Source: Rhodospirillales bacterium
GTDB lineage: Bacteria; Pseudomonadota; Alphaproteobacteria; Acetobacterales; Acetobacteraceae
Reading direction: 5' to 3'
DNA: 64,000 nucleotides
Assembly (NCBI GenBank): GCA_025362815.1
Contig: JANYFG010000066.1
Span: 1 to 64,000 of the forward strand
Of the stretch, positions 1 through 64,000 are shown piece after piece. The notes beneath the pieces are model-generated. The model saw nothing but the letters and a program-made list of their open reading frames with translations, did no database searches and was not told the origin of the DNA. Numbering within the stretch: the first letter of the stretch is position 1; each line of letters opens with the position of its first letter. Position numbers and translations under genes: made by a program.

Positions 1-1
1 G

Positions 2-739
2 CTGCAGCCGACCGAGCCCGGGCAGTTCGTTGCGATGGCCGATCTCGAGCGGCGTCTGCAGTCCGTGAATGCCACGGTGCAGGCCAATCCGCCGCCCGTG
101 GAACCGCTGCAGGCGATCGCCGTCACCGCCGAGCCGGCCCGCCCCTTGGCTGCGGTGGCGCCGAGCGCGACCATCGCATCGGTTGCCACAGGCGCGGCGA
201 CGTCGGGCGCCGCTGAGAAGCCCGCCATGCCGGAGAAGATCGTGGCTGAACGCCCGGTGCCGCCGGTGCCAACGGTGCCGCCGGTTCAGATGGCGGCGGC
301 GAAACCCGTCCCCGCGGTCAAGCCGGCACAGCAAGCACAGAGTGCGCCGGCCCCTGTTCCCACCGGTGCTGCCCCTTCCCCGACGCCCCCTGCCTCGACG
401 CCACCCGGTATTGCCCAGCCCAATAACAATCGTCCCGCTCCTCCCCCGTCATCGGTGCTCGCCGCTGCCCAGCCGGTTTCGCGCGCGCCGCTGGTACGCC
501 CGGCCGCCGCTTCCGACATCCGGCCCGCCACCCGCCCGACACCGCTGTTCGAGCCGGCTTCTCAGACGACGCGGCCCGTCGTGCAGCCTGAAAGCCGCGC
601 CGCCCCAGCGAGTCCGGCGTCCCCGCCGCCCGCTTACGCCGCACCCGTCTTCGCGTCGTCATTGGGCATGGCGCGCACCCAGGCGCCGTTGCCCGCCAAC
701 GTGCTCACGCCCACCACCTACGTGCCGCAGCGTCGATGA
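2..739 (+). CDS. FtsL-like division protein, C-terminal part (5' end outside window)
   Basis: The frame is open from the first bases with no start codon that must be used, so this is the 3' part of a longer gene. The first visible residues (LQPTEPGQFVAMADLERRL) look like the periplasmic end of an FtsL-type protein. The following 200 or so residues are almost pure Pro/Ala/Val/Thr with no recognisable domain. The stop overlaps the ftsI start (ATGA, 736-739). The position immediately before ftsI is where ftsL sits in dcw clusters, where it forms a divisome subcomplex with FtsQ/FtsB. The identity rests mainly on that position because the transmembrane part is not in the window. The long Pro/Ala tail is unusual for FtsL. 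Confidence 0.65.
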   Translation: MQPTEPGQFVAMADLERRLQSVNATVQANPPPVEPLQAIAVTAEPARPLAAVAPSATIASVATGAATSGAAEKPAMPEKIVAERPVPPVPTVPPVQMAAAKPVPAVKPAQQAQSAPAPVPTGAAPSPTPPASTPPGIAQPNNNRPAPPPSSVLAAAQPVSRAPLVRPAAASDIRPATRPTPLFEPASQTTRPVVQPESRAAPASPASPPPAYAAPVFASSLGMARTQAPLPANVLTPTTYVPQRR

Positions 740-2808
740 GCCGGCGCGCGCCTCCCCCCCAAAATGATCCGGCAGAAGATCCCAACACGCCGGACAGCAA
801 CAGCGTGGCGCGGCGTTTCGGTGCCCCGCGCGAGGCGGGTGTCCCGCGCATCGAGAATGTGCGGATCACCGCGCCAGACCTCGCCCGGCGCGCCACGATG
901 GAGCGCACGCGCGGCCGCATCGTCATTGCCGCCGTGGGCTTCTCCGCGCTGTTCGCAGCCCTCGGCCTGAAGCTCGCGGTGGCCACCGTGATCCTGCCGA
1001 TGCAGACCAAGATCCAGGAGGCCAAACGCCCGGAGGCGCCGGTTTCAACAGGTGACAAGCAGCCGACCATCGCGCCGGCGGCTGCGCGCCCGATGGAGCT
1101 GGCGCGGGCCAAACGGGCCATGATCGTGGACCGCAACGGCGAGGCGTTGGCGCTGTCCTTGCCGAACGCCGCCCTCGTCGCAAATCCCCGCGCGCTGATC
1201 GACCCGCAAGACGCCGCCCACCGGCTGAAGGCCGTGCTGCCGCGCATCGATGAGGACGTGACGCTGGAGCGGCTGGCCGATCAGTCCAAGCAATTCGTGT
1301 ATCTGGCCCGTCAGCTCACCCCGCGCGAGCAGCTGGCCGTGAACGCGCTGGGCCTGCCAGGCGTCGATTTCGAGCGCACGGAGCGCAGGCGCTATCCGCT
1401 GGGGCGGGTGGCCGCGCAGTTGCTCGGCGGCGTGGATGTCGACAATCACGGCATCGCCGGGCTGGAGCGGCATTTCGATCAACAGCTTTCCAGCCAGTCC
1501 ACGCCGCTGCGGCTGTCGCTCGATGTGCGGGCGCAGGCTGTGGTGCGCGACGAACTGTCCAAGGCGATGGCGGAATTCGGCGCCATCGGGGCCTGCGGAA
1601 TCGTGATGGACGTGCGCACCGGCGAGATCATCGCCCTGGTGTCGCTGCCCGATTTCGACATCAACGAGCCGCGCAACGCCGTGCCGGACGAGCGGTTCAA
1701 CAGGGCCACGGCGGGGGTGTACGAGCCGGGCAGCACGTTCAAGCTGCAAACCGCCGCCATGGCGCTGGACAGCAACACCGTCCACATCTGGAACGGGTTC
1801 GATGCCACCAACCCCATCAAGATCGGGCGGTTCAGCATCAACGATTTCGAGGGCAAGCATCGCTGGCTCGCGGTGCCCGAGATCATCGCCTATTCCTCCA
1901 ATATCGGCGCGGCGCGCATGGCCGAGGCGGCGGGGCCCACCCTGCAGCGGGCCTGGATGGAAAAGCTCGGCATGATGACGCGCACCGGCGTGGAACTGCC
2001 GGAGCAGTCGGCCACCTTGTTCCCGCCCGTGGCGAACTGGAAAGAGGCGGCCACGCTGACCATCGGGTTCGGCCACGGCATCGCCGTCACACCTTTACAC
2101 GTGGTGGCCGGCACGGCGGCGGTGGCCAATGGCGGCGTGCTGATGAAACCCACCTTGCTGGCGCAGGACCCCGCCTCCCCCCCGGCTGGCGTGCGCGTGA
2201 TGCAGCAAAGCACGTCTGACACGATGCGCCGGCTGATGCGCCTTGTGGTCAGCGACGGGTTCGGCAAATCGGCCGAGGTGCCCGGATATTTCGTGGGCGG
2301 GAAAACCGGAACGGCCGAGAAGATCAGCCGCCACGGCTACAACAAGAAGGCCAACGTGGCGGCTTTCATGAGCGTGTTTCCGATGAACGCGCCGCGCTAT
2401 GCCGTCTATATGATGCTGGACGAGCCGAAGGCGAACGCCAGCACACATGGCTATGCCACCGCCGGCTGGGTGGCAGCCCCCGCCGCCGGACGGGTCATCG
2501 CGCGGATCGGGCCGATGCTGGGCGTGTTTCCCGAGATCGAAAATGCGGCTGCCGTGCAGGCCTCGCTGTTCATCCCGCTACAGCCGGGCCGCCCCGCCAA
2601 CGCGCCCGCGAACGCCAAGCAGAACCCACCCGCCGCGAAACCCGGCTCCCCCGTGGCGCAGATCCATCCGGCCGTGCCCAAAACGCCAGACCGGGCCGCC
2701 GCGCCGCCTGCCGGCATTCCGGCGGCGGCTGTCCCGGTCCAGGGCGTGGTGCCGGGATTGCGGCAGGACGTGAAACTGCGGACCCGCCCCGATGACGGGC
2801 CCCGATGA
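736..2808 (+). CDS. ftsI: Penicillin-binding protein FtsI (PBP3), septal transpeptidase
   Basis: Cross-links septal peptidoglycan in the periplasm as part of the divisome with FtsW. The 690-residue protein has a disordered N-terminus, one membrane segment at about 60-87, a PBP dimerisation domain and a transpeptidase domain. All three active-site motifs are visible: SxxK at S333 (EPGSTFK), SxN at S387 (YSSN) and KTG at K523 (GGKTGTAEK). The last 70 residues are Pro/Ala-rich and go beyond the usual end of the family. Starts with the ATG of an ATGA overlap with the upstream gene and ends in another ATGA with murE, so translation is probably coupled. Confidence 0.97.
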   Translation: MSRRAPPPQNDPAEDPNTPDSNSVARRFGAPREAGVPRIENVRITAPDLARRATMERTRGRIVIAAVGFSALFAALGLKLAVATVILPMQTKIQEAKRPEAPVSTGDKQPTIAPAAARPMELARAKRAMIVDRNGEALALSLPNAALVANPRALIDPQDAAHRLKAVLPRIDEDVTLERLADQSKQFVYLARQLTPREQLAVNALGLPGVDFERTERRRYPLGRVAAQLLGGVDVDNHGIAGLERHFDQQLSSQSTPLRLSLDVRAQAVVRDELSKAMAEFGAIGACGIVMDVRTGEIIALVSLPDFDINEPRNAVPDERFNRATAGVYEPGSTFKLQTAAMALDSNTVHIWNGFDATNPIKIGRFSINDFEGKHRWLAVPEIIAYSSNIGAARMAEAAGPTLQRAWMEKLGMMTRTGVELPEQSATLFPPVANWKEAATLTIGFGHGIAVTPLHVVAGTAAVANGGVLMKPTLLAQDPASPPAGVRVMQQSTSDTMRRLMRLVVSDGFGKSAEVPGYFVGGKTGTAEKISRHGYNKKANVAAFMSVFPMNAPRYAVYMMLDEPKANASTHGYATAGWVAAPAAGRVIARIGPMLGVFPEIENAAAVQASLFIPLQPGRPANAPANAKQNPPAAKPGSPVAQIHPAVPKTPDRAAAPPAGIPAAAVPVQGVVPGLRQDVKLRTRPDDGPR

Positions 2809-4235
2809 GAGGCAACGAGCTCATGCGCGCGGTCGCTCCGGCCGATCCGCGGCCTTGGCGGCCGATCGCGGATCTCGACATCTCCGGCGTGACAGCCGAC
2901 AGCCGCAAGGCCGCGCCCGGCATGCTGTTCGCAGCCCTTCCCGGCCGAAGCACGGACGGCGCGGCCTATATCGCCGATGCCGTGCGTCGCGGGGCGTCCG
3001 CGGTGCTGGCGCCCACCGGCACGCCGTGGCCGCCGGGCGTGCCGCCACGCCCCATGATCACCGATCCGGAGCCGCGTCGCTGCCTTGCCGAAATCGCGGC
3101 GCGGCTTGCGGGCGCGCAGCCCGCCCAGGTGGTGGCCATCACCGGCACCAACGGCAAGACGAGCACGGCCGAGTTCCTCCGCCAGATCTGGCAGCTCGCC
3201 GGTCGCCCGGCCGCGAGCCTTGGCACGCTGGGGCTGATCGCACCGGGTTTCGCGTCGGGTCCGGGGCTGACCACGCCCGATCCGGTGGCGTTGTCCCACA
3301 CGCTGGCGCAGCTGGCGCAGGCGAATATCCAGTCCGCCGCCATCGAGGCCTCGTCGCACGGGCTGGATCAATTCCGCCTCGACGGCGTGCGGCTGGCGGC
3401 GGGCGCGTTCACCAATCTCACGCGCGACCACCTGGACTATCACGGCGACATGGCGTCCTACCGCGCGGCGAAGCTGCGGCTGTTCGCCGATCTGCTGCCG
3501 GAAGGCGCACCCGCCTTTGCCAGCACGGCGCTGGACGCAGAAACGCTGGCGGCGCTACTCGATATCGCGGCCCGGCGCCGGCTGGATTTTCACGTGGTGG
3601 GGCCCAACGCCACGGTGCCGCGCGGCGATGGCCAGACCGTGTCGTTCGAGGGCGAGGAGCTGTTCCTGCCGCTGGTCGGGCGCTTTCAGGCCGATAACGC
3701 CCTCCTGGCCGCCCGGCTCGCCGAGGCGACCGGCGTGTCGCGCGCGCGCACCCTGCTGGGCCGCCTCACCGGCGTGCGCGGCCGGCTGGAGCTTGCGGCC
3801 ACACTTGCGAACGGGGCCGCCGCCTATGTCGATTTCGCCCACACGCCGGATGCGCTGGACAGGATGATCGCGGCGCTGCGGCCGCACACGGCGGCAAGGC
3901 TGGTGGTAGTGTTGGGCGCCGGCGGCGACCGCGATCCCGGCAAACGCGCCCCGATGGGCGTGGCCGCCAGCGCCGCGGACCGCGTGATCGTGACCGACGA
4001 CAATCCCCGCACCGAAAACCCCGCCGCCATCCGCGCCGCCGTTCTGCAAGGCTGCCCCGGCGCCGTGGAAATCGGCGATCGCGAAGCGGCCATTGCGGCC
4101 GCGATGTCCGATTTGGGGCCAGGCGACGTGCTGGTGGTTGCCGGCAAGGGCCACGAGCAGGGCCAGACCATCGGCACCGAAACCCTGCCGTTCGACGATG
4201 CGGTGGTGATCCGCCGCCTGGCGGGCCACGCATGA
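2805..4235 (+). CDS. murE: UDP-MurNAc-tripeptide synthetase MurE
   Basis: Cytoplasmic ATP-dependent ligase that adds the third residue to UDP-MurNAc-L-Ala-D-Glu. The 476-residue protein has the Mur ligase order of N-terminal substrate domain, central ATPase with P-loop GTNGKTSTAEF, and C-terminal domain. The motif DDNPRTENP near the C-terminus is the DNPR signature of enzymes that add meso-diaminopimelate, so the wall is predicted to be of DAP type. Starts in an ATGA overlap with ftsI; a second in-frame ATG lies six codons downstream (2823). Confidence 0.97.
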   Translation: MRGNELMRAVAPADPRPWRPIADLDISGVTADSRKAAPGMLFAALPGRSTDGAAYIADAVRRGASAVLAPTGTPWPPGVPPRPMITDPEPRRCLAEIAARLAGAQPAQVVAITGTNGKTSTAEFLRQIWQLAGRPAASLGTLGLIAPGFASGPGLTTPDPVALSHTLAQLAQANIQSAAIEASSHGLDQFRLDGVRLAAGAFTNLTRDHLDYHGDMASYRAAKLRLFADLLPEGAPAFASTALDAETLAALLDIAARRRLDFHVVGPNATVPRGDGQTVSFEGEELFLPLVGRFQADNALLAARLAEATGVSRARTLLGRLTGVRGRLELAATLANGAAAYVDFAHTPDALDRMIAALRPHTAARLVVVLGAGGDRDPGKRAPMGVAASAADRVIVTDDNPRTENPAAIRAAVLQGCPGAVEIGDREAAIAAAMSDLGPGDVLVVAGKGHEQGQTIGTETLPFDDAVVIRRLAGHA

Positions 4236-5632
4236 GCGGCCTGTGGTCCGGCCCCGATCTGCGCGCGGCCACCGGCGGCATGCTGCGTGCGCCGTTTGCC
4301 GCCAACGGCGTGTCGATCGACAGCCGCAGCGTGCGGGAAGGCCAGCTTTTCGTGGCGCTGGTGGGCGAGAGCGGCGACGGCCACGCCCATGTCGCCGGCG
4401 CCCTGGCGCGCGGGGCCGCCGGTGCCATGGTCCATGCCCTGCCCGACGATCTCGCCGATGACGCGCGGCTGCTGATGGTGCGCGACACATACACCGGCCT
4501 GCAGGATCTCGGCCGCTTCGGGCGAGCCAGGTTCGAAGGCCGCGTCGTCGCCGTCACCGGAAGTGTGGGCAAGACCACCACCAAGGACATGCTGCGCGGC
4601 ATTCTGTTCGCGCAGGCCAAGACATGGGCCGCGGAGGCGTCGCACAACAATCACTGGGGCGTGCCGCTCACCCTGGCCCGCCTGCCGCCGGCCCATCGGT
4701 ATGGCGTGATCGAGATCGGCATGAACCACGCGGGCGAGATCGCGCCGCTCGCCTGCATGGCCCGGCCGCATGTGGCCGTGGTCACCAATGTCGCGGCCGC
4801 CCATATCGGCCATCTCGGAAGCCTCGAGGCCATTGCCGACGAGAAGGCCAGCATCGCCCAGGGGCTGGAGCCGGGCGGCATTCTTCTGCTGCCGGGCGAT
4901 TCGCCCCAGTTCGAACGGATGGCCGCCGGCACGACGCACCGCATGCAGCGTTTCGGCACCGCGGCGGACGCCGATCACCGGCTGATCTCGGCCGTGCCCG
5001 ACGCCGATGGCACGGACATGGTGGTGTCCGTGGCAGGGCTCGAGATCGCGTTCCGGCTCGCTGCGCCCGGGCTGCACATGGCGATGAACGCCCTGGCCGC
5101 GCTCGCGGCGGCGGCGGCCCTGGGGGCGGACCCCATCCTGAGCGCGCAGGCGCTTGCAAGCTTTGCGCCCGGTGCGGGACGTGGCCTGCGCCGCCGCATC
5201 GAGGCGCGCGACGGGCCGGCCACGCTGCTCGACGAAAGCTACAACGCGTCCGGCGTTTCGGTTCGCGCGGCGTTGGCGTTGCTGGCGCTGGCGCCGGCCA
5301 CGCGCCGCATCGCCGTGCTGGGCGACATGCTCGAACTTGGCGATCGCGGGCCATCGGAACATACCGGCCTGGCCACGGCGGTGATGGCCAGCACAGACCT
5401 GGTGTTCACCTGCGGGCCCTTGATGAAGGGGCTGCACGATGCCATTCCCCCCGGCCAACGCGGTGCCCATGCGCCCGATTCGGCCAGCCTGGCGCCCATC
5501 GTCCGCGACATGCTGCGGTGCGGCGACGCCGTGCTGGTCAAGGGCAGCCTGGGCAGTCGCATGAAGACGATCGTGGATGCGATCGACCAACCAATCGACC
5601 ACCCCGTCGACCAGACTTTGGAAACGCGCTGA
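4232..5632 (+). CDS. murF: UDP-MurNAc-tripeptide:D-Ala-D-Ala ligase MurF
   Basis: Adds D-Ala-D-Ala to UDP-MurNAc-tripeptide and so completes the cytoplasmic pentapeptide precursor. The 466-residue protein has the Mur ligase P-loop ([14 protein letters not shown]), the conserved [10 protein letters not shown] and [10 protein letters not shown] blocks and a C-terminal domain containing LDESYNASG. Overlaps murE by ATGA and shares one base with the mraY start. Confidence 0.97.
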
Positions 5633-6720
5633 TGCTCTACAATCTTGCGCGCCCGTTCGCCGATCAATACGTGCTGGCGAACCTGTTCCGCTACCTCACC
5701 TTCCGCTCCGGCGCCGCCTGCATGACGGCGCTCGTGCTCAGCCTGCTGCTGGGGCCGGCGCTGATCCGCTGGCTGAAATCGGTGCAGGGCGCCGGCCAGC
5801 CGATCCGCCCGGATGGGCCGGAAAGCCATCTGCTCACGAAGAAGGGCACGCCCACCATGGGCGGCGTGCTCATCCTGTCCACGCTCACGGTGTCGACCCT
5901 TCTTTGGGCGGATCTGCGCAACCCGTATGTGTGGGCGGTGCTGCTGCTCACCCTCGGCTACGGCGCCATCGGCTTCATGGACGACTACATCAAGCTGTCG
6001 AAAGCCTCGTTCCGGGGCCTGTCCGGGCGCGGCAAGCTGATCCTTCAGGTTGCGATGGGCATGGGCACCGCGATCTGGATCATGCAGATCACCCCCGGCG
6101 CCCTGGGGTCCGGCTTCGCGGTGCCGTTCTTCAAGGACGTGCTGATCCCGCTGGGGCTGGGCTTCCCGCTGGTGGCGGCGTTCGTGATGATCGGCGCGTC
6201 CAACTCGGTGAACCTCACCGATGGGCTCGACGGGCTGGCGATCGTGCCGACCATCATCGCGGCGGGCGTGTTCGCGCTGATCGCGTATCTCGTGGGCAAC
6301 CACAATTTCGCCGACTACCTGAAGATCCGCGAAGTGCCGGGCACCGGCGAGCTCAGCGTGTTCTGTTCGTCCATCATCGGCGCGGGGCTGGGATTCCTGT
6401 GGTTCAACGCGCCGCCCGCCCGCGTGTTCATGGGCGATACCGGAAGCCTGGCGCTGGGCGGCGCGCTGGGGGCCGTGGCGGTGGCGACCAAGCACGAGAT
6501 CGTGCTGGCCATCGTGGGCGGGCTGTTCGTGGTGGAAACGCTGTCCGTCGTCATCCAGGTGTTCTGGTACAAGCGCACCGGAAGGCGGGTATTTCTGATG
6601 GCCCCGCTTCACCATCATTTCGAGAAGAAGGGCTGGGCCGAACCCACCATCGTCATCCGTTTCTGGATCATCTCCATGATCCTCGCCCTGATCGGGCTGG
6701 CCACGTTGAAGATCAGATGA
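5632..6720 (+). CDS. mraY: Phospho-MurNAc-pentapeptide transferase MraY
   Basis: Integral inner-membrane enzyme that transfers phospho-MurNAc-pentapeptide to undecaprenyl phosphate, forming lipid I. The 362-residue protein has about ten hydrophobic segments and the family blocks [17 protein letters not shown] (Asp pair), [10 protein letters not shown] and [14 protein letters not shown] 5632 follows the murF stop in a TGATG arrangement, and the end overlaps murD by ATGA. Confidence 0.98.
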
Positions 6721-8009
6721 GTGCAAGCCCCTTCCCTGCCGATATCTTCGAAGGCCAGCGATTTGCCGTGGTGGGGCTCGGTCGCGCCGGGCTGCCCGCC
6801 GCGCGCGCGCTGCTGGCGATGGGCGCCGAGGTGACGGTGTGGGACGATAACGAAGCCGCGCGCAGGGCCGCCACAGGCCTGGTCGTGGCGAAACCCCATA
6901 TGGCGGGCTTGGCCGCGCTGGTGCTGTCGCCGGGCATCGCGCATCGCCTGCCCTCGCCCCACCCGATCGCCGCCGAGGCGATCGCCGCCGGCGTGCCGAT
7001 CCTGTCGGACGCGGACCTGTTCTTTCGGGCCGTGCGCGCGGCGGGCTCCCAGGCCCGCTTCGTGGGGATCACCGGCACCAACGGCAAATCGACCACCACC
7101 GCCTTGCTGGCGCATATCCTGGCCACGGCCGGAATTCCGCACGCGGCCGGCGGCAATCTGGGAACCGGGGCGATGGCGCTGCCGCTGCTCGCAGCCAACG
7201 GCGTGTATGTGCTGGAGATGTCGAGCTACATGTTGGAAAGACTCGCCGCCTTGCGGTTCAATGTCGCCTGCATGCTCAATCTCAGCGCCGACCACATCGA
7301 CCGCCACGGCGACATGGACGGCTATGCCGGCGCCAAACGGCAGATCTTCGCACGCCAGACCGCGGCCGACACCGCCGTGATCGGGGTGGACGACGCGCTG
7401 TCCCGCGCCATGGCCGACGCGTTTCCCCATGCCGTCCGCGTGTCCGAACACGACGTGCCGATCGCGGGCGCCCCCACGCTGCCCGGCGCCCACAACGCGC
7501 AGAACATCGCCGCCGCCACCGCCATGGCCCGCGCGCTGGGCGTGGATGATGCAACGATCATCACCGGGATCGAGACATATGCCGGCCTGCCGCATCGCCA
7601 GGAGCATGTGGGCCACGTGGCCGGCGTGGACTGGATCAACGACAGCAAGGCCACGAACGCCGACAGCACCGCGCGCGCCTTGGCCTGTTACGACCGCATC
7701 GTCTGGATCGCCGGCGGCACCGCCAAGGAAGGCGGCATCGAACCCTTGGCCGAATACTTCCCCCGCGTGGCACAGGCCTTCCTCATCGGGCGCGACGCAC
7801 CCGTGCTGGCGGCCACATTGGCCGCGCATGGCGTGGCGTATCGCGATGTCGGCACGCTGGCACAGGCCGTCTCGGCGTCGGCCGACTGGGTGCGCCAAAA
7901 CGAGGCGGCGGTCGTGCTGCTGTCGCCTGCGTGCGCCAGCTGGGATCAGTTCACCGGATACGACCAGCGCGGCGACCAGTTTCGCAGCCTTGTGAAAGGG
8001 CTTGCCTGA
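6717..8009 (+). CDS. murD: UDP-MurNAc-L-Ala:D-Glu ligase MurD
   Basis: Cytoplasmic ligase that adds D-glutamate to UDP-MurNAc-L-Ala. The 430-residue protein begins with a Rossmann-like N-terminal domain ([12 protein letters not shown]), then the ATPase domain with P-loop [15 protein letters not shown], and the C-terminal domain with [11 protein letters not shown] and AGGTAKEGG. The start is fixed by the ATGA overlap with mraY, because longer versions of the frame run through mraY. Confidence 0.97.
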
Positions 8010-9130
8010 TGCCTGTGCTCTCACGCGCCGATACCTCCATGATCGGACGCTGGTGGTGGTCCGTCGACCGCTGGACCCTGATGGCGATCGGGTGCCTCAT
8101 CGGCTTCGGCTACGTGATGATGCTGGCGGCATCGCCCGCCGTGGCGGAACGCATCGGCCAGGCGCGGGACAGCTTCATCTTCAAGCAGGTGTTCTTCCTC
8201 ATCATCGCCGGCTGCATCGTGGTGGCCGTGTCTTTGCTGTCGCCGCGCGGCGTGCGGCGGCTGTCGCTCGTGGGATGTCTGCTGGCCCTGGTTCTGACAG
8301 CGGCGACCCTTGTGATCGGGCCGAACATCAAGGGCGCCACGCGCTGGATCTCGTTGCCGGGGATGTCTATCCAGCCAAGCGAGTTTCTCAAACCGTGCTT
8401 TGCCGTGGTGACGGCCTGGCTGCTGGCGGAAGGCCGGCGCGGCACCGGCGTGCCGGGGCTGGCCATCGTGCTCGGCGTGTTCGCCGTGATCGCCGTGCTC
8501 CTGAAATCGCAGCCCGACATGGGCATGCTAGCCGTGTTGACGTTGGTGTTGCTGACACAGCTTTTCATCTCCGGCCTGAATATGATCTGGATCGCCATCG
8601 GCGCCGGCTGCATCGGCCTTGGCGGTGTGGCGGCGTTCGCGGCGCTGCCACATTTCCGCTACCGGCTCGCCAGCTTCCTCGACAGCAGCAAGGGCGATCA
8701 CTTCCAGATCGACCGTGCGCTGGAAGCCTTCGGCAGCGGCGGGCTGCTGGGCCGCGGCCCCGGCGAGGGATTCGTGAAAGACAAGTTGCCAGACGCCCAC
8801 GCCGACTTCGTGTTCGCCGTGATGGGCGAGGAGTTCGGCCTGTTGATCTGCCTGCTGGTGGTGGGCGTGTTCGCCTTCATCGTGCTGCGCGGCATGCTGC
8901 GCCTGCTGGGCGAGGGAGATCTGTTCGTCGTGCTGGCCGCCACCGGTCTTGCTGCAAGCTTCGGCCTGCAGGCTTTCGTCAACATGGCCTCCACCCTGCA
9001 CCTCATCCCCACCAAGGGCATGACGCTGCCGTTCGTCTCGTATGGTGGATCGTCCGTGATGGCGGTGGCGTTGGGCATGGGCATGCTGCTGGCCCTGACG
9101 CGACGCGGCGGGTCCGGGGAATTGCTGTGA
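8009..9130 (+). CDS. ftsW: Septal peptidoglycan glycosyltransferase FtsW
   Basis: SEDS-family polytopic membrane protein of 373 residues that polymerises lipid II at the septum together with FtsI. Multiple hydrophobic helices are visible, as are the SEDS blocks GATRWISLPGMSIQPSEF and, near the C-terminus, HLIPTKGMTLPFVSYGGSS. ATG 8009 forms TGATG with the murD stop. The end overlaps the GTG start of murG (GTGA, 9127-9130). Confidence 0.97.
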   Translation: MPVLSRADTSMIGRWWWSVDRWTLMAIGCLIGFGYVMMLAASPAVAERIGQARDSFIFKQVFFLIIAGCIVVAVSLLSPRGVRRLSLVGCLLALVLTAATLVIGPNIKGATRWISLPGMSIQPSEFLKPCFAVVTAWLLAEGRRGTGVPGLAIVLGVFAVIAVLLKSQPDMGMLAVLTLVLLTQLFISGLNMIWIAIGAGCIGLGGVAAFAALPHFRYRLASFLDSSKGDHFQIDRALEAFGSGGLLGRGPGEGFVKDKLPDAHADFVFAVMGEEFGLLICLLVVGVFAFIVLRGMLRLLGEGDLFVVLAATGLAASFGLQAFVNMASTLHLIPTKGMTLPFVSYGGSSVMAVALGMGMLLALTRRGGSGELL

Positions 9131-10233
9131 GCCAGCCCATCATGATCGCGGCCGGCGGCACCGGCGGGCATTTCTTCCCGGCCGAGGCCCTGGCGGCGGA
9201 GCTGCAAAGCCGTGGTCGCGTGGTGGCGTTGATGACCGACGCGCGGTCCGGCGGCGAGCGGTCCACCGTGTTTGCGGGATGCGAGCGTTTTGTCCTCAAG
9301 GGCGGCGGCATCGCCGGGCACGGCGTGGCGAAGATCGTGAAATCCTCGGCATCCTTGGCCGCCGGCACGCTTCAGGCGTTCTCCGTCATGCGCCGTCTCA
9401 AGCCGTGCGCCATCGTGGGGTTCGGTGGCTATCCCACCGTCGCGCCGGTGCTGGCGTCGCGCGGCATGCGTCGGCGGCCACGTGTGGTGCTGCACGAACA
9501 AAATGCCGTGCTGGGCCGTGCCAACCGGGCGCTATCGCGATTTTCCGACAGGCTGGCTCTGAGCTTCTCCGAGACCAGCCGTGTGCCGCCTGCCGCCCAT
9601 GCGGTGCTGACCGGCAACCCCGTCAGGCCAGCCATCGTGGCGCGCGCGGGCCGCAGCTACGATCCCGCGACCGGAAAATTCCATCTCCTCGTGCTCGGCG
9701 GCTCGCTGGGCGCCACCGTGTTCAGCCGTGTGGTGCCCGATGCGATCAGCGCACTGCCGGAGGCGCTGCTGGCCAGGCTGCACATCACGCAGCAATGCCG
9801 CGCGGACGACCTAGCAAAGGTGCGCGAGGCCTATGCCGCGCTGGGCGTTGTCGCTGATCTGGACAGCTTCTTTCCCCATGTGGCCGACCTGCTCTCCCAG
9901 GCGCATCTCGTGATCGCGCGCGCCGGGGCGTCCACCATCAGCGAACTCGCGGCGATCGGGCGGCCTTCGCTGCTGGTGCCACTGCCGGGCGCCATCGACG
10001 ATCACCAGCGCGCCAACGCCCAGGCGCTCGCGCAGGCGGGAGGGGCGTGGATGATGCACCAGTCGATCTTCACCCCGGCTGATCTCGCGGACTTCCTGAC
10101 GCCGTTGATGCAGACGCCGGCTACGTTGCAGCCCCTCGCCGTTCTGGCGGCGACATTCGGGCGGTTGGATGCCACAGCGCGTCTGGCCGATCTTGTCGAA
10201 CAGACCATCGACGATCGAAAGACCGCACCATGA
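9127..10233 (+). CDS. murG: UDP-GlcNAc:lipid I GlcNAc transferase MurG
   Basis: Peripheral inner-membrane glycosyltransferase that converts lipid I to lipid II. The 368-residue protein has the GT-B N-terminal glycine-rich loop [15 protein letters not shown] and the C-terminal donor-site block [22 protein letters not shown]. The start is GTG in a GTGA overlap with ftsW. No start further upstream is plausible because that sequence lies inside ftsW. Confidence 0.97.
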
Positions 10234-11648
10234 GGGCGCTTCCCCTTTCCATCGGCACCGTGCATTTCGTGGGCATCGGCGGCATCGGCATGTCGGGCAT
10301 CGCCGAAGTGCTGCACACGCTTGGCTACAGCGTGCAGGGCAGCGATATCAGCGAAAGTGCGAATGTGCTGCGTCTGCGCGAGCAGGGCATCGCGGTGTCG
10401 ATCGGGCATCAGGAAAGCAATATCGGCAACGCCCGCGTGGTGGTGACGTCTACCGCTGTGAAGCCCGACAATCCCGAGGTTCGCGCCGCCCGCGCCAAGC
10501 TCATCCCCGTGGTGCGCCGGGCGGAGATGCTGGGCGAGCTGATGCGGCTGCGCTGGGCCATCGCAGTGGGCGGCACGCACGGCAAAACCACCACCACGAG
10601 CCTGGTGGCAGCCGTGCTGGAGGCGGCACAGCTCGACCCCACCGTCATCAACGGCGGCATCATCAACGCCTACGGGTCCAACACGCGCATGGGCTCCGGC
10701 GAGTGGATGGTGGTCGAGGCCGATGAGAGCGACGGAAGTTTCCTGCGCCTGCCTGCAACCATCGCGGTTGTGACGAATATCGACCCGGAGCATCTCGACC
10801 ATTGGGGCACCGCCGAGGCGATGGTGGCGGGGTTCGATCAGTTCGTACAGAACATACCGTTCTACGGGTTCGCGGTGCTGTGCATCGATCATCCAAGCGT
10901 GCAGCAGATGATCCCCCGCCTGTCCGATCGCCGCGTGATCACGTATGGGTTTTCGCCGCAGGCCGATGTGCGCGCCGACCGGCTGGTGATGGACCGGATG
11001 GGCGCCACGTTCGAAGTGGAGATCGCCGATCGCGCGCGAAACCGCACGCGCCGCATGGGGCCGTTCCGGCTGCCGATGCTGGGCGCGCACAACGTGTCAA
11101 ACGCGCTGGCCGCCATCACCATCGGCATCGAGATGGAGATCGACGACGCCACCCTGCGCAGCGCGTTCTTGAACTTCCGCGGTGTACAAAGGCGCTTCAC
11201 CAAAACGGGTGAGGCCAACGGGATCACGGTCATCGACGATTACGGCCATCATCCCGTGGAGATCATGGCGGTGCTGAAGGCCGCGCGGCAGGCGGGCGCG
11301 CGGGACGTGATCGCGGTGATGCAGCCGCATCGCTATTCGCGGCTCGATTCGCTGTTCGAGGAATTCTGCACCTGCATGAACGACGCCGGCACCGTCATCA
11401 TCGCCGACGTCTATGCCGCCGGCGAGCAACCGATCCCGGGCGTGGATCGCGACTCGCTGATCGAGGGTCTGCGCACGCGCGGCCATCGCAGCGTGGTGCC
11501 GCTGCCGGGGCCCGAACATCTGGCGGAGATGATCCACGCCATCGCCAAACCAGGCGATTTCGTGATCTGCCTGGGCGCCGGCAACATCACCCACTGGGCG
11601 CACGCGCTGCCGGCGCAGCTCCAGGCGTTGCAGGCGCCACGCCGATGA
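10230..11648 (+). CDS. murC: UDP-MurNAc:L-Ala ligase MurC
   Basis: Adds the first amino acid, L-alanine, to UDP-MurNAc in the cytoplasm. The 472-residue protein opens with [18 protein letters not shown], has the P-loop [13 protein letters not shown] and the downstream [11 protein letters not shown] and [11 protein letters not shown] blocks. It is linked by ATGA overlaps to murG upstream and murB downstream. Confidence 0.98.
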
Positions 11649-12553
11649 ACGGCCTTCTGCCCCACCTGCGTGGCCGTGTTCAGGAACACGTGGTGCTCGC
11701 GCCGTCGACCTGGTTTCGCGTGGGCGGCCCGGCGGAGGCGTTGGTGCGTCCGGCGGATACCGATGATCTGTGTGTGTTCCTGCAGGCGCTGGCGCATGAG
11801 GTGCCGGTGACGGTGATCGGCGCCGCGTCCAACCTCATCGTGCGCGACGGCGGCCTGCACGGCGTGGTCATCCGCCTGGCCCGCGGGTTCACCGACATCG
11901 TGGTCGAGTCAGACGGCATCGTGGCCGGCGCGGCCTGCCTCGATATCACCGTGGCAGAGCACGCAGCCGACGCCGGGCTTGCGGGATTGGAGTTTTTGTC
12001 GGGCATTCCCGGCACCATCGGCGGCGCCGTGGCGATGAACGCCGGCGCATATGGCGGCGATGTCGCGCAGGTGCTCGATTGGGCAGAGATCGTGACCCGC
12101 ACGGGAGAGTTGGTGACGCTTGCCGCCGACCGGCTGGCGTTCGCCTATCGTCACGCGGCTTTGCCCGCCGGCGGCATTATAACCCGCGCCCGTTTTCGCG
12201 CGACCCATGGCGACAGCGCGGCCATTGCCGCCCGCATGTCCGACATTCGTGCCAGCCGCGAAGCAACCCAGCCCGTTCGCGCCCGAACCGGCGGCTCCAC
12301 CTTCCGCAATCCTGAAGGCCAGAAGGCGTGGGAGCTGATCGACGGCGCCGGCTGTCGCGGGCTTGTACGCGGCGGCGCCATGGTGTCTGACAAGCACTGC
12401 AACTTTCTGCTGAACACCGGCCATGCCACGGCGGCTGATATCGAAGGTCTCGGCGAGGAGGTCCGCACCCGCGTCCGCCACAGCAGCGGGATCGATCTGC
12501 ATTGGGAAATCCGTCGAATGGGCCTGAAGACTTTGGCCGAGGCCGCGGCATGA
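11645..12553 (+). CDS. murB: UDP-N-acetylenolpyruvoylglucosamine reductase MurB
   Basis: FAD- and NADPH-dependent reductase that forms UDP-MurNAc from enolpyruvyl-UDP-GlcNAc. The 302-residue protein has the FAD-binding blocks [24 protein letters not shown] and [18 protein letters not shown]. Further on it has [10 protein letters not shown], which carries the catalytic serine. Length and the absence of the extra loop fit type II MurB. ATGA overlaps on both sides. Confidence 0.97.
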
Positions 12554-13467
12554 CGCACGTGGCGGTTCTCTACGGCGGCATCTCGGCCGAGCGCGAGGTC
12601 AGCCTGTCATCCGGCCTGCAGGTGATCTCCGCATTGCGAGTAGCAGGCTTTTACGTGACACCGATCGAGGTGGGTGCAGATCTGCACACGACCTTGGCCG
12701 CGCTGACGCCAAAACCGGACGTGGTGTTCAATGCGCTGCACGGCCGGTTCGGCGAGGATGGCGCCATCCAGGGCGTGCTCGACTGGCTGAATATTCCCTA
12801 CACCCATTCCGGCGTGCGCGCGTCGGCGCTGGCGATGGACAAGGCCACCGCGAAGGCCATCTTCGCCGCCGCCGGGCTGCCGGTGGCCTCCGGTGGGATC
12901 CACGAGATGGCGGCCCTGGTCGAGACCGAGCCGATGAAACTGCCATATGTGATCAAGCCTTTGAACGAAGGCTCGTCCGTGGGCGTGGAGATCATGCGCG
13001 AGGGCGACAACCGTCGTGCTGCGGTTGCGTCCACTTGGCGCTTCGGGCGCACCGCCATGGTGGAGGAGTTCGTGCCCGGCCGGGATCTGACGGTGGGCGT
13101 GATGGACGACCACGCCTTGACCGTCACGGAGATCATCGCCTCTCAGGCGTTCTACGACTACGAATCGAAATACGCCGAAGGCGGATCGCGCCATGTGGTC
13201 CCGGCCGACATCCATCCGCTTGCGATCGCCGAGGCGATGCGGATCGCACTTGCGGCCCATCGCGCGCTGGGATGCACCGGCGCGAGCCGCGCGGATTTTC
13301 GCTATGACGACACCCAGGGAGAGCCGGGGCGGCTGGTGTTGCTGGAAGTGAACACCCAGCCCGGCCTCACGCCCACGTCGCTCCTGCCGGAACAGGCCGC
13401 CTATCTCGGGATCGATTTTCCGTCGCTGTGCCGCTGGATGGTGGAGCACGCCGCATGCCGCGCGTAA
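12550..13467 (+). CDS. ddl: D-alanine-D-alanine ligase
   Basis: ATP-grasp ligase that makes the D-Ala-D-Ala dipeptide used by MurF. The 305-residue protein begins with VLYGGISAEREVSLSSG, and the ATP-grasp core contains PYVIKPLNEGSSVGVEI. The C-terminal EVNTQPGLTPTSLLPEQA carries metal- and substrate-binding residues. The start ATG lies in an ATGA overlap with murB. The end overlaps the start of ftsQ by 13 bp. Confidence 0.97.
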   Translation: MTHVAVLYGGISAEREVSLSSGLQVISALRVAGFYVTPIEVGADLHTTLAALTPKPDVVFNALHGRFGEDGAIQGVLDWLNIPYTHSGVRASALAMDKATAKAIFAAAGLPVASGGIHEMAALVETEPMKLPYVIKPLNEGSSVGVEIMREGDNRRAAVASTWRFGRTAMVEEFVPGRDLTVGVMDDHALTVTEIIASQAFYDYESKYAEGGSRHVVPADIHPLAIAEAMRIALAAHRALGCTGASRADFRYDDTQGEPGRLVLLEVNTQPGLTPTSLLPEQAAYLGIDFPSLCRWMVEHAACRA

Positions 13468-14345
13468 AACCCCGCTCTGCCCCGATGCCGCTGCCGGATC
13501 GTCCCGGCCGTTGGAAACTTCTGTGGCGGCGTCAGCGGAAACTGCTGCGGCCCACGGCGTTCGCTTCCATCGCCGTGGTGGTGGCCATCGCCGGTTTCGT
13601 GGCGGTCAGCACCATCGGGCGCGGCCCCTCGATGAGCGACCGGTTCGGCCGGGCCAGCGCCGAGGCGGGGCTGGCCATTCGCACGGTGGTGATCGTCGGG
13701 CGCGAGAAAACGCCGGAGCCGCTGCTGGCCGCGGCCATCGGCGCCATTCCGGGCCGGCCGATCCTGACCTATTCGATCAGCGAGGCGCGAACGCGAATCG
13801 AGAGCATCGCATGGGTGCGCTCGGCCATCGTGGAACGTGTTCTGCCCGACAAGATCCGTGTCGTGCTCAACGAACGTCGCCCGTTCGCGGTCTGGCAGAA
13901 CCAGGGCAAGTTCACGCTGATCGACCAGGCGGGCAACACCGTCACCGACAGCGACATCTTCACCTTCGCCGACAAGCTGCCCTTGGTGGTGGGTGTGGGC
14001 GCGCCCTTGGCGGCGGGTGGTCTGATCAAGAGCTTCAACGAATTCCCCGTGTTGTCGGGCCGCCTCGTGGCCGCGGTGCGCGTGGGGGAGCGGCGTTGGG
14101 ATCTGTGCATGACCAGCGGCGCCAACGTGCTGCTGCCGGAAGGCGCGGAGCCGGCGGCCCTGGCAAAGCTGGCAGAGTTGCAGACCAGCAAAGCGCTTTT
14201 GGACAGGCCGTTGCAGGAGATCGATCTGCGCCTGCCCGATCGCCTGCGCCTGCGCCCCATGGCCGAGGGCCCGTGTGGCCAGGGCGGCGATCGGGTGGCC
14301 ACGCCTGCCAAACCAACCACGACAACGCCGAGGAGGGCCACATGA
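13455..14345 (+). CDS. ftsQ: Cell division protein FtsQ
   Basis: Bitopic divisome protein that links cytoplasmic and periplasmic division proteins. The 296-residue protein has a basic cytoplasmic N-terminus, one membrane helix at about 34-53 (FASIAVVVAIAGFVAVST), a POTRA domain (IRTVVIVGREKTPEPLL onward) and an FtsQ domain. It ends in a Thr/Pro-rich tail. ATG 13455 is chosen because it gives a normal N-terminus; it overlaps ddl by 13 bp. Ends in an ATGA overlap with ftsA. Confidence 0.93.
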   Translation: MPRVKPRSAPMPLPDRPGRWKLLWRRQRKLLRPTAFASIAVVVAIAGFVAVSTIGRGPSMSDRFGRASAEAGLAIRTVVIVGREKTPEPLLAAAIGAIPGRPILTYSISEARTRIESIAWVRSAIVERVLPDKIRVVLNERRPFAVWQNQGKFTLIDQAGNTVTDSDIFTFADKLPLVVGVGAPLAAGGLIKSFNEFPVLSGRLVAAVRVGERRWDLCMTSGANVLLPEGAEPAALAKLAELQTSKALLDRPLQEIDLRLPDRLRLRPMAEGPCGQGGDRVATPAKPTTTTPRRAT

Positions 14346-15685
14346 ACGCCATCCACAATCAGGCAAACCTGCTGAGCAGCACTGCCGATCATGCCAGCCG
14401 CTTCGGCCAGCCGAGCCTTGCGGACCAGCCGGAGCCGCGTGCCCGTCAGCGACTGGTGGCCCGCCCGTCCGGCCCGTTCGGCGTGCTGGATATCGGCACC
14501 ACCAAAATCGCCTGCATCATCGGCCGCATCGAGCAGGACGGCACGCCGCGCGTGCTGGGCTTTGGCTGGCAACGCGGCCAGGGCGTGCGCGCCGGCGGCA
14601 TTGTGGATATCGAGCAGGCGGAGCGCGCCATTCGCGCGGCCGTGGGGGCGGCCGAGGAGATGGCCGACACGCGGCTGCGCGCGGTGACGGTGAACCTCTC
14701 ATGCGGCCAGCCGGAAAGCCGGCTGTTCAACGTTCGCTGGCCCGTCGGCGGACGCGCGGTGACGGAGGCCGATGTGCGCCGCGTGCTGGTGGAAGGGCGC
14801 GCCCGGGCGGCCACCGAAGGCCGCCATATCGTGCACGCGCTGCCGCTGAATTTCGCGGCCGACGACACCATGGGCGTGGATGATCCGCGCGGGCTGTTTT
14901 GCGATACCCTGAGTGCGCGCCTGCATGTTGTGGATGCCATGCATACCTCGCTGCGCACGTTGCAGGCGTGTCTGCAACGCTGCGATCTCGGCATCACCGA
15001 CCTCGTCTCCGCCCCGATGGCGGCCGGCATCTCCACGCTGGTGGAAGACGAGAAGCAGCTCGGCGCCACGGTGCTGGACATGGGCGGGGGCACCACGGGA
15101 ATGGCGGTGTTCGCCGAGGGCCAGCTGCTGCATACGAGCCAGCTTGGCATCGGCGGCCAGCATGTCACGAACGATATCGCGCGCCTGCTGTCCACGCCCG
15201 TGGCGCATGCGGAGCGGTTGAAGACCTTGTATGGCAGCGCCCAGTCCAGCCCCGACGACGAGCGCGAGATGTTGCCGGTGAAACTGGTGGGCGAGGCCGA
15301 GCATCAGATCGCGAAGGTGCCGCGCAAGGCGGTGGTGGGCATCATCATCCCGCGACTCGAGGAAACGTTCGAGATGGTGCGCGAACGGCTGGAGGGCTTC
15401 GGCAGCGCGGCCGGCACAAGGGTGGTGCTGACCGGCGGTGCCAGCCAGCTGCAGGGCGTGCGCGAGATGGCGGCGACGATCCTCGATCGCCAGGTTCGCG
15501 TGGGCAAGCCGGCACCGGTGCGTGGCTTGCCGGAAAGCGCCGCGGGGCCGGCGTTCGCCACCGCGGTGGGCCTGATGTCGTGGGCCGGCGGAGACGGACG
15601 GGCGGTGATGGACATCGATCTGGACGGCGAACGACAAGGCGGGATGCTGCGGCGGATCGTCAACTTTCTTCGGGACCGCACGTAA
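14342..15685 (+). CDS. ftsA: Cell division protein FtsA
   Basis: Actin-like ATPase that tethers FtsZ filaments to the inner membrane. The 447-residue protein has a phosphate-1 motif ([15 protein letters not shown]), a phosphate-2 motif ([14 protein letters not shown]), an adenosine motif ([12 protein letters not shown]) and a C-terminal amphipathic, basic segment ending [11 protein letters not shown] that fits a membrane-targeting helix. About 45 residues precede the first motif, a little longer than usual. Starts in an ATGA overlap with ftsQ; 58 bp separate it from ftsZ. Confidence 0.96.
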
Positions 15686-15729
15686 TGGTGCGGACGAATC
15701 GAATTTTTTGCGTAAAACACTTGCCTCTG

Positions 15730-15746
15730 GGAGGAGCCACTCCATG
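15730..15746 (+). promoter_or_regulatory. Strong Shine-Dalgarno deciding the ftsZ start
   Basis: GGGAGGAG at about 15730-15737 lies 6-7 nt before ATG 15744. This favours that ATG over the upstream in-frame TTG at 15708. It is the first well-separated, strong ribosome-binding site after a run of coupled genes, in keeping with the higher FtsZ level needed relative to the rest of the cluster. Confidence 0.8.
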
Positions 15747-17432
15747 ACTTTGAATCTCACCATTCCGCAGCAGATGCACACCGATTTCACCCCCCGCATC
15801 ACGGTGATCGGCGTCGGCGGCGGTGGTACCAACGCCGTCAACACGATGATTTCGCTCGATCTCAAGGGCGTCGATTTCGTGGTGGCCAACACCGATGCGC
15901 AGTCGCTGCAGAACGCGCGCGCGGATCGTCGCATCCAGCTTGGGCCGCATCTCACGCAGGGCCTCGGCGCGGGCGCGAAGCCTGAAATCGGCCGGGCGGC
16001 GGCGGAAGAGGCGATGGACGAGGTGTATCGTCACCTCGATGGCGCCCACATGGTGTTCATCACGGCAGGCATGGGCGGCGGAACCGGCACGGGTGCGGCG
16101 CCGGTGATTGCGCGTATGGCGCGCGAACGCGGCATTCTCACGGTGGGTGTCGTCACCAAGCCGTTTACCTTCGAAGGCCTGCGTCGCGCGCGTGCGGCTG
16201 AAGCGGGCATCGAGGAGCTGCAACAATGGGTGGACACGCTGATCGTGATCCCCAACCAGAACCTGTTCCGGCTTTCAAACGAGCGCACTGGCTTCAAGGA
16301 AGCGTTCAAGATGGCCGACAACGTGCTCTACATGGGCGTGCGCGGCGTGACGGACCTGATGGTTGCACCCGGCATGGTGAACCTCGACTTCGCCGACATT
16401 CGCACCGTGATGGCCGAAATGGGCAAGGCGATGATGGGCACCGGCGAGGCCGACGGCGAAGGCCGCGCGCTCCGGGCCGCCGAGCTCGCCATCAGCAACC
16501 CGTTGCTCGAAGACACGTCGATGGCCGGTGCGCGCGGGCTTTTGATCAACATCACGGGTGGCGATGACCTCACCCTGTTCGAGGTGGACCAGGCGGCGAA
16601 CCGCATCCGCGAGGAAGTGGACGAAGAGGCCAACATCATCTTCGGCTCGGCGATCGACGAGAGCCTGAACGGCCGCATCCGCGTGTCTGTGGTGGCGACG
16701 GGCATCGACAACGTGATGAACCGCCAGCACGAGCGGCCGCATCTGATCGCGTTGGGCGGTGGCAGCGTGCAGTCGATCAGCAGCGCCGTGTCGCAGCATC
16801 AGGCGTCCGCGCAGGCCGCCTCGCAGGCGCCGACCATGATGTCCGCGAACGCACAGCCTGCCCCGCAGGCCGGCGCGATGCCGGCGCCGCGCGGACTGAT
16901 GCCGTCGGCGAGCCGCGACACGTCGTCGCGCGCACCGATGTCACGCCCCACGCCGTTGCCCGCGCCGGGTGCGCTCCGCCCCGCCTCGGCGGTGCCGCAG
17001 CGCCCGGAGGCACGCGCTGTCGAAGCACGTGCCGATGATCGTGCGCCCGACGCGCCCATGACGGCGTTTGAGATCGACGACGCGCCGTTGCCGCCGCGCC
17101 AGATCCCGGCGCATCTGCAGCAGCCTCTGCGTCCGCAGGCCTCGCCGTTGCAGCGCCCGGCGGCGCGACCGGCCGACGCGAAACCCGCGGCGCGCCCGGG
17201 GTTGTTTGCCGGTGAAGCACCGCCAGCCGCTCCGGCGCCGCGCAAAAGCCTGTTCGGCATCGTGACCGGGGCCATTCGCGGCCACGCGGCGGAGCAGCCG
17301 ACGACGCATCAGGAGCCGCGTGCCGAGGTGCAGCCGGCCACAGCACCGCGCGATGAGCAGCCGCAGGTGCGCGCGACGTCCGGCGACGAGATCGGGATCG
17401 AGATACCCGCCTTCCTGCGCCGCCAGTCCTAG
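15744..17432 (+). CDS. ftsZ: Cell division GTPase FtsZ
   Basis: Tubulin homologue that forms the Z-ring. The 562-residue protein has the GTP-binding core ([13 protein letters not shown] near the N-terminus, signature GGGTGTG at 111-117, T7 loop [11 protein letters not shown]). A very long Pro/Ala/Arg-rich linker runs from about 330 to 545, and the extreme C-terminus is [12 protein letters not shown], the conserved peptide that binds FtsA and other partners. The long linker is typical of alphaproteobacteria. It is followed directly by a strong terminator. Confidence 0.98.
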
Positions 17433-17446
17433 CGTTCTCTTTCCAG

Positions 17447-17494
17447 AGGCCCCGGCCATGGTCTTACAGGACCGTGGCCGGGGCCTTTGTTTTT
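17447..17494 (+). terminator. Rho-independent terminator after ftsZ
   Basis: A 17-bp stem (17447-17463 with 17470-17486, starting AGGCCCCGGCC and containing a single G-U-type pair) closes on the 6-nt loop TTACAG and is followed by TTGTTTTT. It ends the dcw transcript and separates it from lpxC. Confidence 0.92.
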
Positions 17495-17598
17495 GCGGCG
17501 TTCCGTGGCGTGTGTCGCACGCTGTTACCTGTAACGTTTTGCAACGCAAACTTTGCTGTAAACTCAATACGTTATGACGAAATATTTGGAAATAATCA

Positions 17599-17628
17599 TT
17601 GACTGGCGCGGATGGTCGACGCTGCTAG
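17599..17628 (+). promoter_or_regulatory. Possible lpxC promoter
   Basis: The 275-bp gap between ftsZ and lpxC is AT-richer than its surroundings. TTGACT at 17599-17604 is followed after 18 bp by TGCTAG at 17623-17628, a fair -35 and a poor -10 box, about 80 bp before the lpxC ATG. Small inverted repeats (GTTAC-CT-GTAAC at about 17522-17533 and a TTTGC/GCAAA pair just after it) lie upstream. This is pattern matching only. Confidence 0.35.
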
Positions 17629-17707
17629 TTTCGAGGTTGTCGATGTATGTCGGCAGATGCCGTGCCCGGAAAAAGTCCGGGGCGGCACAATCGGGAAAGA
17701 TGATGCG

Positions 17708-18667
17708 ATGGACGGCCTACCGCACACGATCTCACTTCAGACCACTGCCGACACACAGCGCACGCTTGCCGCGCCGATCGGTTGCGTGGGGATCGGACTG
17801 CATAGCGGGCGCAAGATCAGCCTCACATTGAAGCCCTTGCCCGTGGGCAGCGGGATCGTGTTTCGCCGTGTCGACCTCGATCCAAGCCTTGGCAGCATCG
17901 ACATTCCCGCCCGCCACGATCACGTGGTGGACACGCGGCTTTGCACCGTGATTGGCCATCCCAGCCGCGCCGAATGCCGGGTCAGCACCGTCGAGCATCT
18001 GATGGCCGCTTTGTCCGGCTGCGGCGTGCACAACCTTCTCGTGGAGATCGACGGACCTGAGGTGCCGATCCTCGACGGCTCGTCCGCCAGCTTCGTGTTC
18101 CTGATCGAGTGCGCCGGGCTCATCGAGCAGGACGCACAGGTGGCGCGGATTGAAATCCTGCGCACCGTGCGCGTGGAACAGGGCGAGGCGTTCGCTGAAC
18201 TGCGCCCCGCCGCGTTCGGGTTCGACATGGCGCTGTCGATCGACTTTCCCGCGGCCGCCATCGGCCGGCAGGCGTTGACGCTGCGTTTGTCCGCCGAGAG
18301 TTTCCGGGCCGAGCTGGCGCGCAGCCGCACCTTCACCATGGCGCACGAGGTCGACGCCCTCAGGGCCGCGGGCCTTGCGTTGGGCGGCAGCCTGGACAAC
18401 GCCATCGTGGTGGACGGCGACCGTGTTCTGAACCCCACCGGCCTGCGCATGACCGATGAGTTTGTGCGCCACAAGATGCTGGATGCGGTGGGCGACCTGT
18501 CGCTGGCCGGCGCCCCCCTATGCGGCCGCTTCGTGGCGCATCGCACCGGGCACGCCCTCAACAACCGCCTGCTTCTCGCGCTGTTCGCCGATGACGCGAA
18601 CTGGCGCCTGGTCAGCACCGATATCGCCGCGCACGCCATGTGGCAGCCGGTCTCCGCTGCGGCGTGA
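17708..18667 (+). CDS. lpxC: UDP-3-O-acyl-GlcNAc deacetylase LpxC
   Basis: Zinc-dependent deacetylase catalysing the committed step of lipid A synthesis. The 319-residue protein has STVEHLMAALSGCGVHN (zinc His), DGPEVPILDGSSASF, RHKMLDAVGDLSLAG (zinc His and Asp) and a C-terminal HRTGHALNN with the catalytic His. ATG 17708 fits the usual family length and has a weak GGGAAAG 9 nt upstream. The frame is also open upstream to 17612 but lacks family similarity there. Its position next to ftsZ links envelope growth with division. Confidence 0.96.
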   Translation: MDGLPHTISLQTTADTQRTLAAPIGCVGIGLHSGRKISLTLKPLPVGSGIVFRRVDLDPSLGSIDIPARHDHVVDTRLCTVIGHPSRAECRVSTVEHLMAALSGCGVHNLLVEIDGPEVPILDGSSASFVFLIECAGLIEQDAQVARIEILRTVRVEQGEAFAELRPAAFGFDMALSIDFPAAAIGRQALTLRLSAESFRAELARSRTFTMAHEVDALRAAGLALGGSLDNAIVVDGDRVLNPTGLRMTDEFVRHKMLDAVGDLSLAGAPLCGRFVAHRTGHALNNRLLLALFADDANWRLVSTDIAAHAMWQPVSAAA

Positions 18668-18752
18668 CAGGCATCGCCTGCACGGGCGTGACGGGATCTG
18701 CCAGCACGGGCGTGACGGGATCTGCCAGCACGGGCGTGACGGGCTTCGCCTG
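18661..18752. repeat. 24-bp tandem repeat downstream of lpxC
   Basis: Two identical 24-bp units (18681-18704 and 18705-18728, starting CACGGGCGTGACGGGATCTG) are followed by a diverged third copy at 18729-18752. A partial degenerate copy precedes them at 18661-18680 and includes the lpxC stop. The array fills about half of the lpxC-bamD gap and encodes nothing obvious. Confidence 0.85.
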
Positions 18753-18843
18753 ACGCCGCGCTGTGCTATAAGATGTCTACCTTCGATCGCGTGATCCAAA
18801 CCGTCGGTGATCCCGCCTTCGGTCGTCACGCTTCCAGCACCTG

Positions 18844-19707
18844 GTGATAGACGTGTCCCTGCCCCGCCTTGTGGCCCTTCCGGTCCTTTTCCTGTCCGCC
18901 ACGCTCGCGCTTGGCGGCTGCTCCATCTTCAGCTCCGGCGAGGACGTGCCGGCCTCCGCCGCCAGCCTGCCGGCGGAGGCGCTGTATGGCCGCGGCGTCG
19001 ACTCGATGAACGCCTCGAAATACGAGCAGGCGGTCAAGACCTTCGATCTGCTGGAACAGACCTATCCGTATTCCGGCTTTGCCGTGAACGCGCAGATGAT
19101 GCAGGGCTATGCGGAGTATCTACGGAACCACTACACCGACTCGATCAGCGTGCTCGACCGGTTCATCCAGCTGCACCCCGCGCATCGCGATATCGCCTAC
19201 GTGTATTACCTGCGCTCGCTGTGTTATTACGAGCAGATCGCGGATATTCAGCGCGACCAGAAAGGCACGGCGGAGGCGATGTCCGCGCTGCAGGAAGTGG
19301 TGACGCGGTTTCCCGAAAGCTCCTACGCCCGCGATGCGCGCCTGAAGATCGATCTGGCGCGCGACCATCTTGCCGGCAAGGAGATGGAGGTTGGGCGCTA
19401 TTACGAAAAGCAGCGGCTCTACACCGCCGCCATCGGCCGTTTCCAGCGCGTGGTGGACGATTACCAAACGACCAACCACGCGCCCGAGGCGCTGCATCGC
19501 CTGACCGAGATCTATCTGCTGCTCGGCCTGCCCGATCAGGCCCGCAAAACCGCCGCCGTGCTAGGGCACAACTATCCCGGCAGCGAATGGTATGAGAGCA
19601 GCTACAACGATCTCGTGGCCACGGGCCAGGTGCAGGACACCGCCAATGCGGCGGGCCCCGCCGAACGCCCCGGCTTTTTCTCGCGCAATCTGCCCTCTAT
19701 TTTCTGA
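18844..19707 (+). CDS. bamD: Outer membrane assembly lipoprotein BamD
   Basis: Component of the BAM complex that inserts beta-barrel proteins into the outer membrane. The 287-residue protein has a lipoprotein signal ending in LALGGC, followed by tetratricopeptide-type repeats (ALYGRGVDSMNASKYEQAV, PYSGFAVNAQMMQGYAEY, HPAHRDIAYVYYLRSLCYY). The start is a GTG at 18844, or another GTG three codons later that gives an N-terminus of SLPRLVAL. A 10-bp perfect inverted repeat (18952-18961/18971-18980) lies in the coding region just after the lipobox. Confidence 0.94.
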   Translation: MIDVSLPRLVALPVLFLSATLALGGCSIFSSGEDVPASAASLPAEALYGRGVDSMNASKYEQAVKTFDLLEQTYPYSGFAVNAQMMQGYAEYLRNHYTDSISVLDRFIQLHPAHRDIAYVYYLRSLCYYEQIADIQRDQKGTAEAMSALQEVVTRFPESSYARDARLKIDLARDHLAGKEMEVGRYYEKQRLYTAAIGRFQRVVDDYQTTNHAPEALHRLTEIYLLLGLPDQARKTAAVLGHNYPGSEWYESSYNDLVATGQVQDTANAAGPAERPGFFSRNLPSIF

Positions 19708-19713
19708 CCTCCC

Positions 19714-23489
<3,776 letters not shown>

Positions 23490-23490
23490 G

Positions 23491-23538
23491 GACCTATGGA
23501 AGGCCCTATGGAAGACCCTATGGCAGGACCTATGGAAG
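23491..23538. repeat. Four 12-bp tandem repeats between ligA and the DUF3108 gene
   Basis: Four consecutive 12-bp units (GACCTATGGAAG, GCCCTATGGAAG, ACCCTATGGCAG, GACCTATGGAAG) begin one base after the ligA stop. On the minus strand each unit carries TAG in the reading frame of the DUF3108 gene. That gene's stop (23530-23532) lies in the last unit and is backed up by three further in-frame stops. Confidence 0.88.
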
Positions 23539-24423
23539 GCGGGGCGTGAACTGCGCCATCTGGGCGCCCATCCGCGCCTGCGTGAGATACACCGTCATAT
23601 GGCCCATCAGCCGCACTTCGAGCGACATCAACACCGGCACCGCGGGGATGCCGGGGGTCACCGATGCCAGCCACACGGTGGAATGCTGCGGCTTGCGGAT
23701 CATGTCGTCCGGCCCGGCATCGACCGCAAAGCCCGCGATCTGGCGACCGTCGATATCGCAACGCAACGCGGGCCCGCTGAAGCTGGACCGGCTTTCCACC
23801 GGAAGCGTCTCCATCCCCACCGTGTGAACGGTGATCCGCGACACCCGGCGACCGTCGAAAATGGTGGTTTCACCGTCGCATTTGCCGGTGGTTTCCACCA
23901 TGTGCACAAGCGATGCGATGGCGCTCAACGCGTCGGTCGTGTTGGCCCGCAAGGCGTCGGGCACCGGCTCGTGCTCGGGATCGACGGGCGGATTGAAGCG
24001 TGTGATCACCGGCTGGCCCGCCGGATAGTCGATCTCGATCTCGCGCGGCGTGCCCCGATAGATCCCGGCGCTGCCATAGATCCGGGGCGCGGCCTTGGCT
24101 CCGCGCCATCCCCCCTCGGACCGCGCGATGTTCTCGGTCTTGAAAAACGCGCCGACGAGCCCGGAGGTGCGAAACGAGACGCCGAGCTGATAGCCCTGGG
24201 AATCAAGCTGAAACGCGGTGCGGATGGAACTGACGTTCAGCCCCGCGACAAAGCCGGCATAGACGAGTTCCGCTGACGGACGCGTGGCGTTGGATGGAGC
24301 CGCGTTCGCCGGCGCGTTGGGTTCCGCCGAGGCCGTGGGGGCAAACCCAAAGCTGAGCGCCATCATCGTGCAGCCAACCCATGTCGCCCCTGCCGCCTTG
24401 CGCATCACATCGCGTCCCACCAC
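23530..24423 (-). CDS. Exported DUF3108 domain protein
   Basis: A protein of about 297 residues with a signal peptide (MRKAAGATWVGCTMMALSF, cleavage after TASA) and the DUF3108 pattern seen in alphaproteobacterial periplasmic proteins (YAGFVAGLNVSSIRTAFQL, DALSAIASLVHMVETTGKCDGE, IFDGRR). Function is unknown; the family is predicted to be beta-rich and lipocalin-like. GTG 24423 is preferred as the start because AGAGGAG lies 8 nt upstream; ATG 24405 is the alternative. The open frame continues to 24585 but crosses a tandem repeat and is unlikely to be translated there. Convergent with ligA. Confidence 0.85.
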   Translation of the reverse strand: MVGRDVMRKAAGATWVGCTMMALSFGFAPTASAEPNAPANAAPSNATRPSAELVYAGFVAGLNVSSIRTAFQLDSQGYQLGVSFRTSGLVGAFFKTENIARSEGGWRGAKAAPRIYGSAGIYRGTPREIEIDYPAGQPVITRFNPPVDPEHEPVPDALRANTTDALSAIASLVHMVETTGKCDGETTIFDGRRVSRITVHTVGMETLPVESRSSFSGPALRCDIDGRQIAGFAVDAGPDDMIRKPQHSTVWLASVTPGIPAVPVLMSLEVRLMGHMTVYLTQARMGAQMAQFTPRLP

Positions 24424-24459
24424 CAAATTCACTCCTCTGACGTTGTGCCCTGTTGCTTC

Positions 24460-24552
24460 AGGCCTGTCGTTGCAAGCCTCCCGTCCCGGGAGGCCTGTCG
24501 TTCCCGCCCTCCCGTCCCGGGAGGCCTGTCGTTCCTGGCCTCCCGTCCCGGG
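24460..24552. repeat. Three 31-bp tandem repeats with hairpins, upstream of the DUF3108 gene
   Basis: Units at 24460-24490, 24491-24521 and 24522-24552, each beginning AGGCCTGTCGTT and ending CCTCCCGTCCCGGG. The junctions form CCTCCC-GTCCC-GGGAGG hairpins (for example 24476-24494). The array lies between the divergent DUF3108 gene and tRNA-Val and so falls in the 5' leader or promoter of the former. Confidence 0.88.
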
Positions 24553-24605
24553 CGCGCCACCGCTTGACACCGCCTGGTGCCCCACCTATTAACCGCCCCC
24601 CAGAT

Positions 24606-24680
24606 GGGCGCGTAGCTCAGCGGTAGAGCATTCGCTTCACACGCGAAGGGTCACAGGTTCAATCCCTGTCGCGCCCACCA
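24606..24680 (+). tRNA. tRNA-Val (anticodon CAC)
   Basis: Full cloverleaf: acceptor GGGCGCG/CGCGCCC, D-arm GCTC...GAGC, anticodon stem TTCGC/GCGAA with loop TTCACAC (anticodon 24638-24640), T-arm ACAGG-TTCAATC-CCTGT, and an encoded CCA end. It reads GUG valine codons. No integrase or direct repeat marks it as an attachment site. Confidence 0.97.
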
Positions 24681-24784
24681 TCCGGGATTTCGCCTGGTTT
24701 GGAAACGTAACACGGACGTCACGGGTTCCGCGTCGTTTGCCGCAGTTCTGAGAACGAGACAACACCAAGCCTGAGAGACGCACC

Positions 24785-25414
24785 ATGTCAGACGGATTAG
24801 AGCAGGCTCAGGAAGGCATCGAACGCGCCCACCATGCGTCTGAGCATGGTTCCTCCGGGCATGGTTCCTCCGGGCCTGATAATTCCGCCGAGTCCAAATC
24901 CACGGACAATACCCCGCGCAACGTGGCCATCCTCATCGCAACGTTGGCGGCGTGCCTGGCGCTGTCGGAAATGGGCGAGAAGGCCGCGCAGAACGCCTAT
25001 CTCACGCACCATATCTCGGTCAGCGACACCTATGGCTTCCTGCAGGCCAAGAACGCTCGCCGGGCCACCTACGCATCCACCGCCGATGTCATCGAAAGCA
25101 TGCCCGGGCTCGACGCGGAGGGCCGCAAGCGCGCCGACCGGCTGCGGAGCGAGGCAGCGCGGATGGCGGATGAGCCAAAGACCAACGACGGCGCCAAGCA
25201 GCTGATCGAACGCGCCCAGGCGATGGAGCATGACCGCGACCATTCGTTTCACGTCTATCACCAGTTCGAACTGTCCACCGGCGCGCTGCAGATCGCCATC
25301 GTGCTGGCCTCCGTCTCCATCGTGACGCGCATCCGCGCCCTCACCTATGGGGCGGCGTTGCTCGGCCTCGGCGCCGCGGCGTTTGCCGGTCTCGTGGCCG
25401 GCGGGGTGGTCTGA
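24785..25414 (+). CDS. DUF4337 membrane protein
   Basis: The 209-residue protein has a low-complexity His/Gly/Ser N-terminus, one hydrophobic segment at about 44-60 (NVAILIATLAACLALSEMG), an Ala/Lys/Arg-rich amphipathic middle, and two C-terminal membrane helices (ALQIAIVLASVSIVTRI and ALTYGAALLGLGAAAFAGLV). This is the DUF4337 architecture of inner-membrane proteins of unknown function. A 15-bp direct duplication (24844-24858, 24859-24873) encodes a repeated HGSSG in the N-terminus. GAGAG lies about 8 nt before the ATG. Followed within 2 bp by a small unknown gene. Confidence 0.88.
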   Translation: MSDGLEQAQEGIERAHHASEHGSSGHGSSGPDNSAESKSTDNTPRNVAILIATLAACLALSEMGEKAAQNAYLTHHISVSDTYGFLQAKNARRATYASTADVIESMPGLDAEGRKRADRLRSEAARMADEPKTNDGAKQLIERAQAMEHDRDHSFHVYHQFELSTGALQIAIVLASVSIVTRIRALTYGAALLGLGAAAFAGLVAGGVV

Positions 25415-25416
25415 AC

Positions 25417-25731
25417 GTGACCCGGGACGAGCTGACAGGCTGGGCGCTGGCCAATGGCTGGAAGATGATCGGCGGGCATCCCAGCCTGGCCAAGCCCACC
25501 CGTCCGCCCGCCAAACCCAATGACGCCATCGTGCGCCTCGTGCTCAAGGTGGGCGTGGTGCATGTCGAGATCCGCAAGCCCGCGGGCAAATGGGAGAAGG
25601 TGTCGGGCGCCGACTACGCCGCCGTCACGCTCGGCGACGACGACGATCTGCCGCAGGGTCTGGGGCTGGAGCGCATACCCAGCCTTACGCGGCTGATGCA
25701 GGACAATCGGGACGCGGCGGTGTTCGGGTAG
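25417..25731 (+). CDS. Small conserved-looking hypothetical protein
   Basis: A 104-residue soluble protein with a GTG start 2 bp after the DUF4337 stop, probably co-transcribed. It has no signal peptide or membrane helix. The N-terminal part (ELTGWALANGWKMIGGHPSL) resembles small HicA/YcfA-like or cytoplasmic alpha/beta folds only vaguely. The C-terminal half has an acidic GDDDD stretch followed by GLERIPSLTRLMQDN. I do not recognise the family. Supported as a gene by its spacing and intact frame. Confidence 0.7.
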   Translation: MTRDELTGWALANGWKMIGGHPSLAKPTRPPAKPNDAIVRLVLKVGVVHVEIRKPAGKWEKVSGADYAAVTLGDDDDLPQGLGLERIPSLTRLMQDNRDAAVFG

Positions 25732-25737
25732 AGCTTT

Positions 25738-28029
25738 CTACAGCTGCAGCGACCGTTCCCGGGCCCAGGTGGCGATCGGCTCGCGCACGCTCGCGGCCCC
25801 CGCGGCACTGCGCCGCAACGATGTGAGGAAATGGCGGAAGGCCGGCAGATCGAGATCGGCCAGCAGCGCCTTGATCGGCAGGATGCCGGACGCCGGCATG
25901 GACAGCGTGCCGACGCCGAGCCCCACCAGCGTGAGCGCCTCCAACGGGCGGGATGCCACCTCGCCGCACACCGAAACCGGCACGCCGGCGTGATCGGCCT
26001 GGGCCACGAGATCGGCCAGCAGGTCCAGCACCGGCGGAGACAGCACGTCGTAGCGATTGACCAGAAGCGGGGCGCCGCGATCGGCCGCGAACAGGAACTG
26101 CATCAGGTCGTTGGTGCCGACGGAGATGAAATCGCACTCCTTCAGCAGGGCCGGCAACTGCCACATCAAGGCGGGGATCTCGAGCATCGTGCCGATCGAC
26201 AGCGCCGCCGGCGCCGGCCGCACGCGGGCAGCCTCGGCCAACAGCAACGCCTTGGCGGCGCGAAACTCGGCCACCGTGGCCACCATCGGGAACATCACCG
26301 AAAGCGGGCGCCCGGCGGCGGCCAGCAGCAGCGCGCGCAGCTGCCGGCGCAGCAAAGCGGGGCGGTCGAGCCCGATGCGCAGCGAGCGCCAGCCCATCGC
26401 CGGGTTCTCCTCCTCCGGCGGCGGACTGCCCGGCAACAGCTTGTCGCCGCCGAGGTCCAGCGTGCGAAACATCACCGGGCGATCGCCGGCGGCGTCCATC
26501 ACCCTGGCATAGACGGCGGCCTGCTCCCGCGTGTCCACCACGGCGCCGCGGGCGAGCATGGCGATCTCGGTGCGGAACAGGCCGATCCCCTCGGCGCCGG
26601 TCGCGTCCAGCTGGGTCAATTCCATTGCCAGGCCCACATTCAGCATCAGCCGCACCGGCGTGCCGTCCTGCGTCACGGCCTTTCGCTGGCGCAGCGCGGC
26701 CCACCCCGCCTGCCGCGCGCTGCGGGCCTCGATCACGTGGAGGTAGCCGGTCTTGAGCTCCTGCTCCGGGCGCAGGAACACCTGGCCCTCGTCCCCGTCC
26801 AGAACCGCCTCGTCGCCGGGATCCGCACTTTCCACCACGCCGCGCGCGCCGCCCAAGGCCGGTATGCCGAGCGCGCGGGCCAGAATGGCGGCGTGCCCGC
26901 TGGCGCTGCCCTCCTCGATCACCACGCCGCCGATGCCGCGCGCGTGCCAGTCCAGCAGTTCCGCGGGGCCGAGGCGGCGCGCCAGCAGAATGGCACCGGG
27001 TGCCACGGCCGCGATCGTCTGCGCGCCGTCGAGGCTGGACAGCAGGCGCGCGGCCATATCCTCCAGATCCGCCAGCCGCTCGCGCAGATACGGGTCGCTG
27101 ATGCGGCGCATGCGGTCGCGCAACTCGCCCGCCACCCGCGCCACCGCCGCCTCGGCGGACAGGCCACCGCGAATGGCCTCGTTCACCCGGCGCAGCCAGC
27201 CGGCGTCGGCTGCCACCAGACGGTAAGCCTCCAATATCTCGCGGGACGCGCTGGCCGCTTCCGACCTGCGGCTGCTGGCCGCGCTCGGCTTCGCCTTGGA
27301 GCCGCCCGGGGCGGCGGGTTCCGGCAACTGGTCGCTGATCATACGGTCGATGCCGCGCTGCATCGTCTCCCACGCCTGTTCCAGCCGAAGCACCTCACGA
27401 TCGGGATCGTCCGCCAGCAGGCGATGCGGCGCGGCATGGGTGGTGTGCAGCACCACCGGGCCGATCACGATCCCCGGCGCGAGCGAGCTGGCGCCGAACC
27501 GCCGCGGCAAGGTGGCGCCAAGCCCGGTTTCGGCCCGCTCCGGCCCGCCGGCCGCCAGGAGCTCGGCCAGCAGCATGGCCACCGTCTCCAGCACCTCGAC
27601 CTCATCTGGATCATACCGGCGCGGCGCCCGGTTCTGCACCACCAGCACGCCCAGGATCCGGCCCGCCCGTCGCACCGGCACCGCGAGCAGCGAGGCGAAC
27701 GCATCCTCGCCCGTCTCCGGCCGGTAGGCGAAGGCCGGATGATTCTGCGCATCCGGCAGGTTCAGCGTCTCGGCGGTGGCGGCGGCCAGGCCCACCAGCC
27801 CCTCCCCCACCCGCAGCCGCACGCGGCCGACCGACCCCGCGCGCAGGCCGATCGTGGCCGAAAGCTCCAGGATGTCGCCACCGCGCATCACATAGACGGA
27901 GCACACCTCGCTCACCAGCTCGCCCGCGATCAACTCCGCCAGCGCGTTCAGATCCTGCGGCCCGGCCACGTCGTCGCGGTGCGCCATCAGGTTTCGCAGA
28001 CGCGCGAGCAGGCGGCGGGGCGTCGACAT
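25738..28029 (-). CDS. ptsP: Nitrogen PTS enzyme I (EI-Ntr) PtsP
   Basis: Takes phosphate from phosphoenolpyruvate and passes it to NPr, the first step of the regulatory nitrogen PTS. The protein of about 763 residues has an N-terminal GAF domain (to about 165), which may sense metabolites, then an HPr-interaction domain. It then has the phosphohistidine loop (EEGSASGHAAILARA) and a PEP-binding barrel ending VSVCGEVASRPLEAL. ATG 28029 gives a standard N-terminus; a TTG at 28044 overlapping the upstream gene by 4 bp is possible. Encoded with lysC, as often in alphaproteobacteria, but here one gene apart. Confidence 0.95.
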   Translation of the reverse strand: MSTPRRLLARLRNLMAHRDDVAGPQDLNALAELIAGELVSEVCSVYVMRGGDILELSATIGLRAGSVGRVRLRVGEGLVGLAAATAETLNLPDAQNHPAFAYRPETGEDAFASLLAVPVRRAGRILGVLVVQNRAPRRYDPDEVEVLETVAMLLAELLAAGGPERAETGLGATLPRRFGASSLAPGIVIGPVVLHTTHAAPHRLLADDPDREVLRLEQAWETMQRGIDRMISDQLPEPAAPGGSKAKPSAASSRRSEAASASREILEAYRLVAADAGWLRRVNEAIRGGLSAEAAVARVAGELRDRMRRISDPYLRERLADLEDMAARLLSSLDGAQTIAAVAPGAILLARRLGPAELLDWHARGIGGVVIEEGSASGHAAILARALGIPALGGARGVVESADPGDEAVLDGDEGQVFLRPEQELKTGYLHVIEARSARQAGWAALRQRKAVTQDGTPVRLMLNVGLAMELTQLDATGAEGIGLFRTEIAMLARGAVVDTREQAAVYARVMDAAGDRPVMFRTLDLGGDKLLPGSPPPEEENPAMGWRSLRIGLDRPALLRRQLRALLLAAAGRPLSVMFPMVATVAEFRAAKALLLAEAARVRPAPAALSIGTMLEIPALMWQLPALLKECDFISVGTNDLMQFLFAADRGAPLLVNRYDVLSPPVLDLLADLVAQADHAGVPVSVCGEVASRPLEALTLVGLGVGTLSMPASGILPIKALLADLDLPAFRHFLTSLRRSAAGAASVREPIATWARERSLQL

Positions 28030-28040
28030 ACGCCCGTCTC

Positions 28041-29195
28041 TCAAAGGGGAACGACGAAACGACGGCCGAGGCGATCGGCCAAAAGATCGGGCCTCGCCTC
28101 GGAATGCCAGAGCCTGTCCGCAGCCGCGAACGCGTCGTCGCGCGCCCGTGCCGCCAGGGCCGCCACCGCCTGGCCCACAAGCTCGGCGATGATCTCCGCC
28201 ATCGGCTGCTCATGCGTGACCATCCCCACCGACTGGCCGGCCATCACGGATCCGCCTTCGACATCGCCCTCGATCACCGCCCGGCGCAGCGCGCCCGACC
28301 AGAAATGCTCGATCGACAACTGCCCCTCCTCGCGCGACAGGTCGCCCGCCGCCACGCGCGCGATGGTGGCCGCCTGATGCTCCATGAAGCGTCGCGTGCC
28401 GGCATTCACCAGGCCACGCACGGGGATCACCGGAAAATTAGGGTCGATCTGCACCGAGGGCCGCGCATCGCGGGCATTGGCGTGGATGAACGCCTTCTTG
28501 AAATTGGCGTGCGCGATGCTTTCCGTGGCCGCCGCGAACCGCGTTCCCAGCTGCGCCCCGGCGGCACCCATTTCGAGAAACCCCAGGATCGCCTCGCCGC
28601 GCCCCAGCCCGCCGGCGACGAATATCGGGATGTCGCGCAGATGCGGCAGAATCTCCTGCGCCAGCACCGTGAGCGACACGGGGCCGATATGCCCGCCCGC
28701 CTCGGACCCCTCGATCACCAGCGCATCCGCCCCGGCCTTGGCGAGCCTGCGCGCCAGCACCACGGCCGGCGCGAAACACACCAGCCGCGCGCCGCCATCC
28801 TTGATCGCGCGAACCGCATGCCCCGGCGGAATGCCCCCCGCCAGCACGATATGGCTCACCCCATGCCCATGGCACACGGCAATGAGCTCGGACAGCTGCG
28901 GATGCATCGTGATGAGATTGACGCCGAACGGCCGCGGCGTGCGCGCCCTGGTCGCCGCGATCTCGGCATCCAACAGCGACGGCGACATCGAACCGCAGGC
29001 GATGACCCCGAACCCGCCGGCGTTGGAGATCGCCGAGACGAGATGGCGCTCGCTCACCCAGCTCATCGCCCCGCCCATGATCGCCACGTCGCAGCCGAGG
29101 AACGCCGTGCCCCGCGCCCAAAGCCGCTGCAGCCGCGCCCGCATGTCGGCGTCTGCCACGGCATCGACCAAGGGGTGGGTGATGTCAGGCGCCAT
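28041..29195 (-). CDS. Nitronate monooxygenase / 2-nitropropane dioxygenase family FMN enzyme
   Basis: TIM-barrel flavoprotein of about 384 residues. Family blocks are visible: FLGCDVAIMGGAMSWVSE, ISNAGGFGVIACGSMSP, RPFGVNLITMHP, LVIEGSEAGGHIG (catalytic His region) and FVAGGLGRGEAI plus AAGAQLGTRFAA for FMN phosphate binding. Members oxidise alkyl nitronates such as propionate 3-nitronate, but many are unassigned. ATG 29195 overlaps the lysC stop by 11 bp, so it is translated from within the end of lysC. Confidence 0.88.
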   Translation of the reverse strand: MAPDITHPLVDAVADADMRARLQRLWARGTAFLGCDVAIMGGAMSWVSERHLVSAISNAGGFGVIACGSMSPSLLDAEIAATRARTPRPFGVNLITMHPQLSELIAVCHGHGVSHIVLAGGIPPGHAVRAIKDGGARLVCFAPAVVLARRLAKAGADALVIEGSEAGGHIGPVSLTVLAQEILPHLRDIPIFVAGGLGRGEAILGFLEMGAAGAQLGTRFAAATESIAHANFKKAFIHANARDARPSVQIDPNFPVIPVRGLVNAGTRRFMEHQAATIARVAAGDLSREEGQLSIEHFWSGALRRAVIEGDVEGGSVMAGQSVGMVTHEQPMAEIIAELVGQAVAALAARARDDAFAAADRLWHSEARPDLLADRLGRRFVVPL

Positions 29196-30417
29196 CAAGA
29201 CCGTAGGCGGTGTGCAGCGCCCGCACCGCAAGCTCGGTGTAATCGGCGCCGATCAGCACGCTCACCTTGATTTCGCTGGTCGAGATCACCTGGATGTTGA
29301 TCGACCTGTCGGCCAGTGTCTTGAACATCGTGCTCGCCACGCCGGCATGACTGCGCATGCCAACGCCCACCACCGAAATCTTGGCGACATGCGCGTCCGA
29401 CACCAGTTCTGAATACCCGATCGCCGCCTTGTGCTCGGCCAGTTTCGCCTGTGCCCGCGCCAGATCGGTGCGGCTCAGCGTGAACGTCATATCCGTGGTG
29501 CCGTCGTCCGACACGTTCTGGACGATCATGTCCACGTTGATGCCGGCATCGGACAGCGGCCCAAAGATACCGGCCGCGATTCCCGGCCGGTCCGGCACAC
29601 GCTTGACGGTCATCTTCGCTTCATCCCGCGAATAGGCGATGCCCGCCACGATTTCCTTTTCCACGATCTCGTCCTCGTCCACCACCAGGCTGCCCGGCAG
29701 ATCGCCGCCATCGGCGTCCGCAAAACTCGACAGAACCTGAATCCTCACACGTTCCTTCATCGCCAGTTCCACGCTGCGGGTCTGCAGCACCTTGGCACCG
29801 ACGGACGCCAGTTCCAGCATCTCCTCGTAGGTGATCAGCGGTAGCTTGCGGGCACGCGGCACGATACGCGGGTCTGTGGTATAAATGCCATCCACGTCCG
29901 TATAGATGTCGCAGCGATCAGCGCCCAACGCCGCCGCCAGCGCCACCGCCGAGGTGTCGGACCCGCCGCGCCCCAGCGTCGTTACGCGATTGTCCGGCCC
30001 GATCCCCTGAAACCCCGCCACCACCGGCACCTGGCCCATCTGCATCCGCCCGATCAGCAGCGCGCCGTCGATCGCGTCGATTCGCGCCCGGCCATGCGCG
30101 CCATCGGTCCGCAGCGGGATCTGCCACCCCTGCCACGACCGCGCGTCCACGCCGATATCCTGCAACGCGATGGCCACCAACCCCGCCGTCACGAGCTCGC
30201 CGGTGGCGACCACCGCGTCATATTCCCGCGCGTCGTGCAGCGGCGACAGAGCCTGACACCAGCCAACCAGCTGATTCGTGGCCCCCGCCATGGCCGACAC
30301 CACGACAGCAACCTCATGCCCGGCCGCCACCTCACGCTTGACGCGGGCGGCCACGTTGCGGATCCGGTCGAGGTCGGCGACGGAGGTGCCACCGAACTTC
30401 ATGACGATACGAGACAT
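29185..30417 (-). CDS. lysC: Aspartate kinase LysC
   Basis: Phosphorylates aspartate as the first step to lysine, threonine, methionine and diaminopimelate. The 410-residue protein starts MSRIVMKFGGTSVADLDRI, has the catalytic block FQGIGPDNRVTTLGRGGSDTSA and two C-terminal ACT domains (VKRVPDRPGIAAGIFGPL and ISVVGVGMRSHAGVASTMF) for feedback inhibition. AGGGT lies about 7 nt before the ATG. First gene of a lysC-NMO-ptsP operon. Confidence 0.97.
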   Translation of the reverse strand: MSRIVMKFGGTSVADLDRIRNVAARVKREVAAGHEVAVVVSAMAGATNQLVGWCQALSPLHDAREYDAVVATGELVTAGLVAIALQDIGVDARSWQGWQIPLRTDGAHGRARIDAIDGALLIGRMQMGQVPVVAGFQGIGPDNRVTTLGRGGSDTSAVALAAALGADRCDIYTDVDGIYTTDPRIVPRARKLPLITYEEMLELASVGAKVLQTRSVELAMKERVRIQVLSSFADADGGDLPGSLVVDEDEIVEKEIVAGIAYSRDEAKMTVKRVPDRPGIAAGIFGPLSDAGINVDMIVQNVSDDGTTDMTFTLSRTDLARAQAKLAEHKAAIGYSELVSDAHVAKISVVGVGMRSHAGVASTMFKTLADRSINIQVISTSEIKVSVLIGADYTELAVRALHTAYGLDGA

Positions 30418-30479
30418 TGGCGACCCTGGGGAATGGCAGGCCTTTCAGCCGGGTGCGTTCAATACCCACGGCCCACTTT

Positions 30480-30509
30480 ACCCGCAAGGGTTGGACCCGC
30501 AAGGGTTGG
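30480..30509. repeat. 15-bp direct duplication upstream of lysC
   Basis: ACCCGCAAGGGTTGG occurs twice in direct succession (30480-30494, 30495-30509). It lies in the 285-bp gap between the divergent lysC and the Tat-exported protein gene. The rest of this gap becomes AT-richer towards 30570-30640 and presumably holds both promoters, but no convincing -35/-10 pair was found. Confidence 0.8.
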
Positions 30510-30702
30510 GCCCGGTTCGCCGGCCCGTGAGCCCGCCGGACTATTTCCGGATGCATTTCCAACACAAACGGGAATGAATTTTTTAAATCGGCGTTGTCGG
30601 GGAATGATTCAGCTGTGCTATGGTATCACAACCAGGTGAAAACCGTTCACGAACACACGTGTATGCGGCCATGATGGCCTCCGACACGAATTGGAGAGCG
30701 CG

Positions 30703-31239
30703 ATGTCGGTCGAGGCCATCACGCCGAAGCATTTGAGCCGCCGCACCCTTGGCGTGGCGCTTATCGGGATGGCTGCGGCCAGCACCAACGCACGGGCCGA
30801 CACTCTGGCCACGCCGCAAGACCGGCCCATCCTCACAATCTCCGGAAAAATACGTAGTTTCAACGCCGGAGACACCGCTGTGTTCGACCGCGCGATGCTG
30901 GAAGCGCTGGGGCTGCGCAGTTTCGAGACTCACACGCCCTGGTACGATCAGCCGGCCCGCTTCGAAGGTCCGCTCATGACCAAGGTGCTGGGAGCGGTGG
31001 GCGCGTTCGGCGACCGTGTGCAGGCCGTGGCCCTCAACGACTACGCCACCGAAATCCCGATTTCCGACTTCGCCCGATTCGGCACGATCCTTGCCATGAA
31101 ACGAGATGACGTCTACCTGAACGTACGCGAAAAAGGACCCCTGTTCGTGGTATACCCCTACGACAGCGACAGCGAGTTGAGACAGCAGAGATATTACGGC
31201 CGATCAGCCTGGCAGGTGGCCCAGCTTATCGTCAAATAA
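30703..31239 (+). CDS. Tat-exported molybdopterin-oxidoreductase-fold protein lacking cysteine
   Basis: The 178-residue protein has a twin-arginine-type signal (SRRTLGVALIGMAAAS, likely cleavage after NARA) and a mature part that resembles a cut-down oxidoreductase molybdopterin-binding (SUOX-fold) domain: LTISGKI, FDRAMLEALGLRSFETHTPW, RFEGPLMTKVLGAVGAFGD, VQAVALNDYATEIPISDF, and YPYDSDSELR near the end. No cysteine is present anywhere, so the thiolate that normally ligates molybdenum is missing. GGAG lies 6 nt before ATG 30703. The stop overlaps the start of the following hybrid kinase (TAATG), which suggests a periplasmic sensor or ligand-binding partner. Fold assignment is by motif reading; function is inferred. 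Confidence 0.75.
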   Translation: MSVEAITPKHLSRRTLGVALIGMAAASTNARADTLATPQDRPILTISGKIRSFNAGDTAVFDRAMLEALGLRSFETHTPWYDQPARFEGPLMTKVLGAVGAFGDRVQAVALNDYATEIPISDFARFGTILAMKRDDVYLNVREKGPLFVVYPYDSDSELRQQRYYGRSAWQVAQLIVK

Positions 31240-33593
31240 TGGCCGGGAGATCATCTATCACGCAGCGGACCTCATCGCCCGAAGCCTCGGTGGAAGCACC
31301 CGCGCGACTTTGGCTGGCCCAACGATCGTTCTCCTTTCTGCTCGGCGCCGTCATGATCCTGATGCTGAGCGCCAGCATCTATACCGCCATCATGATCCGA
31401 GACCGGCAACGCGCCTTCGGTGAAGTCTCGCGCTACAACGTCACCTGGGTCGCAAGCCAGGCCGCCCTCGAAGTGGCACGCCTCGAAAACGCGGTCCGCG
31501 CGCTGGCCATGGCCGGGCCCGGCGCCGACCCCTCTCCCGTCCAGGTCCGCTACGATATCGTGGTGAACCGGATGCAGATCCTGGGCCACGGCGATGCCGG
31601 CGAACTCATCCACTCCCAGGCCGAACTCGGCGGCATCTACCAGTCCCTGCAAACCGCCATGGCCGATGCGGAACGGCTGATGGACCGGCTGGACCAGCCC
31701 GGCAACATCGGCCGGCTTGCTACCATCCTCGCCCCCCTGGGGCTGAAAATGGCCAGGCTCGCCGGGGCCGCGCACGATACCGGCGGCAACCTCGTGTCCG
31801 AGGATCTCGATCAGCTCCGCACGCTTCACAGCGTCTTCTCCGGCATGCTGATGGCGGTGATCGCCTGCTGCACCGGCCTGATCATCGTGCTTGCCTTCAA
31901 CAACCGCATGCTCACGCTGGCCCACCGCAACGTCGGTGCCCTGGTGGTCGACCTGCGCCGCACCGGGCGCGAACTGTCCACCGCCAACGACGCCTCGCGG
32001 ATATCGGCTGACGAAATCCGCCAGCAGAACCGCACCCTCCAGGCCCGCGATCATGCTCTGGCGCTGCAGAACACCCGTTTCGATGCCGCGCTGAACAACA
32101 TGTCCCAGGGCCTGTGCATGGTCGGGCCAGACAACCGGCTGATCGTGTGCAACAAGCAGTTTCGCGCGTTGTTCACCATCGCGCCGCCCCCCACCGGCAT
32201 GCCCGTCGCCAGCCTGTTCGACGATATCATCCAAGCCGGCCGGGCCGATCCGCACATGGTGCGAAGGGTGTGGCAGGAACAGCAGGCGCTGGCCGATCTG
32301 TCCGGCTCCGGCGCTTTCGTCGTCCAGAACGACGAACTCGTGGCCGGCGCGATGAGCGCGCTGGCCGTGGCGCACCAGCCCATGCCGGATGGCGGCTGGG
32401 TCGCCACATACTCCGACATCACCGACCGCAGGCTCGCCGAGGAAGGGCTTGCCCAGGCGCAGAAGATGGAGGCGATCGGCAACCTCACCGGCGGCATGGC
32501 GCATGATTTCAACAATCTCCTCGCCGTCATCTCGCTCAACCTCGAACAGGCGCTGGGCCGCACCGACCAGCCGGACATCGTCCACAAACACGCCTCGCGC
32601 GCCCTTCAGGCCAGCCTGCGCGGCGCCACCCTCATCTCGCAGCTGCTCGCCTTCGCCCGCCGGCAACCGCTGGCACCGCAGCGCATCAGCGTCAACACCT
32701 GGATCGGCGCAATCGCCAACCTGCTCGAGCACATGCTGGGCGACAGCGTCCGCATCAAACTCGACCTCGGGACCGACATCTGGCCGGTGAACGCCGACGC
32801 CACGCGTCTGGAAACCGCCATCGCCAACCTTGCCACCAACGCCCGCGATGCCATGCCGGATGGCGGCACGCTCACCATCGTCACCCGCAACTGCACGCTC
32901 TCGGCGGCCGAGATCCGTCTGCGGCCGGATGCCAAACAAGGCGACTACGTGCTCATCGAGGTGGCAGACACCGGAACCGGCATGCCGCCCCAGGTGGTCA
33001 ACCGCATCTTCGAGCCGTTCTTCACCACCAAGGACGAAGGCCAGGGAACCGGGCTCGGCCTCAGTATGGTGTTCGGTTTCATCCGCCAGTCCGGTGGCCA
33101 TATCGTGGTCGACAGCGTCGCAGGCCAGGGCACCGTCTTCCGTCTGCACCTACCCCGCGCAGACGGCGTGGTGGCACGCGAGCCGGAGGCCACGGGTGCC
33201 ACCGAAATCCGCGGCGGCAGCGAGGCGATCCTGGTGGTCGAGGACAACGAGGCGGTGCGCCTGGTCACCACCGAACTGCTCGCCCAACTCGGCTACAACA
33301 TCATCGGCGTCGACAACCCGCAAGACGCCCTGGCCTTGATCCGGTCCGATCGCGCCATCGATCTCGTGTTCAGCGACGTGGTCATGCCCGGCGGCATGGA
33401 TGGTTTCGACCTGGTCAAGCAGGCCCGCGCCTGCCGGCCGGCCCTGAAGCTGCTGCTGACCTCCGGCTATTCCCAATTCGCGAAATCCTCGGACCAAGGG
33501 CATGTGCCAGGCGAGGCGCCGGTGCGGGTGCTGGGCAAGCCGTTCCGCCAAAGCGAACTGTCGCAGGCGCTGCGCGAAGTGCTCGACGCCTGA
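31239..33593 (+). CDS. Membrane-bound hybrid sensor histidine kinase/response regulator
   Basis: The 784-residue inner-membrane sensor has a first helix at about 30-50 (SFLLGAVMILMLSASIYTA), a helical periplasmic domain of about 150 residues and a second helix at about 203-222 (MAVIACCTGLIIVLAF). A short coiled coil, a PAS domain (ALNNMSQGLCMVGPDNRL), a HisKA domain with H422 (GGMAHDFNNLLAVIS), an HATPase domain (ADTGTGMPPQVVNRIFEPFF, TGLGLSMVFGF) and a C-terminal receiver with D713 (DLVFSDVVMPGG) follow. The start shares one base with the stop of the upstream exported protein. The attached receiver implies a phosphorelay whose output is not encoded nearby; ChpT at 38.9 kb is one conceivable phosphotransferase. 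Confidence 0.93.
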   Translation: MAGRSSITQRTSSPEASVEAPARLWLAQRSFSFLLGAVMILMLSASIYTAIMIRDRQRAFGEVSRYNVTWVASQAALEVARLENAVRALAMAGPGADPSPVQVRYDIVVNRMQILGHGDAGELIHSQAELGGIYQSLQTAMADAERLMDRLDQPGNIGRLATILAPLGLKMARLAGAAHDTGGNLVSEDLDQLRTLHSVFSGMLMAVIACCTGLIIVLAFNNRMLTLAHRNVGALVVDLRRTGRELSTANDASRISADEIRQQNRTLQARDHALALQNTRFDAALNNMSQGLCMVGPDNRLIVCNKQFRALFTIAPPPTGMPVASLFDDIIQAGRADPHMVRRVWQEQQALADLSGSGAFVVQNDELVAGAMSALAVAHQPMPDGGWVATYSDITDRRLAEEGLAQAQKMEAIGNLTGGMAHDFNNLLAVISLNLEQALGRTDQPDIVHKHASRALQASLRGATLISQLLAFARRQPLAPQRISVNTWIGAIANLLEHMLGDSVRIKLDLGTDIWPVNADATRLETAIANLATNARDAMPDGGTLTIVTRNCTLSAAEIRLRPDAKQGDYVLIEVADTGTGMPPQVVNRIFEPFFTTKDEGQGTGLGLSMVFGFIRQSGGHIVVDSVAGQGTVFRLHLPRADGVVAREPEATGATEIRGGSEAILVVEDNEAVRLVTTELLAQLGYNIIGVDNPQDALALIRSDRAIDLVFSDVVMPGGMDGFDLVKQARACRPALKLLLTSGYSQFAKSSDQGHVPGEAPVRVLGKPFRQSELSQALREVLDA

Positions 33594-33685
33594 CACCCAC
33601 CCGGAGGGGTCTTGGAGGGAAAGCGGGGTTGCGCAACACCATTCCCCATCGCACATCTGCTGTGTCGCAGATCAAGGACTGAAGC

Positions 33686-34390
33686 ATGAGCACCAGCGTC
33701 ATTCCGGCTGAAGTGGCGCGGTTCGATGCCCTCGCCGCCAGCTGGTGGAACCCGCGCGGCCCGATGGCCCCGCTGCACGCCATGAATCCGCTGCGCGTCG
33801 GCTGGATCGATACCGCCATCAAAGCCCGGTTCGCAGCGCCCGTGCACCTTCTCGACGTCGGGTGCGGCGCCGGGCTCGCCGCCGAGGCGCTGGCGAAGCT
33901 GGGTCACGACGTCACCGGCATCGATGCCGCCACGGACATCATCGCAGCTGCGAAGGCACACGCGCTCGGCCAGTCGCTCCCCCTCGCCTACCGCGTGTCC
34001 ACCGCCGAAGCCCTGCACGAGGAAGGTGCGCGGTTCGATGTGGTCACCGCACTGGAAGTCATCGAGCATGTCGCCGACCCCCGGCAGTTCGTCGCCACAC
34101 TGTCCAATCTCCTGGCACCTGGCGGCCTGCTGGTGCTGTCCACGCTCAACCGCACCCGCCGCGCCTATCTCACCGCCAAGCTCGGCGCCGAATACGTGCT
34201 GAGGCTGTTGCCGGTGGGTACGCATGACTGGCGAAAATTTCTCACGCCGTCAGAACTCGCCGCCATGCTGCGAGACGCGGGCCTGCGCACCACCGATGTC
34301 GCCGGCATGCGCTACGCCCCGCTCGCCGGCACCTGGCGCGCCAGCCATGACACTTCCATCAACTATATACTGGCCGCGGTCAAGGATTAA
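33686..34390 (+). CDS. ubiG: Ubiquinone O-methyltransferase UbiG
   Basis: SAM-dependent enzyme that carries out both O-methylations in ubiquinone synthesis (COQ3 homologue). The 234-residue protein begins with VARFDALAASWWNPRGPMAPLH and has SAM motif I (LLDVGCGAGLAAEALAKLG), EVIEHVADPRQF and the C-terminal GTHDWRKFLTPSELAAMLR, all typical of UbiG. AAGGA lies 7 nt before the ATG. Confidence 0.97.
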   Translation: MSTSVIPAEVARFDALAASWWNPRGPMAPLHAMNPLRVGWIDTAIKARFAAPVHLLDVGCGAGLAAEALAKLGHDVTGIDAATDIIAAAKAHALGQSLPLAYRVSTAEALHEEGARFDVVTALEVIEHVADPRQFVATLSNLLAPGGLLVLSTLNRTRRAYLTAKLGAEYVLRLLPVGTHDWRKFLTPSELAAMLRDAGLRTTDVAGMRYAPLAGTWRASHDTSINYILAAVKD

Positions 34391-34416
34391 ATTCCTTATT
34401 TGGACCATCGATCGCG

Positions 34417-34860
34417 CTATCCGTCCGCACGCGGCACCCACGGAATGCGCGCCACCGCAATCCCGTCATCGGCCAGCGCCTCCGCCTGCTCGGCCGTCGT
34501 CTCGCCGTAGATGGCGCGCGCGGGCAACTCGCCCTCATGCATCCGCCGCGCATCCTCGGCGAAATTCTCGCCCACGTAATCGCAACGCCGCTCCACCTCG
34601 GCGCGCAGGCGCTGCAACGCCACACGCATCTGGTCGGGCATCTGGTTCGGCGTCACGGCCACGGACTTCGCCGGCGCCACCTCCCGCGCATTGCCTTTTC
34701 GCGAAACCGAAGGCGCCATCAGCCCACGCTCCACGTCCACCCCGCCACACACGGGGCAGGCCACCAGCCCCTTCGTCACCTGCCTGTCGAAAGCCGCACC
34801 GCTGGCGAACCAGCCGTCGAACGCATGCGCCTGGCCGCATTGCAGCGTGTAGTGGATCAT
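34417..34860 (-). CDS. DUF1178 family protein
   Basis: A 147-residue protein with the DUF1178 pattern: N-terminal MIHYTLQCGQAHAFDGWFAS, a CPVCGG zinc-ribbon-like pair with the earlier Cys, and a C-terminal AIYGETTAEQAEALADDGI followed by PWVPRADG. The family is widespread in alphaproteobacteria and has no known function; the Cys pair suggests metal binding. It lies 6 bp downstream of the glutaredoxin gene and is probably in the same transcript. Confidence 0.92.
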   Translation of the reverse strand: MIHYTLQCGQAHAFDGWFASGAAFDRQVTKGLVACPVCGGVDVERGLMAPSVSRKGNAREVAPAKSVAVTPNQMPDQMRVALQRLRAEVERRCDYVGENFAEDARRMHEGELPARAIYGETTAEQAEALADDGIAVARIPWVPRADG

Positions 34861-34866
34861 GACGCG

Positions 34867-35121
34867 TCAGGCCGCCTTCAACAGCCCATCGAGCATGCCC
34901 TGGCGATCCAACGCCAGCAGATCGTCGCAGCCGCCGATATGCGCGCCATCGATGAAGATCTGCGGCACACTCGTGCGGCCGGCGCGCTTGAGGCTTTCAG
35001 CCCGTTCCTTGGAGCCGTCGGGCGCGTGGATCTCGGCGAATGCCACACCCTTCTGCGTCAGCAGCGTCTTGGCCCGCGTGCAGAACCCGCAGAAATCATC
35101 CGTGTAGATTTCAACCGTCAT
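34867..35121 (-). CDS. grxC: Glutaredoxin with CGFC active site
   Basis: An 84-residue thioredoxin-fold protein of the GrxC class. VEIYTDDFCGFCTRAKTLL holds the redox motif as CGFC instead of the common CPYC, and TSVPQIFIDGAHIGGCDDL holds the cis-proline and the glutathione-binding GG. It reduces protein or glutathione mixed disulfides in the cytoplasm. The proline-free motif could shift its redox potential. Located between comF and DUF1178, a neighbourhood common in alphaproteobacteria. Confidence 0.92.
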   Translation of the reverse strand: MTVEIYTDDFCGFCTRAKTLLTQKGVAFAEIHAPDGSKERAESLKRAGRTSVPQIFIDGAHIGGCDDLLALDRQGMLDGLLKAA

Positions 35122-35158
35122 CGCGCTCTCCTGCTCATTCCGATCCCGTTAGATCGTA

Positions 35159-35932
35159 TCAGTCCGTCGAAGCTGCAAGATGCAGCTCATCCTTCAGTCG
35201 CGGATCGGGCACCCGCGCCGCCACCACCACATCCACGCTGGCCGCCCCCGCCGCGAGCAGCGCCTCGGTGCACGCCCCGCAGGTCGCGCCAGACGTCAGC
35301 ACATCATCGACCAGCACAATCCGGCGCCCGGCGATCGAAGCCCCGGCCCCACGCCGCGGCGCAAACACATCGCGCAACACCGCAGCGCGCCGCTCCGCCG
35401 AAAGATCCGCCAGCGACGGCGTCACCCGCAGACGCACCAGCGCGTCCAGCCGCACCGGCACCCCCGCGATCCGCCCCAGCGCACGCGCCAGAAGCCCGGC
35501 CTGGTTGTAGCGCCGCGCGCGCAGCCGCTGCGGATGCAACGGCACCGGCACCAGCAGATCCGCCTCCTCCAGCACATCCGCCCCGGCGCGCGCCATGAAC
35601 ACCGCAAGCCAACGCGCCAGCTCCGGCCGATCGCGGTGCTTCATCGCCAAAATCAGCTTCCGGCTCTGCGTGTCGTAACACAAGGCCGCGCGGGCACGCC
35701 CCCACGGCGGCGGTGCCTCCTCGCATTGCGCGCACAGCAGGGCCGCAGGCAGCCCGGCATGGCTCACAGGCGCGCCGCACTGGCGGCAGAACGGGCGCGA
35801 GATAAACGTCATCCGGGTGAAACATGCGCCGCAAAACCGTCCCGGCGCGTCCACCGCCGCGTCGCAGGTCAGGCAAACCGGGGGCAGCAGCACATCGAGC
35901 ACCGCCCCGCCCAGCCCTGCCGCATGTCGCAT
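35159..35932 (-). CDS. comF: ComF family phosphoribosyltransferase-like protein
   Basis: A protein of about 257 residues with two N-terminal Cys4-type clusters (CLTCDAAVDAPGRFCGAC, CRQCGAPVSHAG...CAQCE) and a C-terminal type I phosphoribosyltransferase domain. The PRPP loop is RIVLVDDVLTSGATCGAC, preceded by LVPVPLHPQRLRARRYNQA. In other bacteria ComF helps internalise transforming DNA; here it may act in DNA uptake or nucleotide salvage. ATG 35932 is chosen; GTG 35944 four codons upstream is the alternative. Neither has a clear ribosome-binding site. Confidence 0.92.
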   Translation of the reverse strand: MRHAAGLGGAVLDVLLPPVCLTCDAAVDAPGRFCGACFTRMTFISRPFCRQCGAPVSHAGLPAALLCAQCEEAPPPWGRARAALCYDTQSRKLILAMKHRDRPELARWLAVFMARAGADVLEEADLLVPVPLHPQRLRARRYNQAGLLARALGRIAGVPVRLDALVRLRVTPSLADLSAERRAAVLRDVFAPRRGAGASIAGRRIVLVDDVLTSGATCGACTEALLAAGAASVDVVVAARVPDPRLKDELHLAASTD

Positions 35933-36005
35933 GAAGTGTCGCACCCGAAACTATGACCGCGCGCGGGGCTTGGCAGCAAACCAATCCCGCGTCACATCCG
36001 CGTTC

Positions 36006-36899
36006 ATGCAGCAGCAATCCGCCCCCACACTCGTTTTCGACCGCACCACCATCCGCCTCCATCGCACCCGCGCGGCGGCCACGGTCACCCACGTGGCGCC
36101 CATCCTGCAGGATATCGCGAACCGCCTGCTCGACCGGCTGGACGACACAACCCACCGCTTCACCCGCGCGCTCGACATCGGCGGCCGCGGCATCACCGCC
36201 CCCATGTTGCGCGCCCGCGGCATCTGGACCGTCGCCACCGACCTCTCACCGGCGATGGCCGCCCGCAACGACGGCCCGGCCCTCGCAGCGGACGAGGAAT
36301 GTCTCCCCTTCGCCCCCGCCAGCTTCGACCTCGTCGTCGCCAACCTTTCCCTGCACGTCATCAACGATCTGCCGGGCGCGCTCATCCAGATACGCCGCGC
36401 GCTGCGACCGGACGGGCTGTTCCTGGCCAGCCTCCCGGCCCTCGGCACCCTGGCCGAGTTGCGCCTCGCCCTCACCGAAGCCGAGGCCGCCCTATCCACC
36501 GGCGCCGCCCCACGCGTCTCGCCGTTCCCAGACCTGCGTGACGGCGCGGCCCTTCTGCAACGCGCCGGATTCGCCCTGCCGGTGGCCGACGCCGAAGACA
36601 TCACGCTGCGCTACGCCACCCCCGCCAACCTCCTGGCCGACCTCCGCCACGCCGGCGAGACCAACGCCACACGCCTGCGCAGCCGCTGCCCACCGCCGCG
36701 CCTGCTGTTCCCCACCGCGCTCGCCAGCATGACGAACCCCGACGGCAGCCTCTCGGCCACACTCCGCCTCGCCATGCTCACCGGCTGGGCCCCCGCCGCC
36801 TCCCAACCCAAGCCGCTACGCCCCGGCAGCGCGCAAACCTCGCTGGCCGCGGCCTTGCGGGAGCAACCGGGCGATATCGTAAACAACCCGGAACGATAG
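36006..36899 (+). CDS. NDUFAF5-like SAM-dependent methyltransferase-fold protein
   Basis: A 297-residue protein with a class I methyltransferase domain: ALDIGGRGITAPML (motif I), TVATDLSPAM, LPFAPASFDLVVANLSLHVIN, and ALRPDGLFLASLPALGTLAELR. This layout, divergent from comF and near grxC, matches the alphaproteobacterial relatives of NDUFAF5, a mitochondrial complex I assembly factor that hydroxylates an arginine. BioC-type malonyl-ACP methyltransferase is the other option; no biotin genes are nearby. ATG 36006 is selected as the first ATG before the conserved LVFDRTTIRLHR. Confidence 0.85.
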   Translation: MQQQSAPTLVFDRTTIRLHRTRAAATVTHVAPILQDIANRLLDRLDDTTHRFTRALDIGGRGITAPMLRARGIWTVATDLSPAMAARNDGPALAADEECLPFAPASFDLVVANLSLHVINDLPGALIQIRRALRPDGLFLASLPALGTLAELRLALTEAEAALSTGAAPRVSPFPDLRDGAALLQRAGFALPVADAEDITLRYATPANLLADLRHAGETNATRLRSRCPPPRLLFPTALASMTNPDGSLSATLRLAMLTGWAPAASQPKPLRPGSAQTSLAAALREQPGDIVNNPER

Positions 36900-36920
36900 A
36901 GTCGCCGGTTCGCGACGCCG

Positions 36921-37595
36921 CTAATCCGTCTTGCCGAAAATATCTCGCTTTCGGCCATATCCTTGCCGCCGTGCCGCTGCCAACACACCGCGTGGCAAGG
37001 GAATCCGCCCCCAATCCACCGGCGCCGGCCTGGCGCGAGCGGGGCGCACCGACGGCGTCCGTGCCACCCGGGCCACCACGACCACCCCCGGCCGCAACAA
37101 GGCCGCCTCGATCGCCAGCATCCGACAGATCGGCCGCAAAACCCGCCCGGCCTGCGGGGCCGCCGCAAGCAAGGCCACAATGTCGGGCGTCTGCAGCAAA
37201 TGCCGTAGCTGTTCGCGGTAGCCGACCGCCTGCCACCCTGCCAGCCGCACCAGCCAACCGAACTGCCCCGGCCAAACTCGCCCACCCCCTGTTCGTGAAT
37301 CCGCCGCGTCCGACAGCGTGCCAGGTGTAATAGCGTCAGCCACCACCCCCGCGGGCCTGCGCCACAATCTCCCAGCCGCAAACCGGGCCACCATCCGCTC
37401 CATCTGCGCGATCGCCATCGACACCCGGCGATGCAGCAGGAACATCACCACGTCATCGAACAACCCGCGCAGGCGCCATTCCCCCACCCGCCCGAGCATG
37501 GCGCGCAGAACGATCGGCAGGTCCAGAAAAGGAGAGGGGTGCGAAAGCTTTATCACCCGCCATTCAACACCACGGCAGGTGGCCGGTTGCAACAT
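36921..37595 (-). CDS. Hypothetical protein, Ala/Arg-rich
   Basis: A 224-residue frame that I cannot assign to a family. It has a hydrophobic N-terminal third (LPIVLRAMLGRVGEW, DDVVMFLLHRRVSMAIAQMERMVARF), a central GWQAVGYREQLRHLLQTPDIVALLA, a hydrophobic LRPGVVVVARVAR and a basic C-terminus (GRIPLPRGVLAAARRQGYGRKR). The frame is intact across a stretch where no competing frame gives a sensible protein, and codon use looks like that of its neighbours. The true start may be GTG at the fourteenth codon. Convergent with the methyltransferase gene. Confidence 0.62.
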   Translation of the reverse strand: MLQPATCRGVEWRVIKLSHPSPFLDLPIVLRAMLGRVGEWRLRGLFDDVVMFLLHRRVSMAIAQMERMVARFAAGRLWRRPAGVVADAITPGTLSDAADSRTGGGRVWPGQFGWLVRLAGWQAVGYREQLRHLLQTPDIVALLAAAPQAGRVLRPICRMLAIEAALLRPGVVVVARVARTPSVRPARARPAPVDWGRIPLPRGVLAAARRQGYGRKRDIFGKTD

Positions 37596-37666
37596 AAAAA
37601 CCCGTCAAACACCGTGAGTAAAACGTCAGCCGCCGCGCCCCACGGCCGCCCGCGTGATCGCTGTTG

Positions 37667-38653
37667 CTATCCGCCCGTCACACTCATATGCCGCGTCACC
37701 GAAGGCGCCGTCTCCCGGCGATCGATCACGAAATCATGACCTTTCGGCTTGCGCGCAATCGCCGCCACGATCGCGGCGTCCAACGCCTCGTCCGACGCCC
37801 CGCCCCGCAGCAACGGCCGGAAATCCGCGGCATCGTCCTGCCCCAGACACATATAGAGCGTGCCGGTGCAGGTCAGTCGCACCCGATTGCAGCTCTCGCA
37901 GAAATTATGCGTCATCGGCGTGATGAACCCAATCCGCCCGCCGGTCTCCGCCACCGTGAAATACCGCGCCGGCCCACCGGTCTGATAATCGGTGTCCACC
38001 AGCGTCCAGGTCTTGCGCAACCGCGCCCGCACCTGCGACAGCGGCAGATACTGATCGGCCCGCTCCCCGTCGATCTCGCCCAGCGGCATCGTCTCGATCA
38101 AACACAGATCGAACCCATGCTCGCCGCACCAGGCCAGCATCCCGTCGAACTGGTCCTCGTTCACGCCCTTCAGCGCCACCGCGTTGATCTTCACCGCAAG
38201 CCCAGCCGCCTTGGCCGCGAAAATCCCGTCCAGCGTCTTCTCGAGCTTGCCCCATCGCGTGATCGAGGCGAACAACGCCGGATCCAACGTGTCCAGGCTC
38301 ACATTCACCCGCCGCACGCCCGCCGCGTGGAGATCGGCGGCAAACCGGGGCAGCTGGCTGCCGTTGCTCGTCAAGGTCAGCTCCGACAGACCGTTGCCGA
38401 TGCGCGCCCCCAGCCCCTGGAACAGGGTCAGCACCCCTCGCCGCACCAGCGGCTCCCCGCCGGTGATACGGATCTTGTCGGTCCCCAGCCGGATGAACGC
38501 GCCGCACAGCCGCGCCATCTCCTCCAGGCTCAGCAGCTCCGGCTTCGGCAGGAACGTCATGTCCTCCGCCATGCAATACACACAGCGAAAATCGCAGCGA
38601 TCCGTCACCGAAACGCGAAGATAGCTGATGGTGCGGCCAAAAGGATCGATCAT
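37667..38653 (-). CDS. moaA: GTP 3',8-cyclase MoaA (molybdopterin synthesis)
   Basis: Radical SAM enzyme that performs the first step of molybdenum cofactor synthesis, with MoaC. The 328-residue protein has the N-terminal 4Fe-4S motif CDFRCVYC after [22 protein letters not shown] for SAM binding, the C-terminal second cluster [18 protein letters not shown], and ends in Gly-Gly. No other moa or moe genes lie nearby. Confidence 0.97.
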
Positions 38654-38717
38654 GCCGTGTGGAAAACTCCCATAGACCCGATGTTGTCCATTCCGGCCCC
38701 CACTGCAAGGCCGCCCG

Positions 38718-38894
38718 TCAATCGGATACGCTTTGCAGCGTCACGACGCGCGCATTGATAAGAACCTTGCCCGCATGCTCGAAATTCACCGTCACCCGCG
38801 CGCCCACCACAGACTGCACCTGCCCCTCGCCCCAACCGGGCTGCTGCGGATGGCGCACCCGCTCCCCCGGCTCCAACCCCGCATGAAAACGCAC
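38718..38894 (-). CDS. DUF3553 small protein
   Basis: A protein of about 58 residues matching the DUF3553 pattern: [23 protein letters not shown] followed by [14 protein letters not shown]. These are CarD/SH3-like small domains of unknown role. The start is uncertain. GTG 38894 gives the usual length; the only in-frame ATG (38996) would make the gene overlap chpT by about 50 bp on the opposite strand and adds a Cys-containing leader not seen in the family. Confidence 0.75.
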
Positions 38895-38947
38895 ATGTTC
38901 AATTTCGGTCGGCAAGTCAGACGTCCCCGCATGACATAAGGTCCGAC

Positions 38948-39631
38948 GTGAACATGCGGACCACACCGATGACAACGCAAGAGCCCACCAGCCCAAACCT
39001 CACCCTGGCACTCGCCGGCGCCCTGGCCGAACGGCTGTGCCACGACCTCGCCGGCATCGCGGGCACCGTGGGAAGCGCCCTCGACCTCGCGGCGCAAGAC
39101 CCGGACATGCACGACGAGGCTCTCGACATGGCGCGCGAGGCCGCCACCACGCTGAGCCTGCGGCTACGCCTCCTGCGCGCGGCCTGGAGCGCCGGATCGG
39201 GCGGCCTTGCCCTCGCGGGCGCCGAGCTTCGCGCGCTGGCCATGGGCCTTCCCCTGGGCCGCCGCATGCGCGCCGAACTGCAAGGGCTGGCACCCACCCG
39301 CCGCTTCGGCCCCGGGGCCGCCCGTCTCATCCTCACCCTTCTATTGCTGGCCGCGGAAAGCCTGCACGGCGAAGGCTGCATCGCGCTCGACGAGGCGCCG
39401 GGCGGCAGCCTTCTGCTGTCCATCACAGGCCCCCGCGCCGCCTGGCCCACGGGCCTGATGTCCCTGTTCGCCAGCCCCGAAGAAGCCGCTCTCGCAGCCC
39501 GCGCGTGCAGCCCCAAGACCCTGCTCGCACCGTTGAGCGCGCTGCTCGCCCAAACATCCGGGCTGGCGGTATCGCCGCTGCTCACCCCCACCGGCCATGC
39601 GCCCCCCAAGCTGCGCATCGCAATCGCCTGA
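38948..39631 (+). CDS. chpT: Histidine phosphotransferase ChpT
   Basis: A 227-residue member of the alphaproteobacterial ChpT family. It shuttles phosphate from hybrid kinases such as CckA to the response regulators CtrA and CpdR. The dimerisation/histidine helix reads LAERLCHDLAGIAGTVGSALDL with phospho-accepting H32, and the rest is a degenerate HATPase-like domain (PGAARLILTLLLLAAESL). GTG 38948 has AAGG 6 nt upstream; ATG 38954 is possible. It lies 132 bp upstream of cheA in the same direction. Confidence 0.9.
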   Translation: MNMRTTPMTTQEPTSPNLTLALAGALAERLCHDLAGIAGTVGSALDLAAQDPDMHDEALDMAREAATTLSLRLRLLRAAWSAGSGGLALAGAELRALAMGLPLGRRMRAELQGLAPTRRFGPGAARLILTLLLLAAESLHGEGCIALDEAPGGSLLLSITGPRAAWPTGLMSLFASPEEAALAARACSPKTLLAPLSALLAQTSGLAVSPLLTPTGHAPPKLRIAIA

Positions 39632-39763
39632 AGCCGAGGGCCACAAAAACACCCATCCTCTTCATCCTTTCTTCGTACTCTCCCGTCACATTGCCTCCAT
39701 CGAACCTCACCTCCGCCCGGGCATAGCACCGGGATCACGGCAAACCGGGGCCTGGACCACGCG

Positions 39764-42547
39764 ATGGATGATCTGCTCAGCGATTTTCTCACCGAAACCA
39801 ACGAAAGCCTGGCCGAGGCCGACCTCGCCCTCGTCAAACTGGAGCAGGAGCCGCAGGACGCTCCCACGCTCTCGCTTATTTTCCGGCTCGTGCACACCAT
39901 CAAGGGCACCTGCGGCTTTTTGGGCCTGCCCCGCCTTGAACGGGTGGCCCATGCCGCCGAAAACGTCCTCGGCCGGGTGCGGGACGGCGTTCTGCCCGTC
40001 ACGCCAGACCTCGTCACCGCCATCCTCAGCTCTCTCGACCGCATCAAGCTGATCGTCGCGGGCCTTGCCAGCAACGGCGTGGAACCGGATGGATCGGACG
40101 CGGATCTGATCCTCAATCTCGAGGCCGTCAGCGAAGGCAAAACCCAGCAAGCCCCCGCCACCTCGGTTGCGACGCAGCCCCCCGCGCCGCCCCCCACCGC
40201 GCCGCCCCACACCGCGCCGCCCCACACCGCGCCGAAACCCACCAGCCAGGAGGAAACGCCCTCCGTCCCCGCGGAAGCACCTCCAGAACCACCGCCGCCG
40301 CCCCCTGCCATAGAGATCCCCCCTGCCGCCGAGGCGCAGGCCCCGGAACAGGCCCTCGCCGGCCAGACCATCCGCGTCGGCGTGGACGTGATCGAAAATC
40401 TCATGACCCTGGTCAGCGAGCTGGTCCTCACCCGCAACCAGTTGCTGCAACAGGCCAGATCCCAGGAAAACAGCGGCTTCACCGGCCCCTTGCAGCGCCT
40501 GTCGCACATCACATCGGATCTGCAGGAAGGCGTGATGAAAACGCGCATGCAGCCGATCGGCAACGCCTGGAACAAACTGCCGCGAATCGTCCGCGACCTC
40601 GCGCGCGAGCTCGGCAAAAAGATCGAACTGACCATGCTCGGCGCCGAAACCGAGCTGGACCGTCAGGTGCTCGAACTCATCAAAGACCCGCTCACCCACA
40701 TGGTCCGCAACAGCGGCGACCACGGGCTTGAAACAACCGCGGAACGCCGCGCCGTCGGCAAACCGGAAACCGGGCGCATCACGCTCAACGCGTTCCACGA
40801 AGGCGGCCATATCGTCATCGAAATCGCAGATGACGGGCGCGGCCTCCCAATCGACCGTATCAAGTCCAAGGTTCTCTCCAAAGGCCTGGCCACCGAGGCC
40901 GACCTCGCGGCCATGAGCGACGAAGCCATCCAACGCTTCATCTTCCGTGCCGGCTTCTCCACGGCCGCGGCCGTCACCGCCGTGTCCGGCCGCGGCGTGG
41001 GCATGGATGTCGTCAAAACGAATATCGAGCGGATCGGCGGCACGATCGAACTTAAAAGCCGCCCCGGCGAAGGCACCGTCTTCACCATCAAGATCCCGCT
41101 CACGCTCGCCATCGTCTCCGCCCTCATCGTGCAGGCCGGCGCGGAACGGTTCGCCATTCCGCAGATCAGCGTCGTCGAGTTGGTCCGCGCCCGCGAAGCC
41201 GGACTGGCCGCGGCCAACGATGACCGGGAAACCGTCACCAGCGTGGTGGAGCGCATCAACGGCACTCCCGTCCTGCGGCTGCGAGACAGGCTGCTCCCCC
41301 TCGTCAGCCTGGACGATCTGCTACGGCTGCGCGAGCCAGCCCACCAGCACACCAGCACCGCCGCCCTGGCCGCGGGCAACACCAAGGCAGACGGCACACT
41401 CACCATCATCGTGGCCAAGGTCGGCGCCAGCCATGTCGGCCTCATCGTCGATCGTGTGTTCGACACCGAGGAGATCGTGGTCAAGCCGGTGGCTCCCGTT
41501 TTGCGCCATATCAGCATGTTCAGCGGCAACACCATCCTGGGGGACGGCTCCGTGATCATGATCCTCGACCCCAGCGGAATCGCCCGCGCCAGTGGCATCG
41601 CCGGCGCGTCTGACGGCCGCCACGGTGGCCCCGCCACACCCACAACCCTCACAGGAGAGGCGCACACGGACAAAACCGCCATGCTGCTGTTCCGCGTCGG
41701 CGCTTCCGATATCAAGGCCGTGCCCCTGGGGCTCGTGGCCAGGCTGGAGAACATCGCGCAGGACCGCGTCGAAACCGCGGCCGGCCTTCCCGTCACCCAA
41801 TATCGCGGCAGGCTGATGCGCCTCGTGCCCATGTCCGGCCATCTGGACACCACCAAACCCCACCAGGCGGTACTCGTCTTCACCGACAGCAACACCGGCA
41901 TCGGCGGCGACCGTCGCATGGGCCTGATCGTCGAGGAGATCGTCGATGTCGTCGAAGATACGATGAACATCGAACTCAGCGGGCGCCGCGAAGGCGTGCT
42001 CGGCACCGCCATCATCGCCGGCCGCGCCACCGATGTGATCGACACATCGTTCTGGCTCACCCAGGCCCAGCCCGACTGGTTCGACAAACCCGCCGATGTC
42101 GCGGATGGCGGCAGCCACCGCGCCAGACTTCTGGTGGTTGAGGACAGCGACTTCTTCCGCCAGATGATCGTGCCCGTGCTGCAGGCCGCCGGCTACGAGG
42201 TCATCGGCGTGTCAGACGCAGCTAGGGCGCTCGCGCTGCGCGACAACGGCCAGATGTTCCAGGCCGTCATCTCCGATATCGAGATGCCGGGTATGGACGG
42301 GCTGGGCTTCGTCCGCGCAATCCGCGCACAAGGCGCGTGGTCCAACCTGCCGGTCATTGCCCTCAGCGGCCGCGTGTCCGAACGCGACATCGATCGCGGC
42401 CGAGAGGCCGGCTTTACCGACTATGTGGGCAAATTCTCCCAGGAAGCCCTGCTGGCCAGTCTGCGCCAATGCCTGGCGCAAGGTGTAACCCAAGGCGGTG
42501 CCCATCCCCCCTACCCCGAGGCACCGTCGCTCCGGATGGTCGCCTGA
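39764..42547 (+). CDS. cheA: Hybrid chemotaxis kinase CheA with C-terminal receiver
   Basis: Chemosensory histidine kinase of 927 residues. Order: HPt (P1) with phospho-acceptor H44 (LVHTIKGTCGFLG); a Pro-rich linker at about 128-200 where the CheY-binding P2 domain is normally found; dimerisation P3; HATPase P4 (HMVRNSGDHGLE, DDGRGLPIDRI, GRGVGMDVV); CheW-like P5; a second region from about 640 to 775 that again resembles a CheW domain; and a receiver domain with D838 (VISDIEMPGMDG). The linker contains three 15-bp repeats. First gene of cheA-cheW-cheY-cheB-cheR. Confidence 0.96.
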   Translation: MDDLLSDFLTETNESLAEADLALVKLEQEPQDAPTLSLIFRLVHTIKGTCGFLGLPRLERVAHAAENVLGRVRDGVLPVTPDLVTAILSSLDRIKLIVAGLASNGVEPDGSDADLILNLEAVSEGKTQQAPATSVATQPPAPPPTAPPHTAPPHTAPKPTSQEETPSVPAEAPPEPPPPPPAIEIPPAAEAQAPEQALAGQTIRVGVDVIENLMTLVSELVLTRNQLLQQARSQENSGFTGPLQRLSHITSDLQEGVMKTRMQPIGNAWNKLPRIVRDLARELGKKIELTMLGAETELDRQVLELIKDPLTHMVRNSGDHGLETTAERRAVGKPETGRITLNAFHEGGHIVIEIADDGRGLPIDRIKSKVLSKGLATEADLAAMSDEAIQRFIFRAGFSTAAAVTAVSGRGVGMDVVKTNIERIGGTIELKSRPGEGTVFTIKIPLTLAIVSALIVQAGAERFAIPQISVVELVRAREAGLAAANDDRETVTSVVERINGTPVLRLRDRLLPLVSLDDLLRLREPAHQHTSTAALAAGNTKADGTLTIIVAKVGASHVGLIVDRVFDTEEIVVKPVAPVLRHISMFSGNTILGDGSVIMILDPSGIARASGIAGASDGRHGGPATPTTLTGEAHTDKTAMLLFRVGASDIKAVPLGLVARLENIAQDRVETAAGLPVTQYRGRLMRLVPMSGHLDTTKPHQAVLVFTDSNTGIGGDRRMGLIVEEIVDVVEDTMNIELSGRREGVLGTAIIAGRATDVIDTSFWLTQAQPDWFDKPADVADGGSHRARLLVVEDSDFFRQMIVPVLQAAGYEVIGVSDAARALALRDNGQMFQAVISDIEMPGMDGLGFVRAIRAQGAWSNLPVIALSGRVSERDIDRGREAGFTDYVGKFSQEALLASLRQCLAQGVTQGGAHPPYPEAPSLRMVA
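40186..40230. repeat. Three 15-bp tandem repeats in the cheA linker
   Basis: GCCGCCCCACACCGC occurs at 40201-40215 and 40216-40230, with a one-mismatch copy at 40186-40200. It encodes repeated Pro-Pro-His-Thr-Ala within the P1-P3 linker and keeps the frame. Confidence 0.85.
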
Positions 42548-42577
42548 ATCATGAGCCCAAAACCCCCAGGACCAACC

Positions 42578-43066
42578 ATGCACGCTCACGCCACGATGTC
42601 TGCCATCAGTGCCCACGAAGCGGCCCCGCGGCAGGAGGAAGTCTTCGTCACCCTCTCCGTCGCCGACCAGCTCTGCGGCATTCCGGTGCTGGCGGTCCGA
42701 GATGTGCTGGGCCCGCAGGCCATCACCCGCATCCCGCTCGCGCCGCGCGAAGTCGCCGGCAGTCTCAATCTACGCGGCAGGATCGTCACCGCCATCGACC
42801 TGCGATGCCGCCTGTGCCTGCCGCCGGCGCCTGCGGAAACGGCCCAGATGTCCATCGTGGCAGAGCAGGCCGGCGAGCTCTACGCCTTGCTGGTCGACCA
42901 GGTGTCCGAGGTTCTCAGCCTGCCGCTGCGACAATTTGAGGCCAACCCACCAACGCTGCCCCAGGAATGGGCGCGGTTCAGCACGGGGGTCTATCGCCTG
43001 CAAGGCCGGCTCATGGCCGTGCTGGACGTCGGCCATCTTCTCGCCTTGTCCACCGAACCCGCGTGA
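42578..43066 (+). CDS. cheW: Chemotaxis coupling protein CheW
   Basis: Scaffold of about 162 residues that links CheA to receptors. SH3-like CheW domain: VFVTLSVADQLCGIPVLAVRDVLG, TRIPLAPREVAGSLNLRGRIVTAIDLR and a C-terminal GVYRLQGRLMAVLDVGHLL. ATG 42578 is preferred because AGGA lies about 6 nt upstream; ATG 42551, only 3 nt after the cheA stop, is in frame and would add nine residues. Confidence 0.95.
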   Translation: MHAHATMSAISAHEAAPRQEEVFVTLSVADQLCGIPVLAVRDVLGPQAITRIPLAPREVAGSLNLRGRIVTAIDLRCRLCLPPAPAETAQMSIVAEQAGELYALLVDQVSEVLSLPLRQFEANPPTLPQEWARFSTGVYRLQGRLMAVLDVGHLLALSTEPA

Positions 43067-43077
43067 GGGACACGACC

Positions 43078-43473
43078 ATGCCGGATGCACCGCCCAACGA
43101 CGCAACGCAGCACACATGCCTGGTGGTCGACGATAGCCGGGTCGTGCGCAAAGTCGCGCGCCGGATTCTTGAAACCAACGGCTTCAACGTCCGCGAAGCC
43201 GAAGACGGACAGGTCGCTCTCGAAAGCTGCCGGCAAAACATGCCTGATTCGGTTCTGCTCGACTGGAACATGCCCGTCATGAACGGCATCGAATTCCTCA
43301 AGGCCCTCCGGCTCGAATTCGGCCCCGACAAGCCGCCGGTCATGTTCTGCACCACCGAGAACGACATTTCGTTCATCGAGCAGGCCATTGCCAACGGTGC
43401 CCAGGAATTCATCATGAAGCCGTTCGACGAGGAGCTTCTTCTCGGCAAGTTTGCCCAGGTCGGGCTTCTGTGA
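43078..43473 (+). CDS. cheY: Single-domain response regulator CheY
   Basis: A 131-residue receiver domain. Acidic pair in CLVVDDSRVVRK, phospho-acceptor D62 (VLLDWNMPVMNG), conserved Thr in MFCTTEN and Lys in FIMKPFDEELL. Phosphorylated by CheA; expected to act on the flagellar motor or as a phosphate sink alongside the CheA receiver. ATG 43078 follows GGGA; the stop overlaps the cheB GTG (GTGA). Confidence 0.95.
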   Translation: MPDAPPNDATQHTCLVVDDSRVVRKVARRILETNGFNVREAEDGQVALESCRQNMPDSVLLDWNMPVMNGIEFLKALRLEFGPDKPPVMFCTTENDISFIEQAIANGAQEFIMKPFDEELLLGKFAQVGLL

Positions 43474-44588
43474 TCTCGCAACCCGCCATCGCCCGGCCAC
43501 CACCCCGCCCGCAAGCGGGGCCGCTCGACACGCCGATCGCCCGCGTGATGATCTGCGACGATTCTGTGGTCATCCGCGGCGCCATCACCCGCATGCTCGA
43601 AGCAGACCCCGGCATCAAGGTCGTGGCCCGCGTCGCCCACGGCGCGGCGGCACTCGCCGAACTCAAGCGCCAGCCAATCGACGTCATCGTGCTCGATATC
43701 GAAATGCCCGTCATGGATGGCCTGTTCGCATTGCCCCTGCTGCTGAAGGCAGACCCATCGGTCCGCATCATCATGGCGAGCACCCTGACCACGCGCGGTG
43801 CGGATATCGCCTTGCAGGCGCTGCGTCTGGGTGCTGCGGACTATGTCCCCAAACCTTCGACCGCCGCCATTCTGGACGACAGCTTCCGAAATGAACTGCT
43901 GGCGAAAATCCGCGGCCTTGCCCGTATCCGCCGCGCCACCCAGCCGGGCACCACCCCCTACACCGTCGCACCACCTGCCTTCCCTCTCCGGGCCGCCGGC
44001 CGCACGCGTCCCAGCCTGCTCGCAATCGGCAGCTCCACCGGCGGACCACAGGCCCTTTTCACACTCGTCCAGGGTCTGGGTCCCGCACTTTGCGTGCCTG
44101 TCGTGCTGACGCAACACATGCCGCGCACCTTCACGCGCATCCTGGCCGAGCATCTGACCAGGTTGGGCTTCATGCCATGCCACGAAGCCGAACACGGCCA
44201 GCGCCTGGAAGCCGGGCATATCTATCTCGCGCCCGGCGACCGTCACCTGTGCGTCGATGCCGCTGCCGGCGGCCTGCGGGCACGTCTGACCGACGATCCA
44301 CCCGAGAATTTCTGCAGGCCGTCCGTCGACCCCATGCTGCGATCAGCCTCCCTGGCATGCGGCGGCCGCGTGTTGATGGTCATGCTGACAGGCATGGGGC
44401 AGGACGGCCTGGCCGCCACGCGCGACCTTATTCAGGCCGGCGGCACCGCCTTGGCGCAGGACGAGGCAACCAGCGTCGTGTGGGGCATGCCCGGTGCCAT
44501 CGCCCACGCCGGGCTGTGCCATGCCATCCTGCCGCTGCCCCATCTTGCCGCAAAAATCCGCGATATTCTGGAGGCTAAAATACGATGA
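43470..44588 (+). CDS. cheB: Chemotaxis methylesterase CheB
   Basis: Demethylates and deamidates receptor glutamates for adaptation. The 372-residue protein has an N-terminal receiver with D76 (VLDIEMPVMDG), a linker and an esterase domain with the serine of IGSSTGGPQAL (about S189), His in LTQHMP and Asp in MLTGMGQDG. GTG start in a GTGA overlap with cheY; ATGA overlap with cheR. Confidence 0.96.
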   Translation: MISQPAIARPPPRPQAGPLDTPIARVMICDDSVVIRGAITRMLEADPGIKVVARVAHGAAALAELKRQPIDVIVLDIEMPVMDGLFALPLLLKADPSVRIIMASTLTTRGADIALQALRLGAADYVPKPSTAAILDDSFRNELLAKIRGLARIRRATQPGTTPYTVAPPAFPLRAAGRTRPSLLAIGSSTGGPQALFTLVQGLGPALCVPVVLTQHMPRTFTRILAEHLTRLGFMPCHEAEHGQRLEAGHIYLAPGDRHLCVDAAAGGLRARLTDDPPENFCRPSVDPMLRSASLACGGRVLMVMLTGMGQDGLAATRDLIQAGGTALAQDEATSVVWGMPGAIAHAGLCHAILPLPHLAAKIRDILEAKIR

Positions 44589-45457
44589 AGCCAGGCAGTT
44601 TCGATATCCTTTCCGGACTGCTCTACTCCGGCTCCGGCCTCGTCATTGGGCCAGACAAGCTCTACCTCCTCGAAAACCGCCTCGGCCCGGTGATGAAACG
44701 CCACGCCATCCCCGATCTCGATGCGTTAGCGGCGCGCATTCGGATGCCCACACTGGGAAATCCCGGAGGGAAACTGGAGCAGGACGTCATCGAGGCGATG
44801 ACCACCAACGAAAGCTTCTTCTTTCGTGACGAAAAGCCGTTCACCCATTTCAAAAATCATGTGCTGCCGCGCCTCACCGCCACCAGGTCTGCCAGCGCAA
44901 AACTGCGCATCTGGTCAGCCGCCGCCAGCACTGGGCAGGAAGCGTATTCATTGGCAATGATCGTGTCCGAAAATAAGGCCATGCTCGGCAGCCGATCCGT
45001 CGAGATCGTGGGCACAGACATCGCCCGCGAGCCACTCGCTCGCGCACAGGAAGGCCTCTACACGCAATTCGAAGTCCAGCGTGGCCTACCCATGCAGAAC
45101 CTTGTCAAATACTTCAGAAAAGACGGTTCGAACTGGCGGATCAACGATGCGATCCGCGCAATGGCACAGTTCCGCGTATGGAACCTGCTCGCCGATCTCC
45201 GCACGCTTGGCCAATTCGATGTCGTGTTCTGTCGCAACGTCCTGATCTATTTTGACCAGCCCACCAAGGCGCGGGTATTGGAGGCCATCGCCAAACAAAT
45301 GCCGGCAGACGGCATTCTCTACCTCGGCGGCGCGGAGACGGTCCTCGGCATCACCGCCGTCTTTGCCGGCCAGCCAGGGGAGAGAGGTGTCTACGAAAAG
45401 ACCGAAATTGCTGGCACTCGACCTAACCTGGTCGCAGCCCTGCAAGGCGCACGCTGA
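44585..45457 (+). CDS. cheR: Chemotaxis methyltransferase CheR
   Basis: Methylates receptor glutamates using SAM, opposing CheB. The 290-residue protein has the N-terminal helical CheR domain and a SAM-binding C-terminal domain: TTNESFFFRDEKPF, IWSAAASTGQEAYSLAM, GTDIAREPLARAQEG and DVVFCRNVLIYFD. GGAGG lies 11 nt before the ATG, inside cheB. Last gene of the che operon; converges with the next gene at a 7-bp gap. Confidence 0.96.
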   Translation: MKPGSFDILSGLLYSGSGLVIGPDKLYLLENRLGPVMKRHAIPDLDALAARIRMPTLGNPGGKLEQDVIEAMTTNESFFFRDEKPFTHFKNHVLPRLTATRSASAKLRIWSAAASTGQEAYSLAMIVSENKAMLGSRSVEIVGTDIAREPLARAQEGLYTQFEVQRGLPMQNLVKYFRKDGSNWRINDAIRAMAQFRVWNLLADLRTLGQFDVVFCRNVLIYFDQPTKARVLEAIAKQMPADGILYLGGAETVLGITAVFAGQPGERGVYEKTEIAGTRPNLVAALQGAR

Positions 45458-45464
45458 CGATGCG

Positions 45465-46589
45465 TTATGCAAATCCACCGCGTGCCGCAACCGGCCAAAG
45501 GCATTCCACACGCCCACGCCGCACGCCCACATACCAGTCGAAGCGGTCCACGGTGGGGTCGCAATGCCCCGGAACCAAACGAAGTTTTTCGCCCACGAGC
45601 GGCACCGCCGTCCCATCCTGTATCGACAATTTGCCGTGTTCGTCGCTGGCGCCGACATACGAAACGCCCGGCCTCTGCCAAACCCTCGGCATTCCGCTAT
45701 CGATCGCCACGGCCTTGTGCCCGGCATCCAGCACCGCCACCCCCGGCTGTGCCGCGCTCATCACCGTGGAGAGAACGAACAGACTATGCCGAAAGCGGCT
45801 GATCGGTCGCCCATCGGCGTCCAGATTGGCGGCATAATCGGCATCCATGAAGCAGTAGCTGCCAGCTTGAATCTCCGTATAGACGCCCGAGGCCGCCTCC
45901 ATTTCGAACGTCCCCGTCCCGGCTCCGCCCACGATCGCGCATTCAAGCCCCACCTGGCGCAATTGCTCCACCGTCCGGCGCGCATCATCGCAGGCCGATG
46001 CAATGGCCGCGTGCCTGCCCGCGTGTGTTCGCACATGTTGCGCGCTGCCATGATAGGCTTGCAAACCGCCGAACGTGAGATGGGGCGAGGCGGCTATCAC
46101 CTGGGCCAACGCCACCGCATCCGGCCCCGGCGCCACTCCGCAGCGTCCCGCCCCCACATCGATTTCCACCAGAACCGAGATCGTGACATCGGCTGAAGCC
46201 GCCGCCGCCTCAATCGCCGCCACCTGCGCCGCATCATCCGCACACACCGCAATCCGCGTGATACGTGCCAACGCCGCCAGCCGCGCGAGCTTGTCGGCGC
46301 CCACCACCTCATTGCTCACCAGAATGTCGGGAACGCCGCCCCAGGCCAGCACCTCCGCCTCCGCCACCTTCTGCACACATTGCCCTACAGCGCCACGGGC
46401 CATCTGCAAATGCGCGATCACCGGGGACTTATGGGTTTTGGCGTGCGCCCGAAGCTTCACCCCGGCGCCGCTGATTATCCCCGCCATCACGTCAAGATTG
46501 GCCTCGAACGCCTCGAGGTCGATCACCAAAGCCGGCGTATCGATCTCGTGTTCAGCCATGCCCACGCGGGCGGGGGGTGTCTGCAACAT
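45465..46589 (-). CDS. Fold-type III PLP enzyme, D-threonine / 3-hydroxy-D-aspartate aldolase family
   Basis: A 374-residue alanine-racemase-fold enzyme of the DSD1/D-threonine aldolase group. The PLP lysine lies in LRAHAKTHKSP, phosphate-binding residues are in GGAGTGTFEM, and the metal-binding HxC/HxD pair in LVPGHCDPTV is typical of this group (divalent metal needed). It probably cleaves beta-hydroxy D-amino acids to glycine and an aldehyde or glyoxylate; the exact substrate cannot be read from sequence. AAGGAG lies 7 nt before ATG 46589. Confidence 0.87.
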   Translation of the reverse strand: MLQTPPARVGMAEHEIDTPALVIDLEAFEANLDVMAGIISGAGVKLRAHAKTHKSPVIAHLQMARGAVGQCVQKVAEAEVLAWGGVPDILVSNEVVGADKLARLAALARITRIAVCADDAAQVAAIEAAAASADVTISVLVEIDVGAGRCGVAPGPDAVALAQVIAASPHLTFGGLQAYHGSAQHVRTHAGRHAAIASACDDARRTVEQLRQVGLECAIVGGAGTGTFEMEAASGVYTEIQAGSYCFMDADYAANLDADGRPISRFRHSLFVLSTVMSAAQPGVAVLDAGHKAVAIDSGMPRVWQRPGVSYVGASDEHGKLSIQDGTAVPLVGEKLRLVPGHCDPTVDRFDWYVGVRRGRVECLWPVAARGGFA

Positions 46590-46704
46590 CCAGGATCTCC
46601 TTCAGCGGACAGTTTTACGGCCCACAAAAAGAAAGACCATACCCGCCCCCCCATCTGCAGCGCCGCGAGCCGTCAGAAGATTGCTGCGGCGTCAGAAGGC
46701 ACGC

Positions 46705-48114
46705 CTAATGCCCAGCATTTTCGCCCGAGAAATCAGGCGCATCGAGACCGCTGGCCTCTAGCTGCGTCACCAACGCCGTCTTCAGCCGCTCCAGCCCCTC
46801 GTCGGTCGAGGCTTCGCAGCGCGCCACAAGCACCGCCTGTGTGTTCGAAGCGCGCAGCAGCCACCAGCCGTCGTCGGTCAGCACCCGCACGCCGTCGATC
46901 TCAGACACATTGGCCCCCTCGGCCGCCAACCGCGCGGCCACTTCGGTGATCACGGTGAATTTCCGTTGATCGTCGCAGTTGAACCGAAGTTCCGGCGTGT
47001 TGATCACATGCGGCAGGGCCAACCGCACATCCGCCAACGTCCCATCCATCCGCGCCACGATGCCCAGCAGGCGCACCCCGGCGTAAAGCGCATCGTCGAA
47101 GCCATACCATTTGTCGGCAAAGAACACGTGGCCCGACATCTCGCCGGCCAGCGGGCATCCGGTCTCGGCCATCTTCGCCTTGATCAGGCTGTGGCCGGTC
47201 TTCCACATCAACGGCCTGCCCCCGGCCTTCGCCACCTCGTCGAACAGCACCTGGCTCGCCTTCACATCGGCGATGATGGTGGCGCCCGGATGGCTTTTGA
47301 GCACATCGCGCGCCAGCACAACCAAAAGCTGGTCACCGAACAAAATCGCACCCGTGTTGTCCACCGCCCCAATCCGGTCGGCATCGCCATCGAACGCAAT
47401 CCCCAAATCAGCCTTGCGCCCGGCGACCTCGGCAATCAGCGCCTCGAGGTTCTTCGGCACGGTCGGGTCGGGATGATGGTTCGGAAACCCGCCGTCGATC
47501 TCCGGATAAAGGATCGTATGCGTGCCCGGCAGGCGTGCCACCAGGCGCTCGAGCACGTCGCCCGCGGCGCCGTTGCCGTTATCCCAAACCACGTTTAGCG
47601 CGCGGCTGCCGCCATCCCAGTCCTGCGCCAGACGATCGATATACGCGTCCGAAACGTCGATCGTGGTGTCAGACCCCGCGGCCTCGTCCACCACGTCGCC
47701 CGTCTCCGCCATCTGGCCGAGTTCGCGAATCTGCGCCCCGAAAAACGGCTTGCGGGCGAGCATCATCTTGAAACCATTGTAATCCGGCGGATTGTGGCTG
47801 CCCGTCACCATCACCGCGCCATCGGTTTTATGGATGGTGGACGCGAAATACAGCATCGGCGTGGGCCCCAGACCAACCCGGATCACCTCGATGCCGCTGG
47901 CCTTCAGGCCATCCACCAAAGCCGGCTCCAGATCGGGAGACGACACGCGGCCGTCATATCCCACTGCCACCGTCTTGCCGCCGGCCCGCATCACAACCGA
48001 GCCGAAACAACGGCCGATCGCGAACGCATCGGCCGGGTAGAGCGTTTTGCCCACAATTCCACGAATGTCGTATTCGCGCAAAACGGTTGCGTCGAAATGA
48101 TGAATAAAGCTCAT
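46705..48114 (-). CDS. Phosphomannomutase/phosphoglucomutase (PMM/PGM)
   Basis: Interconverts 1- and 6-phosphates of mannose or glucose for exopolysaccharide, LPS and nucleotide sugars. The 469-residue protein is of the AlgC/ManB type: [12 protein letters not shown] near the N-terminus, phosphoserine loop [15 protein letters not shown], metal loop [11 protein letters not shown], sugar loop [12 protein letters not shown] 48114 is chosen because the family starts a few residues before YDIRG; the frame is open 90 bp further. Next to galU, which uses its product glucose-1-phosphate. Confidence 0.93.
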
Positions 48115-48213
48115 TATCGTTTCATCCCCAGCATTTATCGTCGGCAGCAATCGTCTCGAAAGCATCGTCCGGCCAGTCCGCCCCGGTCCCACGGCCGAAC
48201 GCAACCCGCGATA

Positions 48214-49080
48214 TCAGGTATAGTGCTTCAGGAATTCCCGCACCGCCGGCGCCATATCCGGCCGCTTCAAGGCAAAGGCGATCTGCGCTTCCAGAAACCC
48301 GATCTTGTCGCCGCAATCGAACCGACGCCCTTCATAGCGCAGCCCATGGAACGGCACCTGCCCGATCATCTTCGCCATCGCATCGGTCAACTGAACCTCG
48401 TTGCCGGCGCCGCGCTCCATCCGGCTCAGATGCTCGATCACGCCGGAGGTCAGCACATACCGGCCGATAATCGAAAGATTCGAAGGCGCATCCTCCGGCT
48501 TCGGCTTCTCCACCAGGCCGCGCACTTCCACCAGCCGTCCATCATCGGACCCGATATCCAGAATGCCGTAACGATTGGTCTGCGCGCGCGGCACTTCCGT
48601 CACCGCCACCACGCAGCCGCCGGTCTCGTTGTAGGCATCCGCCAGCTGCTGGGTGCACGGCACGTTCGACATCACGAGGTCGTCTGGCAACAGGATCGCG
48701 AAGGGGTCGTCGCCGATGAAGGCGCGCGCGCACCAGATGGCGTGTCCCAGTCCCAGCGGCTCCTGCTGGCGCACCGTGCTGATCGAACCCGGCGGCATCT
48801 GCAACTCACGCAGCATCGCCAATTCGGCGTTCTTGCTGCGGGCGCGAAGCGTGGCTTCCAGCTCGTAGGCAATGTCGAAATGCTCCACGATCGCCGTCTT
48901 GCCGCGCCCCGTCACCATGCAGAACTGTTGGATGCCGGCGGCCCGCGCCTCATCCACGGCATATTGAATCAATGGCTTATCAACAACAGGCAGCATCTCC
49001 TTGGCCATCGCCTTGGTGGCGGGCAAGAAGCGTGTGCCGAGTCCGGCCACGGGAAACACAGCCTTGCGGAGCGGCTTCAT
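48214..49080 (-). CDS. galU: UTP-glucose-1-phosphate uridylyltransferase GalU
   Basis: Makes UDP-glucose for polysaccharides and LPS. The 288-residue protein begins with the nucleotide-binding loop AVFPVAGLGTRFLPATKAMAKEMLPV, followed by EPLGLGHAIWCAR and LLPDDLVM. ATG 49080 is used (a GTG immediately precedes it); AAGGAC lies about 10 nt upstream. Upstream of PMM/PGM in the same orientation with a 100-bp gap, so glucose-6-phosphate to UDP-glucose is encoded by neighbours. Confidence 0.96.
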   Translation of the reverse strand: MKPLRKAVFPVAGLGTRFLPATKAMAKEMLPVVDKPLIQYAVDEARAAGIQQFCMVTGRGKTAIVEHFDIAYELEATLRARSKNAELAMLRELQMPPGSISTVRQQEPLGLGHAIWCARAFIGDDPFAILLPDDLVMSNVPCTQQLADAYNETGGCVVAVTEVPRAQTNRYGILDIGSDDGRLVEVRGLVEKPKPEDAPSNLSIIGRYVLTSGVIEHLSRMERGAGNEVQLTDAMAKMIGQVPFHGLRYEGRRFDCGDKIGFLEAQIAFALKRPDMAPAVREFLKHYT

Positions 49081-49233
49081 CACGATGTTGGTCCTTTAGC
49101 ATTCAGCTTGCGGGCACGTCGCCGGAACCGACATCGTAACGCCTGCCAAATGGCAATCGCTCATGACCGATTCCGTTCCACTATGGGAGGTAGCACGCAG
49201 CGCCACGTTTCCACAGGCATGGAGTGTGACGAA

Positions 49234-49248
49234 ATTTATTCAATAAAT
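49234..49248. repeat. AT-only palindrome upstream of galU
   Basis: ATTTATT-C-AATAAAT, a perfect 7-bp inverted repeat around one base, stands out in the GC-rich 218-bp gap between the J-domain gene and galU. It could be an operator or part of the galU promoter; nothing more is visible there. Confidence 0.45.
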
Positions 49249-49298
49249 GATTCGGTTTCATGGACATGTCCCACGCGTTGGAACGCGCCCACCCAGCG

Positions 49299-49823
49299 TC
49301 AATGCAGCAAAACATCGCGCGCCTGGTTGATCCGCGCGGCAATCCAGTCCGAACCGCCCTGGTCCGGATGCGCCGCCCGCATCAGGCGGATATACGCCGC
49401 CTGGACCTCCGCGCGGCTGGCCTTGGCGGGCAGCCCAAGCACGTCCAGCGCCTCGGCCCGCGTCATCGTGCCCGGTTTCGCACGCCCACCGGGGGGCGAG
49501 GACGGTCGTGCCCCACTTCCCGACGCCCCACTTCCCGACGCCCCGCTTCCCGAGCCCCCGCTTCCCGAGCCCCCGCCGCCCAAGCGGCTGCCGGGCTTGG
49601 CCAGCCCCACCCAGCTCCACAGCAACGGCCCCAGAAACACCAGCGCGCCCATCGCAATCGCCCCGCGCCCGGTCAGGAACAGCAGCGCCGCCAGCAAAAG
49701 ACCGCCGATTCCTACCGTCCAAACGCCGAACTGCTTGATGTCAGCCACCCGCGCGCCGGAAAACATGCCCAACGCCGTCATCACGGCGAACAGGCAGGCG
49801 CCGCCGAGCAGCAACGGTATCAC
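49299..49823 (-). CDS. Membrane-anchored J-domain protein
   Basis: A 174-residue protein with three hydrophobic N-terminal segments (about 2-20, 33-52 and 56-73), a Gly/Ser/Ala repeat linker (about 78-105) and a C-terminal J domain with the HPD signature (AAHPDQGGSD). It probably recruits a DnaK-type Hsp70 to the inner membrane, like DjlA or the mitochondrial Tim14/Pam18 family, which shares a membrane anchor plus C-terminal J domain. GTG start in a GTGA overlap with the maeB stop. Confidence 0.88.
   Translation of the reverse strand: MIPLLLGGACLFAVMTALGMFSGARVADIKQFGVWTVGIGGLLLAALLFLTGRGAIAMGALVFLGPLLWSWVGLAKPGSRLGGGGSGSGGSGSGASGSGASGSGARPSSPPGGRAKPGTMTRAEALDVLGLPAKASRAEVQAAYIRLMRAAHPDQGGSDWIAARINQARDVLLH
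49510..49584. repeat. 15-bp tandem repeats encoding the J-protein linker
   Basis: Four close copies at 49510-49524, 49525-49539, 49540-49554 and 49555-49569 (GCCCCACTTCCCGAC and variants), with a decayed fifth at 49570-49584. They encode repeated Gly-Ser-Gly-Ala/Gly-Ser on the minus strand. Confidence 0.88.
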
Positions 49824-52153
49824 CCGGGCGTGCCCACCGGCGCGGCCTCATGCGCCTCCGCCAGCGCCTTCGCATCGGCCCTGCGCGTCTGCGCCTCCAA
49901 CGCCGCCACCGCGCTCACATTCACGATGCCACGCGCCGTCACGCTCGGCACCACCACGTGGATCGGTTTTTCCATGCCCAGAAGCAACGGCCCCACCGGC
50001 AACCCATCCGCGGCCGCCTTCAACAGGTTGAACGCGATATTGGCCGAATCCAGCCCCGGCATGATCAGCAGGTTGGCGGTCCCGCCCAGCCTGCTATCGG
50101 GCACCGCCTTGTCGCGGATCGCTTCAGACAACGCCGCATCGGCGTGCATTTCGCCGTCGATCTCCAACTCCGGCGCACGGGCGCGAATGAGCGCAAGCGC
50201 CGCGCGCATCTTCCGGGCAGACGGCGAGTTGGACGCGCCAAAACTGGAATGCGACAGCAGCGCCGCCTTCGGCACCAGGCCGAAACTGCGCACTTCAGCC
50301 GCGGCCAGCACCGTCATCTCAGCGATGTCCTCGGCCGTCGGGTCGGTATTCATATGCGTGTCGCACACGAACAGCGCGCCCGCCTGAAGAATGAGGCAGG
50401 ACAGCGCATAGATCCGGCGAATGCCCGGCCGCAGCTTGATGATGGGCATCACATACAGCATGTGCCGCCACCAGTCGCCGCTGCCGCCGCAGATCGCCGC
50501 ATCCACCTCGCCCACATGCAGCAGCATCGCCGCCACCACGGTGTTGCGGTTGCGCATCCGCTTGGCCGCCGCATCCGCCGGCACGCCACGCCGCCCCACC
50601 AGGCGCTGGTAATCGGCCACCATCGGCGCGAAGAACGCGTGGTCGAGCTCCGGGTCCAGGATCCGCACCGTCTCGTGCAGGTCCATGCGCAGACCCATCT
50701 CGGCCACCCGCGCCTCGATCACCGCCCGGCGCCCGATGAGCACCGGCTCGGCGATGCCGTCATCCACCAGCGTCTGCACCGCGCGCAGCACCCGCTCATC
50801 CTCGCCCTCGGCATACACGATGCGCGCCGGCTCGGCCCGCGCCCGCTCGAACACCGGGTTCATCAGCTGGCCGGAGCGGAACACGAACCGCTCCAGCTCG
50901 CCGCGATACGCCACGAAATCGGTGATCGGCCGACGCGCCACGCCAGACGCAATCGCCGCCCGCGCCACCGCGGGTGCGATCTGCAGGATCAGCCGCGGAT
51001 CGAATGGCTTGGGAATGATATATTCATGGCCGAACACCGGCGCAGCACCGCCATAGGCCGCCGCCACCACCTCAGACGCCTCAACCCGCGCGAGCTCGGC
51101 GATCGCTTCCACGGCCGCCAGCTGCATCGCCATGTTGATGGTCGTCGCCCCCACATCCAGCGCACCGCGGAAGATGAATGGAAAGCACAGCACGTTGTTG
51201 ACCTGATTGGGATAATCGCTGCGCCCGGTCGCCACGATCGCATCCGGCCGCGCGGCGCGCACCGCCTCGGGCAGGATCTCCGGCTCCGGGTTGGCCAATG
51301 CCAGAATGATCGGTCGCGGCGCCATCAACGGCAGCCATTCCGCCTTCAGCACGCGTGGCGCCGACAGACCCATGAAGATATCGCAGCCATCGAGCACATC
51401 GGGCAGCAGACGCGCATCGGTGTGCCGAGCATAGCGCCCCATCCGGTCGTCCAGATTCTCACGGCCCGAATGCACCACGCCCTTGATGTCCGTCAGCGTG
51501 ACGTTGTCCGCCTTCAGCCCCATCTCCACCAGCAGATCCACGCACGCAAGCGCCGCCGCCCCCGCGCCGGAGGTCACCAGTTTCACCTCGGCCAGCGTCT
51601 TGCCCTGCAACACCAAGGCGTTGCGCACGGCTGCCGCAACCGTGATGGCCGTGCCATGCTGGTCGTCGTGAAACACCGGGATCTTCATCCGCGCCCGCAG
51701 CTTCGCCTCGATCTCGAAGCATTCCGGCGCCTTGATGTCCTCGAGGTTGATGGCGCCGAACGTCGGCTCCAACGCCGCCACCACTTCCACGAACCGGTCG
51801 GGGTCCTGCTCGTCCACCTCGATATCGAACACGTCGATCCCGGCGAACTTCTTGAACAGAACCGCCTTGCCTTCCATCACCGGCTTGCCCGCGAGCGCCC
51901 CGATATTGCCGAGCCCCAGCACCGCGGTTCCGTTGGAGATCACGCCCACGAGGTTGCCGCGCGCGGTATATTCGAACGCCGCATCGGGATTGGCCACGAT
52001 CTCCTCGCACGCCGCCGCCACACCGGGCGAATACGCCAGCGCCAGGTCGCGCTGCGTGGCCATGCGCTTGGTCGCCTCGATGGCGAGCTTACCAGGACGC
52101 GGCAGACGGTGGTAATCCAGCGCCGCCTTGCGGAAATCGTCGTCCATCGGCAT
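49820..52153 (-). CDS. maeB: NADP-type malic enzyme with phosphotransacetylase-like domain
   Basis: Oxidative decarboxylation of malate to pyruvate, supplying NADPH. The 777-residue protein has a malic enzyme domain to about 430 (catalytic Tyr in [15 protein letters not shown], Lys in [20 protein letters not shown] for metal) and a C-terminal Pta-like domain ([32 protein letters not shown]). The latter is usually regulatory, not catalytic, in MaeB-type enzymes. GGGGAGA lies about 7 nt before the ATG. Confidence 0.96.
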
Positions 52154-52252
52154 CTGAAGCTCTCCCCGGGATCAGCAGACGCAAGATCCACGGGTGAGGC
52201 GTATCACGCAACTGCCAGAAATGCGTCGGCAGCGGTTGCATGGACAGGGATA

Positions 52253-52335
52253 TGCGGTCGAGAAGACTCGAACTTCCACGAGGTTACCCCCACAAGCACC
52301 TCAAGCTTGCGCGTCTACCATTCCGCCACGACCGC
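52253..52335 (-). tRNA. tRNA-Leu (anticodon GAG)
   Basis: On the minus strand the body begins GCGGTCGTGGCGGAATGG and ends CGACCGC plus discriminator A. It has the long variable arm of tRNA-Leu and anticodon stem CAAGC/GCTTG around loop TTGAGGT (anticodon GAG, reading CUC/CUU). The CCA end is not encoded. Divergent from lipB and upstream of maeB on the same strand. Confidence 0.95.
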
Positions 52336-52411
52336 CCAATCCCTCGCCCCCCGCGTTTTACAACGTCTGGTGCGAGGAGCGGGCGTATAGCCGATCAACC
52401 AGCAGGCAGCA

Positions 52412-53077
52412 ATGACCGAAAACGTCGAAACACCAATTTGGCGCATCTCCGACGGCCTCACGCCGTACGAAGACGCGCTGAGCACCATGCGCACCCGAGT
52501 CGAGGCCATACGCGCCGGCACCGCGCCCGAACTCGTCTGGATGGTCGAACACCCGCCGCTCTACACCGCCGGCACCTCCGCCAGGCGCGAAGACCTCCAG
52601 CAACCCGACCGTTTCCCCACCTTCGATGCCGGCAGAGGCGGCCAGTGGACGTATCACGGCCCCGGCCAGCGCACCGGCTATGTCATGCTCGATCTCGCCG
52701 AGCCGCATGGCATGGTCAAACCGCGCGACATCAAAAGCTACGTCTTCGGCCTCGAGGAATGGCTGATCCGCACGCTCGACCGCTTCCAGGTCCGCGGCGA
52801 ACGGCGGGAAGGCCGGGTCGGAATCTGGGTCGCCGACCGCCCGTCCGGCACGGAACGCAAGATCGCGGCGCTGGGCGTGCGCGTCACGCGCTGGGTCAGC
52901 TGGCACGGCGTGGCGCTCAACGTGGAGCCCGACCTGTCGCATTTCGACGGCATCATCCCCTGCGGCATCTCAGCCCACGGCGTCACGAGCCTGCAAGCGC
53001 TGGGCATCCTCGCCACGATGGACGAGGTGGACGCCGCCTTGCGCCTGGCCTGGGGCGAGGTGTTCGAAGGCCCCTGA
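52412..53077 (+). CDS. lipB: Octanoyl transferase LipB
   Basis: Transfers octanoate from octanoyl-ACP to lipoyl domains of 2-oxoacid dehydrogenases and GcvH. The 221-residue protein has [35 protein letters not shown], catalytic K150 ([11 protein letters not shown]) and catalytic C184 ([13 protein letters not shown]). LipA is not nearby. Confidence 0.96.
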
Positions 53078-53123
53078 TGCGCAAGGTCCGTCAGACCCGG
53101 GACAGAAGAACCGCCGCCTGGCC

Positions 53124-53273
53124 TCAGACGGAAGGCGGCAACTTCGAATCGGGCCCACGCGCCCGGCGCCCCGTGCCGCCCGGCACGTAAACGGAAATAG
53201 CCTTCGCAAGCCCCAGGATCAGCGCCGGCACGACAACCAAAAGCAACACGGCATAGGCGATCATTTCGAGCAT
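53124..53273 (-). CDS. Small single-helix membrane protein
   Basis: A 49-residue protein with one hydrophobic helix (EMIAYAVLLLVVVPALILGLA) followed by a short basic tail (GGTGRRARGPDSK). ATG 53273 is chosen; the frame is open further upstream but runs into an AT-rich palindromic region. It could be a small membrane subunit or an uncharacterised membrane peptide. Convergent with lipB. Confidence 0.55.
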   Translation of the reverse strand: MLEMIAYAVLLLVVVPALILGLAKAISVYVPGGTGRRARGPDSKLPPSV

Positions 53274-53365
53274 GTCAGGTCCATTCGCGTCGGCGTAAAA
53301 TCGCCGCGCCACAGAGCTGGGGCATGCAGGGCGTTTGCATAGAGGCTGGCAACGAAATAAGGGGA

Positions 53366-53495
53366 AGATGTTCTTTTGTGAACAAAAGAACCAAAAAACT
53401 TCATTCAATGGATGCGTTATACGGATATGCTCACAATATATAGCCTTGTGAATAAAGTCTTTTTGCTTCTTTTTCTTCAGAAAAAGAAGAATAAT
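53366..53495. repeat. AT-rich intergenic element with two perfect palindromes
   Basis: The first palindrome is GTTCTTTTGT-GA-ACAAAAGAAC (53370-53391). The second is CTTCTTTTTCT-TC-AGAAAAAGAAG (53466-53489). The 75 bp between them contain CAAAAAACTT near the left and AAGTCTTTTTG near the right, which also roughly mirror each other. The whole stretch is far lower in GC than its neighbours. It lies between the small membrane protein gene and atp12 and may be a dispersed repeat or carry a terminator; no coding potential was seen. Confidence 0.7.
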
Positions 53496-53507
53496 TGACT
53501 TTTTTCG

Positions 53508-54230
53508 CTAACCCGCGCACACATCCAGAAAACGCCCGGCCGACGCCACGTCCTCGGCCACCTTGACCATGCGCTTTTCGGCCTCGTGATCCCGGCCCCA
53601 GAACCCCGCCTGAAACCGCTCGTCCAACGTGGCGATCTCATGCGCCTCACTGGCCGCCAGCGCCCCCTGCGCCACCGCCAGCCCCAGAACCAGGCTGCCA
53701 AACGACGGAACCAGAACCCCAAGGGCCGCCAGCCGGTACGCATCCAGCCGCGCCACCGCCACCGTCAACGCCGACAGCGCCGCTTCGGGTTGCGCCACGT
53801 GCACGATCCCCGCGGTCACCGCCAGACGCGCCCCCAAACCGCGCGCCGCCCAGTCGAGCCAGGGCTGCCACTGCGCGGCCTGAAGCTCGGCCAACGCCAC
53901 GGGGGTCTCGGCCCGATAGCACAGCAGATCGCTTTGGCCGTACCGGGCGATCTCCAGCACCACCGGCCCGGGATCGCGGGCCACACGCTCCTGCGCCGTC
54001 CCCGCCAGACGCGTCAGCGGCAGATCGTCATACGAGATCTCCGCCCCCTTCGTTTCATCCCCGAGACCCAACCCCACCGCCTGCCATTCCGCCGCCACCG
54101 CACGCGCCAGGCGGGCGTTCGCCAAGCGCAAAAATCCGCCGCCCGGCACCCGCACCGGCTTGCCGTCCAGCCGAACAGACCAGCCGTCGTCACCCTCGGC
54201 CGCCTCCGCCACATCCCAGAACCGCTTCAT
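53508..54230 (-). CDS. ATP12-family F1-ATPase assembly chaperone
   Basis: A 240-residue alphaproteobacterial homologue of mitochondrial Atp12, which binds the F1 alpha subunit before assembly. Pattern: KRFWDVAEAAEGDDGWSVRLDGKPVRVP at the N-terminus, AVAAEWQAVG, MPLTRLAGTA-like block (DDLPLTRLAGTAQERV), YGQSDLLCYRAETP, and FGSLVLGLAVAQG near the C-terminus. The start abuts the stop of the AsmA gene (TAG then ATG with no spacing). Last gene of rarA-rluC-asmA-atp12. Confidence 0.93.
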   Translation of the reverse strand: MKRFWDVAEAAEGDDGWSVRLDGKPVRVPGGGFLRLANARLARAVAAEWQAVGLGLGDETKGAEISYDDLPLTRLAGTAQERVARDPGPVVLEIARYGQSDLLCYRAETPVALAELQAAQWQPWLDWAARGLGARLAVTAGIVHVAQPEAALSALTVAVARLDAYRLAALGVLVPSFGSLVLGLAVAQGALAASEAHEIATLDERFQAGFWGRDHEAEKRMVKVAEDVASAGRFLDVCAG

Positions 54231-56777
54231 CTACTTCGCCCCCCGCGTCGACCGCGCCGCCGCCAGCGCCGGCCCGCAGGCATCGCCGCCCCGCTCGCCC
54301 ACCAGCGCCTTGCCGAGCGCCGCCAGCGGATTGCGACCGAATCCACCCAGATTACCCGCGATGTTTCCAGCAATCCCCTCGATCGCGCCGCCCGAATCAA
54401 GCGCCACGTTCGGCTCGCGCATCGGCCCCGCCACGCGGATCGGCAACACCACGCCGCCGATTCCATTGCCGTTGCCGGTCCGCAGCAACGGGCGCAGCCG
54501 CAGTCCCAAAATCTCATCGCCGAGATTGATCACGCCGCCGCCCTGCACCAGCGCCCGGCCGGTATCGAGCACCAGGGCCGACACCACCGCCACACCCCGC
54601 TGCGCATCCATCCGCGTGGCAAAGCAGCGCAGCTTCGTCCGCCCGGCGCCGCCGAACAGGTCCACCGGCAGCTTGGCCACCTTCAGCATTTCCACCAGCG
54701 TCGCCAACAGCCGGTTGTCCAGCTCGCCGTCCGTCATGGCGATCCCCAACCGGCCCGACAGCGTGGACGCGATCGCATGCGGCGAAGCCCCCGTGGCGGT
54801 CAGGTCTGCGGCCACATCGAGCGCCCCGGCCGCGTCGTCGGGCAATCCGAGTGCCGTCAGCAACGGCTTCAACGCCAGGCCCGGCGCCGCGATCGCCAGC
54901 GCCAGCTCCGGCTCGGCCGGCCGGGCGTCCAGCACCAACCGCCCCTCGATCCGCCCCCCCGGCGAGACGCCCGCCCACGGATCAACCGCCAGCCGCCCCT
55001 GCGCCAATTCCACCCGCCCCGCCACGTCGCGATACATCACGCCGCCCAAACGCACCTGCCCAAAAGCCAGACGCAGATCGGAATCGAACGCCGACAGCGC
55101 CGAGACATCGAAGGCCCGATCCGAAAACACCCGCCTGACCGCGGGCGCCGCCGGCCGCGCCACCCCAGGCACGGCCACGGGCCGGGCAATGGAGCTGGCA
55201 ACGGCGCCGGACGCGGGGGACGGCGAACCCACCGCCGGTCGCGCAACCGGCGTCGCCGCCAGCTCCGCGCGAACGACATCCAGATCCAGCACCGCCGACG
55301 CCAACTGCCCCTGAAACGACAGGCGCGGTTTCAGTCCAATCGTTAACTCCCCCGCCAGATCGCCCTGCGCACCCGTCACCTTCAGGTTGCGCAGCGTGAC
55401 ACCGTTGCGGATATCGCCGTCCCGATCCGTGACACTCGCCTCGGCCAAAAGATCGTGCAACGCCGGCAGCGTCCGGCCCGCCAGCCCCTGCAACGCCGAA
55501 AGATCGGCTATCCGCGCGGCCACTCCAAGTTCGAGAGACGAAGGCCAGATCAGATTGCCCTTGGTCGAAACCAGCGCGCCCTCGGCCGACACGCTGGCTT
55601 CGACCGGAATGCGCGTCCCCGCCGCCAGGTCGGTACCCACCGCCCACGAAACCTTGCCCACCCCATGGACGCGGGTTCCGGACATCACCCCATCGAACGC
55701 CGCCGACACCGGCTCGTGCAACGACGCCGCCGTCACCTCCAGCCGTTCCAAGCCCAACCCGGGCCAGACCGAAGCGAGATCCGACGCCCCCGCACGCAGC
55801 ACCAGCGCCGAAAGCGCCGCGGTGCCGCCCCGATCGCTGATCTTTCCCGAAACCGAGATGTCGCGCAGCGGCGGCAATGCCCACCCCGGATCGCGGCCCA
55901 GAACGCGGTCGAGCAGATCGAGATTGGGCGCCGTCGCATCCAGCGCCATCTGATAGCCACGCCCCTCCAATGGCCGCTCCACGGTGCCGGACGCCGCCAG
56001 CCGCACCCCATCGAGGCGCGCCACGATTTGCAAGGGCCACCCCTTCGCCACCGCCTCGCCGCCCAGCAACGGTTCCATCGGCCCGGTCTCCGCCGTCACC
56101 GCCACCGCCTGGCCTTCCACCCGCAGATCGGCGGTGGCCGACACGGGGGCCAGCGCCCCGGCCGACGTCGCGCTGGCCTCGCGGATCTCCACCACCCGGC
56201 TCTGCCCCAGCCGCGTGTCACGCCAGGTGAGCTTGCCGTTGACGATCCGCACCTCCCGCACCGCAAACCGCGGTGCCCGAATATTCGGCGTCTCGACCGG
56301 CCCCGGCCCGGCGGCAGGCCCCGGAGCAGGCGCGCTCGGCGCTGCAACTGGCGCCACAGCCTTGGCCATCGGCGCGAAACGCCAGTTGCTCTTGCCCGCC
56401 GCGTCGCTCTCCAGCAGCAGATCCGGCTCGGTCAAGGTCAGCCTTACGATCTCGATCCGGCCTCGCAGCAACGGCCACAGCGCGAGCTGCGCCTCCACCT
56501 TGCGCAACGTGGCCATCTCGGGACGCGAAAACCCCGGCGGATTCGCAAGCCTCACCCCTTCGGCCTGCAACGTGGGCGTGGCCGAGAACCCGATGCGAAT
56601 CGGCCCATCCAGCGCGATATCCCGCCCCGTCGCGTCCCGCACCGATTCGGCGATTCGCGGCTTGAACCCGTTGGGATCCACGAACAGGAACACCCCAAGC
56701 GCCGCCAGCGCCGGCACGGCCAGCACCACGAGCAGCAGCCACAAAAGCCCAGACGATCGTGCACGACGCCGCGCCAT
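54231..56777 (-). CDS. AsmA family envelope protein
   Basis: An 848-residue protein with an N-terminal membrane anchor (GLLWLLLVVLAVPALAALGVFLFV) followed by the AsmA start DPNGFKPRIAESVRDATGRDIALDG and a long beta-rich periplasmic region. The C-terminal AsmA domain ends with FARNPLA-like LGGFGRNPLAALGKAL. AsmA-like proteins are thought to form bridges that move phospholipid across the periplasm. ATG 56777 is preferred (GGGAG 5 nt upstream) over ATG 56792. The Pro/Ala stretch at about 540-575 is low complexity. Confidence 0.88.
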   Translation of the reverse strand: MARRRARSSGLLWLLLVVLAVPALAALGVFLFVDPNGFKPRIAESVRDATGRDIALDGPIRIGFSATPTLQAEGVRLANPPGFSRPEMATLRKVEAQLALWPLLRGRIEIVRLTLTEPDLLLESDAAGKSNWRFAPMAKAVAPVAAPSAPAPGPAAGPGPVETPNIRAPRFAVREVRIVNGKLTWRDTRLGQSRVVEIREASATSAGALAPVSATADLRVEGQAVAVTAETGPMEPLLGGEAVAKGWPLQIVARLDGVRLAASGTVERPLEGRGYQMALDATAPNLDLLDRVLGRDPGWALPPLRDISVSGKISDRGGTAALSALVLRAGASDLASVWPGLGLERLEVTAASLHEPVSAAFDGVMSGTRVHGVGKVSWAVGTDLAAGTRIPVEASVSAEGALVSTKGNLIWPSSLELGVAARIADLSALQGLAGRTLPALHDLLAEASVTDRDGDIRNGVTLRNLKVTGAQGDLAGELTIGLKPRLSFQGQLASAVLDLDVVRAELAATPVARPAVGSPSPASGAVASSIARPVAVPGVARPAAPAVRRVFSDRAFDVSALSAFDSDLRLAFGQVRLGGVMYRDVAGRVELAQGRLAVDPWAGVSPGGRIEGRLVLDARPAEPELALAIAAPGLALKPLLTALGLPDDAAGALDVAADLTATGASPHAIASTLSGRLGIAMTDGELDNRLLATLVEMLKVAKLPVDLFGGAGRTKLRCFATRMDAQRGVAVVSALVLDTGRALVQGGGVINLGDEILGLRLRPLLRTGNGNGIGGVVLPIRVAGPMREPNVALDSGGAIEGIAGNIAGNLGGFGRNPLAALGKALVGERGGDACGPALAAARSTRGAK

Positions 56778-56883
56778 GAACACTCCCAACATCAGCGGCC
56801 GGGAGCTCCCGACAACACGCCCCGCAGCCTCCTACTACCCAAGCGCGCCCCCGCAAAGAAGCGCAAGCCGCACCGTCATGGGT

Positions 56884-56920
56884 TCAACGACGCCCGCTCA
56901 ACGACGCCCGCTCAACGACG
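56884..56920. repeat. 14-bp tandem repeat covering the rluC stop
   Basis: TCAACGACGCCCGC at 56884-56897 and 56898-56911, then TCAACGACG at 56912-56920. The TCA of the last copy is the rluC stop on the minus strand, so downstream copies repeat the gene end. Confidence 0.8.
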
Positions 56921-57904
56921 TAGCGCCGCCGCCGCCGCCCGCGCCGTGAACCCCATGCTCTTGAACGTGGCCACCATATGCGACGGCAGATCCGCCTCCA
57001 CGATCAGCGTCCCACCCGCCGGGTGCGGAAACGCGATCTGACGCGCATGCAGATGCAGCTTGTCGCCCAACCCATCCACCAACGCCGTGTTCCGCCCCTC
57101 GATCTCCTTGCCGTAAGGCGTATCGCCCAAAATCGGCGCCTCGATCGCCGCGCACGACACCCGCAGCTGATGCGTCCGCCCCGTCAGCGGCTTCATCTCC
57201 AACCAGGCCAGCTTCCGTGCCGCGTGATCCAGCGTCGTGAAATCGGTGATCGCGCGGGCCACATCGGTATCATACGGCCCGGCCACCGCCGCGCGATTGC
57301 CGAGATAGCCGTCCACCCGCACCAGATTGAGGTCGATCCGCCCCTCCACCGGCACCGGCCGTCCCACCACCACGGCCCAATACGTCTTCTCCACATCCCG
57401 CCCCCGGAACGACGACGCCAGCTTGGCCGCCACCCCCGGGGTGCGCGCCACCACAATCACCCCCGTGGTGTCGCGGTCCAGCCGATGCACCAGTCGCGGC
57501 CGATGCTCCGAGCCATAGCGCAAGCCATCCAGCATCCCGTCCAGATGCCGCGTGATCCCAGGCCCGCCCTGGCTCGGCACGCCAAACGGCTTGTTCAGCA
57601 CGATCACATGATCGTCCCGATACAGCACCAGCCTGGTCATTTCCTGTTCCAGCAACGGATCGAACACCGGCGCCGGCCGCTCCGCCACCACCGGCGTGCT
57701 CGCCGGCAGCGGTGGCACCCGCACGCTCATCCCCGGCGCCAGACGCAGATTGGTTTCCACCCGCTTGCCGTCCACACGGATTTGCCCGGTGCGGCACAGT
57801 TTCTGGATCACGCCCTGCGTGGCCGATGGAAAATGGCGGCGAAACCAGCGATCCAGCCGCAGATCGGCCTCATCGGCGGTGACGGTCTTCGTGGCGATGC
57901 TCAT
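56912..57904 (-). CDS. rluC: 23S rRNA pseudouridine synthase, RluC/RluD family
   Basis: A 330-residue protein with an N-terminal S4-like domain (LRLDRWFRRHFPSATQGVIQKLCRTGQIRVDG) and the RluA-type catalytic block RLVHRLDRDTTGVIVVART carrying the catalytic Asp. GRTHQLRVSCAAI lies further on. RluC versus RluD cannot be settled by eye; alphaproteobacterial copies next to atp12 are usually called RluC. ATG 57904 forms ATGA with the rarA stop. Confidence 0.92.
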   Translation of the reverse strand: MSIATKTVTADEADLRLDRWFRRHFPSATQGVIQKLCRTGQIRVDGKRVETNLRLAPGMSVRVPPLPASTPVVAERPAPVFDPLLEQEMTRLVLYRDDHVIVLNKPFGVPSQGGPGITRHLDGMLDGLRYGSEHRPRLVHRLDRDTTGVIVVARTPGVAAKLASSFRGRDVEKTYWAVVVGRPVPVEGRIDLNLVRVDGYLGNRAAVAGPYDTDVARAITDFTTLDHAARKLAWLEMKPLTGRTHQLRVSCAAIEAPILGDTPYGKEIEGRNTALVDGLGDKLHLHARQIAFPHPAGGTLIVEADLPSHMVATFKSMGFTARAAAAALRR

Positions 57905-59166
57905 GTTTTCTTGTCCTGGCGCAGCCTGGACCAATGATCCAGCCGCTTGCCCAGTTCACGCTCGAAGCCGCGATCCCGGGGCGTGTAGAAATTCTGACGG
58001 GCCAGCCCGTCCGGAAAGTAATTCTGGCCGGAGAACGCGTCCTCCTGATCGTGGTCATAGGCGTAGCCCGCGCCATAGCCCAGGTTTTTCATCATCTTGG
58101 TCGGCGCATTCAAGATATGCGCCGGCGGCATCAGGCTGCCCGTCTGCTTCGCCGCCCGCATCGCGGCCTTGAATGCCGTGTAGGCGGCGTTCGATTTCGG
58201 CGCCGATCCCAGATAAAGCACCACCTGCGCCAACGCCAATTCCCCCTCGGGCGAGCCCAGTCGCTCATACGTCTCCCACCCCGCCAAAGCCTGCACCACC
58301 GCCTGCGGATCGGCCAATCCCACATCCTCGGACGCAAACCGCACCAGCCGGCGCGCAATGAAACGCGGGTCCTCGCCCCCCGTCAGCATCCGCGCGAACC
58401 AATACAGCGCCGCATCCGGATCAGACCCCCGCAGCGACTTATGCAACGCGGAAATCAGATTGTAGTGCTCCTCCCGATCCTTGTCGTACAACGCCGCCCG
58501 CTTCGACAGCAGCTCGGACAACCCGGCGGTGTCCATCGGCGTAGGATCCTCCACCGCCGCCAACTGCTCCACGAGATTGAGCAGATATCGCCCATCCCCA
58601 TCCGCCATCGCCCGCAACGTGCCCCGCGCCTCTTCGTCGAGCGGCACGCGGCGCCCAACTACGTCCTCGGCCCGCGCCAGGATCAGCTCCATCGCCGCAT
58701 CGTCAAGCCGCTTCAGCACCAGAACCTGGCACCGCGACAACAACGCCCCATTCAGTGCGAACGAAGGATTTTCCGTCGTCGCTCCCACCAGCACCACGGT
58801 GCCGTTCTCCACCACCGGCAAAAACCCGTCCTGCTGGGCGCGGTTGAACCGGTGGATCTCATCGACGAACAGCAGTGTCCCCTCGCCCAGACGCCGACGC
58901 TTCGTGGCCTCCTCAAACACCCGTTTAAGATCTGCCACGCCCGAGAATACCGCCGAAAGCTGAACAAACTCTAAACTGGCCTGGCTCGCCAACAGCCGCG
59001 CGATCGTCGTTTTCCCAACCCCGGGCGGCCCCCACAGAACAAGGCTGGCAAGGCTGCCCCGCCCCAGCATACGCGTGAGGGTGCCGGCGGGCCCCACCAG
59101 ATGCTCCTGTCCCACCACCTCGTCCAACGCCCGCGGACGCAGGCGATCCGCCAGCGGCGCGATCAT
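57901..59166 (-). CDS. rarA: Replication-associated recombination protein RarA (MgsA)
   Basis: AAA+ ATPase of about 421 residues acting at stalled forks. N-terminal APLADRLRPRALDEVVGQEHLVG, Walker A LWGPPGVGKTTIARLL, Walker B ILLFVDEIHRFNRAQQDGFLP-type block, sensor VGATTENPSFALN, and C-terminal QNYFPDGL. GGGG lies 6 nt before ATG 59166. ATG 59172 and TTG 59178 are in frame upstream but poorly spaced from it. Overlaps rluC by ATGA. Confidence 0.95.
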   Translation of the reverse strand: MIAPLADRLRPRALDEVVGQEHLVGPAGTLTRMLGRGSLASLVLWGPPGVGKTTIARLLASQASLEFVQLSAVFSGVADLKRVFEEATKRRRLGEGTLLFVDEIHRFNRAQQDGFLPVVENGTVVLVGATTENPSFALNGALLSRCQVLVLKRLDDAAMELILARAEDVVGRRVPLDEEARGTLRAMADGDGRYLLNLVEQLAAVEDPTPMDTAGLSELLSKRAALYDKDREEHYNLISALHKSLRGSDPDAALYWFARMLTGGEDPRFIARRLVRFASEDVGLADPQAVVQALAGWETYERLGSPEGELALAQVVLYLGSAPKSNAAYTAFKAAMRAAKQTGSLMPPAHILNAPTKMMKNLGYGAGYAYDHDQEDAFSGQNYFPDGLARQNFYTPRDRGFERELGKRLDHWSRLRQDKKT

Positions 59167-59186
59167 GCTCATCCCCAAAACATAAG

Positions 59187-59216
59187 ACCGGCCCCCGCAA
59201 GAAACGAGGGCCGGCC
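59187..59216 (-). terminator. Candidate terminator after rplQ
   Basis: On the minus strand an inverted repeat (CCGGCCCTCG paired with CGGGGGCCGG, one mismatch, loop TTTCTTG) follows the rplQ stop. It is trailed by TCTTATGTTTT just before rarA. The T-tract is interrupted, so efficiency is uncertain, but the position fits the end of the alpha operon. Confidence 0.55.
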
Positions 59217-59263
59217 CAAAGCATCACTCACGTGCGGCGGACATCGTCCGCCAGCCCGCCAAA

Positions 59264-59686
59264 CTATTCGGCGTCGTCGTCCGCGGCCGTCTCGGCCTTC
59301 GGGCCACTGTCCAGCCCCTTGGCCGCCGGATCGCGATCAACCAGCTCGATCACGGCCATGTCCGCCGCGTCGCCATACCGCATGCCGGCCTTCATCACGC
59401 GGGTGTAGCCGCCATGGCGGTCCTTGTAGCGAGCCGCGATCACCGTAAACAGCTTTGCCACGATCACGTCGTCGCGCAGCTGCGCATAGGCCTGCCTGCG
59501 GGCATGCAACGTGCCGCGCTTGCCCAGCGTGATCAGCTTCTCAGCCACGGGGCCCAGTTCCTTGGCCTTCGGCAGCGTGGTGGTGATCTGTTCGTGCTTG
59601 ATCAACGCATGCGCCATGTTGCGAAACATGGCGAAGCGATGGCTTGTGGTCACGCCGAGCTTACGGCCGGCAACCCCGTGACGCAT
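59264..59686 (-). CDS. rplQ: 50S ribosomal protein L17
   Basis: The 140-residue protein begins [20 protein letters not shown] and has [19 protein letters not shown] and [24 protein letters not shown], all typical of bL17. The C-terminus is an Asp/Ala/Glu-rich extension seen in alphaproteobacteria. AGGGA lies about 9 nt upstream. Separated from rpoA by a 218-bp gap that holds a palindromic element, which is long for this operon. Confidence 0.98.
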
Positions 59687-59802
59687 AATTTGTATCCCTA
59701 CCTAAATATGCCATTCCGCGTCTTTCACAACGGATGGCCGGGCTGAGGCTCGCAGCCAGACAGCCCCCTCAGGTGGCTATCCGGCCGCAAAACATGGTCT
59801 CT

Positions 59803-59908
59803 AGAGCGTGATGATCTTGCGTAGAAGCAAAATCATCACGCTCTACTCTTATTTGATCGATCATGTTTATGCGTTCGGGTTAATCAACCCAAACGCATCA
59901 TGATCTAG
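59803..59908. repeat. Palindromic intergenic element overlapping the rpoA stop
   Basis: Two adjacent hairpins. The first is AGAGCGTGATGAT (59803-59815) with ATCATCACGCTCT (59832-59844), 13 bp perfect, loop 16 nt. The second is ATGCGTTCGGGTT (59869-59881) with AACCCAAACGCAT (59886-59898), one mismatch, extended by GATCATG (59859-59865) with CATGATC (59899-59905). CTAGA occurs at both outer edges. The rpoA stop codon (59905-59907) lies in the right edge. It looks like a compact mobile or dispersed repeat inserted between rpoA and rplQ. Confidence 0.8.
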
Positions 59909-60936
59909 AACGGCTCTTCGAGACGCTTGGCGAGGTCTTCGACATTCTCCGGCGGCCAGCCAGTGACCGACATCCCCAACGAAAGACCCATGGTCGCGAG
60001 CACTTCCTTGATCTCGTTAAGCGACTTGCGGCCAAAGTTCGGCGTCCGCAGCATCTCCTGCTCCGACTTCTGAACGAGATCGCCGATATAGACGATGTTG
60101 TCGTTCTTCAGGCAGTTCGCCGAGCGCACCGACAACTCCAGCTCATCCACCTTGCGCAGCAGATTGCGGTTGAACGGCAGATCGTCCTCAGGCTCCTCAT
60201 GACGCACCGCCTGCGGCTCATCGAAGTTGATGAACAGCTGCAGCTGGTCCTGCAGAATGCGCGCGGCCAAGGCCACGGCATCCTCGGGCGTCACGGCGCC
60301 ATTGGTCTCCACCGTCAGCAGCAGCTTGTCATAGTCGGTGATCTGACCCACCCGGGTCGGCTCCACCTTGTAGGACACGCGACGCACCGGCGAGAAAATG
60401 CTGTCGATCGGGATCAGTCCGATCGGCGCATCCTCGGGACGGTTCTGGCTGGCCGGAACATAGCCCTTCAGCGAATTCACGGTGAATTCCATGCCGAGCT
60501 TGATGCCGTCATCGAGCGTGCAGATCACGAGGTCGGGGTTCATCACCTCGATATCGTGCCCGGCCGAAATCTGGCCGGCGCGAACCTCGCCCGGGCCCGT
60601 GGCGTTCAGCATCATGCGCTTCGGGCCATCGCCATGCATCCGCAACGCCAGCTGCTTGATGTTCAGCACGATGTCCGTCACGTCCTCGCGAACGCCCGGG
60701 ATCGAGCTGAATTCATGCAGCACGCCGTCGATCTGCACCGCTGTGACCGCCGCGCCCTGAAGGCTCGACATCAGCACGCGACGGATCGCGTTGCCCAACG
60801 TCATGCCAAAGCCGCGCTCCAGCGGCTCGGCGATGATCGTGGCCACGCGCGCCGGATCGGAGCCAGGCTCGACCTCGATCTTCTCCGGCTTGATCAGCGA
60901 CTGCCAATTCTTCTGGAGGACTGCTGATAACCTCAT
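59905..60936 (-). CDS. rpoA: RNA polymerase alpha subunit
   Basis: The 343-residue protein has an N-terminal assembly domain ([21 protein letters not shown], the FSLTLGNALRR-type block), a linker and a C-terminal UP-element/activator-binding domain ([40 protein letters not shown]). ATG 60936 lies 4 nt after the rpsK stop. The last residues RLEEPF and stop overlap the palindromic element downstream. Confidence 0.98.
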
Positions 60937-60940
60937 CGGA

Positions 60941-61333
60941 TCAAACCCGCCGCCGCTTGCGCGGGCGACATCCGTTGTGCGGCACCGGCGTGGTGTCGCG
61001 GATGGCGGAGATCGAGAAGCCCACGGCCTGCAACGCACGAAGCGCGCTCTCGCGCCCCGAACCCGGGCCGTTCACTTCGATCTCCAAGGTCTCCATGCCG
61101 TGCTCGCGGGCCTTCTTGCCGGCATCCTCGGCGGCAACCTGCGCCGCATAGGGCGTGGACTTCCGGCTGCCCTTGAAGCCCTGCGCACCGGCAGACGACC
61201 AGGCGATCGTGTTGCCCTGCGCATCGGTGATGGTGATCATCGTGTTGTTGAACGTCGCGGCCACATGGGCCACGCCGGACGTGATGTTCTTGCGTTCCTT
61301 TTTACGGGGACGCGAGGTGGCTGGCTTCGCCAT
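60941..61333 (-). CDS. rpsK: 30S ribosomal protein S11
   Basis: The 130-residue uS11 protein has [22 protein letters not shown], a central [18 protein letters not shown] and a C-terminal [31 protein letters not shown] is present upstream of the ATG. Sits between rpsM and rpoA with no rpsD, as in other alphaproteobacteria. Confidence 0.98.
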
Positions 61334-61458
61334 GAGGTGATCCTGTTCAAATCAGTCCGCGGCGGGAGCGCCCACCGCGGTATCGTTTCGTGTCATACGA
61401 AGAGCGCCCCGCCAAAAGGCGCCACGCCAGAAGGCGGGCGCCCGGCCGGGTGAGCGGC

Positions 61459-61836
61459 CTACTTCGTCACTTTCTTCTTGCCCGCGATCGCCACGGCCTT
61501 GCCCTTGCGGGTGCGCGCATTGGTATGCGTGCGCTGACCCCGAACCGGCAGGCCCTTGCGATGACGCAGGCCGCGATAGCAGCCCAGATCCATCAGGCGC
61601 TTGATGTTCATCGAGACTTCACGACGAAGATCGCCCTCGACGCGGTAATCCGCCTCGATGGTCTGACGGATCTTCAGAACCTCGTCATCGGACAGCTGAT
61701 TGACGCGACGATCATCGGCGATGGCCAGCTTGGTGCAGATTTCCTGCGCCTTTGCCGGGCCGATACCGAAAATGTAGCGAAGACTGATCTTTACCCGCTT
61801 GTTGGTCGGGATATTCACGCCGGCAATACGCGCCAC
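61459..61836 (-). CDS. rpsM: 30S ribosomal protein S13
   Basis: The 125-residue uS13 protein begins [19 protein letters not shown] and has [33 protein letters not shown] and a C-terminal [12 protein letters not shown]. The start codon is GTG (61834-61836) preceded by AGGAGA at 8 nt. A gap of 125 bp to rpsK and 181 bp to adk holds nothing recognised. Confidence 0.98.
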
Positions 61837-62017
61837 GCCTTGGTCTCCTGGTCACACACGGCGCGCCGGTATGGCGGGTCGCGGTCTGCATCAAACACTC
61901 GAAAATCTTGAGACGGCACATGGTTGAAGCACGCACCGTCAAGGGCGCGCACTATAGCCATGAAGCAGCAGGAGTCAACGAACCACGTTCAATTTAACGT
62001 GAGCCGACCTCGTTATC

Positions 62018-62677
62018 TCACCCCGCCGGAACACCGTCCAGAACCGCCACCAGCTGGCGTGTCACGTCGGCCATGTCAGCCATCCCGTCCACCGAGTGCA
62101 AGCGCCCCTGTGCGGCGTAGTGCGGCAGGATGGGGGCTGTCTGCTGGTGATACGCCTCCAGCCGGGCCGCCACCGTCTCGCGCTTGTCGTCGGGCCGTCG
62201 AATGAACGTGGCGCCGCCGCATTTGTCGCACACGCCTGAAACCGACGTCGGATGATAGCTGTCATGATAACCCGCGCCGCAGGTGGCGCAGGTGAACCGC
62301 CCGGCAATCCGCTCCACCAGCGCCTCGTCGTCCACCTTGAGCTCGATCACCGCATCCAGATGCATGTTCTGGTCGGCCAGCATCGAGTCGAGCGCCAGAG
62401 CCTGCGGCACGGTGCGCGGAAAGCCATCCAGAATGAACCCACGCGCGCAATCCGGCCGCGTGATGCGATCGGCCAGCATCCGGATGATGATATCGTCAGA
62501 CACCAGCCCGCCGGCCTCCATCACGGCCCGCGCCTGCAGGCCCACCGCGCTGCCGGCCTTCACCTCGGCCCGCAGCATATCCCCGGTGGAGATCTGCGCG
62601 ATCCCGTAACGCTCCTCCAAAATCTTCGCCTGCGTGCCCTTGCCTGCACCAGGCGGACCCAGAAAAATCAGATTCAA
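62018..62677 (-). CDS. adk: Adenylate kinase
   Basis: Interconverts AMP, ATP and ADP. The 219-residue long-type enzyme has P-loop [38 protein letters not shown] and a LID with four cysteines (CATCGAGYH and CDKCGG) for structural zinc. The start codon is TTG, sharing TTGA with the secY stop, so it probably depends on reinitiation after secY. adk next to secY is common in bacteria. Confidence 0.97.
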
Positions 62678-64000
62678 CGGCCCCGTCCCTTTACCCGCGC
62701 CTTCTTGATCATGCCTTCGTATTGGTGCGCCAGCAGATGAGACTGGATCTGCGTCACGGTGTCCATCGTCACCGAAACGATGATCATCAGGCTCGTGCCG
62801 CCGAAGTAGAACGGCACGCCGTAGCGGCTGATCAGAATCTCAGGCAGCAGACACACCACGCACATGTAAACGGCGCCGATGGTGGTCAGCCGGGTCAGAA
62901 CATAGTCGAAATACTCGGCCGTGTTGGTGCCCGGGCGAATGCCCGGAATGAAGCCGCCATACTTCTTCAGATTGTCCGCGGTCTCCTCCGGGTTGAACAC
63001 CACGGCGGTGTAGAAATAGCTGAAGAAGATGATCATCGAGGCATAGGCCACCATGTAGAGCGGCTGGCCATGCGCCAGAGCGTTGCCGATGCTCTGCAGC
63101 CACGTCACCTCACCGGTGCCGGACGAAAATCCAGAGATCGTCGCCGGGATCAACAGGATGGAGCTGGCGAAGATCGGCGGAATCACACCCGCCGTGTTGA
63201 TCTTCAGCGGCATATGCGTGCTGTCGCCGCCGAACATCCGCTGCCCCACCTGGCGCTTGGGATATTGCACCACGATCCGTCGCTGCGCCCGCTCGATGAA
63301 CACCACAAGCGCGATCACCGCCGCGGCGATGATGATGAACGACAGAATGAAGATCGGGCTCAGCGCGCCGGTGCGGCCAAGCTCCAACAGGCTCGCCAGC
63401 GCGTGCGGCAAATTGGCCACGATCCCCGCGAAGATGATCAAAGACGTGCCGTTGCCGATCCCGCGCGCCGTGATCTGCTCGCCCAGCCACATCAGGAACA
63501 TCGTGCCGCCCACCAGCGTCACCACGCAGGAGATCCGAAAGAACAGCCCGGGGTCGATCACGGCCGAGCCGCCGCTGCCCCGCATGCTCTCCAGCCCCAC
63601 GGCAATGCCGTAGCTTTGGAACAACGCGATCAACACCGTGAGATAGCGGGTGTATTGATTGAGCTTCTTCCGCCCGCTCTCACCCTCTTTCTTCAATGAT
63701 TCCAACGACGGCACCGCCGACGTCATCAGCTGGATGATGATGGAGGCCGAGATATACGGCATGATGTTGAGCGCAAACACCGTCATGCGGCCCAGCGCGC
63801 CACCGCTGAACATGTCGAACATGCCCAGAATGCCACCACCATGCTGGTTCAGCATCTCCCCCATGACTGTCGCATCGACGCCGGGCACCGGAATGTAGGT
63901 GCCCAGCCGATACACCAGCAGCGCACCCAGGGTGAACCAGATCCGCGCCTTGAGCTCGGTGGCCTTGGAGAGCGTTCCGAGGTTGAGATTGGACGCAAGC
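62674..64000 (-). CDS. secY: Protein translocase subunit SecY (N-terminus outside window)
   Basis: Channel-forming subunit of the Sec translocon. At least 442 residues are visible, beginning [40 protein letters not shown], which is broken here as the normal SecY N-terminus; only a few residues are missing beyond the window. Ten hydrophobic segments and [35 protein letters not shown] and [17 protein letters not shown] are visible. Ends in [10 protein letters not shown] and overlaps adk by TTGA. Confidence 0.97.

Follow-up and report, generated by a model that had tools for sequence, protein, structure and literature searches.

A PruR-type protein and a hybrid histidine kinase encoded as a two-gene unit in Acetobacteraceae: a probable pterin-sensing pair of the PruR-DTB kind

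What could a small protein resembling a cut-down molybdoenzyme domain, and devoid of cysteine, be doing next to a sensor kinase? Two such genes lie in the window, that is, the whole stretch of 64,000 nucleotides that was analysed. Its source is a draft genome with 126 contigs, a total of 3.05 Mb and a completeness of 76%. The first gene (positions 30703..31239, plus strand) encodes 178 amino acids; its ATG at 30703 is preceded by GGAG, and it ends with TAA at 31237-31239. The second gene (31239..33593, plus strand) starts with ATG at 31239, its stop codon ends at 33593, and it encodes a hybrid histidine kinase of 784 amino acids. The stop of the former and the start of the latter overlap by one nucleotide within AAATAATGG. 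The sequence was re-read, and the coordinates, the length of 178 residues and the overlap given in a preliminary description of this locus hold. The arrangement, a two-gene unit with pruR upstream of a receptor gene, is that of PruR-DTB systems. It is more than a chance juxtaposition, as homologues of the first protein with 57-65% identity were found in six of the seven other members of the genus.

The PruR-type protein

The small protein is of the PruR type and has a SUOX-type fold. Among the sequences of solved chains, its closest relatives are the Agrobacterium PruR (7kos, E 4.3e-54) and a further PruR structure, 7rkb (E 2.3e-50), followed by 7kom and 7kp2 (E 5e-19 and 8e-15), the remainder having E of at least 0.7. 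An alignment of 16 homologues served to build an AlphaFold2 model with a mean pLDDT of 85.5. In the Foldseek comparison the predicted fold agrees with 7kos at a TM-score of 0.94-0.96 by target length, with rmsd of 1.1-1.2 and 61% identity. Next come 7rkb and two Vibrio PruR structures; sulfite dehydrogenases and other proteins follow, none of them with E better than 6e-6. The fold match to SUOX-type domains, which the preliminary description had set as a test, was thus found. Its wording of a cut-down SUOX domain is right as regards the fold, but is weakly reflected at the level of the family profile: the score with the Pfam SUOX-type model PF00174 is 15.5 bits, where the cut-off is 24. This miss may be the reason why the protein looked odd at first reading.

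The resemblance to YedY and to sulfite oxidases and dehydrogenases lies in the SUOX-type fold (Foldseek E 6e-6 to approximately 3e-3). On the other hand, the window protein is shorter, is paired with a signalling receptor, and contains no cysteine among its 178 residues, as had been noted from the start. The cysteine ligand to Mo that defines the molybdoenzymes of the SUOX family is therefore lacking, and the nearest relatives are PruR proteins, in agreement with the initial suggestion that this is not a normal molybdoenzyme. PruR itself is described as having no Mo-ligating cysteine (PMC13259868, section 7). The same section reports that PruR binds small pterins, with tetrahydromonapterin preferred, and that its truncated pocket likely cannot hold Moco.

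The pocket residues point in the same direction. Asn112, Tyr114 and Trp170 align with Asn102, Tyr104 and Trp160 of A. tumefaciens PruR, and all three are invariant in the 16 of 16 aligned homologues. The spacing of 56 between the tyrosine and the tryptophan equals that in the PMC13259868 numbering of the A. tumefaciens protein. According to that review, Trp160 and Tyr104 are tied to pterin binding, and position 102 is occupied by Asn, or by Asp in some groups. The Agrobacterium PruR (Atu3496; 7kos, 7kou) is thus similar to the window protein in fold, length, the absence of a Mo-ligating cysteine, the Asn, Tyr and Trp residues, and the position as the first of two genes. By analogy, the window protein very likely binds pterins, and the ligand is likely to be a small reduced pterin and not molybdopterin. 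The part of the first interpretation that is not supported is molybdopterin as the ligand, the closest solved relatives being PruR proteins, which are reported to bind small pterins.

The N-terminus (30703..30798, plus strand) resembles a signal peptide with a twin-arginine-like motif SRRTLG and an end near the junction of ARA and DT, the boundary being set by eye. The arginine pair at this position is present in 13 of the 16 aligned homologues by a by-eye count, the exceptions being those of loci L026, L029 and L031. A Tat signal is plausible, and the protein is probably exported.

The kinase and its periplasmic domain

The kinase has two hydrophobic stretches, at approximately residues 29-54 and 196-225 (19-residue windows starting at 29-36 and 196-207), with about 140 residues between them, which fits the two-helix hybrid kinase with a periplasmic domain recognized at first reading. 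The DcpA-type periplasmic domain and the two candidate transmembrane stretches that enclose it (31323..31913, plus strand) were delineated by hydropathy, hhalign and a helical model. The alignment of seven N-termini from the genus with nine rhizobial DcpA-type sequences had a probability of 99.9 and spanned 206 columns with E 2.5e-31, compared with E 0.23-0.76 in three controls with shuffled columns. The helical model of the N-terminal region has mean pLDDT 77.5 and pTM 0.41. Comparison of the N-terminal 231 residues with solved structures by sequence yielded no homologue, the one match having E 0.49. The domain contains the motif WVASQAALE at residues 70-78 (31446..31472, plus strand). It is an instance of WX7E, the motif named in PMC13259868 (section 8).

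The cytoplasmic part consists of PAS_7 (residues 285-402; 32091..32444), HisKA with His422 together with HATPase_c (residues 414-641; 32478..33161) and a Response_reg receiver with Asp713 (residues 664-778; 33228..33572), all on the plus strand and all above the Pfam cut-offs. No Hpt domain was found in the kinase by the Pfam domain search. The kinase core is closest to PRK13557/CckA-type models, and does not reach the CckA equivalog cut-offs of NCBIfam (384 and 324 bits against 1000).

A DcpA-type periplasmic domain with WX7E joined to a cytoplasmic two-component kinase with PAS and Rec domains is what is expected of a DTB protein. PruR-DTB pairs, some of them with PAS and Rec domains, have already been published (PMC13259868, section 8). 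The order PAS-HisKA-HATPase-Rec is given there for the Ruegeria pomeroyi DTB protein WP_011045932.1 (section 8, Fig. 5 legend), which by its description also has the DcpA-type domain with WX7E and is encoded downstream of pruR. Two differences may be mentioned. The partner of the Agrobacterium PruR, DcpA, is of the GGDEF-EAL type according to PMC13259868, whereas the window partner is a kinase. The DTB cores are generally TorS/BaeS-like in the account of the same review, whereas the window core is nearest to the PRK13557/CckA type. We saw no difference of kind from PruR-DTB systems, the Ruegeria protein being compared by description. Thus the idea of a sensor pair was right, but the kind is already known, and the locus is a well-formed example of the recently described PruR-DTB kind. 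In the open-access library searched, the review PMC13259868 was the only publication found on pterin sensing by PruR-linked kinases; it cites a primary paper (PNAS 2024).

Pairing across relatives and the site between lysC and ubiG

PruR homologues were found in 15 of 60 genomes, the source genome included, at 16 places. At all 15 other loci, from 14 relatives, a signalling gene lies directly downstream of pruR. Ten of these genes encode histidine kinases, so that the association of homologues with sensor kinases, also proposed as a test, is indeed observed. Four encode GGDEF-EAL proteins (L023, L024, L028, L030). The remaining one (L020) ends with the contig after the PAS domain and is 58% identical to the window kinase that far. 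A scan of named genomes produced at least 592 stretches, at least 589 of them confirmed, and the best 80 were analysed; three of these overlap the set of relatives (L055, L056 and L082, corresponding to G001, G007 and G024). Among the best 80 of at least 592 loci, profile search assigned the next frame to GGDEF-EAL proteins in 60 cases and to kinases in 18. Of the remaining two, L056 is cut by the end of the contig, and L069 has a GGDEF-EAL frame whose start lies 1.3 kb downstream. This conserved pairing with a signalling receptor, together with the SUOX-type fold of a protein that is not a normal molybdoenzyme, supports the ligand-sensing role suggested in the preliminary description.

The WX7E motif is not strict. 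The string W-x7-E, sought without alignment in the first 170 residues, is present in 75 of the 80 downstream frames (best 80 of at least 592) and absent from the other five. Among the relatives, Asp replaces Glu in L026 and Phe replaces Trp in L024. The latter is a natural variant, a GGDEF-EAL partner with FVASLAPVE (L024:1917-4418).

The two types of partners share their sensory part. The GGDEF-EAL partners of genomes G027 and G024, both from the bacterial family of the window, are respectively 41% identical to the window kinase at residues 49-416 and 35% identical at residues 25-401, and both local alignments stop at or just after the end of the PAS domain. Therefore one sensory half has been joined to two outputs, with PruR upstream of both.

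Two distant PruR-linked kinases (L027:6144-8609 and L029:5350-7935) carry one more domain, an Hpt, C-terminal to the receiver, and as judged by their predicted domains they are self-contained relays. Genome G057 carries two separate PruR-kinase pairs (L026 and L029). One of its kinases has the Hpt domain; in the other no Hpt was found at E 1e-4, and WX7E is replaced by W-x7-D.

The immediate neighbours of the window pair are the aspartate kinase gene lysC and ubiG. Aspartate kinase, UbiG and MoaA were named from NCBIfam hits that exceed the cut-offs, and the names of some other genes of the block (grxC, comF and similar) were assigned by eye. The early statement that no output regulator is adjacent is thus accurate, ChpT-like and CheA-type genes being situated at 38948-42547. 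Within the genus, pruR is present in seven of eight genomes, the source genome included, each time beside lysC. Both flanks, lysC and ubiG, are visible in five loci (the window, L017, L018, L019, L021); in L020 and L022 only the lysC flank is seen, as the contig ends there. The pair was not found in one sister genome of the genus. We looked for ubiG in 12 relatives and found a match in 11 (none in G009). Each of the 11 has lysC and ubiG side by side in divergent orientation, and the 98-212 bases that separate their aligned ends leave no room for the pair. One of these genomes, G003, belongs to the same genus, and five (G010, G011, G018, G023, G027) carry pruR elsewhere. The simplest reading is that the two genes were gained or lost together. 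The region between lysC and pruR contains a perfect tandem repeat of 15 nucleotides (ACCCGCAAGGGTTGG twice; window positions 30480-30509).

Mode of action, alternatives and output

The family, the fold, the pocket residues, the pairing, the homologous periplasmic domain and the complete catalytic domains, all of them computed, identify the two genes as a PruR-DTB pair. We consider it very likely that in this pair a pterin-bound PruR-type protein switches the kinase. The ligand, the docking and the direction of the signal are inferred by analogy with the PruR-DcpA pair of A. tumefaciens, for which we follow PMC13259868; in the cited sections of that review, neither binding, nor docking, nor phosphotransfer is reported for a DTB kinase. 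By this analogy, the truncated SUOX-type pocket of the exported protein would accommodate a small pterin, probably in the fully reduced state. The loaded protein would then dock on the kinase encoded by the adjacent gene, at the periplasmic domain that carries WX7E. Docking would alter the state that the second membrane helix and the PAS domain transmit, and as a result the balance between autophosphorylation of His422 and phosphotransfer to Asp713 would shift.

The pterin is likely to be supplied by a PruA-type reductase whose gene lies in another part of the genome. The E. coli FolM query matches 13 places in the source genome. One of them, the candidate PruA-type reductase G000:C1:44834-45586, contains TGGARRIG and YTVSK, corresponding to the pteridine-reductase signature of TGX3RXG and YX3K described in PMC13259868 (section 5). 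TGX3RXG is absent from the nine other readable FolM-matching loci, the remaining three of the 13 places having no locus. This candidate passes NF006597, and its best matches among solved structures are FolM (5tgd, E 5.6e-72) and the related 5bt9 (E 8e-72), the next having E 8e-30. Reductase homologues (E at most 1e-35, by score, with the motif unscreened) occur in 14 of 15 PruR-positive and in 34 of 45 PruR-negative genomes. Since they are common with or without PruR, the co-occurrence is uninformative as to a coupling of the two in one circuit, and the presence of the reductase is weak support.

A sensor of Moco or molybdopterin, in which the small protein would bind the whole cofactor without a thiolate and report its status to the kinase, would agree with the SUOX-type fold and the weak PF00174 match, and also with the presence of moaA (37667-38653) 4 kb downstream of the kinase. 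However, moaA was seen near pruR only in L017 and L019, both from the genus of the window, in a block that holds unrelated genes as well, and no moaA match was seen in the stretches fetched around pruR from other genera (L023-L031). Moreover, the nearest structures are PruR proteins, whose pocket, as noted above from section 7 of PMC13259868, likely cannot hold Moco, and the pocket residues of the window protein are those common to PruR. We consider this reading highly improbable and have set it aside, as the close solved relatives are described as binding small pterins. An orphaned or degenerate pair, with a molybdoenzyme relic standing beside a kinase that senses through its own periplasmic or PAS domain, is scarcely credible. 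The missing cysteine and the PAS domain of the kinase would be expected in such a case, but not the conserved pocket residues, nor the pairing kept at 15 other loci with two output types, nor the presence or absence of both genes together between lysC and ubiG.

The remaining proposal is a specific form of the PruR-DTB reading and does not exclude it. Our preferred guess is that the kinase acts through a separate histidine phosphotransferase, since its last domain is a receiver and the domain search revealed no Hpt. A candidate phosphoryl acceptor is the ChpT-like protein encoded at 38948..39631 on the plus strand (NF046025, E 6.6e-18), 5.4 kb downstream of the kinase. Within the window segment 38948-42547 its gene lies directly upstream of that of a CheA-type protein with Hpt, H-kinase_dim, HATPase, CheW and receiver domains. 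The pair might thus feed the CckA-ChpT relay and, through it, motility or cell-cycle genes. The kinase-Rec core and the nearby ChpT-like gene recall that relay of Alphaproteobacteria; to our knowledge, CckA has neither a PruR partner nor a DcpA-type domain. With the Caulobacter CckA model, which has 33 matches in the source genome, the window core ranks second, and the kinase has no Hpt of its own, unlike the distant ones of L027 and L029. In this genome, nothing but the ChpT-like gene scores above 60 bits with the ChpT model. The block after moaA is kept in the two relatives whose stretches are long enough to show this gene: L017 contains both the ChpT-like and the CheA-type genes, and the L019 stretch ends within the former. 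On the other hand, the models match rather generally, CckA in 12 and the NCBIfam ChpT model in four of 14 control genomes. The ChpT-like protein scores 64.9 bits where the equivalog cut-off is 225, and PF10090, the Pfam ChpT domain, has no match in the source genome, this protein included. Proximity may merely reflect an older gene block that pruR-DTB entered. As the models also match control genomes and the cut-off is missed, the ChpT link is put forward as a hypothesis, and we regard feeding into the CckA-ChpT relay as unlikely. That in these Acetobacteraceae the pterin pair supplies a ChpT-type phosphorelay with a second input seems more doubtful still. In the open-access library searched, no paper on ChpT and CckA in Acetobacteraceae was found. 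If such an input exists, periplasmic pterin redox state would steer motility or cell-cycle genes and not c-di-GMP. It would also give the DTB branch a defined output; none is stated for the kinase branch of pterin signalling in the cited sections of PMC13259868.

A cysteine-free molybdopterin-like protein beside a kinase thus becomes an instance of pterin signalling. The genus provides a clean case: the pair occupies the site between lysC and ubiG as one unit, and a sister genome was found without it. In two related genera the same N-terminal sensor is joined to GGDEF-EAL and not to a kinase. As the same sensor is joined to either output, output swapping is open to study within one bacterial family.
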